Shown here: positions 1 through 36,774 of the stretch, one piece after another
Position numbering within the stretch: the stretch's first letter is position 1
Layout: every line of letters begins with the position of its first letter
Origin: Pseudomonadales bacterium
Lineage (GTDB): Bacteria; Pseudomonadota; Gammaproteobacteria; Pseudomonadales; Azotimanducaceae
Assembly: GCA_029248675.1 (NCBI GenBank)
Contig: JAQWIX010000004.1
Span: forward strand, 1-36,774
Direction: 5' to 3'
DNA length: 36,774 nucleotides
Notes under the pieces: generated by a model
What the model was told of the DNA's origin: nothing
The model's database searches: none
What the model saw: only the letters and a program-made list of their open reading frames with translations
Program-made: the position numbers and the translations under genes

Positions 1-42
1 TCCTTTAACCCCTCTCCACAAAGCCCATTTCAAGCACGACCC

Positions 43-62
43 GGGGCTCTAAGGCCCTTTTT
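43..62 (+). terminator. possible weak intrinsic terminator
   Basis: A short hairpin (GGGC, six-base loop, GCCC, with a flanking G-T wobble) is followed directly by five T on the plus strand. It could end a plus-strand gene lying left of the window and converging on topA. The stem is only four to five pairs, so this is a weak call. Confidence 0.3.
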
Positions 63-116
63 GCAACGGTTTAACCGGTCGTTTTCTTGTGTCGCGGCTC
101 TTGCTCGTTGATTCAG

Positions 117-142
117 CCCTTTGAACCAACCCTTTGAACCAA
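117..142. repeat. 13-bp exact tandem duplication
   Basis: CCCTTTGAACCAA occurs twice back to back (117-129 and 130-142) in the non-coding stretch about 60 bases beyond the topA stop. The rest of bases 1-202 holds no recognisable gene. Confidence 0.85.
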
Positions 143-202
143 ACCCTCGAATCAGATTCTCACGCCAGTCCTAGCGACTAGTTCATTGTATAGGCGAAGC
201 CG

Positions 203-2881
203 TCACGCCGACTTCTTCGCCTTCTTTTTCACCGTTTTCTTCTTAGCGACCGGCTTCTTTACTTCGCCCTCTTCCACCCAAGCCGGCTCCTGATAGAACG
301 CTTTCCAGCCCGTCGCCTTACCTTCAATCTCCGACTGAACGTACTGCTCTTTCGTCTTACGACTGTAGCGAATAATTGCCGGATTGCCTTCAGGATCCTG
401 CTCTGGGGCTGCAAGCAAGTAGCGAAACTTGGGGTCTAGCTCATTGGCATGGGGCTTTATTTCTGACACCAAGGGTGCCCGAGTCTCTCGATGCTTGGGA
501 AACTGACTGGCGGCCAGGAATATTCCCGAGGCGCCGTCGCGCAACAGATAGTGATCATCGACCTTTTCGCAAAGAAGCTCTGGCATAGGCACCGGGTCGG
601 CTTTCGGCGGCGCAGGTTCGCCGTTACGCAGCAATTTACGGGTATTGGGGCATTCCACACAGCCAAAGTACTTACCGAACCGGCCTGACTTAAGCTGCAT
701 CTCCTTCCCACACTTGTCACATTCTAACAGCGGGCCGTCATAGCCCTTGATCTTAAAGGTGCCGGCTTCGATTTCGAAGGTGGAACAATCAGGATTGTTA
801 CCGCAGATATGCAGCTTTCGCGTTTCATCCACTAGGTAGCTGAGCATGGCACTGTGACAAGTAGGACACTTGCGCATTTTACGCAACAGCTTCGATTCAC
901 CCTCTTCGTCCTTTTCTACATCCACGGCTTCTTCGCCGGGAATTAGATTCACTGTCTTAGTGCACCGTTCCTTGGGCTTTAGACCGTAGCCGGAACAGCC
1001 CAAAAAGACCCCGGTTGAACCGTTGCGAATTTGCATATGGCGGCCACAATCGGCATTGGGGCAAATAATGTCTGTATCCGTGGGCGCGTTGACCCGCATA
1101 CCGTTTTCGACGTCCTTTGCAGTCACCAGCTTGCCGCTAAAATCCCCGTAAAACTCGTTCAGTACCGTATCCCACTGCGCCTGACCTTGGGCAACCTTGT
1201 CTAGCTCTTCCTCCATGGTGGCAGTGAAACGGTAGTCCATGAGATTGTCGAAGTTTTCCATCAGGCGGTCTGTGACCAACTCACCGATTTTTTCAGCATA
1301 AAAGCGTCTGGCGTCTAGGCGAACATAACCACGATCTTGGATGGTGGAAATGATGCTGGCGTAGGTAGATGGCCGGCCAATGCCCAACTTTTCCAGTTCC
1401 TTCACCAAACTCGCTTCGCCAAACCGAGGCGTGGGCTTTGTAAAGTGCTGGATCGCTTGGCTATCGGCCAGAGTCAATGAATCGCCAGCCTGAAAGTCTG
1501 GCAGCGTAGCATCCTCGTCTTTCTTGGCACTAACCGGCATGACCCGGGTAAATCCATCAAATTGCAAAATGCGGCCCCGCACAGACAGCTCAAAGTCGCC
1601 GGCTTGGGCCTTGATGCTGGTGCTCAGATATCGCGCGTCCGTCATCTGGCAGGCCAAAAACTGGCTGCGGATCAGTTCGTACAAACGCACGGCATCAGCG
1701 TCCACACCAGTTAGGTGCTCGGGCTTAGTGGCGACATTAGATGGACGGATCGCTTCGTGGGCCTCCTGAGCGTCTTCCTTGGAGCTATATCGCTTAGGAC
1801 TATCGGGTAAATACTCTGGCCCGTACTCCTTGCCAATCAGACTACGCGCAGCCTCAACAGCCTCACTACTGAGGTTAGTGGAGTCCGTACGCATGTAGGT
1901 TATGTACCCCGCCTCGTAAAGACGCTGAGCCATGGTCATGGTTTTTTTCACCGAAAAACTCAGACGCGTACTAGCCGACTGCTGCAATGTGGACGTTATA
2001 AACGGCGCATTGGGACGACTGCGAGTGGGCTTATCTTCACGCTTGGAAATAGCGAATGATTGTTCCCGTAACGTCGCCATCAGCCCCATGGCGTCAGATT
2101 CGTTGGTGGGTCGAAAATTTTGTCCCTGATATTTGGCTACCTGAAACCGAACAGGGGCCGCATCTGTATCGCGGCCTAAATCGGCAAAGGCATCCCAATA
2201 CTCTTCCGGCACAAAGGCCCGTATTTCGCGCTCACGCTCTACAATCAGGCGCACGGCAACACTCTGCACGCGTCCGGCTGATAAACCTCGAGCGACCTTA
2301 GCCCACAGCAGGGGCGAAAGCTCAAAACCCACTACGCGATCTAGGAAGCGCCTAGCTTGCTGGGCATACACCCGATCCATATCTATGTCGCCCGGGTCCA
2401 CAAAGGCTTCTTCGATGGCTTTGCGGGTAATCTCGTTGAATACAACCCGTCGGTATCGGCCTTCATCGCCCCCAATGGCCTCGCGCAGGTGCCAGGCAAT
2501 GGCCTCACCTTCCCGGTCTAAGTCCGTGGCCAGATAGATGGCAGGAGCGTTTTTCGCCAGTTTTTTGAGTTCGTCTACGACTTTTTCTTTACCGGGCAAA
2601 ATCTCGTATTGGGCCGACCAATTCTTGTCAGGATTCACTCCCATCCGTCGAACCAACTGCTCCCGAGCGCGCTTTTTCTTGTAAGCCTCTCGCTTTGCCG
2701 GCGTCAGCGCCTTGGTTTTTTGCGCTTCAGCAGCTCGGGCCTTGGGGTCAACCGCCTTGCCTCCCGTGGGCAGATCTCGAATGTGTCCGACACTGGATTT
2801 AACAACGAAGTCCTTACCCAGATAGCGGTTTATGGTCTTTGCCTTCGCTGGAGATTCTACGATGACGAGAGAACGTGCCAT
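203..2881 (-). CDS. topA: DNA topoisomerase I (type IA)
   Basis: Relaxes negatively supercoiled DNA by transient single-strand cleavage. The 892-residue product is close to the usual gammaproteobacterial length. An N-terminal Toprim domain carries the metal-binding D-x-D-R-E-G-E motif (about residues 120-126), and the catalytic tyrosine lies in YMRTDS (Tyr329). The SAGRVQS and GIGRPSTYA core motifs are present. The C-terminal part (about 610-760) has three four-cysteine zinc-ribbon modules. The protein ends in a lysine-rich tail typical of nucleic-acid binding extensions. The ATG at 2881 has an AAGGG about ten bases upstream and sits some 75 bases downstream of a near-consensus promoter. It appears to be transcribed alone. 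Identification is secure. Confidence 0.98.
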
Positions 2882-2963
2882 GTTTTACAAACCCTTATAA
2901 ATGGAGGTGCAGGCTTCCCAGCCTTTAGCTAAAAATGCCCCTCGGAGATCTCGAGGTCGGCGA

Positions 2964-2993
2964 TTTATAGGCTCTGGCGATCCTGTGTGTCAA
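2964..2993 (-). promoter_or_regulatory. sigma-70 promoter of topA
   Basis: On the minus strand a perfect TTGACA (2988-2993) is followed after 18 bases by TATAAA (2964-2969). Transcription would start near 2957, giving a leader of about 75 nt before the topA ATG. It is the best-matching promoter I found in the window. Confidence 0.7.
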
Positions 2994-3081
2994 GAAATGA
3001 GCGAAAGGAATGCTGTACGGTACTGGCCAACCTCGCTAATTTGCGGTGTAGTTGACCGTGTTATCGACACCTCATAGACGC

Positions 3082-3777
3082 TCATTGGCCACTGGTGCCC
3101 CAATGTTTCTTCACCGTATTGAGCAGACTGCGCATAACGCGATCCAGCGCCTGTAACGCCGGCAGGTCATCCAAGGTAGCCGGCTGCTTCCCTGATGCGG
3201 GCCAAAACCAAGGCAATTGGGCCAAACCGCCCTGAGCCTTGTTGGTTTGCCCTTTTTGACTAGCTTGGCTTCCCGGGTTTTGTTCCCGCCAGAACGCGGC
3301 AATAAAGCGCCTATCCAGCTGTACGGCTAAAACGTCCGCTGGCATTTGATCCAATACCGCGACCAGGTCCGTCAGACTGCCTGTGTCATTTTGCCAACGT
3401 GCTGCTGACTTTAACTGGCTAACATCTAAGCCGTTTACCCCCCAATGAGTTGCTAAACGCTCGACCGGAATGGTGGGATTACTTGGAATACGCAGCATCA
3501 AGATCGGCGACACTGCATTCAGCGTGACCCCGAGGGGCAGCTGGTATCGGGTACATGACACCGCACTTTGGCGAAGGCTACCTCCGGCGGTAACACGCTC
3601 GTCAGCGTCTGGGTTAAGTTTTAGGACTTTATCGAGCTGTACTGTGTAACCAAGCTTTCGGGCTTGGGCCCGCAGACCAGTAATGTACCGATCCCGCTGG
3701 GTCGGCATAAGGTAAAGAATTGGGCCAATGGCGACACCCAAGGCCAACACAATGATGAACCATTCCACTGGCAACAC
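3082..3777 (-). CDS. membrane-anchored protein of unknown function
   Basis: I do not recognise a named family. The 231-residue product begins with a single hydrophobic segment (about residues 5-24, WFIIVLALGVAIGPILYLMP), then a basic stretch (QRDRYITGLRAQARKLGY) and a soluble remainder. That suggests an inner-membrane anchor with a cytoplasmic domain. The middle contains a Cys-Thr-Arg-Tyr stretch, and the C-terminal half is rich in Ala, Gln and Trp without clear catalytic motifs. The start is a GTG with no good Shine-Dalgarno sequence; a second GTG three codons later is equally possible. It lies upstream of topA on the same strand but is separated from it by about 200 bases that include topA's own promoter. 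Confidence 0.7.
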   Translation of the reverse strand: MLPVEWFIIVLALGVAIGPILYLMPTQRDRYITGLRAQARKLGYTVQLDKVLKLNPDADERVTAGGSLRQSAVSCTRYQLPLGVTLNAVSPILMLRIPSNPTIPVERLATHWGVNGLDVSQLKSAARWQNDTGSLTDLVAVLDQMPADVLAVQLDRRFIAAFWREQNPGSQASQKGQTNKAQGGLAQLPWFWPASGKQPATLDDLPALQALDRVMRSLLNTVKKHWGTSGQ

Positions 3778-3909
3778 TCATAGCAAATTAGCCCAGCAGT
3801 CTGTGCCCTTTTAGGCCCAAGTGGAAGCATTCAACTAAGGGCTTTCCCCTATTGTTGCCGGAGGCAACTATGGGTATCTTCCGCTCAAAGACAATCAGTC
3901 GAGGTCATC

Positions 3910-4350
3910 ATGATGACACCTTACTCTACCGTCGTTCTCGCCGCCGATCTCACCGAAGAATCCACCCTGCTTGCCGACCGGATGAAGCAAATTATTGGCG
4001 ACAAACCCTGCGCTGTACACATTGTGCACGTCATCGAACCACTGAGCGCAGCCTATGGTGGTGACGTACCCATGGACCTGTCGCCGGTACAGGATCAGAT
4101 ACAAGATCAGGCCAAGGCCCACCTAACCGAATTTGGTCGCCAGCTAGGTATTCCCGAGGATCGCCAACACCTAATCTTCGGTCGCCCTCAAAGCGAAATT
4201 CATCGAGCGGCAGAGGAATGCGGCGCAGACCTGATCGTTGTTGGCAGTCACACACGCAGCGGCTTAGCCCGCCTCTTGGGCTCCACTGCCAATGGTGTGA
4301 TGGACAGCGCACCTTGTGATGTTTTAGCGGTTCGAGTTGGCGAAGGCTGA
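3910..4350 (+). CDS. universal stress protein (UspA family)
   Basis: A 146-residue single Usp domain with a Rossmann-like alpha/beta fold. The N-terminal strand reads YSTVVLAADLTEES, and the C-terminal nucleotide-loop region reads VVGSHTRSGLARLLGST followed by the usual A-P-C-D-V-L-A-V-R terminal strand. In ATP-binding Usps the loop begins G-x-x-G; here the fourth position is Thr, so ATP binding is uncertain. The ATG has GAGG five bases upstream (3901-3904). A second, stronger Shine-Dalgarno lies 40-50 bases further upstream in another frame (see findings). The gene sits just before slt, an order I also remember from Pseudomonas. Confidence 0.93.
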   Translation: MMTPYSTVVLAADLTEESTLLADRMKQIIGDKPCAVHIVHVIEPLSAAYGGDVPMDLSPVQDQIQDQAKAHLTEFGRQLGIPEDRQHLIFGRPQSEIHRAAEECGADLIVVGSHTRSGLARLLGSTANGVMDSAPCDVLAVRVGEG

Positions 4351-4395
4351 GCGGCCCGACTAAGCTAGACGCCCAATCACCAAGGATTGATACAG

Positions 4396-6330
4396 ATGCC
4401 GCGTGCGGTTTTGCTAGGCGCCCTACTATTCGTTTTATCCACCGTACCACTGCAACTCTCGCAGGCGGCCTCGGTTCAACGAGACCACTACCTAGAAGCA
4501 TTGGAATATATCCGCAAAGGCCAGTTCTCGCGCAGCAGAGCCGTGGAAAAAAAGCTAGAGGGTTACCCGCTAAAACCCTACTTGGAGTACCACAGGCTAA
4601 ACAACAGCCTGAGTCAGACCAGCTATGACGCCATTGACTCATTTCGAGAAAACCACCCAGACTTACCGGTAACCCCCCTGCTGTATCAACGATGGCTTAT
4701 CGTGCAGGGCAAACGCCGCCAGTGGCAGACTCTCCATGCTCGCCGCTACGACACTCAAAACGCGGAACTGGCCTGCTATTTCGCGCGAGCCCAATACGGG
4801 ATTGGACAGAAAGACCAAGCCCTCGACAACACCACCACGCTTTGGGCTAAACCAAAGTCTCAACCAAAGGCATGCGACCCTATCTTCGCTGTTTGGCGGA
4901 AAACGCCGCGCTTTACTCAATCAGTTATCTGGCAGCGATTCAGCGGAGCAATGGCTGCCAAAGAATATGTGTTGGCCCGATACCTCCAACGCTACTTTGT
5001 GGGTGAGCACTTAAAGGCCGCAAAAGCCTACTACGACCTAAGACGGCAACCAGAGCGTGTTACTTGGCGAGGGACGCTCTCCACCGATAGCGTCGAAAAC
5101 CGAGAGGCAATTGGCTACGGCATAACCCGGCTAAGTACTCGCAAACCGGATAAAGCTGCTTTGGCCTGGCAGCGCTTTCGCCAAAGCCATGCCTTCAGCC
5201 CAGCCCAGCGCCAGAGACTTGATGACCAAGTCGCGCTAGGCCTCGCCACCAACAATCGCTTTCCTAGGGCGGAACAGCGTGAGCAAATCCAATCAGAGTT
5301 TGCCATTCAAGGTCTATTAAACGCAGCTATCGCTCATCAACAATGGGCTGAAGTCGCCTATTGGGCTGGCCGGGAATCCGCCACTCAGGGAATCAAGGCC
5401 AGAACTCGTTATTGGCAGGGTCGCGCTTACCTTGAACTAGACCAACCCAGCGATGGCAAGGCTTTGTTTGCTTCTCTGGCACAAGAGCGCAGTTATTACG
5501 GCTTTTTGGCCGCTGCCCAACTCAACGCACCTGCCCAGCTGCAGGCTATGTCTGCCCACCAGTTGAGCCTTGAGGCACAAGAACAATTGACGCAAATCCA
5601 AGGCATAGCCAGGGCCGTTGAGCTGTTTGCCACCGGCGATGATCTCAATGGCAGACGCGAGTGGTATCGCCAGTTGGCTGATCAGGATCAAGACATTCAG
5701 CATCACATGGCTCACTTAGCCCAACGGATTGGCCGGCTATACCTTGCTATCCAAACCGCGAATAACGCCGGCGCTAGGGATGATTTGAGCCTGAGATTCC
5801 CAGAAGCCTTCGGGCCGCTCTTCAATGCCGCCGCCCTACGACACGGGGTCGACGGCAACCTGTTGCGCGCCATTGCGCGCCAAGAATCTGCATTTCAGAC
5901 AAAGGCCATATCCAGTGCTGGCGCGCTGGGATTGATGCAAGTTATGCCTGCCACAGGCAAAATCGCCGTGCGCAGAGGCGGGTTAAAAAGACATCTTGGC
6001 AGTGACCTAGGACAGGCAATCAAAAAAGACCTGCACACGCCCGAGCGCAATATCGAAATTGGGGCCTTCCATCTGTCTTGGTTATTGGATCGCTACAACA
6101 ACCAGCGCCCCCTAGCCATCGCCGCCTATAACGCCGGCGAAAGTCGAGCGGATCGTTGGTTAAAGAGCAGTAAAGGTGGTCCTATGGACGTGTGGATCGA
6201 GACGATTCCTTTTAAAGAAACTCGGAACTACGTGCAAAACGTTCTGGCCTTTGAGGTGGTTTATCGCGCGCTAAATCAGCGCCCGGCACCTATCCTTGGT
6301 AAAAATGAGTGGCGGCTTCCCAGCGCCTAG
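4396..6330 (+). CDS. slt: soluble lytic murein transglycosylase
   Basis: Cleaves the MurNAc-GlcNAc bond in periplasmic peptidoglycan to form 1,6-anhydro-muropeptides. The 644-residue length is that of Slt70. The N-terminus is a signal peptide (LLGALLFVLSTVPLQL core, likely cleavage near SQA-ASV). A long alpha-superhelical region follows, and a C-terminal SLT domain from about residue 475 includes the catalytic glutamate in ARQESAF (Glu497), the GALGLMQVMP motif, and the AYNAG and NYV motifs near the end. I prefer the ATG at 4396 because AAGGAT lies eight bases upstream; an in-frame TTG at 4387 overlaps that ribosome-binding site. The gene follows the usp gene by 45 bases and may be co-transcribed with it. 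Confidence 0.96.
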   Translation: MPRAVLLGALLFVLSTVPLQLSQAASVQRDHYLEALEYIRKGQFSRSRAVEKKLEGYPLKPYLEYHRLNNSLSQTSYDAIDSFRENHPDLPVTPLLYQRWLIVQGKRRQWQTLHARRYDTQNAELACYFARAQYGIGQKDQALDNTTTLWAKPKSQPKACDPIFAVWRKTPRFTQSVIWQRFSGAMAAKEYVLARYLQRYFVGEHLKAAKAYYDLRRQPERVTWRGTLSTDSVENREAIGYGITRLSTRKPDKAALAWQRFRQSHAFSPAQRQRLDDQVALGLATNNRFPRAEQREQIQSEFAIQGLLNAAIAHQQWAEVAYWAGRESATQGIKARTRYWQGRAYLELDQPSDGKALFASLAQERSYYGFLAAAQLNAPAQLQAMSAHQLSLEAQEQLTQIQGIARAVELFATGDDLNGRREWYRQLADQDQDIQHHMAHLAQRIGRLYLAIQTANNAGARDDLSLRFPEAFGPLFNAAALRHGVDGNLLRAIARQESAFQTKAISSAGALGLMQVMPATGKIAVRRGGLKRHLGSDLGQAIKKDLHTPERNIEIGAFHLSWLLDRYNNQRPLAIAAYNAGESRADRWLKSSKGGPMDVWIETIPFKETRNYVQNVLAFEVVYRALNQRPAPILGKNEWRLPSA

Positions 6331-6409
6331 CGCGAGCCCGTAACGGCAGCATCATCGAAAATGGAGGGTGTTTGGTGCCATAAGCCTCGGTCAGATCGTG
6401 ACCTCGCAC

Positions 6410-6643
6410 TCATGAGCTGAGGAAACGCTCCAGATCTTCCGCAGTAAACGGCGCGGCAAGTTCTTCTTGGCCCTGACGCAAAACAGGAATTCGCTCACCG
6501 TAGCGCTCCAGCAACCTGTCGTCGGAGGCCACATCAACCACATCAAGCTGCACGGCATTTAAATTGGGCATGCCCATCAACAGGTCTAAAGCCTTTTCGC
6601 AAAGATGGCAGTGGGCAGTGCTGTACAAAATAAGTTGGCGCAT
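6410..6643 (-). CDS. glutaredoxin/thioredoxin-fold small protein
   Basis: A 77-residue single-domain protein starting MRQLILYSTAHCHLCEKAL, with a CxxC redox motif (CHLC) after the first strand. A cis-proline loop (RIPVLR) and the acidic C-terminal helix of glutaredoxin-like proteins follow. It belongs to the short 'glutaredoxin family' of the DUF836 type rather than classical GrxC (CPYC). I chose the ATG at 6643, with GGGAG just upstream; an upstream extension in the same frame would add 22 unconserved residues. It is divergent from the C39-like gene, with 60 bases between the two starts, and convergent with slt. Confidence 0.85.
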   Translation of the reverse strand: MRQLILYSTAHCHLCEKALDLLMGMPNLNAVQLDVVDVASDDRLLERYGERIPVLRQGQEELAAPFTAEDLERFLSS

Positions 6644-6703
6644 AAGCTCCCGGAACGTCAGTGAATGGTCGCCCGAAGGCTCGAGCCGGGCTAAGATCTT
6701 GCC

Positions 6704-7759
6704 ATGCATTTCATCACCCGACTAGCAAGCAACCCGAGCCTCTCCACGTTCCCATTACCTATAGGTGGTTCGTTGACTTGGCATCGGGTAAATCTGCCAG
6801 ATGCCGGCGGAGCTTCCCTTTGGCGAACCAGCATCAGCATCAGCGACATCCCCAGCCAGCATATTCTGGTGCCCAGCTACGCCTGTGTGAGCGAGGCCTA
6901 CCAATGGCAGGCCAGCGCCGTGACAAACAACGAAACCAGTGTGCTAGCGCCGGTATGTCCGATTCATAAGACACCATGGGCGGGCTTTGCTTCCGCCAAC
7001 AGCGAAACCCCAGCGTTGCAGCCCAAAATCGATTGCTGGCACACCCTATCGAGCATAGAAGCGCTGGAGTTTGAGCTAAAACTGTTCCTCCCCCATAGCG
7101 ACGCGCCGCCGGTTCAAGATTTACTAACCTTCAGCATTCGCCCCACTGATCAGCCAACCGCGGAACTTCCCACCCCAACATTTGCCGTGAGGACGTCCCA
7201 ACCCGCGCCGGTTAGCCAAATGCAAGCAGACAAGGCAATTGCCCGGCGTATTTGCTCACCTACGGCGACGGTTATGGCGGTGATGGGCAGCGCTGCGTTA
7301 AGCCATTGGCCTGAAGTCATAGAGAGCTGTTACGACCCTAACACTAAGGCCTACGGCAAGTGGCCCCTTGCAACCTACTGGGCCTCCCAGCAGGGGGTAC
7401 TGGGTAGCGTAGAGGCCCTGTGGCAGTGGGACGACGCATTGGCTGTGCTCGAGGCAGGACAACCCATCGTTTGCAGCATACGCTTCGCCAAGAACCAGTT
7501 ACCCGGCACACCGCAAGAGCAAAGTGGTGGTCATCTGCTGGTGCTTTACGGCATTGAGTTCATTAAAGAAGAGGGTTTTGCCCTAGTGATGGATCCCGCC
7601 GGCGCCGACACGGACGAGGTCCCCCGCCGCTATCCGCTGGTGGCATTCACACAAGCTTGGCTAAATCACCGTGGCGCAGCCTACCTATTTTCTACAAAGC
7701 CCCAATCTCAAAACGACTCTGACCTAGATTTATCAAGAGCGACAATCCGTGGACATTGA
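6704..7759 (+). CDS. peptidase C39-like family protein
   Basis: A 351-residue two-part protein. Residues 1-165 look like a beta-rich domain of unknown role similar in style to the N-terminal part of actinobacterial C39-like proteins. From about residue 170 there is a papain-fold C39-like domain: the candidate nucleophile Cys is in RRICSPTATVMAVM, the His in GGHLLVLYG, and the Asp in VMDPAGADTDEVPRRYPL. I see no signal peptide or membrane segment, so it may act in the cytoplasm. There is no clear Shine-Dalgarno; a TAAGAT element lies only seven bases before the ATG, so a leaderless or very short leader is possible. It overlaps the GNAT gene by 11 bases. Substrate unknown. Confidence 0.8.
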   Translation: MHFITRLASNPSLSTFPLPIGGSLTWHRVNLPDAGGASLWRTSISISDIPSQHILVPSYACVSEAYQWQASAVTNNETSVLAPVCPIHKTPWAGFASANSETPALQPKIDCWHTLSSIEALEFELKLFLPHSDAPPVQDLLTFSIRPTDQPTAELPTPTFAVRTSQPAPVSQMQADKAIARRICSPTATVMAVMGSAALSHWPEVIESCYDPNTKAYGKWPLATYWASQQGVLGSVEALWQWDDALAVLEAGQPIVCSIRFAKNQLPGTPQEQSGGHLLVLYGIEFIKEEGFALVMDPAGADTDEVPRRYPLVAFTQAWLNHRGAAYLFSTKPQSQNDSDLDLSRATIRGH

Positions 7760-8276
7760 TACCAACGTTTATCTGCGTAAAGTGGCCAGCAACGATCAAG
7801 CAGAATTCCTAGCGCTAATGCGCGCCAGCATGGACATTCACCAGCCTTGGATTACACCACCCACCACGCCTCAGATGTTTCGGAACTATTTGCAGCGCAT
7901 TCGTCGCAGTGATCACGAGGGTTTCGCCGTTTGTCGAAGCGAAGATGAGCGCATCGTGGGGGTTATAAACTTGAATCATATAGTCCGTGGTACGTTCCAA
8001 AATGCCTCGCTGGGTTATTACGTCGGTGAGCCCTACCAAGGCCATGGCTATATGCAGCAGGGCTTGGAACAGTTACTCCGTTTAGCTTTTACCAGCCTCG
8101 GATTGCACCGATTGGAAGCAAACATTCAGCCAGATAATCTACGCTCTAAAGCCTTGGTCGATCACTGCGGTTTTGAGTACGAAGGTTTGAGCCGAAATTT
8201 CCTGTACATCGACGGCCAATGGCGCGACCACGAGCGTTGGTCTGCCTTCGCGGACCGACAGACCCTGAGACCCTGA
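7749..8276 (+). CDS. GNAT N-acetyltransferase, RimJ/RimL-like
   Basis: A 175-residue GNAT-fold acetyltransferase of the RimJ/RimL type, which acetylates protein N-termini or small amines with acetyl-CoA. Motif A reads GYYVGEPYQGHGYMQQGLEQ, with the acetyl-CoA pyrophosphate loop Q-G-H-G-Y. It is followed by LHRLEANIQPDNLRSKALV, then HCGFEYEG near the C-terminus, all standard for this subfamily. The start is GTG at 7749, inside the end of the C39-like gene, implying translational coupling. The last codons (RQTLRP and stop) are encoded by the first two units of an 8-bp tandem repeat. Specificity cannot be read from the sequence. Confidence 0.92.
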   Translation: MDIDTNVYLRKVASNDQAEFLALMRASMDIHQPWITPPTTPQMFRNYLQRIRRSDHEGFAVCRSEDERIVGVINLNHIVRGTFQNASLGYYVGEPYQGHGYMQQGLEQLLRLAFTSLGLHRLEANIQPDNLRSKALVDHCGFEYEGLSRNFLYIDGQWRDHERWSAFADRQTLRP

Positions 8277-8300
8277 GACCTTGAGATCCTGAGACAATGA
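8261..8300. repeat. five 8-bp tandem units joining GNAT stop to ddl start
   Basis: Units GACCCTGA, GACCCTGA, GACCTTGA, GATCCTGA and GACAATGA run without gaps. Each contains TGA. Because eight is not a multiple of three, the TGAs fall in all three frames. Unit two supplies the GNAT stop (8274-8276), and unit five supplies the ddl ATG (8297-8299). Confidence 0.95.
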
Positions 8301-9238
8301 CCCAAGACACACCCTTACTTGTCGCCATTCTTGCCGGAGGCCCGTCCGCCGAGGCGGAAGTGTCGCGCAATTCCGCGGCCCAAATCCAAACTGCCTTGCA
8401 GACAAGCGGCCACAGAACACGCGTTATTGAATTGGACAATCACTGTGCCAAGGCGCTGCTGACCCTAGCACCAGACGTGGTATTTCCTGCCCTGCATGGC
8501 CCTCCGGGCGAAGATGGCACCGTACAGGGTTTATTGGAGATGCTTGGGATGCCCTACGTGGGAAGCGACGTGCACGGCAGCGCAGTGGCCATGGATAAAG
8601 CCATTGCCAAGGCTCTGTTCCAACGCCACGGGTTGCCGGTGTGCCCAGATATCGTCGTGCAGCCCCATGAGGCCCTGACTGCCGCAACAGCGCACATCGA
8701 ACAAAGCCTAGGCCCGCGGGTGGCGATCAAGCCTTTGAACCAAGGATCCGCCATTGGGGTGCAACTTCTGCCGGAAGGCGGCGATATTGAGGCTGCACTG
8801 ACCTCTAGTTTGCAGCTCGGTCCTTGTCTGGTTGAACCGTTTATTGCTGGTCGTGAGATGACTATTGGGGTACTGCAACTTGAAAACGACTATACCGTTC
8901 ACCCCGTGATCGAAATACGTACCCCAGAAAACCAGTGGTATGACTTCGAGCATCGATATACCCCGGGCCACAGCGAGCACATCATGCCCGCACAGGTGAG
9001 TCGAGAGCTATCAAATCAACTGCAGCAAATCGCGCTAACGGCACATCGTTGTTTGGGATTGAGAGACCTATCTAGGGCCGATTTTATCGTCACGGAGCGA
9101 GATGAAGTATATCTACTTGAGGTAAACACCCTTCCGGGCATGACGCCGACAAGCCTGTATCCCGAGGGTGCCGCGGCCATCGGCTACCCCTTCGAAGCAC
9201 TAGTGAACGCGCTGGTGCGAAACGCTTGCAAACGCTAG
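8297..9238 (+). CDS. ddl: D-alanine--D-alanine ligase-like ATP-grasp enzyme
   Basis: The ATP-grasp family member joins two D-Ala for peptidoglycan precursors. The 313 residues match the DdlB size class. Recognisable sites are LAGGPSAEAEVS (the Glu that binds D-Ala), ALHGPPGEDGTVQG, the ATP lysine in AIKPLNQGSAIG with the Ser of the active-site triad, and the omega-loop Tyr in YDFEHRY. Near the end are LSRADF and LLEVNTLPGMTPTSLYP with the metal-binding Glu and Asn. The omega-loop Tyr favours D-Ala over D-lactate as acceptor. It is not in a division/cell-wall cluster here but follows the C39-like and GNAT genes by 20 bases. No strong ribosome-binding site is visible, so translation may depend on coupling. 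It could be a second, accessory ligase. Confidence 0.92.
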   Translation: MTQDTPLLVAILAGGPSAEAEVSRNSAAQIQTALQTSGHRTRVIELDNHCAKALLTLAPDVVFPALHGPPGEDGTVQGLLEMLGMPYVGSDVHGSAVAMDKAIAKALFQRHGLPVCPDIVVQPHEALTAATAHIEQSLGPRVAIKPLNQGSAIGVQLLPEGGDIEAALTSSLQLGPCLVEPFIAGREMTIGVLQLENDYTVHPVIEIRTPENQWYDFEHRYTPGHSEHIMPAQVSRELSNQLQQIALTAHRCLGLRDLSRADFIVTERDEVYLLEVNTLPGMTPTSLYPEGAAAIGYPFEALVNALVRNACKR

Positions 9239-9244
9239 CGCTAG
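9233..9244. repeat. CGCTAG dimer across the ddl stop
   Basis: CGCTAG occurs twice in tandem, and with the following CG forms a 14-base palindrome. The first unit contains the ddl stop TAG (9236-9238). Confidence 0.7.
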
Positions 9245-9349
9245 CGAAACGCCGACACAATGAGTCTAATTTGTGCTTTACCGGGTGAGAAGCAATCGCC
9301 AGCTAAAATCTAACGCCATTTCGATAAAAAATTAATAACTCATTATTTT

Positions 9350-9417
9350 TAAACAAAAAAACGGCCCTAGACGGGCCGTCAACATCTGGCCACGCGACTG
9401 CTCACTGCGTCGGCCAG
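9350..9417 (-). terminator. tandem hairpins ending in an intrinsic terminator behind amt
   Basis: Two hairpins follow the amt stop in the minus-strand direction. The first (9386-9417) pairs CTGGCC plus ACGC with GCGT plus GGCCAG, with one bulged base. The second (9361-9379) pairs ACGGCCC with GGGCCGT over a five-base loop and is followed on the minus strand by a T-rich run (9350-9360). The second is a classical rho-independent terminator for amt. I see no T run for ddl on the plus strand. Confidence 0.8.
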
Positions 9418-9468
9418 TTTCTCACAGGGTACTACGTTTGTTGTAAGCCCCCTTAGTGGGTCCCTCTC

Positions 9469-10749
9469 TTATAGGTCGTAGCCCCTTTCGTCGTGAGAAA
9501 TCAGATCCAAGCCCTGCATTTCGTCCTCATCGTCCACCCGGTTACCAACCAAGGCGTCTGTTACCTTTAAGATAACAAACGTTATTACCGCTGTGTAAAC
9601 AATTGCAGAAACTACGCCGATGGCCTGTGTCGATAGTTGAGCACCGATTTCGATGTCGTGCTGGCCACTGAAAACGCCTAGGGCATTGCTTGCGAAGACT
9701 GCCGTCAGCAAAGTGCCCAAAATTCCTCCAACACCGTGAACCGGGAACACGTCCAAAGAATCATCGATCTTCAAACCGCGCTTAATGTAGCCGGTGGCGT
9801 AGTAGCAGACGAAGCCCGCACTAAGGCCAATGATCAGACCACCACCGGGACCGACAAAGCCGGATGCAGGGGTAATGGTACCCAGACCTGCCACCATTCC
9901 CGTTACCGCACCGAGAGCCGACGCCTTACCGTGATTGATACGCTCTAGCAGCATCCAGGTACAAGCACCTGCTGCGGCTGAGATGTGGGTGACCAGCATG
10001 GCCATTCCCGCATCGCCATTGGCCGCTAACGCGCTACCGCCATTAAAGCCAAACCATCCGACCCACAGCATGCCCGCGCCAGTAATACTCATGGTCATGT
10101 TATGAGGCGGCATAGCCTGATTTGGAAAACCCCGTCGATTACCCAGCACAACGGCAGCCACCAAGGCGGCCACACCAGCGGTGATGTGCACCACGATACC
10201 GCCGGCGAAATCCATTACGCCCAACTCACTCAACCAGCCGCAACCCCAGACCCAGTGACAGATGGGCGCATAAACCAAGAGCAACCAAGCAGCCGAGAAG
10301 ATAACAACGGCGGAAAAGCGCATGCGCTCTGCAAAACCGCCGACAATTAGCGCCGGAGTAATGACGGCAAAAGTCATTTGAAACAGAGCAAAGACGCTTT
10401 CCGGTATGGTACCGGAGGGTGTGTCTTCAGCGATTTGAGCCAACAGCACGTTGTCTAACCCGCCAATGAAGCTGTTAAAAGAGCCGCCGTCACCAAAAGC
10501 TAAGGAGTACCCCGCCACAAGCCACAGCAGTGACATCAAGCAGGTAATCGTAAAGCACTGCATGAGCACGCTGAGCACGTTCTTTGATCGCACTAAACCG
10601 GCGTAAAACAGCGACAGCCCCGGGATGGTCATAAACAGCACTAGAGCAGTTGCTGTCATGATCCAAGCGGTGTCAGCGCCGCTGATGGAATCTGCATAAA
10701 CAGGCTGGCTAAGCACCAGCCCACCAAGCAGCAAAAAGATCTTATTCAT
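9469..10749 (-). CDS. amt: ammonium transporter (Amt/AmtB)
   Basis: An inner-membrane ammonium channel of 426 residues. The N-terminus has a cleavable signal sequence (MNKIFLLLGGLVLSQPVYA), then the GADTAWIMTATALVLFMTIP first helix and about eleven membrane helices. The two pore histidines are recognisable in GGIVVHITAG and FPVHGVGGILGT. The short acidic C-terminal tail ends DLISHDERGYDL, the usual site of GlnK control. I chose ATG 10749, which has GGAAGGA upstream; an extension in frame would place 14 residues before the signal peptide. No glnK is adjacent, which is unusual for proteobacterial amtB. It lies 97 bases downstream of pyrD on the same strand. Confidence 0.96.
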   Translation of the reverse strand: MNKIFLLLGGLVLSQPVYADSISGADTAWIMTATALVLFMTIPGLSLFYAGLVRSKNVLSVLMQCFTITCLMSLLWLVAGYSLAFGDGGSFNSFIGGLDNVLLAQIAEDTPSGTIPESVFALFQMTFAVITPALIVGGFAERMRFSAVVIFSAAWLLLVYAPICHWVWGCGWLSELGVMDFAGGIVVHITAGVAALVAAVVLGNRRGFPNQAMPPHNMTMSITGAGMLWVGWFGFNGGSALAANGDAGMAMLVTHISAAAGACTWMLLERINHGKASALGAVTGMVAGLGTITPASGFVGPGGGLIIGLSAGFVCYYATGYIKRGLKIDDSLDVFPVHGVGGILGTLLTAVFASNALGVFSGQHDIEIGAQLSTQAIGVVSAIVYTAVITFVILKVTDALVGNRVDDEDEMQGLDLISHDERGYDL

Positions 10750-10796
10750 GGGTCCTTCCTCTCGAACGAAGGCCACATTTAAGCGAACCAAGCAGG

Positions 10797-10821
10797 AAAA
10801 CGCTACAAAATTGTGCGTTTT
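10797..10821. terminator. AT-rich hairpin between pyrD and amt
   Basis: AAAACGC (10797-10803) pairs with GCGTTTT (10815-10821), with further ACAA/TTGT pairing inside. It lies about 25 bases past the pyrD stop and 50 bases before the amt start. The A-stem-T layout fits a weak bidirectional terminator or a leader structure of amt. I could not find a convincing amt promoter or NtrC site around it. Confidence 0.4.
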
Positions 10822-10846
10822 ATGGCGCTATTTACCGAAGAAAACC

Positions 10847-11857
10847 TTAACGAATGGATTCAACTATATTTCGCACTATTTTGGTGCCTTGATATATGAA
10901 TGACGTGTAGATTTGTAACGCATCGGCGCCAGCATTGAGAATGGTTTGCGCATCCTCACCACTGCTAATCCCACCAACGCCCACGATCGTCATGGATTTG
11001 GGTAGCGCCTGCCGAAACTGGGCTACCACTTCGGCACTTCGACCGGTCAATGGATCACCGCTAAGGCCGCCGGCCTCCTCCGCGTACTTGTGTCCGGCTA
11101 CCGTCTCCCGGGACAAGGTTGTATTGGTGGCAATCACACCATCGAACTCGCAGGCAGTCACTTGCTCAGCAATTTGCTCGACTTCTTCTTGACTCAAGTC
11201 CGGGGCCACTTTGAGCAATAAGGGCGCACCACTGCCTTGGGAGGCAAGAGCAAGCTGACGTTCCTTGACCGTACCCAAGAGCTCTTTCAGCGGCTCACCG
11301 TGCTGGAGCTGACGCAATCCAGGCGTATTAGGAGAGGAAAGATTAATCGTGAAGTAATCGGCATAGCTGTGCAGACACTCCATGCCTTTTATGTAGTCTG
11401 CAGCAGCCTCCTCATTGGGGGTGTTCTTATTTTTACCTAAATTCACGCCCAACAAGGTGTCTTTAAGCCGGCCACCAACTCGTACTTGGTGTAATTTCGC
11501 AGCCATGGCCTCCATGCCATGGTTGTTGAAGCCCATTCGGTTGATAAGGGCTCGATGCTCCGGCAAGCGGAACAAACGCGGCTTGGGGTTACCCGGCTGA
11601 GCTAGAGGAGTCACCGTGCCTACCTCAACAAAGCCAAATCCGCATCGAGCCAACCCAAGGACGGCTTCGGCATTTTTATCTAATCCGGCTGCTAGACCGA
11701 CAGGGTTTTGCAGCACATTGCCAAGGAAAGAGCGTTGGGCGCCTGCCAACGGAGTTATTGACCCGGGTAACACGCCAGCCGCACTCAAAGATGCTATCGC
11801 AAAAGAGTGAGCCGTCTCCGGAGGGAGCGCTAGAAGGAGAGATTGAATCGGATTCAT
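10847..11857 (-). CDS. pyrD: dihydroorotate dehydrogenase (quinone), class 2
   Basis: Oxidises dihydroorotate to orotate in pyrimidine synthesis, passing electrons from FMN to membrane quinone. The 336-residue length and the N-terminal amphipathic extension (MNPIQSLLLALPPETAHSF) are those of membrane-associated class 2 enzymes. Visible sites include NPVGLAAGLDKNAE, INRMGFNNHG, LGVNLGKNKNTP, the catalytic serine region INLSSPNTPGLR, LLLKVAPDLS, ATNTT and the FMN phosphate loop IVGVGGISSGEDA. The ATG at 11857 has only a weak ribosome-binding site. Stands alone, divergent from the moxR operon. Confidence 0.97.
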   Translation of the reverse strand: MNPIQSLLLALPPETAHSFAIASLSAAGVLPGSITPLAGAQRSFLGNVLQNPVGLAAGLDKNAEAVLGLARCGFGFVEVGTVTPLAQPGNPKPRLFRLPEHRALINRMGFNNHGMEAMAAKLHQVRVGGRLKDTLLGVNLGKNKNTPNEEAAADYIKGMECLHSYADYFTINLSSPNTPGLRQLQHGEPLKELLGTVKERQLALASQGSGAPLLLKVAPDLSQEEVEQIAEQVTACEFDGVIATNTTLSRETVAGHKYAEEAGGLSGDPLTGRSAEVVAQFRQALPKSMTIVGVGGISSGEDAQTILNAGADALQIYTSFIYQGTKIVRNIVESIR

Positions 11858-12144
11858 AGGTACGCCAGAGTTTCGCAGCCGCTAGTTTAAGACGCCTTAT
11901 TAAATCCACAAACAATAGTTAGTAGTTTCGACGATCACCCGCCTTTTCTTTTACTCGACAACTTAGATCTGAGACCTTGTCTAAAAACTAGGCTTTACTC
12001 TGACGGGGCGAAACCGAAGCTTTATTTGCCAGAAAAGCCTACACAGGAAGCGTCGGATTAAAACAACTCGCAAATTGGTAAATCGAAGCTCCTTACCCTC
12101 TTTGTTGGTCAACGCCGGACCGCTACACTTAGGCCACTTCGTTA
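11858..12144. other. divergent intergenic region between pyrD and moxR
   Basis: 287 bases without a gene. It must hold the promoters of both pyrD and the moxR/bat operon, but I see no convincing pair of -35/-10 boxes. The best is TTGTTG, 16 bases, TACACT ending near 12130 on the plus strand. No operator-like inverted repeat stands out. Confidence 0.5.
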
Positions 12145-13158
12145 ATGGAATATGCCGCTGTGCCCCAAGCTCCAGTTTCTCCGCCGATGGAACCGGCCAT
12201 CGCTCTCGATGCCTTCAATACCGTTGGGCAACGCCTAGCCGAGCAAGTGATCGGTCAGGAGCACCTAGTACAAAGGATGCTTGTCGCGATTCTGTGCGGC
12301 GGACACTTGCTGGTCGAAGGGGCACCGGGGCTGGCAAAAACTCGAGCCATCAAAGCCTTAGCAGACATGATCGAGGGTAGCTTTCACCGTATTCAATTTA
12401 CGCCAGATTTGTTGCCCAGTGATGTCACCGGCACTGAGATTTATCGCCAAGAGACCGGCAGCTTTGTATTCCAGCAGGGCCCCATCTTTCACAATCTAGT
12501 GCTTGCAGATGAAATCAACCGCGCCCCGGCTAAGGTACAGTCAGCGTTGCTGGAGGCTATGGCTGAAAGCCAAGTAAGCTTCGGCAGACAAACCTTTGCG
12601 CTGCCCGACTTTTTTATGGTGATGGCGACACAGAACCCCATTGAACAAGAAGGCACCTACGCGCTGCCGGAAGCCCAGCTGGATCGTTTCTTGATGCAAA
12701 TCAATGTGGGCTACCCAAGCAGAGAGTCTGAAGCAAAGATTCTTCAATTGGTGCGAAGCGAGATGCTGGCGGAAAGCGAAGCCCCAGCCCTTGCACAGCA
12801 AGCAAAGATTTCACAAGACGATATCAAGACAGCTCGCCAGCAAATTCTGCGTTTGCATTTGGCCGAACCGGTGGAGCGTTACCTTGTTGAATTAATTCTT
12901 GCCAGCCGAAACCCACCGGATAGCCTTCGACCGTTAATCGAGCTTGGCGCAAGCCCTCGAGGAACCATTGGACTTGACCTGTGTGCTAGAGCGACGGCTT
13001 GGCTAGATCGCCGCGATTTCGTCACCCCAGAGGATGTACAGGCGGTTGCCCACGATGTGCTGCGCCACCGGCTAATCTGCAGTTTCGAAGCGGATGCCCA
13101 AGGCATTCAAAGTGACGAGGTAATTAGCGAGCTACTGCGGCTGGTGCCGGTGCCCTAG
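12145..13158 (+). CDS. MoxR-family AAA+ ATPase
   Basis: A 337-residue AAA+ chaperone-like ATPase that heads a Bat (von Willebrand factor A) operon. MoxR ATPases are thought to remodel or activate partner VWA proteins. Walker A is GAPGLAKT (59-66), Walker B NLVLADEINRA (117-127), the sensor region MATQNPIEQEGTY follows, and LPEAQLDRFLM contains the arginine of the MoxR signature. A C-terminal lid domain (about 230-335) is complete. The start is uncertain: ATG 12145 has no good ribosome-binding site, and ATG 12187 or GTG 12160 would drop only the poorly conserved head. First gene of an operon that continues to 19261. Confidence 0.94.
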   Translation: MEYAAVPQAPVSPPMEPAIALDAFNTVGQRLAEQVIGQEHLVQRMLVAILCGGHLLVEGAPGLAKTRAIKALADMIEGSFHRIQFTPDLLPSDVTGTEIYRQETGSFVFQQGPIFHNLVLADEINRAPAKVQSALLEAMAESQVSFGRQTFALPDFFMVMATQNPIEQEGTYALPEAQLDRFLMQINVGYPSRESEAKILQLVRSEMLAESEAPALAQQAKISQDDIKTARQQILRLHLAEPVERYLVELILASRNPPDSLRPLIELGASPRGTIGLDLCARATAWLDRRDFVTPEDVQAVAHDVLRHRLICSFEADAQGIQSDEVISELLRLVPVP

Positions 13159-13175
13159 CGCCTTCGTGCCCTAGC
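13150..13175. repeat. 10-bp direct repeat across the moxR stop
   Basis: GTGCCCTAGC occurs at 13150-13159 and again at 13166-13175, a period of 16 bases. The first copy contains the moxR stop TAG (13156-13158). The second lies in the 46-base gap before the DUF58 gene. Confidence 0.75.
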
Positions 13176-13204
13176 TCGCGTACCCAAGTGAATTCAGCTA
13201 TCCC

Positions 13205-14227
13205 ATGTCCAATAAAAAAGGCCCAGCAGTGACAGGTGAACATCTCGGCGCGATTACAACCAATGTCGAACCAGATGTGCTGACCGGCGCCTACGTTTCA
13301 ACCAAGCAGCTGTTAGACCTGCGCTTTCGAGCTGGGCACGCGGCGACCCAAACCTCGGTTACGCGTACCGGCTCTCAAGCAGGACTGCGGCTGTCTAAAC
13401 ACAAGGGGCGCGGCATTGATTTCGCGGAGGTACGCCAATATCAGCCCGGGGATGACATTCGCAGCATCGACTGGCGGGTAACTGCCAGAAAAAATAGCCC
13501 ACACACCAAAGTCTTCCGCGAGGAGCGGGAAAGCCCTGCCCTGCTATTTGTTGATCAAACACAGCCCATGTTTTTCGGCTCGGTACAACGCCTGAAGTCT
13601 GTGGCTGTCGCGGAACTGGCTGGGCGGCTTGCATGGCAGGTTACCGACCATGGTGATCGTGTGGGCGGGCTTGTCCTTGACCGTGAGACCCACCACATGT
13701 TCCGACCCTTCCGAACAGTAAAGGCCACCGGACGTTTTTTGCAGCAGGTAGCCACAAGCAATCGCCTCTTGCAAAAGCCCGAGGCCGTGGTGGATCAGGA
13801 GGCCGCGGCAGCCAACCTGCAGTCGGCTCTTAACGACTTGATCCAACTCAAACAGCAGCGCTTTCGGGTTTTCATTATCGCAGACCTTGTGGGTTGTCCT
13901 GATTTAATAAACAAACTGTGGCAGGAGGCATTGCCTCGCATCGCCCGAAAACACCAAGTCACCATCATGCAAGTCGGCGACCCTCTCGATCAGCAGCTCC
14001 CCCCTGCTGGGTTCTACAGCGTCAGCCAAGGCGATAGCCAACTCAACTTCCACTCCGGAAGCCTGTCTGCTCGAGAGGCCTACGCTGAGGCCTACCGGCT
14101 CCGCGAGGATGCAGTAAAAGGATTACGCCGTACCCCATCCATTAACTACTTGGGCTTCAGCACCGCCGATACGAACTGGGACAGAAGAAACCTAGGCTTG
14201 GCGAGCGGTGGTAGGGCAACGTTATGA
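13205..14227 (+). CDS. DUF58 domain protein of the MoxR/Bat operon
   Basis: A 340-residue soluble protein of the DUF58 family, which has a VWA-like fold and regularly follows moxR. The family core is clear: the GLRLSKHKGRGIDFAEVRQY region, then QPGDDIRSIDWRVTARKNSP and the FREERESPALLFVDQTQPMF strand that resembles a VWA first strand. Unlike many DUF58 proteins it has no N-terminal membrane helices. Its stop overlaps the next start as ATGA. Its role is presumably in the same envelope-associated complex as the Bat proteins; direct function is unknown. Confidence 0.9.
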   Translation: MSNKKGPAVTGEHLGAITTNVEPDVLTGAYVSTKQLLDLRFRAGHAATQTSVTRTGSQAGLRLSKHKGRGIDFAEVRQYQPGDDIRSIDWRVTARKNSPHTKVFREERESPALLFVDQTQPMFFGSVQRLKSVAVAELAGRLAWQVTDHGDRVGGLVLDRETHHMFRPFRTVKATGRFLQQVATSNRLLQKPEAVVDQEAAAANLQSALNDLIQLKQQRFRVFIIADLVGCPDLINKLWQEALPRIARKHQVTIMQVGDPLDQQLPPAGFYSVSQGDSQLNFHSGSLSAREAYAEAYRLREDAVKGLRRTPSINYLGFSTADTNWDRRNLGLASGGRATL

Positions 14228-14715
14228 ATGACGACCCTCTGGTAGCGCTCAAAGACATCTATCTACCGGCTGCTCCAGCATGGTGGCCCCCGGCACCGGG
14301 TTGGTGGCTAGTGGCTGGCGTCCTTGTTGCAGGCCTGATTTGGCTGACTTTCCGGGCTTATCGGCGGTGGCAGGCTTTTGCGCCAATTCGCAGCGCAAAG
14401 CAGCTGGTTGATGACGTTTTCAACAGTGACACCACAGACATTTTGGTCGTGCACCAGTGCAATGAGATTTTGAAGCGGCTCTTGGTCTTGACGATGAATC
14501 AGAGCCAGCTAGCACAGGAAAGTGGCGACGCTTGGCTGCAGGCTCTGGATCGGATAGCTGGCTGCGAGGAATTTAGTAACGGCCCGGGGCGGGTCTTGGG
14601 TACGGATCGCTTCGCGCCAAATCAAGTCATCGATCGTACGGGCCTTCTCAGCTGCGTCAACGCCTTGCTCAGCCAAGTCAAACCCCCACCAACTGCCAGA
14701 GGTCGCGATGCTTGA
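14224..14715 (+). CDS. DUF4381 membrane protein
   Basis: A 163-residue protein of the DUF4381 type found between DUF58 and BatA. It begins with a short proline- and tryptophan-rich segment (YLPAAPAWWPPAPGWW) leading into one membrane helix (about residues 26-42, VAGVLVAGLIWLTF). A cytoplasmic helical domain follows. Coupled on both sides: it overlaps DUF58 by four bases and batA by eight. Function unknown beyond membership of the Bat operon. Confidence 0.85.
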   Translation: MNDDPLVALKDIYLPAAPAWWPPAPGWWLVAGVLVAGLIWLTFRAYRRWQAFAPIRSAKQLVDDVFNSDTTDILVVHQCNEILKRLLVLTMNQSQLAQESGDAWLQALDRIAGCEEFSNGPGRVLGTDRFAPNQVIDRTGLLSCVNALLSQVKPPPTARGRDA

Positions 14716-15730
14716 GTGGGTGTGGCCCTATGCTTTCGTAGCCCTGCCCTTGCCTTGGCTTGTCTGGCGCATGGTGCCCAGTACAACCCGGCAGGCGCCC
14801 GCACTGGTGGTGCCCTCCTTGGAGGCCTTCACAGCGATATCAGGTCAACACTCAAAGTCCACTGACAGTCGTCCATGGCGCCTGTTGGGATTGCTGCTGG
14901 CTTGGCTCCTCTTACTCGCCGCCCTTGCTCGACCCCAGTTCATTGACGAACCGGTCAACCTACCCACCACAGGCCGAGACCTGATGTTGGCGGTGGATAT
15001 TTCAGGGAGCATGGCGACGGAAGACATGGAGATCAATGGCGACTTCGTAGAACGTCTGGTTGTGGTAAAGGCTGTGATCTCAAACTTCACTGCTGACCGC
15101 ATCGGTGACCGAATTGGCTTGGTACTGTTCGGCTCTAACGCCTATTTGCAGGCTCCCCTCACCTTCGACGTAAAAAGTGTCAACCGACTGTTAGTCGAAG
15201 CTCCCGTTGGCATAGCTGGGGGCAAAACCGCCATTGGTGATGCCATCGGCCTGGCGGTCAAACGTCTCCGGCTGCGACCCCAAGACGAAAAGGTGCTGAT
15301 TTTGCTCACCGACGGAGCCAACAATGTAGGCGAGGTGGAACCCAAGGTTGCGGCGGAACTCGCTGCTCGAGACAACATCCGCATTTACACCATTGGCGTT
15401 GGGGCAGATGAAATGCGCATGCCCGGACTGTTGGGACGCATCAGTGGCCGAATGACTAATCCGTCTGCCGACTTAGACGAAGAGACCCTACGAGCCATCG
15501 CCAACACCACAGGTGGTCGTTACTTTCGAGCTAAGGATCCCAGTACTCTGGTCGGCATCTATGAGCTGATTGATACGTTAGAGCCAGTAGAACAAGAGAC
15601 GGAAATCTTTCGCCCGACCCAAACCCTGTACCACTGGCCACTGGCCGCAAGCCTGCTGGTCTGGGTTTTGATTTTGCTGGGTGATTGGATTGGGCGGAGC
15701 AGGCTAAGCTTGGGGACCAAGCATGCTTGA
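14708..15730 (+). CDS. batA: VWA domain protein BatA
   Basis: A 340-residue inner-membrane protein with helices near residues 10-22, 57-73 and 309-325 and a VWA domain between (about 90-290). The MIDAS metal site is intact: DISGS (97-101), a Thr in GGKTAIGDA and the Asp in LLTDGANN. Bat (Bacteroides aerotolerance) proteins are linked to oxidative and envelope stress; a mechanism is not established. The start overlaps the previous stop by eight bases. The 15 bases from its ATG are nearly identical to those at the next gene's start (see findings). Confidence 0.93.
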   Translation: MLEWVWPYAFVALPLPWLVWRMVPSTTRQAPALVVPSLEAFTAISGQHSKSTDSRPWRLLGLLLAWLLLLAALARPQFIDEPVNLPTTGRDLMLAVDISGSMATEDMEINGDFVERLVVVKAVISNFTADRIGDRIGLVLFGSNAYLQAPLTFDVKSVNRLLVEAPVGIAGGKTAIGDAIGLAVKRLRLRPQDEKVLILLTDGANNVGEVEPKVAAELAARDNIRIYTIGVGADEMRMPGLLGRISGRMTNPSADLDEETLRAIANTTGGRYFRAKDPSTLVGIYELIDTLEPVEQETEIFRPTQTLYHWPLAASLLVWVLILLGDWIGRSRLSLGTKHA

Positions 15731-17543
15731 GTTGGTGACCAACTTTCACTTCCTTCGCCCCTGGTGGCTAAGTGCTCTACTTCCTCTGGGACTGCTGATT
15801 TACCTTTGGATACGCAAAACTCGGCAGCACAGCACTTGGTCGGCAGCTATCAGCCAGCCACTGCTTGACGTGCTTTTGGACACACAAACCGTTAGTACCG
15901 CGGCACGGCTCAGAGCAGCGCTTTGGACAGGTGCCGTTCTGTCCACTGTCGCCCTAGCAGGCCCTTCTTGGGAAAAGCTGCCTCAGCCCGTAAGCCAGAA
16001 AAACGACGCGCTGGTGATCGTGCTTGACCTGTCACTTTCCATGTTCGCTCAGGACGTCTCGCCCTCTCGATTATCGAAGGCTCGTCAGAAAATTGTGGAC
16101 GCTCTGCGTTTGAGAGAAGAAGGCTCCACGGGACTGGTTGCTTATGCCGGTGACGGCCACGCGGTAGTGCCCATAACCGACGATGACAAGACCATCGAAA
16201 ATCTTCTGGGCGCCCTCTCCCCTGCCATGATGCCAGTTTTGGGAAGCAGGCCCGCCAGTGGCCTAATCCTCGCCAAAGAACTTTTCGCCAATGCGGGGTT
16301 GGTTGAGGGCCGGATCCTTTTGATCACCGATGGCATTCGTGAAACCAGCGAAGTCAGTCGCTTTCGCGACTCGTCTTTCCCAATCTCTATTCTGGGCGTG
16401 GGCACCGAGTCTGGCGCAAGAATTCCGGTGAATCGACCCAGCGAACCAACTCGGTACCTAACAGATGAATCAGGACGACAGATAATCGCTCGACTGGACC
16501 AGTCCCGGCTCATTCAAGCTGCGCAACAAAGTTATGGTCGCTACAGCCAACTCACCATTGGCGATGCAGACCTAGAAGTCACCCTGAGTACGCCCTTGCC
16601 CACCGAGGACGCTTCCATTGAGGTAGAGCGCGAATTCGATATCTGGGCAGACATGGGTTTTTGGCTTTGCTTACCCCTGGCCGTGATGATGCTGATGTCA
16701 TTCCGACGCGGGCTCTTTACTGCATGTTTCGTTTTGGTACTGATCCCTGAGCCGTCTTGGGCAGAAAATGTCGCTATCCCCTCGACCGCTAGCGGTATCT
16801 CCTCAACCTCAGAAACCCCCATTAATACGGATGCTACCTCAACCTCTCTTTCACGTTTCTGGCGTGGGCTTTGGCAGCGCCCGGATCAGCAAGGTTACCA
16901 AGCACTGCTAGACAACGACCCCGCGGCGGCAGCCGCTTTGTTTGAGAACCGGCAATGGCAAGGGGCTGCGCGCTATCGCAGCGGCGACTACGCTGCCTCG
17001 GCAGAGGACTTTGCCAGGGATCAAAGCCCTACCGGACTCTACAACCAGGGTAATGCACTGGCGAAACTGGGGCGCTATGCGGACGCCATCGAACGCTACG
17101 AGCAGGTGCTGTCCCGGGTACCCAATCAAGAGGACGCGGCTTTCAACAAAGCGCTACTGGAAGAACTGCTGGAACAACAAAGCCAACAAGAACAGCAGGA
17201 GCAGAATCAGCAGCAACAGGAGCAGCAGCGCCAGCAGTCAGACCAACAGTCCCAAAGCACCCCCTCACAGGAAGATGAATCTGATGATACCCAAGAGGAC
17301 CGCGACGATACCGATAAACAGGAGCAGAACGCTCCCGATCAACAACCGAACTCTCCCCCCGAGCAGGAACAAGAGCCGTTAGATGAACAGCAGCGTGATG
17401 AGAAACAGGAGGCCTTGGAACAGTGGCTGCGCCGTGTCCCCGATGATCCCGGCGGTCTGCTGCGCCGAAAATTCCAGCACGAAACCAAACAACGTCTGCG
17501 GCAAGGCGATTACAGCAACCGCCAAGACGAGCAGATTTGGTAG
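15723..17543 (+). CDS. batB: BatB-BatC fusion: VWA plus TPR protein
   Basis: A 606-residue protein. Membrane helices lie near 14-29 and 67-80, then a VWA domain (about 95-290) with MIDAS residues DLSLS (102-106) and LITDG (200-204). Two more hydrophobic segments follow near 312-343, the second ending EPSWAEN like a signal-peptide junction. Next come a periplasmic-type region with a TPR unit (about 438-471) and a Gln/Glu/Asp-rich disordered stretch (480-560). The end, EQWLRRVPDDPGGLLRRKF, is the characteristic BatC terminus. BatB and BatC are separate genes in some bacteria; here they are one polypeptide. The start overlaps batA by eight bases. Confidence 0.92.
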   Translation: MLELVTNFHFLRPWWLSALLPLGLLIYLWIRKTRQHSTWSAAISQPLLDVLLDTQTVSTAARLRAALWTGAVLSTVALAGPSWEKLPQPVSQKNDALVIVLDLSLSMFAQDVSPSRLSKARQKIVDALRLREEGSTGLVAYAGDGHAVVPITDDDKTIENLLGALSPAMMPVLGSRPASGLILAKELFANAGLVEGRILLITDGIRETSEVSRFRDSSFPISILGVGTESGARIPVNRPSEPTRYLTDESGRQIIARLDQSRLIQAAQQSYGRYSQLTIGDADLEVTLSTPLPTEDASIEVEREFDIWADMGFWLCLPLAVMMLMSFRRGLFTACFVLVLIPEPSWAENVAIPSTASGISSTSETPINTDATSTSLSRFWRGLWQRPDQQGYQALLDNDPAAAAALFENRQWQGAARYRSGDYAASAEDFARDQSPTGLYNQGNALAKLGRYADAIERYEQVLSRVPNQEDAAFNKALLEELLEQQSQQEQQEQNQQQQEQQRQQSDQQSQSTPSQEDESDDTQEDRDDTDKQEQNAPDQQPNSPPEQEQEPLDEQQRDEKQEALEQWLRRVPDDPGGLLRRKFQHETKQRLRQGDYSNRQDEQIW

Positions 17544-19261
17544 TGCATCACATGGGTAACAGTACCAAGGCTCACCTGACGTTTATTTTGCTCTGCATCG
17601 GCCTGTTAACCTTGGGGCCTGTTACCGCCCACAGTGAACTTCGTGCAGCGCTGTCCGCGTCTCAGGTCGAAGAGCTGGATTCTGTGCAGCTGGTGATCCG
17701 GGATCTGGGCGGACGGGAGACTCTCACTCCGGACCTATCCGGCCTTGATCAAGACTTTGTGGTACTTGGCGTTAACACCAGCAGCCAATACCAATTTATT
17801 AACGGGCGCGCCCAAAGCTGGGTTGACTACAATATTTCCTTACAGCCCAAAAAGACTGGTGTGCTGACCATCCCGCCAATAAGCATTGGCAACAAACGCA
17901 GCAAGCCGCTACAACTCACCGTCCGCCCTCTCAGTAACGCAGCCCGCCAAGAGATCGATGATTTAGTGTTTTATGAACTGGCTCTGTCCAATGACTCGGT
18001 TTATGTACAAAGCCAGCTACTGCTGACCCGACGTCTTATTTACGCCGAAGGCGTGCAACTGTACGGCGGTCAGCTGGACACACCGGAAATTGAAAACGCG
18101 CAAATCTTTGCCTTGGGGGAAGGCACAGCCACGCAGGTTCAACGCAATGGCCGCACCATGGGCTGTTTTGAACAACGCTACGCTGTTTTTCCTGAGAGCA
18201 GTGGCTCGCTGCTAATTCCCAGCGAGAGTCTCAACGCCAGCGTCCAGCTGCGCCGCAGTGGCGGCACCACTCGCAAAACCGTCAAGGTCAGTAGCGAGGA
18301 ACGTCTAGTTCAAGTCAGGGGAATACCCGCTGAATACCCAAGCGACGAACCCTGGCTGCCGGCAATAGCGGTTACTGCCAGCCAGCGTTATACGCCATCC
18401 GTGGAGCAGCAGGCGAAGGTTGGCGACACCATCAACGCAACGCTGACGATTACTGCCTTTGGCAACACCGGGGCCAGCGTAACGCCCCAAGAGATAAATC
18501 TTGATCCTGCAAAATTCAAGATCTATGCCCGGCCGGCTAGTATCGACAACGCCCTGACTGGCGAAAACCTCGTCGGTCAACGGATCGAATCAGTCGATTT
18601 AGTGCCAATTTCCGGGGGCACCCATGCCCTGCCCGGGGCTTCCATAACTTGGTGGAATATCGATACCGAGGAAGTGATGACTACAGTGATCCAGCCCGCC
18701 GTATTGAGCATAACCGGACCCGCCCCTTCCCCGCCCAAACTCCTTGAAGAGACAGCTATCGATGAGGCACGGGAACCCCAACTTGGGGGCACGGTAGAAA
18801 CCAACGCCAACCGGCTTGACTGGTGGATTTTGGCACTGGCGTTATTTGCTTTATTGGCGGTAAGGGCCATTCGCGGTCTTCGCCAGCATCCCACTAGTGC
18901 CGATAGCCCACCAGACCTCTTTCAGCCCACCCAAGACGCTGTTAACGCCCCTCAAGTGAGCTTAAAGCAGGCGCTAAAGGCCTTAGACGACGACCAGCCT
19001 GGGTCAATTCGACGACAGCTCATGGCCTTTCTATCCGGGCATTACCACCAGCCCCAACGATCGGCTCTTCAGATATTCCAAGCCAGCGACCCAAATGCTG
19101 ACGTCTTTGTGCGAAATCTGTCTGCCGCATGCTTTGGTGAAACCGAGCTTTCCCAAGCGCACCGACAACAAGGCAGGCAGGCCCTGATGAGCCTTAAGGA
19201 CAAAGCCAACAAGCAAACTCCGCGGTCGAACCCTTCGCTTCCGGCTCTGTATCCTGACTGA
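17543..19261 (+). CDS. batD: BatD family protein
   Basis: A 572-residue secreted or anchored protein. It has an N-terminal signal peptide (LTFILLCIGLLTLGPVTAHS), a long beta-rich periplasmic part, and one membrane helix near residues 430-446 (WWILALALFALLAVRAI). A cytoplasmic helical tail follows. The QYQFINGRAQSWVDYN region resembles the conserved BatD core, including the Ser-x-Gln-x-x-x-x-Asn-G pattern. The start could be the GTG that overlaps the previous stop by one base (TAGTG) or the ATG at 17552; neither has a clear ribosome-binding site, which fits coupling. It is the last gene of the operon and converges on pepN, with 19 bases between their stops. Confidence 0.9.
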   Translation: MHHMGNSTKAHLTFILLCIGLLTLGPVTAHSELRAALSASQVEELDSVQLVIRDLGGRETLTPDLSGLDQDFVVLGVNTSSQYQFINGRAQSWVDYNISLQPKKTGVLTIPPISIGNKRSKPLQLTVRPLSNAARQEIDDLVFYELALSNDSVYVQSQLLLTRRLIYAEGVQLYGGQLDTPEIENAQIFALGEGTATQVQRNGRTMGCFEQRYAVFPESSGSLLIPSESLNASVQLRRSGGTTRKTVKVSSEERLVQVRGIPAEYPSDEPWLPAIAVTASQRYTPSVEQQAKVGDTINATLTITAFGNTGASVTPQEINLDPAKFKIYARPASIDNALTGENLVGQRIESVDLVPISGGTHALPGASITWWNIDTEEVMTTVIQPAVLSITGPAPSPPKLLEETAIDEAREPQLGGTVETNANRLDWWILALALFALLAVRAIRGLRQHPTSADSPPDLFQPTQDAVNAPQVSLKQALKALDDDQPGSIRRQLMAFLSGHYHQPQRSALQIFQASDPNADVFVRNLSAACFGETELSQAHRQQGRQALMSLKDKANKQTPRSNPSLPALYPD

Positions 19262-19280
19262 TGAGCAGCCGAGCAGTTAG

Positions 19281-21959
19281 CTAGGCTAGACTCTTTATCA
19301 CAATTTCGTACAGATCACGGGACAGATTTGGGCTCTCTGCCAGTTCGTTTAGGCGTGCCCGCATGAGTTGTTGCCGGGCGGTATCGTAGCGCCCCATCCG
19401 CGTCAGTGGGGTTGCCAAACGAGACGCGATCTGAGGGTTCAAGGCATCCAACTTTTCAATGGCCTCTTTTAGAAACTGATAGCCAGAACCGTCTAGGGCA
19501 TGAAAGCGACGGTTATTTAACATGCCAAAAGCACTGTAGACCGAGCGGACTCGGTTGGGGTTTTTAACATCGAAATCTTGATGAGCCTCCAGCGCCTTTA
19601 ACCCATCTATGGTAATCAGCGGACTTTGAGCCTGCAGGTTGAACCACAGATCGATCACCAGTGCGTAGTCTTTCCAGCGCTGATAGAAATCCTGTAACAG
19701 CGACTGACGATAATCCTCACTTACCCCTTCATGTCGGCATGCAATTCCCAGCACCGTGCGGCGATCCGTAAGATTGTCCGCCTTGCGATAACGCGCCTCC
19801 AAACGCTGCTCTAGCTCGCCACCCGATAGGGTTCTGCACAAATAAGAAAAGGCCATATTGCCCAGCGCTCGACTGGCCATGCCTTGAGCATCGGCTTGAT
19901 AGGCTTGCTTGGCTTCGTGCTTGTCTACCAGCTGGGCCCAAATCTCGGCGTGGGCCAGACCCGCCTTACTAACCGCCGCGTCACGGGCATCCAGCAACGC
20001 ATCAACCTGAAACCCTCGCAGCTGCTCAAACAGATAGTTCTCGTTAGGAACTGACAGCATAGTCGCCGCCAAAAGTTGATCCTCGGCTGTCTCGCGCCGA
20101 AGCGCGTCCTCTGCCAAGCTGCCCAGCACTGCGACGGGACTCACGCTGGCCTGGATATCGTTGTCGAAATGCTGCATCCACAGGGTCTGCATGGCATCCC
20201 AGCGCACGAAGCCATCGGTGTCGTGTCTCACCAAAAAAGCCAACTCCTCTGGATCACGCGAATGAGTTACTTTGACCGGCGCAGAAAACCCCCTCAAAAA
20301 ACTGACCACGGGTTTGGTGGCCAAACCGGAGACCTCTAAATGGGTGACCGACTCTTTGGCCCCAACCAGTAAAGTGTGACCGCTGTCTCTCAGACTGACC
20401 TCAGCGTCGCTGTGTAGCGTTGAAGGATCCAACGACAACGGATCCCCTGCGACGCCCAACAAACCTAAGGCCAAGGGCATGTGGAACGGACGCTGATGCT
20501 TCTGATTCGGCAGATTTGCCGGCGCTTGAACAATCTCAAGATTCAACGTGCCGTCGGCGAAACTTTCCCTGATCTCCACCTGTGGTGTGCCGGGCTGCTC
20601 GTACCAGAGCTTGAACTGGTTTAGATCAATACCACCGGCCTCGGACATGGCCTGCGCAAAATCATCGGTGGTGGCCGCTGTGCAATCATGACGATCAAAG
20701 TACAAGTCGGTGCCGCGCCGGAAGGCTTCCTGCCCCAGCAGGGTGTGATACATCCGAACCACCTCAGCACCTTTTTCGTAGATGGTGGTGGTGTAGAAGT
20801 TCGAGATTTCCATGTAGCTGTTTGGGCGCACCGGATGGGCCAAGGGGCCCGCGTCTTCGGCGAATTGAATGGCCCGCAAAAATCCAACATCTTCAATACG
20901 CTTAACAGCACGAGAATTCATATCGCTGGAAAACTCAGCGTCTCGAAAGACGGTAAAGCCTTCTTTTAAGCTGAGCTGAAACCAATCCCGGCAGGTGACT
21001 CGATTACCGGACCAGTTATGGAAGTACTCGTGGGCTACTACGGCTTCTACACGCTGATAGGCGTCATCGGTGGCGGTATCCGGCGAAGCCAAAACGCAGG
21101 AGGTGTTGAAGACATTCAGGCCTTTGTTTTCCATGGCTCCCATATTGAAATCTTCGACCGCCACGATCATAAAGATGTCGAGATCGTATTCCCGACCGAA
21201 CGCTTCCTCATCCCAACGCATGGATCGTTTGAGCACGTCCATGGCGTAATCACACTGACCGATGTTGTGAGACTCGGAGAAAATCTGCAGCTTCACTTCT
21301 CGCCCGCTCATGGTGGTGAAACTGTCTTCCAGCACCGCGAGCTTTCCAGCCACCAGAGCAAACAGATAGCTGGGCTTGGGGAATGGGTCCTGCCAGGTGG
21401 CCTCTTTGCGTCCGTCATCGAGCGCTTGTTCGCTGACCAAGTTGCCATTGGACAGTAAGTTCGGGTAATCCCGGGCATCGGCGACAATGGTCGTTTTGAA
21501 GGTAGCCAACACGTCCGGGCGATCTTGATAGTAGGTAATCTTCCGAAAGCCCTCAGCTTCGCACTGGGTACAGTACATGCTGCTGGATCGATACAGCCCC
21601 TCAAGGGCCGTATTTTTCTCTGGACAGATCTCGGTAACGATCTGTATCTCGTGATCCGACTCTAAGCCAAACAATTTGAGACCTCGGGAAGATAGCTCGT
21701 ATTCGTTATCCTCCAACGCTCGTCCGTCCACGCTAACGGACAAAAGGGTGAGGTCCTCCCCCAGCAATTCCAAAACATCGGAGGCGTGATCCAATCTACG
21801 CACATGCAGGTTAGAGGATACAGTGGTCACACCATCTCGAATATCGAAGTGCAGCTCTGTTTGTTCTGTGGTGTAAGTCGGCGGACGGTAGTCTGCCAAA
21901 TAAACTGCCTTTGCGACTGCGTTTGCGTTAGTCGACATTGCATCAGATGCGTTAGACAT
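19281..21959 (-). CDS. pepN: aminopeptidase N (M1 metallopeptidase)
   Basis: Removes N-terminal residues from peptides in the cytoplasm. The 892-residue length is typical of bacterial PepN. The substrate-binding GAMEN motif is at 274-278. The zinc site HEYFH is at 310-314, with the third ligand Glu333 in LKEGFTVFRD. The catalytic tyrosine region (EISNFYTTTIYEKGAEVVRM) and the C-terminal helical domain (DUF3458-type, from about 440) are intact. AGGGA lies seven bases upstream of the ATG. It is transcribed alone. No signal peptide. Confidence 0.98.
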   Translation of the reverse strand: MSNASDAMSTNANAVAKAVYLADYRPPTYTTEQTELHFDIRDGVTTVSSNLHVRRLDHASDVLELLGEDLTLLSVSVDGRALEDNEYELSSRGLKLFGLESDHEIQIVTEICPEKNTALEGLYRSSSMYCTQCEAEGFRKITYYQDRPDVLATFKTTIVADARDYPNLLSNGNLVSEQALDDGRKEATWQDPFPKPSYLFALVAGKLAVLEDSFTTMSGREVKLQIFSESHNIGQCDYAMDVLKRSMRWDEEAFGREYDLDIFMIVAVEDFNMGAMENKGLNVFNTSCVLASPDTATDDAYQRVEAVVAHEYFHNWSGNRVTCRDWFQLSLKEGFTVFRDAEFSSDMNSRAVKRIEDVGFLRAIQFAEDAGPLAHPVRPNSYMEISNFYTTTIYEKGAEVVRMYHTLLGQEAFRRGTDLYFDRHDCTAATTDDFAQAMSEAGGIDLNQFKLWYEQPGTPQVEIRESFADGTLNLEIVQAPANLPNQKHQRPFHMPLALGLLGVAGDPLSLDPSTLHSDAEVSLRDSGHTLLVGAKESVTHLEVSGLATKPVVSFLRGFSAPVKVTHSRDPEELAFLVRHDTDGFVRWDAMQTLWMQHFDNDIQASVSPVAVLGSLAEDALRRETAEDQLLAATMLSVPNENYLFEQLRGFQVDALLDARDAAVSKAGLAHAEIWAQLVDKHEAKQAYQADAQGMASRALGNMAFSYLCRTLSGGELEQRLEARYRKADNLTDRRTVLGIACRHEGVSEDYRQSLLQDFYQRWKDYALVIDLWFNLQAQSPLITIDGLKALEAHQDFDVKNPNRVRSVYSAFGMLNNRRFHALDGSGYQFLKEAIEKLDALNPQIASRLATPLTRMGRYDTARQQLMRARLNELAESPNLSRDLYEIVIKSLA

Positions 21960-22114
21960 GGACTGTCCCTATGAGAAAACCCCAGTCTACTACACCAATT
22001 GGGATGCTAGCAGGGTTAGGTATAACGGCGTAATTCGACCATTCTTTTACCGGCAAGCTGATACTTTTGTCGCTTCACCAGTGGTCCTAGACCGCGTTTT
22101 TCGATCCTTTTGCA

Positions 22115-22138
22115 ACTCGGACTATGACTCGGACTGTG
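22115..22138. repeat. 12-bp tandem duplication across the NTF2-like gene's stop
   Basis: ACTCGGACTATG (22115-22126) is followed at once by ACTCGGACTGTG (22127-22138), 11 of 12 bases equal. The minus-strand stop codon of the SnoaL/NTF2-like gene (22122-22124) falls in the first unit. The second unit encodes part of its C-terminal PQSES. Confidence 0.9.
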
Positions 22139-22511
22139 GCTGGGATGCGAGCCCGAGATACACTTCTTTTACAATTTTGCCTTGATCCACCGTGAAAACA
22201 CCGACCTCTCGCATGGAATTGCGCTTGCCGTCCATGGTGACGTCCATTGTAAAACCCACCACAAACACCTCGCTTCCACTGCCTGCAAATGGACCATCAA
22301 CCTCAACGCTATGAACTGTGGCTACACTGTCCCACCACGCGTGTTTTTCGCGGACAGCATCGATGCCCTCCCACACTTGGGCATCTGCTTCCGGGTCGCT
22401 CATCACTTCAACACTTACGATGCCATCGGCATACAGCTCATCAAGTGCCTTGGCGTCCTGTCCAGTGCTCGTGAGTTCAACCAGTCTCAGGGCAACCGTT
22501 CTCGTATCCAT
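22122..22511 (-). CDS. SnoaL/NTF2-like protein
   Basis: A 129-residue protein with the cone-shaped NTF2 fold pattern. N-terminal helices (MDTRTVALRLVELTSTGQ) are followed by DELYADGIVSVEV, an acidic WEGIDAVREKHAWW helix, and the terminal beta strands FVVGFTMDVTMDGKRNSM and VGVFTVDQGKIVKEVYL. Members of this fold are often small-molecule isomerases, hydrolases or orphan binding proteins, so no reaction is assigned. The ATG at 22511 has a strong AGGAGG eight bases upstream. Monocistronic, divergent from the XdhC-like gene. Confidence 0.85.
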   Translation of the reverse strand: MDTRTVALRLVELTSTGQDAKALDELYADGIVSVEVMSDPEADAQVWEGIDAVREKHAWWDSVATVHSVEVDGPFAGSGSEVFVVGFTMDVTMDGKRNSMREVGVFTVDQGKIVKEVYLGLASQPQSES

Positions 22512-22686
22512 AACACTTCCCTCCTCTTTGTAGTCGCAATACTAGCCATGTGGCGCCCAAGCCGCGGTGATGGCGATCACAGTGCGACCAAGTTGCGGCT
22601 CGCTCCTACTCGATGCTGCTAGTGGCGGGAAAGACCACAAAAGGCTAGGGTTCGCTTCTCTTCAACAGGATTATTTGGGCCTTTCG

Positions 22687-23685
22687 ATGCTGCAAGCTGT
22701 GGATAAAGAAGTACTGGATCAGGTGAATGCGTGGTTATCCGACGATGCCGCCTGCTGGCTGGCCACCGTCGTGCAAACTTGGGGATCCTCACCTAGACCC
22801 GTGGGGTCCTTGTTGACCTGCAATGAGCATGGCATTGTTGTTGGTTCACTTTCCGGCGGCTGTGTTGAGGACGATCTGCTGGAAAAACTGACAGCGGGAG
22901 AACTGGCCAACGAAGGCCCAGAATTCTTTCAGTATGGGATCACTGCCGAAGAAACCGAAAAGCTCGGCCTACCCTGCGGCGGACATCTCTACATCGTCGT
23001 CGAACCCATTAAACCCACGAGCGAGAATCTGCAGCACTTCCAAGAGCTTTCCGAGGCCTTGGCCGAACGCCGCTGCACCAAGCGCATTGTTGACCTGGCT
23101 GCGGGGCACATGTCATTTGTTGCACCAAGCCCCCCGGCACCACTGCATTGGGACCCGGACCGCCAGCGGTTAGAACACACCTACGGCCCAGCGCACCAAC
23201 TCTTTATTATCGGCTCGGGAATGGTCAGTGCTTATTTGGCGCAAATGGCGTTGAGCTTAGATTACGAGATTACAGTATGCGACCCGAGACAGGATTTACT
23301 GGAGCAATTTGCCGTGGATGGTGTGCGAAAAATCGCTGACATGCCTGACGATGCTGTGCGTGCGCACGCCAACGATCCGGCCACCGCCATTGTCGCTCTG
23401 ACCCACGATCCGCGTATCGACGACATGGGGCTAATGGAGGCGCTTAGCAGCGACGCTTTTTACATTGGCGCCATGGGTTCCAGCCACACCTCTGCGGCTC
23501 GTCGCGAGCGGCTACTGGATCTTGATGTCAGCGCCGGCGATCTTGCCCGACTCCACGCTCCCATCGGACTGCCCATCGGCAGTAAAACTCCGCCGGAAAT
23601 CGCCATTGCTATTTTGGCGGAAATCACCGCCGTGCGGAAAAGCAAGACCGAGCCGGCGGTAGAACACCTAGCCGCCCTTGCTTAG
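22687..23685 (+). CDS. XdhC/CoxI-family molybdenum hydroxylase maturation protein
   Basis: Members bind molybdenum cofactor and help sulfurate or insert it into xanthine dehydrogenase-type enzymes. The 332-residue protein has the N-terminal XdhC_CoxI domain (ATVVQTWGSSPRPVGSLL, then LSGGCVEDDL with the conserved Cys). A C-terminal Rossmann domain follows (LFIIGSGMVSAYLAQMA ... YIGAMGSSHTSAARRERLL ... IGLPIGSKTPPEIAIAILAE). I start at ATG 22687, where family similarity begins; the frame is open upstream to 22567, but that part is unconserved. It precedes a MocA-like nucleotidyltransferase by 30 bases, a common pairing. The target hydroxylase is not in this window. Confidence 0.9.
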   Translation: MLQAVDKEVLDQVNAWLSDDAACWLATVVQTWGSSPRPVGSLLTCNEHGIVVGSLSGGCVEDDLLEKLTAGELANEGPEFFQYGITAEETEKLGLPCGGHLYIVVEPIKPTSENLQHFQELSEALAERRCTKRIVDLAAGHMSFVAPSPPAPLHWDPDRQRLEHTYGPAHQLFIIGSGMVSAYLAQMALSLDYEITVCDPRQDLLEQFAVDGVRKIADMPDDAVRAHANDPATAIVALTHDPRIDDMGLMEALSSDAFYIGAMGSSHTSAARRERLLDLDVSAGDLARLHAPIGLPIGSKTPPEIAIAILAEITAVRKSKTEPAVEHLAALA

Positions 23686-23715
23686 GCCGGTCGCGGGTAA
23701 CCGTGCCCCAACGAC

Positions 23716-24318
23716 ATGTCAGCAAACAAAATGACAATTGGTGCCATCGTACTGGCGGCAGGCTTTGGCAGACGTTTCGGCAGCGACAAACGTCTAGTAG
23801 CCTTGAATGGAAAGTCCGTGGCAGAAACGACGCTAACCGCCTATGCCTCGGTATTTGCACACCTTCGGGTTGTTCTTCGACCTGAGGACGAGGCGTTAGC
23901 CGAGCGCTTAGCCACGTTTGCTGAAGTGATTTTCGCCGAGCAGGCTCATTTTGGTATGGGGCACTCTTTGGCATCTGGTATCGCCGGCGTGGGCTGGAAT
24001 TGGGCCTTCATCGGCTTGGCCGATATGCCTTACGTACAAACAACCACATTGAGGCGACTGATTCAGACTGCCTCGACCAGCAAGCGGCTAATTGTGCGCC
24101 CACACTGCCTACCGGATAAGACCCAATCGGCACAGCAGCCACCCCATGGTCATCCAATCGGATTTCATCGCACCCTATTCCCAGAGCTTGAGGCATTGAC
24201 CGGAGATCAAGGAGCCCGGGACGTTCTCAAGAACAGGCTAGCCGACATTCAAGAAATCCCGGTGGACGACCCTGGCGTCAGCCGTGATATCGACCAACCG
24301 AAAGACTTAGTGGTCTAG
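23716..24318 (+). CDS. MobA/MocA-like molybdopterin nucleotidyltransferase
   Basis: A 200-residue NTP-transferase-fold protein. The N-terminal nucleotide loop is VLAAGFGRRFGSDKRL (L-A-A-G-x-G-x-x-x-G-x-x-K), followed by the metal-binding Asp in GLADMPYV. GHPIGFH and GDQGARDVL match the MocA/CoxI-associated type that makes molybdopterin cytosine dinucleotide. Together with the XdhC-like gene it suggests that the cell matures a xanthine- or CO-dehydrogenase-like hydroxylase. Two in-frame ATGs (23716, 23731) are possible starts. Nucleotide preference (CTP against GTP) cannot be settled from motifs alone. Confidence 0.88.
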   Translation: MSANKMTIGAIVLAAGFGRRFGSDKRLVALNGKSVAETTLTAYASVFAHLRVVLRPEDEALAERLATFAEVIFAEQAHFGMGHSLASGIAGVGWNWAFIGLADMPYVQTTTLRRLIQTASTSKRLIVRPHCLPDKTQSAQQPPHGHPIGFHRTLFPELEALTGDQGARDVLKNRLADIQEIPVDDPGVSRDIDQPKDLVV

Positions 24319-24342
24319 CCCACCCCTCAAATCACTGTTACA

Positions 24343-24388
24343 TCGGCTTTATCTAGCCGACAGCTTGCACTTAATCAGTAGTGCAGCA
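24343..24388. terminator. hairpins between converging mocA-like and nadK genes
   Basis: TCGGCT (24343-24348) pairs with AGCCGA (24355-24360) over a six-base loop. A second, imperfect inverted repeat (CTTGCACT against AGTGCAGCAAG) follows. Neither has a T run, so this is at most a weak or rho-assisted bidirectional terminator. Confidence 0.3.
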
Positions 24389-24402
24389 AGAGCAACGTGT
24401 TC

Positions 24403-25353
24403 CTAACGCACCGGTTGACCGCCTAGCCGACTGGCCCAATCCAGCTTAGAGCGACAGGCTTCATAAAAGCTGTGATCCGACGGATACAGCAGCTTCAGTT
24501 GATCCGGGTGTTTTTGGATTTGAATCTCATCGCCGACCTCGAAACGGATCTGGACTTGAGAGTCGCAACTAATTTGCGGCGCTGTTCCGGGATTGTCCAG
24601 CAGGCGTAAACGCAACACCTTGTCCCCGGGCACCACTAGGGGGCGAGATGTCAGGGTATGGGGGAACATGGGCACGACGACAAGGGCATCCAAACCGGGG
24701 TGCATAATAGGACCGCCCGCTGACAGCGCGTAGGCGGTTGATCCGGTTGGGCTGGCAACAATCAGGCCATCCGAGCGCTGCTCATAGACATATTCATCGT
24801 CCAACCAAAGGGCGAATTCCATCATGCCCATGACCACCCCGGGGCTGATAACCACATCGTTCAAGGCACTTTGCTGGGCAATAACGCTGCCGTTGCGCAG
24901 TACCGATGCTTGCAGCAAAAAGTGATTTTCTACCCAGTATTGTCCGGCCAAGATCTCAGCGAATTTGGTCTCGATCTGATCTGGCGATATCGCGGCCAAA
25001 AAACCGAGCCCACCGCGATTAACCCCCACAACAGGCACCCCAGAAGCTGCCATTTCCCGGCCAAAGCCAAGCAAACTACCGTCTCCGCCCACAACCACCA
25101 CAAGATCTACGGCCTTACCCATTTCATCGTCGCCGCAACTGCATCGAACACTGCCATCCGGCGCCTGAGCAGGCAGAGATGCTAGGGTTTGTTCGCCGAA
25201 CAGCACACTTACTTGATGCGCCTGCATAAAGGCTTCTACCGCGTTTACACTGGCTAAAATCTCAGAGGTGTGTCGTCTCGCAACGATGGCAACCGTGTTA
25301 AAAGATGTGTTCACGTCAACTCCATGTTCTCGGTACTGGGCGGAAGAATTCAT
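24403..25353 (-). CDS. nadK: NAD kinase
   Basis: Phosphorylates NAD to NADP with ATP. The 316-residue product has the family GGDGS motif (89-93) with its catalytic Asp, then VNRGGLGFLAA and the ALNDVVI motif. The glycine-rich signature RSDGLIVASPTGSTAYALS and VVPMFPHTLTSRPLVV follow. The Asp in NDVV (Glu in E. coli) is also what I remember from Pseudomonas. The start at ATG 25353 is preferred over an upstream TTG that would add 17 unconserved residues. It is slightly longer at the N-terminus than the E. coli enzyme, with a Cys-rich CSCGDDE insert before the GGDGS strand. It is divergent from cysE with about 205 bases between. Confidence 0.96.
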   Translation of the reverse strand: MNSSAQYREHGVDVNTSFNTVAIVARRHTSEILASVNAVEAFMQAHQVSVLFGEQTLASLPAQAPDGSVRCSCGDDEMGKAVDLVVVVGGDGSLLGFGREMAASGVPVVGVNRGGLGFLAAISPDQIETKFAEILAGQYWVENHFLLQASVLRNGSVIAQQSALNDVVISPGVVMGMMEFALWLDDEYVYEQRSDGLIVASPTGSTAYALSAGGPIMHPGLDALVVVPMFPHTLTSRPLVVPGDKVLRLRLLDNPGTAPQISCDSQVQIRFEVGDEIQIQKHPDQLKLLYPSDHSFYEACRSKLDWASRLGGQPVR

Positions 25354-25558
25354 GACCGCCGTGTCCAGAAGCGGCACCCTACACAAGCGCACCGCCCCTA
25401 ACAATGGCTGAGGCTTCCAAGGTGGGCGGTCTCAGTCTTGGCAGCGCAGGCAGACACCTGCTAGGCTCGCTCCACTTAACGGGTGACGCCTTATCAATCA
25501 CATAGGCTGACTCGCCCGAGCATCGCAAATCCGGAACACATCACCGCGGGGTTCGATC

Positions 25559-26413
25559 ATGACGACTAAAACTAACTCTTCCCTGCTGGAAAATCGGTTT
25601 CAAGAAGTCATGCAAGATCAGCGAGAAGACTCGCTGGCACATTTGCACAGGCTTGAGGACTTGTGGCCGGTAATGCGCGAGGAGGCTCAGCGCAAAGCGA
25701 AAGAAGAGCCCATTCTGGGCAGTTACTTCCACGCCACCATTTTAAATCACAAATCCTTTGGCGATGCTCTGAGCTTTCGGTTGGCGAGCAAACTCGACAA
25801 CCCCATGCTACCCACCATGTTGATTCGAGACGTTATTGCAGAAGCAACTCAAGCGGATCAGGACATCTTAAGTGCCGCAGAGATTGACATCATTGCGAAT
25901 TTCAATCGAGATCCGGCCTGTCGCGATCTGTCCAGCGCGTTTTTATTCTTCAAGGGCTATCATGCCCTGCAAGCACATCGAATCGCCCACTGGCTGTGGC
26001 AAGCCAATCGACACACCTTGGCTCAGTTTTTCCAGAACCAGATTAGCGTCACCCTTGGCGTAGACATTCACCCGGCGGCAAAAATTGGTAGCGGCATCAT
26101 GTTCGACCATGCCACTGGAATTGTTATCGGTGAGACTGCAGTTATCGAGGACGATGTGTCCTTGCTCCATTCCGTTACCCTAGGGGGTACCGGCAAGAGC
26201 AGCGGTGATCGGCATCCGAAAATCCGCAAGGGTGTGCTCCTGTCTGCGGGCTGCAAGATCATTGGCAACATCGAAATCGGCCAAAACGCCAAAGTCGGTG
26301 CCGGTAGCGTTGTGCTCGAAGACGTACCATCCAATGTTACTGTCGCTGGCGTACCTGCACGCATCGTTGGCGAGGTAGCAGAAGCCGCCGTGCCCGCCCA
26401 CGTGATGACTTAG
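25559..26413 (+). CDS. cysE: serine O-acetyltransferase
   Basis: Transfers acetyl from acetyl-CoA to L-serine, the first committed step of cysteine synthesis. The 284 residues comprise an N-terminal helical SATase domain (about 1-150, including AKEEPILGSYFHATIL and FFKGYHALQAHRIAHWLW) and a C-terminal left-handed beta-helix of hexapeptide repeats. The catalytic DHATGIVIGET and SVTLGGTGK segments are intact. The C-terminus ends AVPAHVMT, without the usual terminal Ile known from E. coli for cysteine synthase binding. The ATG has GGGG seven bases upstream. The gene is monocistronic and converges on the FrnE-like gene, 11 bases apart. Confidence 0.96.
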   Translation: MTTKTNSSLLENRFQEVMQDQREDSLAHLHRLEDLWPVMREEAQRKAKEEPILGSYFHATILNHKSFGDALSFRLASKLDNPMLPTMLIRDVIAEATQADQDILSAAEIDIIANFNRDPACRDLSSAFLFFKGYHALQAHRIAHWLWQANRHTLAQFFQNQISVTLGVDIHPAAKIGSGIMFDHATGIVIGETAVIEDDVSLLHSVTLGGTGKSSGDRHPKIRKGVLLSAGCKIIGNIEIGQNAKVGAGSVVLEDVPSNVTVAGVPARIVGEVAEAAVPAHVMT

Positions 26414-26424
26414 GCAACGCGCGG

Positions 26425-27105
26425 TCAGCCGCTAGCGAACTTAGTTTTCGCTCGCAAGATAATCGCCTGCATGGTTTCAACACTTTGCGCGCCGGGCAAC
26501 AGATAACCGCCACCCATGACGTACCCGGGAACTCCGGACACCCCAAGCTCTATAGCCCTCTGCAACTGTTCGTCCACCTCAGCGTCTAGAGCTGCGCCCA
26601 CTTCCCCCAGCCCTGCAAAAACTTCTTCCTGAGCTTCTGCATTCAAATCGAGGGGGGCGGCGATGTCTTTCAGCACCGACCTGTCTCCGATATCCAGACC
26701 AGCGCAGAAGTAGGCCTGAAATAGGTTTTCAACCAACTCATGTTGCTGCTGCCAGCCTAGATGTTGGTAGGCCCACTCGACTAATCGATGGGCGGCGCGG
26801 GTATTCGGCGTGCGCTGAATCAGGTCATACCGCAGGGCTATGCCCTCGGCTTCTGCCTCGGCCAATATGGTCCCGGGCACCCGACCCTTATCGCCCCGAG
26901 GACCATAGCGGGCGCGCAACATCTCGCCTCGATCCACGCCCTCTGTCGGTAGATTGGGATAAAGCAAGTAAGGCCGCCATCGCAATCGGACATCAGCATC
27001 CATAGCATCCCCTGTTCCCGACAGTCTTAGTGCCGCATCCAAGCGCCGTTTGCCAATGAAGCACCATGGGCATATCGCATCCGAAAAAATCTCTATTTCC
27101 AACAC
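26425..27105 (-). CDS. FrnE-type DsbA-family oxidoreductase
   Basis: A 226-residue cytoplasmic thioredoxin-fold protein of the FrnE / 2-hydroxychromene-2-carboxylate isomerase-like branch of the DsbA family. It starts LEIEIFSDAICPWCFIGKRR with a CPWC active site near residues 12-15. A helical insertion follows, and the C-terminal cis-proline loop is GVSGVPGYVMGGGY. There is no signal peptide, so it is not a periplasmic disulfide oxidase. The start is GTG at 27105: AGGAG sits seven bases upstream, and the protein then begins exactly at the first conserved strand. Roles proposed for the family include disulfide and oxidative stress handling. Confidence 0.92.
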   Translation of the reverse strand: MLEIEIFSDAICPWCFIGKRRLDAALRLSGTGDAMDADVRLRWRPYLLYPNLPTEGVDRGEMLRARYGPRGDKGRVPGTILAEAEAEGIALRYDLIQRTPNTRAAHRLVEWAYQHLGWQQQHELVENLFQAYFCAGLDIGDRSVLKDIAAPLDLNAEAQEEVFAGLGEVGAALDAEVDEQLQRAIELGVSGVPGYVMGGGYLLPGAQSVETMQAIILRAKTKFASG

Positions 27106-27112
27106 CGGATAG

Positions 27113-27117
27113 CTCCT
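27113..27117 (-). promoter_or_regulatory. ribosome-binding site that fixes a GTG start
   Basis: AGGAG on the minus strand, seven bases before GTG 27105 of the FrnE-like gene. Starts further upstream in frame would read through this site. Confidence 0.8.
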
Positions 27118-27249
27118 ATGTATCGCGCCATCAACGCACCCGGGCACTGATGTTATGGCGTGTTAATCGGACAATTGCGGTGGAAACTTCTCACCGTGTT
27201 TGCCATTCTTTGGCACCTTAGTTCTGTTATCACCTACGAGCAAATCGCC

Positions 27250-27537
27250 ATGTGGTTGACATCCAAAACGCTGCTGCTTTTCACAGGCGGGGTCTGCACG
27301 GTGCTGGGTTTCGTGGGACTGGCCATACCCCTGATGCCGGGGTTCGTTTTTTTTGCGATTGCTGTTATTTGCTTTTCCTCTGCATCACCCACACTGCACC
27401 GTAAGCTTACTGCAGTGCCAAAGATCGAGCAGTTCCTACAGAGCGTACAAGACAGCCGTCATATGCCTCTTGGGCAGCGCGTTACCAAGGGCGCGAAACA
27501 GGCCGCACGGCTGCTAAAGAGCGGACGTCATGAGTGA
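27250..27537 (+). CDS. short DUF454-like membrane protein
   Basis: A 95-residue membrane protein from ATG 27250 (or 125 residues from GTG 27160; neither start has a strong ribosome-binding site). Two close hydrophobic helices are joined by VGLAIPLMPGFVFFAIAVIC, followed by FSSASPTLHRKL. That is the signature region of DUF454 (YbaN-type) proteins, where it reads like G-x-x-x-P-L-L-P-T-T-P-F. The C-terminal membrane half of DUF454 is replaced by a short basic tail. It overlaps the PfkB kinase gene by eight bases. Function unknown. Confidence 0.75.
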   Translation: MWLTSKTLLLFTGGVCTVLGFVGLAIPLMPGFVFFAIAVICFSSASPTLHRKLTAVPKIEQFLQSVQDSRHMPLGQRVTKGAKQAARLLKSGRHE

Positions 27538-28450
27538 GACCACTGCCCCAGAGATCGCCGTGATGGGGGCCTTGGCCTACGACCAAATCGCTAAAACAGA
27601 CAAAGTTTTTGGCCCGGAAGGCCCTGGTCTTAACTGCAAAGTTACCGCTCAACAAGAATTTTTCGGGGGTTGCGCCGGCAACATCGCTTACGGACTTGGC
27701 TTGCAGCAAGTACCTGCCATCGTCATTTCCAGCGCCGGGGGCGAGGACTTCAGGCGCTATGCCCAGCATTTGAATTTAGACCTCAGCGGCATTCTGGTGG
27801 TGTCCGGGGCCCAATGCGCTCGAGCCAACATCATCACTGACCCGAATGGTCAGCAATTTACGGCCTTTGCGCCGGGACCCAGCATCGCGGCGGAAACCTG
27901 GCAAGTACATCTGAGCAACCAGCCATTAGAATCGGCACCCATATTCGTCTGTGCACCCTTCCCCGCCGAATTGATGAGGCTGGCCCTCGCCGAGTCGCGC
28001 CGGCGTAATCCTGACACTTTGAATATTTGGCTCCCCGGCCAGTACGCGGACAATTTAGACGCCAACGTACTGGAGCAAAGTGCCGAGCTCAGCGACGTCA
28101 TCATTGGCAACAGCCACGAAATGTCCCATATTCGCGGCATGGCCCCCAAGTCCTTAGCCGGCAAGGTGGCCATTGAAACCAACGGTTCCCGCCCTGTTCG
28201 TGCCCTACTACCCGATGGCAGCCAGCGCACATTACCCGTGCCCGCTGTGACGAATCACCTAGATCCCACTGGCTGTGGCGACGCCTTTGTGGCGGGTATC
28301 CTGCCGGAAATTCTAAAGTCTCTTAAGACTGCCGGCCGGCCCCGTTGGCATACCGAAATCAATAATGTAATCCGAGCAGGCATTCGACATGCTGCCAAGT
28401 GCCTAGTCCGGCAAGGCTCCCAAACCTACGAATTGAGCATGGAATCATGA
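27530..28450 (+). CDS. PfkB-family carbohydrate/nucleoside kinase
   Basis: A 306-residue ribokinase-fold kinase. The N-terminal PfkB signature is FFGGCAGNIAYGL (about 45-57). The C-terminal signature DPTGCGDAFVAG (245-256) carries the catalytic Asp251 and anion hole. The usual T-G-A-G-D has Cys in place of Ala, a variant I also recall in adenosine-kinase-like bacterial proteins. The substrate could be a sugar or a nucleoside such as adenosine; the sequence does not decide. It starts MSETTAP within the end of the DUF454-like gene, and its stop overlaps the next start as ATGA, so three genes are coupled. Confidence 0.9.
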   Translation: MSETTAPEIAVMGALAYDQIAKTDKVFGPEGPGLNCKVTAQQEFFGGCAGNIAYGLGLQQVPAIVISSAGGEDFRRYAQHLNLDLSGILVVSGAQCARANIITDPNGQQFTAFAPGPSIAAETWQVHLSNQPLESAPIFVCAPFPAELMRLALAESRRRNPDTLNIWLPGQYADNLDANVLEQSAELSDVIIGNSHEMSHIRGMAPKSLAGKVAIETNGSRPVRALLPDGSQRTLPVPAVTNHLDPTGCGDAFVAGILPEILKSLKTAGRPRWHTEINNVIRAGIRHAAKCLVRQGSQTYELSMES

Positions 28451-29451
28451 GTGACAACGATTGGCTTGCGAGCGTGCCACGGCTAGAGCTTGGACACGGC
28501 CCGACGCCGCTGGAACCCCTGCACCGCTTAAGCCGTGAGTTGGGCGGCCCCATGATTTGGTTGAAACGCGATGACTGTACTGGACTTGCGACCGGCGGTA
28601 ACAAAACACGAAAACTCGAATACCTGATGGCAGATGCTTTGGAGCAAGGAGCCGACTGCATCGTTACCTACGGGGCAGTGCAGTCAAACCACGCCCGACA
28701 AACCGCTGCTGCCTGCGCCAAACTCGGCTTACCCTGCCACCTGTTGCTTAGCCAGCGCGTGGATTGGCCTCATGAAAGCTATCAAACCCAGGGCAACGTG
28801 CTGCTGGATAAATTGCTAGGCGCCATCCTGCACACCAGCTCACTGGAGGACGCCGCTACTGCGCGCAAAAAGCTCCTTGAAAAGCTGCATGGGGAAGGAC
28901 GCCGGGTTTATGAGATCCCCGCCGGAGGTTCTAGCCCTGTTGGCGCCCTAGGCTACACCCGATGCTTAGAAGAATTGATGGCTCAATGTGCCGATCAAGG
29001 GGTGGGCGGCAATCTCATCGTTCACGCTTCCGCCAGCGCCGGAACCCAAACGGGTCTGGTTTTTGGCAAGAGTGTGTTGGATTTAGATGCCAAGATCTTG
29101 GGCATCAACGTGTTCCATCCGGATCCTCAAACACTCAAGGACAGAGTGACCCAACTCGCCACCAAGATGGCTGAAAGCTGGCCACAGGCAGAGCTGAAGC
29201 AGGCCTTTGATGTTCAAGTGAACCACGCGTATTTCGGTGAAGGTTACGGTCAACCGACCCAAGGCTGCATAAGGGCCATCAACATGGCTGCCCAACTCGA
29301 GGGCCTGTTGTTTGATCCCGTGTATTCGGGTAAGGCCCTAGCCGCTCTGATTGACCAGATCAATCTGGGCAACCTCAATCACTTGGACGATGTGATTTTG
29401 ATTCATACCGGTGGCGGCGCCAGTTTAGGCGCCTACATCGATGCCTTTTAG
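28447..29451 (+). CDS. D-cysteine desulfhydrase / ACC deaminase-family PLP enzyme
   Basis: A 334-residue fold-type II PLP enzyme. D-cysteine desulfhydrase splits D-cysteine into pyruvate, sulfide and ammonia; ACC deaminase relatives open aminocyclopropane carboxylate. The PLP lysine is Lys53 in LATGGNKTRKLEYL. YGAVQSNHARQTAAA is the phosphate-side loop, and IPAGGSSPVGALGY and IHTGGGASLGAY are further conserved segments. The start ATG 28447 overlaps the kinase stop (ATGA); a longer frame exists upstream but is internal to the kinase. The enzyme choice is by overall resemblance to DcyD/YedO; ACC deaminase activity is possible. Confidence 0.88.
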   Translation: MSDNDWLASVPRLELGHGPTPLEPLHRLSRELGGPMIWLKRDDCTGLATGGNKTRKLEYLMADALEQGADCIVTYGAVQSNHARQTAAACAKLGLPCHLLLSQRVDWPHESYQTQGNVLLDKLLGAILHTSSLEDAATARKKLLEKLHGEGRRVYEIPAGGSSPVGALGYTRCLEELMAQCADQGVGGNLIVHASASAGTQTGLVFGKSVLDLDAKILGINVFHPDPQTLKDRVTQLATKMAESWPQAELKQAFDVQVNHAYFGEGYGQPTQGCIRAINMAAQLEGLLFDPVYSGKALAALIDQINLGNLNHLDDVILIHTGGGASLGAYIDAF

Positions 29452-29468
29452 GCGTCACCCAATAGACC

Positions 29469-30272
29469 TTAGCCGACGAACATTCCACCGTTAGGGAACA
29501 GGGTTTGGCCGTTAAAGTAACTGGATTCGGCGCTGGCAAGAAACAACGCCGTGCTGGCTATCTCGTTGGCCTGCCCCATCCGCTGCATGGGCGTCATAGA
29601 CATAACCGTTTCCATCCATTCCGGTGATTGACGGATATTGGCTGTCATCGGTGTTTCGATAAAACCCGGGCAGATGGCATTCACGCGGATATTGGCGGTG
29701 CTGTACTCTGTTGCAACGGTCTGAGTCAACATGATGACCGCAGCTTTGGACACGCAATAGTCTGAAGCGCCGGGCAATGGGCGCCGACCAGCGATGGAGG
29801 CGATATTTACAATGGTGCCATGAGTTTCCTTGGCCAACATATGACCAATGGCCACTTTGTTGGTGAGCATGACGCCAGTTACATTTACGGCCATGACCTT
29901 TTCCCAGTCGGCCAATTCACGATTGTGAAATAGACGCTCTTCTGGGTCCGCCTCTACTTCGCTTACTTCACCGCTGATGTAACCGGAAGAGGAAACGCCT
30001 GCCGCTGCCAGCACCGTGTCCACTCGGCCGTAGCGTTCCACCACGTCAGCAAAAAGCGCTTCTTGGCTGGCCTGAGAGGTTACATCTACTTGAACAAATT
30101 CAATGCTCGCTCCACTGGCCGACATTTCGGCGGCGGCATTGGCTCCACGTTCGGCATTGATGTCCGCCACCACGACCTGCGCCCCTTCTGCTGCGTAACG
30201 AAGTGCGCTGGCACGGCCTAGACCGCTGATACCACCGGTAATTACCGCAACTTTATCCGTTAATGCTCCCAT
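29469..30272 (-). CDS. short-chain dehydrogenase/reductase (SDR), possible LvaD-like
   Basis: A 267-residue classical SDR. The nucleotide loop is TGGISGLG (12-19). Asp37 (VADIN) after the second strand favours NAD(H). The catalytic residues are Ser159 (NIASIAG) and YxxxK at Tyr172-Lys176 (YCVSK). An insertion of about 20 residues (about 100-120) precedes the dimer helix. AGGGG lies six bases before the ATG. It is the last gene of the minus-strand run acyl-CoA dehydrogenase, kinase, SDR, with a 93-base gap from the kinase. In that context it may interconvert a 4-oxo and a 4-hydroxy acyl-CoA; this role is inferred from neighbours only. Confidence 0.9.
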   Translation of the reverse strand: MGALTDKVAVITGGISGLGRASALRYAAEGAQVVVADINAERGANAAAEMSASGASIEFVQVDVTSQASQEALFADVVERYGRVDTVLAAAGVSSSGYISGEVSEVEADPEERLFHNRELADWEKVMAVNVTGVMLTNKVAIGHMLAKETHGTIVNIASIAGRRPLPGASDYCVSKAAVIMLTQTVATEYSTANIRVNAICPGFIETPMTANIRQSPEWMETVMSMTPMQRMGQANEIASTALFLASAESSYFNGQTLFPNGGMFVG

Positions 30273-30365
30273 AGCTTTCCCCTCTCGTTTTACTGCTGGT
30301 TTGCTGCTGTTTGGTTGTTACTTGTCGCACATGATCCCTGCTTTTGCCTAAGCTTGGAGCTACCG

Positions 30366-31796
30366 CTAAACGCCGGCTCCTCCCTCTAGGGCTGTTGCCA
30401 AGCCGGGATAGCGAGGCTGATCGATGTTGATCTGATTCACAATAGCCCCTCTCAAGTGTTCGGCCAAGCCGGGAGAATCCAAAGCCACACGACCATCCCG
30501 TAGCCCTTTCACCAATTGCCAGCGAAGTTCTTGTAACTGGGTTTCCTCACTCCTGCATAGCTTGCGCAACCGACCCACTTCGGCTTCGGCAGCGGCCCGG
30601 CCAAACACCATCTCGCGCTGAACAATTTCTAAGGAGTTGCTGGCCACACGCGCCAAAAACTGAGTTCTGCCTTGAGTATCTGCCATGACTTGCTCCCGCA
30701 AAAAAGTCACAACGCTGGTGAGCAATTCATCCGCGCGCGGCATATCGACTAAGCCCGCCCCCTCGTCGCCAGCAACTAACGACACAGGCCCGGGAATGAG
30801 CAGGTTCACGCAATCCACTTGGCACTCAGACGAACGGCGACCGATGCCCGGGCGCTCGACGCTTTGATCCGGGCCATTGCGGTAGTGCTCGGCCATGCCA
30901 AGACAACCCACGGCCCACCAAAACGAGCCGAAAACCTGCCAGAACTTCACAGCCTGCCGATCAATCGTTTGGCCTGTTACCGATTCATAACCGGCGAAGA
31001 AGTCCTCGGCTTGACCAAAGCCACCCACAGGTAAGTGGGCTCGACCGAAACGCCAGGAATGGCACAGCATCCAGCCCAAATCCCGCATCGGATCCCCAAT
31101 GTGTGCAACTTCCCAATCCAGAACAGCAACCATGCCCGATGGATCTACCATCACGTTGCCATTGCGATAATCGTTGTGCACGAGGCTGGGAGTGTAGTTT
31201 TGGGGCAAATGATCCAGCAGCCAGCGAGCGGTAAAATCGATCATCGGCTGGGGTGTCTCAAAGGCCTGATAACGCTCCCAAGTCTGGCGTACATAGTCCT
31301 CGGGACTCAGGTGTTGAAGATGCTGGTCCAAACCGCTGGCTTGCAGGTCGATACTGTGAATGCGCGCCAAGGTCTCCCCGAACATGTGGGCCAATTGGGG
31401 GCGAACCTGATCCAACTCCGGGTCTTTGACAATGCGTGCGCCCAGGGCCTCCCCCTCTAGCCATTCCATAATGAAACCGGCGCCAAGCCCCTCTTCAGGC
31501 CGCAAGACGTGGAACACCTGAGGCTCCGGAACGCCATGCTCTCGAGCAACTTGCATCAACTTGGCTTCCACGGCTAGGCCGGGATGCTGGGCGGTAATTT
31601 CCCCCTCTTCACCACCGGCAGCCCGGCGCATGGCGAGCAATCGCTGATCGCCAGAACCGCTAATGACGATTCGGTAAGTTTCTTGACTGGCACCACCGGA
31701 TAGACGCTCTAGCTGAACCAGTGCTTGGCAATCCTCAATTACCTTGGGCAGTAGTTGCCCCAATGCCTCGGTCAGCTCGCTATGAGACAGGCTCAA
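30366..31796 (-). CDS. APH-like acyl kinase fused to a DUF6285-like domain
   Basis: A 476-residue protein. Residues 1-345 are an aminoglycoside-phosphotransferase-fold kinase: the catalytic loop LVHNDYRNGNVMVD has Asp209, the metal Asp227 is in VLDWEVAHIGDP, and the IGRRSSECQVD segment is typical of the ACAD10/11 and LvaA branch. Residues about 352-470 (from ELLTSVVTFLREQV, through RVASNSLEIVQREMVFG, to VNQINIDQPRYPG) resemble DUF6285, normally a separate small protein that follows this kinase. The start is a TTG at 31796; AGGGAGGA lies six bases upstream and no ATG is near. It is two bases from the acyl-CoA dehydrogenase stop. The kinase class is firm; the fused domain is my reading by pattern. 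Confidence 0.85.
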   Translation of the reverse strand: MSLSHSELTEALGQLLPKVIEDCQALVQLERLSGGASQETYRIVISGSGDQRLLAMRRAAGGEEGEITAQHPGLAVEAKLMQVAREHGVPEPQVFHVLRPEEGLGAGFIMEWLEGEALGARIVKDPELDQVRPQLAHMFGETLARIHSIDLQASGLDQHLQHLSPEDYVRQTWERYQAFETPQPMIDFTARWLLDHLPQNYTPSLVHNDYRNGNVMVDPSGMVAVLDWEVAHIGDPMRDLGWMLCHSWRFGRAHLPVGGFGQAEDFFAGYESVTGQTIDRQAVKFWQVFGSFWWAVGCLGMAEHYRNGPDQSVERPGIGRRSSECQVDCVNLLIPGPVSLVAGDEGAGLVDMPRADELLTSVVTFLREQVMADTQGRTQFLARVASNSLEIVQREMVFGRAAAEAEVGRLRKLCRSEETQLQELRWQLVKGLRDGRVALDSPGLAEHLRGAIVNQINIDQPRYPGLATALEGGAGV

Positions 31797-31798
31797 GA

Positions 31799-33070
31799 TT
31801 AGTCCTCCCTCACACCCTTGGGCGCTCTTTGCCCCATAAAGCCAAAGAGGTACCCGGCCACTCGGCGCATTTGGATTTCTTCCGCGCCTTCCGTAATACG
31901 GTATCGGCGGTGATGACGATAAATGTGCTCAAAGGGCTTATGCCGGCTGTATCCCAATCCACCATGCACCTGCATGGCGCGGTCTGCGGCTTCGCAGCAA
32001 AGTCGATTGGCCCAGTAATTACACATGGACACTTTGTCCGATACTGAGAAGGCCCCGTAGGTATCCATTTGCCACGCGGTTTTGTGAATCAGCGCGCGCA
32101 ACATCTCGCATTGGGTCTGCAACTCAACTAAGGGGAATTGAATGCCTTGGTTGGTGGAAAGCGGTTTGCCGAATGGCGCGCGATGCTTGGCGTATTCGAT
32201 GGACTCATTCAAACAAAACTGCGCGGCGCCCAAGGATGATGCTGCTTGGCGAATTCGGTTTTCGTTAAAAAAGTGCTGTACGACCCCTAGCCCGCGGCCT
32301 TCACCACCAAAAATCGACTCGTGAGGCACCCGCACGTCTTTCATGGTTACCGTGCCGTGGTCTGTGGGCATATTGAATGTCCACAACATTTCTTCCACCT
32401 TGAACCCCTCGCTGTTTGTTGGGGTCAAGAAAGCCGTAATGCCGTCGCCATCGCCAGCCTTGCCACTGGTGCGGGCAAAAATAAGATCGTGCTTCGCTTT
32501 GTGAATGCCCGTGTTCCAAGTTTTAGAGCCGTTGATGATCCACTCATCGCCGTCCCGAACCGCCGTAGTTTCCATATGCGTTGCATCAGAACCGTGGTCC
32601 GGCTCAGTGATACCAAAGGCAAAACCTGCACGACCCTCGGCCAAATCGTCGATCCAAGCCGCCTTCTGCTCGTCGGTACCGTACTCGATCATCAGCAACA
32701 AGCCCACATTGTTGCCCACGATGGAGTGCTCGTTCTGCAAATCGTTATGCAAGCCAAGGCCCATAGCGGCGAAATGCTCACGAATGATGGCCATACCCAA
32801 GTTGGTGCCTTCTTGGCCGCCATATTCCTTAGGTAGGGGGTAACGGTAATGGCCAGCATCGTCTGCTAATCGCTTCGCCTTAGACAGCAGCGCCTCCCAC
32901 TCCTCGTTAGGCAAGCCCCCGCGCTCCCAATCTGTGCGAGCATCCTCTCGGCGATGATCAAAGAAGCGGATGTTGTCATCGGCATTCTCTAGCGGTTTGA
33001 TGGTGTTCTCGATAAACGCATCGAGTTCATCCAAATAGTTTTGCAGATCTTGGGGAATATCGAAGTTCAT
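31799..33070 (-). CDS. ACAD10/11-type acyl-CoA dehydrogenase
   Basis: A 423-residue FAD flavoprotein of the acyl-CoA dehydrogenase fold. Visible are the ARTDWERGGLPNEEWEALL head, the flavin-contacting FAFGITEPDHGSDATHMET, WIINGSKTWNTG, and QVHGGLGYSRHKPFE. The end ITEGAEEIQMRR holds the Glu at the usual catalytic-base position. This subfamily pairs with, or in animals is fused to, an APH-like kinase, and handles 4-hydroxyacyl-CoAs through a 4-phospho intermediate (ACAD10/11, LvaC). The ATG at 33070 has AAGGAGG five bases upstream; the frame extends upstream, but that part is unconserved. First gene of the three-gene operon. Confidence 0.93.
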   Translation of the reverse strand: MNFDIPQDLQNYLDELDAFIENTIKPLENADDNIRFFDHRREDARTDWERGGLPNEEWEALLSKAKRLADDAGHYRYPLPKEYGGQEGTNLGMAIIREHFAAMGLGLHNDLQNEHSIVGNNVGLLLMIEYGTDEQKAAWIDDLAEGRAGFAFGITEPDHGSDATHMETTAVRDGDEWIINGSKTWNTGIHKAKHDLIFARTSGKAGDGDGITAFLTPTNSEGFKVEEMLWTFNMPTDHGTVTMKDVRVPHESIFGGEGRGLGVVQHFFNENRIRQAASSLGAAQFCLNESIEYAKHRAPFGKPLSTNQGIQFPLVELQTQCEMLRALIHKTAWQMDTYGAFSVSDKVSMCNYWANRLCCEAADRAMQVHGGLGYSRHKPFEHIYRHHRRYRITEGAEEIQMRRVAGYLFGFMGQRAPKGVRED

Positions 33071-33383
33071 GACGGCCTCCTTGATTGAATTTGAACCGCT
33101 TGTCCTCGCTATCGTAACGGGGCGCGGAAAGCATTGGGGGGCACGGACCAAGCATGGTTGGTTCTTCGAACAGTCACTGCACCCCTCCAAACGCAGGTCC
33201 CAAACGTTACGTTCTCGTATGCTCTGGCGCAACTGGGAAAACCTAACCAACGGCCAGCGCTGGTTTGGTCCCCGGCGCTTGAGCGTCAACCGATCACCCT
33301 CATCAATCACTCAGAAGATACGCTCACCGCTCATCCCTGCTAGGCTTAGGGACCGTGACCTTGGCAAGGATAGAGGCCCAAGC
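33071..33383. other. intergenic region between the acyl-CoA dehydrogenase and DUF454 genes
   Basis: 313 bases holding the divergent promoters of both transcription units. It contains the AAGGAGG ribosome-binding site of the dehydrogenase gene (33076-33082). Open frames run through it on both strands but look like non-coding extensions of the neighbouring genes: low-complexity, Arg/Ser-rich, without motifs. I saw no convincing promoter boxes, operator palindrome or RNA gene. Confidence 0.6.
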
Positions 33384-33737
33384 TTGAGATACCTTTGGAT
33401 CGGTTTTGGTTGGTTGTTCGTCGGTTTGGGTGTGATTGGCATCGCGCTACCCCTACTGCCGACCACACCCTTTTTGCTGCTGGCTGCCCTGTGCTTTAGT
33501 CGTGGATCCGAAAAAATCCACAGCTGGCTTTTAAATCACCCAACATTGGGGCCACCAATTCACGACTGGCAAACTAACCGCGCGATTTCACGCCGCAGTA
33601 AGGTAGTGGCGAGCCTCTCCATGATGGCTTTACTCATCATTACCCCCTTGGTCGGGGCGCCACTGTGGGCAGCGGCGCTACAAGGGGCGGTTTTGTGCGT
33701 TGTTGCGACGTTCCTCTGGACTCGACGAGAGCCCTAG
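33384..33737 (+). CDS. DUF454 (YbaN-type) inner-membrane protein
   Basis: A 117-residue membrane protein with the full DUF454 pattern. The first helix is followed by GVIGIALPLLPTTPFLLLAA, then CFSRGSEKIHSWLLNHPTLG and DWQTNRAISRRSKV, and two more helices to the end. The family is widespread in Proteobacteria and has no settled function. I take TTG 33384 as the start because AGAGG lies seven bases upstream and the first conserved helix begins there; the same frame is open for about 315 more bases upstream, but that part is unlike the family. A longer paralog-like relative fragment occurs at 27250-27537. Confidence 0.85.
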   Translation: MRYLWIGFGWLFVGLGVIGIALPLLPTTPFLLLAALCFSRGSEKIHSWLLNHPTLGPPIHDWQTNRAISRRSKVVASLSMMALLIITPLVGAPLWAAALQGAVLCVVATFLWTRREP

Positions 33738-33750
33738 TCGAGGCCCTAAC
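33726..33750. repeat. near-tandem repeat joining two converging stop codons
   Basis: CGAGAGCCCTAG (from 33726) is followed by CGAGGCCCTAAC (33739-33750), the same unit with one base missing. The first CCCTAG supplies the plus-strand DUF454 stop. The CTA of the second supplies the minus-strand stop of the deazaflavin-type reductase gene (33746-33748). Confidence 0.75.
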
Positions 33751-34168
33751 CCCGCCTTAGTCTAACCACGGGAATCTCTCGGTCAGTTTTGGCCTGATAC
33801 TCATTATAGGGAGGCCATATTTCGGCCATTACCTGCCAGATGCGAGCACGGTCATCGCCTTCTACAAGTTCTGCCGTAGCAGAAAACTTATCCGCAGCCA
33901 CCTGAACTTGCACTGCGTTGGAAGCCTCAATGTTTGTGTACCAGGCTGGGTGGTCAGGGTATCCGCCCTTGGAAGCAACAATGATGTGATCATCACCATC
34001 CTTGCCGTAGATCAGCGGCAGCATTCTGGGCGCACCGCTACTTCGACCCGTGGTCGTGAGGAGTAAGGTGGGTACGCCTCGCCAGATATGTCCGTCTTCG
34101 CCGTTGGTTTCTAGATACCGGTTCATGTGATCAACCGCCCAATCTGGCAGCGTTGTTCCTTCACTCAT
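33746..34168 (-). CDS. deazaflavin (F420)-type nitroreductase-family protein
   Basis: A 140-residue split-barrel protein of the DDN / DUF385 family. Characteristic segments are VPTLLLTTTGRSSGAPRMLP, LIYGKDGDDHIIVASKGGYP and HPAWYTNIEASNAVQVQV, and it ends with the ARIWQVMAEIWPPYNEYQ helix. Mycobacterial relatives bind the deazaflavin F420 and reduce quinones or nitro compounds. AGGAG lies six bases before the ATG. Ten bases separate it from the membrane protein gene upstream, so the two are probably one operon. Whether this organism makes F420 cannot be told; FMN use or a non-F420 cofactor is possible. Confidence 0.88.
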   Translation of the reverse strand: MSEGTTLPDWAVDHMNRYLETNGEDGHIWRGVPTLLLTTTGRSSGAPRMLPLIYGKDGDDHIIVASKGGYPDHPAWYTNIEASNAVQVQVAADKFSATAELVEGDDRARIWQVMAEIWPPYNEYQAKTDREIPVVRLRRG

Positions 34169-34177
34169 CTATCTCTC

Positions 34178-34642
34178 CTATTGATGATTTTGTTGAGTTT
34201 CTCTGTTTTCAAAGTCCGTCTGAAACAGGCTGCGCGAGCGCAGCAGCGCAATCATGGGAACCGAAAAAATTAATCCTGCGATGATGCCTGCAGAGATACC
34301 GCCGCCCCGTACATTAACCAGGTTCCAAACCACCATGGCGATCACGATTTGAATGGCATATACCCCGGCCCAGGGCCACATCCACGCTTTCATATGTCGA
34401 AAGCCATAGGCGCCGAAACCGTAGATCAACCAATGCAGTGGCTCGGTGGCTTTTGCCCACCAACCGGTTAGGGAATAGCCAAACCAAATCTCGTGATCCT
34501 CCGCTACCGGCTTCACAAACATGTCAAAGGGCATGTAAATGAATGTCATGTAGAGGCAAAAATAAAAGATAAGACTCATCCACAAAGGACGACGCCGATA
34601 ATCCTCCACAATGGCACTTTTCAAACCGACCATACTCGGCAT
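34178..34642 (-). CDS. four-helix membrane protein of unknown function
   Basis: I do not recognise the family. The 154-residue product has four likely membrane segments: WMSLIFYFCLYMTFIYMP, WLIYGFGAYGF, WAGVYAIQIVIAMVVWNL and ISAGIIAGLIFSVPMIALL. Aromatic residues are abundant (many Trp and Tyr), and the termini are short and hydrophilic, with a polar C-terminus. GGGAG lies seven bases before the ATG. It immediately precedes the deazaflavin-type reductase gene on the same strand, so it may be that protein's membrane partner, for example for quinone access; this is inference from spacing. Confidence 0.75.
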   Translation of the reverse strand: MPSMVGLKSAIVEDYRRRPLWMSLIFYFCLYMTFIYMPFDMFVKPVAEDHEIWFGYSLTGWWAKATEPLHWLIYGFGAYGFRHMKAWMWPWAGVYAIQIVIAMVVWNLVNVRGGGISAGIIAGLIFSVPMIALLRSRSLFQTDFENRETQQNHQ

Positions 34643-34673
34643 TTGATCTCTCCCGCCCCGTTGTACTTCGCAC

Positions 34674-35648
34674 CTAGCCTACTTGATTTGGCAGCGGCTC
34701 TCCCGCAGCAAAAGCACGAATGTTCGCCAGAGCACATTCGCCCATGGCAACCCGAGTTTGGGTGGTACCGCTTCCCATATGCGGCAGTAACACCACGTTT
34801 GCCAGCTCGACCAAGCCCTTGGCCAATTTAGGCTCGGCCTCGTAAACGTCCAAGCCTGCGCCGGCAATCACCCCGCTGCTTAACGCGCGAACCAGGTCAG
34901 ATTCGTGCACCACATCACCCCGAGCCGTATTGATTAGATGGGCCTCGGGCTTCATCAAGGCCAGGGTTTCACTGTTGATCAAATGACGCGTTTGCTCAGT
35001 TGCAGGACAGTGCAGGCTCACAAAATCCGACTGCTCCAGTAGCTCTTCTAAACCGCAATACCGGGCAGGCAGGCCATCGAGAACATGAGCGCTTTGTGGC
35101 CTCCGCCCAGAATACAGGACTTCCATTCCCAAGCCGAAATGGGCCTGACGGGCAAAGGCCAAACCAATACGGCCAAGACCGATAATGCCGAGGGACTTCC
35201 CGGAGACCTGAGTCGACAGCATATGAGTTGGATGCCAGCCAGCCCATTTTCCGGCACGGACTAAGCGCTCGCCTTCAGCGGTTCTGCGCGCTGTACTCAA
35301 TAGTAAGGTCAGGGCAATTTCAGCAGTTGCGTCGGTTAGCACGCCCGGGGTGTTCGTGACTGCTATACCTCGGCGACTGGCCGTCGCCGTATCAATATGG
35401 TTAAAACCCACACCGAAATTGGCCAGTAGTTTAGTTTTCACCTGTGCGGCGCCAAGCAAGTCTGCGGTAATCGCGTCGGTGACCGTAGGGCAAACCACGT
35501 CTGCCCAGGCCAGCGCAGCACCCAGTTCCTCTTGGGTCATTCCGCGGTTTTCTTGGTTGATTCGCAAATCAAAGTGCTCGCCCAAGACCTGCTCCACGGA
35601 CTCGGGCCAGCGTCGTGTTAGAGCCACTCGCAGTTTCACTTTATTCAC
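34674..35648 (-). CDS. D-2-hydroxyacid dehydrogenase (glyoxylate/hydroxypyruvate reductase-like)
   Basis: A 324-residue NAD(P)-dependent D-2-hydroxyacid dehydrogenase. The substrate-side segment NFGVGFNHIDTATA is followed by TNTPGVLTDATAEIAL. The Rossmann loop is GLGRIG (157-162), followed by SGRRPQ, whose arginines suggest NADPH preference. The catalytic set is Arg243 (TARGDVV), the Glu in DVYEAEP and His290 (LLPHMGSGT). The closest functional class is D-glycerate dehydrogenase / glyoxylate reductase. The start is GTG 35648, with AGGGAG five bases upstream. It is divergent from mmsA. The gap to the membrane-protein gene downstream is only 31 bases, so the three minus-strand genes may be one transcript. 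Confidence 0.9.
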   Translation of the reverse strand: MNKVKLRVALTRRWPESVEQVLGEHFDLRINQENRGMTQEELGAALAWADVVCPTVTDAITADLLGAAQVKTKLLANFGVGFNHIDTATASRRGIAVTNTPGVLTDATAEIALTLLLSTARRTAEGERLVRAGKWAGWHPTHMLSTQVSGKSLGIIGLGRIGLAFARQAHFGLGMEVLYSGRRPQSAHVLDGLPARYCGLEELLEQSDFVSLHCPATEQTRHLINSETLALMKPEAHLINTARGDVVHESDLVRALSSGVIAGAGLDVYEAEPKLAKGLVELANVVLLPHMGSGTTQTRVAMGECALANIRAFAAGEPLPNQVG

Positions 35649-35747
35649 AAACTCTCCCTAGGCAGTTTTTCGGCAGTCAAGATTCTTTTGCGGGCAATCT
35701 GAGCATAAACTGTTTCTGTTTCGAAATGAGGGGCATACGAGAGGACT

Positions 35748-36774
35748 ATGAGCAAATCTTATCAACACTTCATCAATGGACAGGTTGTCCAAGGTACATC
35801 CGGACGTAGCAGCGAGATTTTCAATCCAAGCACTGGTGAGGTATCAGGATCGGTAACCCTTGCGACTACCGGAGAGCTGGACGACGCCGTTTCTGCAGCG
35901 AGGGCCGCGCTACCCGAGTGGTCGGCTATGAACCCCCAGCGCCGGGCAAGAGTGCTGTTCAACTTCAAAGCCCTAGTGGAGGCGAACGCCACCGAGCTGG
36001 CACAGATTCTCTCTGAGGAACACGGCAAAGTGCTGGCGGATTCCTTGGGGGACATTCAGCGAGGCCTCGACGTGATCGAGTTTGCCTGTGGTGTGCCGCA
36101 CCTGCTCAAGGGCGAATACACCCCAGGGGCAGGACCCGGCATCGACGTTTACAGTATGCGTCAGCCCGTTGGCGTTGCCGCAGGCATCACACCATTCAAC
36201 TTTCCCGCCATGATCCCTATGTGGATGTTTGGCGTAGCCATCGCAACAGGCTGCACCTTCATTTTGAAACCGTCGGAAAAGGATCCGGGGGTACCCATGC
36301 GTTTGGCAGAACTGATGATGGAAGCCGGCGCACCTGCCGGCGTTCTCAACGTGGTAAACGGCGACAAAGAGGCCGTCGACGCGATCATCAACCATCCAGA
36401 TATTCGCGCTGTGAGCTTCGTTGGCTCATCGGATATCGCCCATTACGTCTACCAAGGTTGTGCTGCTCAGGGTAAGCGAGTCCAAGCCATGGGCGGGGCC
36501 AAAAATCACGGCATTATTTTGCCTGATGCGGACATGCAGCAAGCGGTACAAGACATTACCGGTGCCGCATATGGCTCGGCGGGCGAGCGATGCATGGCGC
36601 TCTCAACTGTGGTGGCTGTCGGCAACGAAACCGGTGACCGTTTCGTTGAGGCCATGACCAGCGAGCTGGGCAAGCTAAATGTGGGAATTTCAACGGATCC
36701 CGCAGCAGACTATGGCCCCGTGGTCACGGCAGCCCATAAGCAGCGGGTAGAGGACTACATTCAAATGGGTGTGG
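35748..36774 (+). CDS. mmsA: methylmalonate-semialdehyde dehydrogenase (CoA-acylating), partial
   Basis: The first 342 codons; the gene runs off the right edge of the window (full family length is about 500). The enzyme oxidises methylmalonate or malonate semialdehyde to propionyl- or acetyl-CoA in valine, thymine or inositol breakdown. The typical MmsA start HFINGQVVQG is present, then AGITPFNFPAMIPMWMF with the oxyanion Asn151, and LKPSEKDPG. The catalytic Cys282 lies in GSAGERCMALS. The CoA-acylating subclass is indicated by the absence of the Glu found in ordinary aldehyde dehydrogenases: the stretch reads QAMGGAKNHG. The ATG is preceded by GAGAGGA at very short spacing. Confidence 0.93.
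   Translation, partial: MSKSYQHFINGQVVQGTSGRSSEIFNPSTGEVSGSVTLATTGELDDAVSAARAALPEWSAMNPQRRARVLFNFKALVEANATELAQILSEEHGKVLADSLGDIQRGLDVIEFACGVPHLLKGEYTPGAGPGIDVYSMRQPVGVAAGITPFNFPAMIPMWMFGVAIATGCTFILKPSEKDPGVPMRLAELMMEAGAPAGVLNVVNGDKEAVDAIINHPDIRAVSFVGSSDIAHYVYQGCAAQGKRVQAMGGAKNHGIILPDADMQQAVQDITGAAYGSAGERCMALSTVVAVGNETGDRFVEAMTSELGKLNVGISTDPAADYGPVVTAAHKQRVEDYIQMGV

Follow-up and report, generated by a model that had tools for sequence, protein, structure and literature searches.

A two-gene module, in which an acyl-CoA dehydrogenase (ACAD*) is paired with a kinase and a DUF6285 domain, is a real and conserved unit, and one example lies in the 36,774-nucleotide stretch of Pseudomonadales DNA analyzed here (the window; Table 1). 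On balance, we lean towards the view that ACAD* and the kinase–DUF6285 protein form one functional unit that resembles LvaABC in logic but uses a different dehydrogenase. Its probable role is in the removal of hydroxyl groups from fatty acid-like molecules, and it is not the known levulinate cassette. An initial annotation had read the locus as an LvaABCD-like set of parts; LvaA and LvaB do have counterparts here, fused into one protein, but the proposed equivalents of LvaC and LvaD fail.

Organization of the locus

The three genes had been described as consecutive on one strand with two bases between the first two, and this is correct: all are on the minus strand, and exactly two bases separate the TAA stop of the dehydrogenase from the TTG start of the kinase. 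The SDR gene begins 93 bases after the end of the kinase gene, and its ATG has its own purine-rich stretch upstream. The reported absence of an acyl-CoA synthetase or regulator also holds. Among the nine proteins scanned in positions 27530-36773, there was no acyl-CoA synthetase, regulator, LvaE ligase, LvaR or transporter, and the locus differs from the lva operon in having no synthetase, regulator or transporter among these neighbors. A promoter and terminator scan returned sites no more numerous than in shuffled sequence.

Table 1. Features of the kinase–dehydrogenase locus in the window.
Feature	Position	Strand	Description
Acyl-CoA dehydrogenase (ACAD*)	31799..33070	minus	423 aa, ATG preceded by GGAGG, catalytic Glu394
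Kinase-DUF6285 fusion	30366..31796	minus	476 aa, TTG start; LvaA-type kinase + LvaB (DUF6285) domain
SDR oxidoreductase	29469..30272	minus	267 aa; PF13561/PF00106; not LvaD orthologue
APH kinase domain	30981..31712	minus	residues 29-272; PF01636 129.7 bits; HNDYRNGN, presumed catalytic loop, + LDWE
DUF6285 = LvaB family domain	30408..30677	minus	residues 374-463; PF19802
ACAD* helix stretch F267-S278 (FFNENRIRQAAS)	32237..32272	minus	aligned to ACAD11 R626-R637 (RLGPGRIHHCMR)

Conservation of the kinase–dehydrogenase pair

Linkage was assessed in the best 80 of at least 584 ACAD* relatives, 63 of which have at least 3 kb of flanking sequence on each side. Matches were counted by tblastn (>55 bits), since ORF calling favors antisense ORFs in GC-rich loci. 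Of the 63 loci, 48 have a kinase no more than 3 kb from ACAD*, and 47 have DUF6285 there as well. The linked loci come from Pseudomonadota (28), Actinomycetota (19) and one unranked source. Depending on the locus, the kinase and DUF6285 can be fused or split and can be found upstream or downstream of ACAD*. Fourteen loci have neither nearby, and the fifteenth unlinked locus (L147) has DUF6285 together with only a weak kinase-like fragment. In 14 of the 15 genomes without an over-threshold kinase at the ACAD* locus, a kinase match is found elsewhere (E 1e-198 to 6e-46); at L135, the kinase is ~7 kb from ACAD*.

Co-occurrence was examined in 61 genomes of the family, using thresholds of E 1e-100 or better for ACAD* and E 1e-40 or better for the kinase. 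Every genome with ACAD* (42/42) has a kinase match, versus 3 of the 19 without it, counts that ignore kinship and include some incomplete genomes in the group without ACAD*. Two of these genomes, G393 and G425, have a weak kinase match (34-41% over part). The kinase adjoins ACAD* in 30 of the 42, and in the single-contig genome G422 the two are 2.1 Mb apart.

A Sulfitobacter locus has, in line, a ligase, kinase, DUF6285, ACAD*, two crotonases, a thiolase and a TRAP transporter, which is a catabolic context. Most of the 18 neighbor proteins scanned at nine loci of relatives have nothing to do with fatty acids, and they therefore do not point to any substrate. Haloarchaea encode a small protein beside ACAD*; a Pfam scan covering three of four such proteins gave no DUF6285 match, and hhalign of all four against DUF6285 gave a probability of 1.8, which offers no support.

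A kinase with a built-in LvaB domain

Both parts of the earlier description of the kinase, an LvaA-like enzyme with a DUF6285-like tail, are supported. In the Pfam scan, the tail scores 83.8 bits to PF19802, for which the cut-off is 28.1; across its own genome (91.7% complete), it is the sole match to this family, at 88.2 bits. The score of LvaB, taken from an annotated lva operon, is similar at 85.3 bits. Since LvaB itself and the window protein both match PF19802, the tail can be placed in the LvaB family, and DUF6285, a Pfam domain of unknown function, is now tied to LvaB.

In a quick tree of kinases, a branch with SH-aLRT 99 puts the window kinase, LvaA and mostly DUF6285-associated kinases on one side; the ACAD11 kinase, 3dxp, haloarchaeal kinases and a second kinase from the window's own genome (on C72, in the ACAD11-kinase group) are on the other. 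The window kinase therefore lies outside the ACAD10/11 group, and, unlike in ACAD10 and ACAD11, kinase and dehydrogenase are separate genes. The HNDYRNGN and LDWE motifs, which we take to be the catalytic motifs of the kinase, are intact (motif listing, invariant residues), and the AlphaFold2 model of the fusion has a mean pLDDT of 93.

By sequence, then, the protein is an LvaA-type kinase with LvaB as its C-terminal tail, that is, an LvaA–LvaB fusion. It shares with LvaAB of the Pseudomonas lva operon the LvaA-type APH kinase, the LvaB-family domain and the kinase motifs, but it is a single chain of 476 aa. Its kinase part is 32% and its LvaB part 31% identical to the proteins of a plasmid lva operon. 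LvaA-like and LvaB-like proteins are thereby shown to be fused in nature. An excerpt of PMC6692424, citing Rand 2017, reports an interaction between LvaA and LvaB of KT2440, which jointly turn 4-hydroxyvaleryl-CoA into 4-phosphovaleryl-CoA. LvaB is not universal, since the levulinate cluster of Pseudomonas citronellolis is described in the same excerpt (PMC6692424) as being without lvaB.

The dehydrogenase and its residues

The dehydrogenase had been labeled ACAD10/11-type (LvaC-like), a label that is ruled out by residues and tree. ACAD* has the Pfam Acyl-CoA_dh N/M/C domains and, in the alignment, F267, Q275 and S278 occupy the positions of R626, H634 and R637 in ACAD11, residues that bind the 4-phosphate in that enzyme according to an excerpt of PMC12440821. 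The catalytic residue is the Glu common to ordinary beta-oxidation ACADs (E394 in RITEGAEEIQ), whereas LvaC/ACAD11 enzymes have Asp. These residues are the same in 79 of the 80 relatives, with A replacing S in the remaining one, and the HCMR motif, the upstream Arg and the catalytic Asp are absent from the window protein and all 80. Since all of these relatives share 73% or more identity with the window ACAD*, the tallies hold for that part of the family. With R626, H634 and R637 missing and an ordinary Glu in place, ACAD* may be a normal dehydrogenase; in any case, the dehydrogenase of this conserved pair cannot rely on the residues that ACAD11 is known to use.

ACAD* does share some features with LvaC, ACAD10 and ACAD11, namely the ACAD fold, kinase linkage and equivalents of R631 and the FAD-proximal H597. 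The His597 equivalent is kept in 80/80 ACAD* and 13/13 LvaC/ACAD11-class proteins but in 0/7 ordinary ACADs, from which ACAD* is also set apart by its kinase/DUF6285 linkage. An extra N-terminal stretch, RFFDHRRE, distinguishes ACAD* from the LvaC group, and identity to plasmid LvaC is 29%.

The tree, which takes in Sulfitobacter and three haloarchaeal proteins, recovers an ACAD* clade (SH-aLRT 100) outside the LvaC/ACAD11 clade (SH-aLRT 99). Sulfitobacter and two haloarchaeal proteins, as included in the residue alignment, have the same residues as the window ACAD*. The dehydrogenase thus clusters away from LvaC/ACAD11, while the kinase stays with LvaA. As judged from residues and tree, ACAD* is a separate, uncharacterized acyl-CoA dehydrogenase clade and not LvaC/ACAD11. 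Its AlphaFold2 model has a mean pLDDT of 87; by sequence, its top matches in the PDB are chiefly ACADs of the short- and medium-chain types, but no close relative was found there, where the top fold match is 27% identical. Care must be taken when annotating such loci, as not all kinase and ACAD neighborhoods are levulinate pathways.

Proposed function and alternatives

Most likely, the module phosphorylates a hydroxyacyl-CoA at the expense of ATP, and ACAD* acts in the same short pathway. In this scheme, the hydroxyl of an acyl-CoA would be phosphorylated by the kinase together with its built-in LvaB domain, ACAD* would next act on the phosphorylated (or dephosphorylated) acyl-CoA, and the carbon chain could thereby enter beta-oxidation. 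We infer the hydroxyacyl-CoA substrate, the use of the kinase product by ACAD* and the elimination of phosphate alike. An extension of this scheme, which we offer tentatively, is that ACAD* is a phosphoacyl-CoA-eliminating dehydrogenase of a second, distinct class, acting on the product of the LvaA–LvaB kinase. The phosphate would be bound by residues different from those of the ACAD11 clamp, or would sit at another carbon, and Glu in place of Asp would mean that electrons are passed on and that a 2,4-dienoyl-CoA, not a 2-enoyl-CoA, leaves. Such a unit would be widespread in bacteria and, with an unrecognized small protein, in haloarchaea. The pair allows a direct test of how many routes remove a hydroxyl from a fatty acid chain by phosphorylation. 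Judged by title and the start of the abstract, none of the matches listed in the open-access literature, with subscription journals mostly outside it, is a paper about the ACAD*–kinase pair, and the term 'DUF6285' was not found in the open-access literature searched.

Alternatively, the fusion could make 4-phosphoacyl-CoA for LvaC/ACAD11-class dehydrogenases encoded elsewhere, with ACAD* acting on the same chain as an ordinary alpha-beta dehydrogenase at an earlier or later step; we regard this as rather unlikely. The canonical Glu of ACAD* is consistent with such a role, and so is the distribution of the other enzymes. The window's own genome encodes at least three ACADs with HCMR and Asp (on C21, C161 and C186), in a search that covered the loci of 30 of 35 ACAD places. 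LvaC/ACAD11-class matches were found in 29/29 further ACAD* genomes searched (at 1e-50, counted by match alone) and in 57 of the 61 family genomes. An ACAD* genome without an LvaC-class enzyme was sought among these 29 and G403 and G415, and none was found: the latter two have no match to the ACAD11-type query at 1e-90, but a looser search showed that each encodes enzymes of the HCMR or HAMR type that carry the Asp. Such enzymes could therefore serve the kinase, and in G422 the fusion is ~1.3 kb from an ACAD11-type gene. However, it is ACAD* that the fusion adjoins in 30 of the 42 family genomes with ACAD*, whereas ACAD11-type genes do not track the fusion (at 1e-90, 40/42 genomes with ACAD* and 17/19 without), and the genome has another kinase, that on C72, in the ACAD11-kinase group.

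It is improbable that the kinase instead targets a hydroxyl of a compound that is not a simple acyl-CoA, for example a steroid or terpenoid with a tertiary alcohol, leaving ACAD* to handle a later CoA thioester. Fold matches 2 to 5 of the window kinase are Rv3168 (3ats) and the 25-hydroxysteroid kinase of Sterolibacterium (9fsg, 9ft5), an APH-fold kinase of catabolic ATP-dependent dehydration; an excerpt of PMC8449060 describes it as working with an unidentified phosphate lyase and names no lyase candidate near the gene. Identity over the fold is only 19-21%, though (~20% for the 25-hydroxysteroid kinase, which acts on a free tertiary alcohol), and the tree, from which the 25-hydroxysteroid kinase was left out, groups the window kinase with LvaA-type kinases.

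Very unlikely as well is a complete LvaABCD-like cassette for 4-oxo/4-hydroxy acids, in which the SDR makes a 4-hydroxyacyl-CoA and the dehydrogenase eliminates the 4-phosphate like LvaC. The LvaA-type kinase and LvaB domain fit this reading, but the dehydrogenase fails the LvaC/ACAD11 residue tests and sits in another clade, and the window SDR, annotated initially as LvaD, is only 29% identical to LvaD of the plasmid lva operon. Its orthologue adjoins the pair in the window's genus (3 genomes, among them two congeners) and in one further relative, L085, but 10 of the 13 family genomes that possess it have it elsewhere, not beside the pair. The SDR was therefore rejected as a core part of the unit on its placement in relatives; it is an optional companion, which in the window's genus may form or consume the hydroxyl group. 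Six of the best 80 relatives (L098, L100, L102, L119, L156 and L157) do have a more LvaD-like SDR, 44-48% identical to LvaD, within ~4 kb of ACAD*.

Gene layout and conserved linkage

The initial annotation read three genes of the window, consecutive on one strand, as an LvaABCD-like cassette for 4-oxo/4-hydroxy acids, after the levulinate pathway of Pseudomonas. Gene calls and a base count bear out this layout: the kinase starts at a TTG 2 bases past the dehydrogenase stop, and 93 bases separate the kinase from the start of the short-chain dehydrogenase (SDR). At 36.8 kb, the window is one of the 192 contigs of a 2.55-Mb, 91.7% complete genome.

Genes of the window and ACAD10/11-class dehydrogenases on other contigs of the host genome
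Feature	Location	Strand	Basis or residues
Window acyl-CoA dehydrogenase	33070-31799	-	gene calls, domain scan
Kinase-DUF6285 fusion	31796-30366	-	gene calls, domain scan
SDR	30272-29469	-	gene calls, domain scan
ACAD10/11-class dehydrogenase (L079)	C21:10014-11303		HCMR, catalytic Asp
ACAD10/11-class dehydrogenase (L080)	C161:20740-21987		HCMR, catalytic Asp
ACAD10/11-class dehydrogenase (L081)	C186:4062-5138		HCMR, catalytic Asp

A scan of named genomes gave at least 584 relatives of the window dehydrogenase, from which the 80 best were retained. Their record titles point mostly to gammaproteobacteria and actinobacteria; the others include alphaproteobacterial, myxobacterial and other MAGs. 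The top two of these 80 (91% identity) come from MAGs of gammaproteobacteria, one of them titled marine gamma proteobacterium HTCC2089, and the window's host probably belongs to the same kind. Linkage was counted at the 63 loci with at least 3 kb of flank on each side. A kinase lies within 3 kb of the dehydrogenase in 48 of them (by title 28 Pseudomonadota, 19 Actinomycetota and 1 unranked), and 47 of these 48 also have DUF6285; one further locus combines DUF6285 with no more than a weak kinase-like fragment, and 14 have neither. Among the 15 genomes lacking an above-threshold kinase at the locus, 14 have a match in the genome at 1e-20 or better. Order and fusion state vary: most gammaproteobacterial loci have dehydrogenase-fusion, Nocardia has DUF6285-kinase-dehydrogenase and Sulfitobacter has kinase-DUF6285-dehydrogenase.

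Across 61 genomes of the family, the window-type dehydrogenase occurs in 42 and the kinase in 45, the latter in all 42 with the dehydrogenase (weak, partial matches in two, G393 and G425) and in 3 of the 19 without it (Fisher p 5e-12, without correction for kinship). The two genes are adjacent in 30 of the 42. As a control, ACAD11-type enzymes were found at 1e-90 in 40/42 and 17/19 genomes, respectively. The window-type dehydrogenase is rare in the wider class, where 5 of 369 genomes have a match at 1e-120. The dehydrogenase and kinase-DUF6285 are a real unit.

Six family loci (L219, L220, L221, L224, L225 and L228) carry kinase-DUF6285 fusions without an adjoining dehydrogenase; at L221 and L228 an enzyme like that of contig C186 lies 1 or 2 ORFs away. 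In Variovorax (L061) and Cupriavidus (L064), kinase and DUF6285 adjoin a pair of further dehydrogenases belonging to other types; the dehydrogenases next to LvaAB-type kinases are therefore of more than one kind.

The kinase is an LvaA-LvaB fusion

A Pfam scan places an APH domain first in the window kinase and DUF6285 at its C terminus, the only DUF6285 match in the 91.7% complete host genome. Reference proteins were taken from the lva operon of a Pseudomonas plasmid (regulator annotated PrpR, kinase, lvaB, dehydrogenase, SDR, synthetase, symporter), whose annotation names lvaB alone; the other Lva names were assigned here by gene order. Plasmid LvaB scores 85.3 bits against the DUF6285 profile. 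DUF6285 is therefore the LvaB family and the window kinase an LvaA-LvaB fusion, 32% identical to plasmid LvaA in its kinase part and 31% to LvaB in its DUF6285 part. A quick tree built from 44 kinases places it among 35 rows including LvaA and Thermus kinases, separated at SH-aLRT 99 from nine others: the ACAD11 kinase, 3dxp, 9o56, two own-genome kinases, one Cupriavidus kinase and three haloarchaeal kinases. These profile scores and grouping uphold the proposed LvaA and LvaB parts. Passages of PMC6692424 report that in KT2440 LvaB binds LvaA and growth on levulinate needs both, and describe a P. citronellolis cluster without lvaB. The term 'DUF6285' occurred in no paper of the open-access literature searched. 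The own-genome kinase on contig C72 groups with the ACAD11 kinase.

Four haloarchaeal plasmids (L163, L164, L165 and L167) hold a window-type dehydrogenase, a small protein and a kinase together; on three of the plasmids, acetone-carboxylase-type or hydantoinase genes are neighbours. The three haloarchaeal kinases in the tree adjoin such dehydrogenases and sit on the ACAD11-kinase side, on a long branch. The small protein (157-159 aa) had no Pfam match over cut-off in the three proteins scanned, and may represent either a diverged LvaB or an analogue of it.

The dehydrogenase is not of the LvaC/ACAD11 type

According to passages of PMC12440821, the 4-phosphate is bound in ACAD11 by R626, H634 and R637, and D753 serves as the base; R631 is a general residue, and H597 lies near FAD, its change partly lowering activity. 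By alignment, the places of R626, H634, R637, D753, R631 and H597 are taken in the window dehydrogenase by F, Q, S, E, R and H, respectively, and 79 of the best 80 of at least 584 relatives are identical to this enzyme at every mapped position (one has A for S). LvaC/ACAD11-class enzymes keep R626, H634 and the Asp in 13/13, with Arg at 637 in 12 and His in one. The H597 equivalent is present in 80/80 relatives and 13/13 LvaC/ACAD11-class enzymes, but in 0/7 ordinary enzymes picked for comparison. The window-type (17 rows, SH-aLRT 100) and LvaC/ACAD11 (13 rows, 99) enzymes form separate branches of a quick 47-protein tree, which weakly suggests that the two clades adjoin (SH-aLRT 89). The ACAD10/11 assignment thus fails on its residues and its branch. 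An RFFDHRRE stretch at the N terminus is conserved in the window-type enzymes and absent from the others compared. By sequence, the PDB chains that best match the window dehydrogenase are mostly short-/medium-chain enzymes, with the ACAD11-like 4hr3 18th and ACAD11 29th; by predicted fold 4hr3 ranks 1st and ACAD11 7th, with nearly equal scores.

The host genome has 35 places matching the dehydrogenase middle domain, 30 of which were read. The C21 protein scores 405 bits against ACAD11. If the host degrades 4-hydroxy acids the ACAD11 way, the C21, C161 and C186 enzymes would be the candidates, not the window dehydrogenase. C161 carries a fourth dehydrogenase, with HGMH and Asp. Plasmid LvaC (L065:9343-10515) matched no PDB chain at E 1e-70; passages of PMC11342911 give KT2440 LvaC, whose compared sequence may differ from the plasmid protein, as 56-62% identical to ACAD11/10.

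Proposed pathway

In the reading best supported by linkage, co-occurrence and the H597 held in common with LvaC/ACAD11-class enzymes, the fusion would phosphorylate a hydroxyacyl-CoA and the window dehydrogenase would act in the same short pathway. Since the latter has an ordinary Glu and lacks the phosphate clamp, it may grip the phosphate otherwise, act on another position or carry out plain dehydrogenation. In the last case LvaC-class enzymes would take the phosphate off; matches to that class in all 29 further genomes searched that have the window-type dehydrogenase favour this, which we nevertheless consider rather unlikely. The 25-hydroxysteroid kinase, whose structure ranks high among the fold matches of the window kinase, is another case; passages of PMC8449060 describe its phosphate lyase as not then known.

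The SDR

The SDR keeps its place beside the pair within the genus (the window genome and two congeners, one with an extra gene between), but its proposed LvaD identity does not hold: it is 29% identical to plasmid LvaD, and it adjoins the pair in few of the 13 family genomes (of 61) that have an orthologue at 49% identity or more. In G416 the orthologue lies 6.7 kb from the fusion; elsewhere it is on other contigs or in genomes without the pair. Among the 80 named loci, L085 has a window-type SDR (59%) next to the pair, separated from it by a NUDIX gene, and six others have a different SDR, 44-48% identical to LvaD, within ~4 kb. The latter count for the initial annotation and make a 4-oxo/4-hydroxy acid link possible for some relatives.

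Further genes of the window include a PLP enzyme (28399-29451, + strand) nearest to D-cysteate sulfo-lyase CuyA, at 394 bits, under the cut-off of 450, and a 154-aa hydrophobic-looking protein (34178-34642, - strand) without a Pfam or NCBIfam match, 80% conserved in a congener (L226). A deazaflavin (F420)-dependent nitroreductase-family protein is encoded at 33746-34168 (- strand; TIGR00026, 114.8 bits against a cut-off of 46) in this gammaproteobacterial host.
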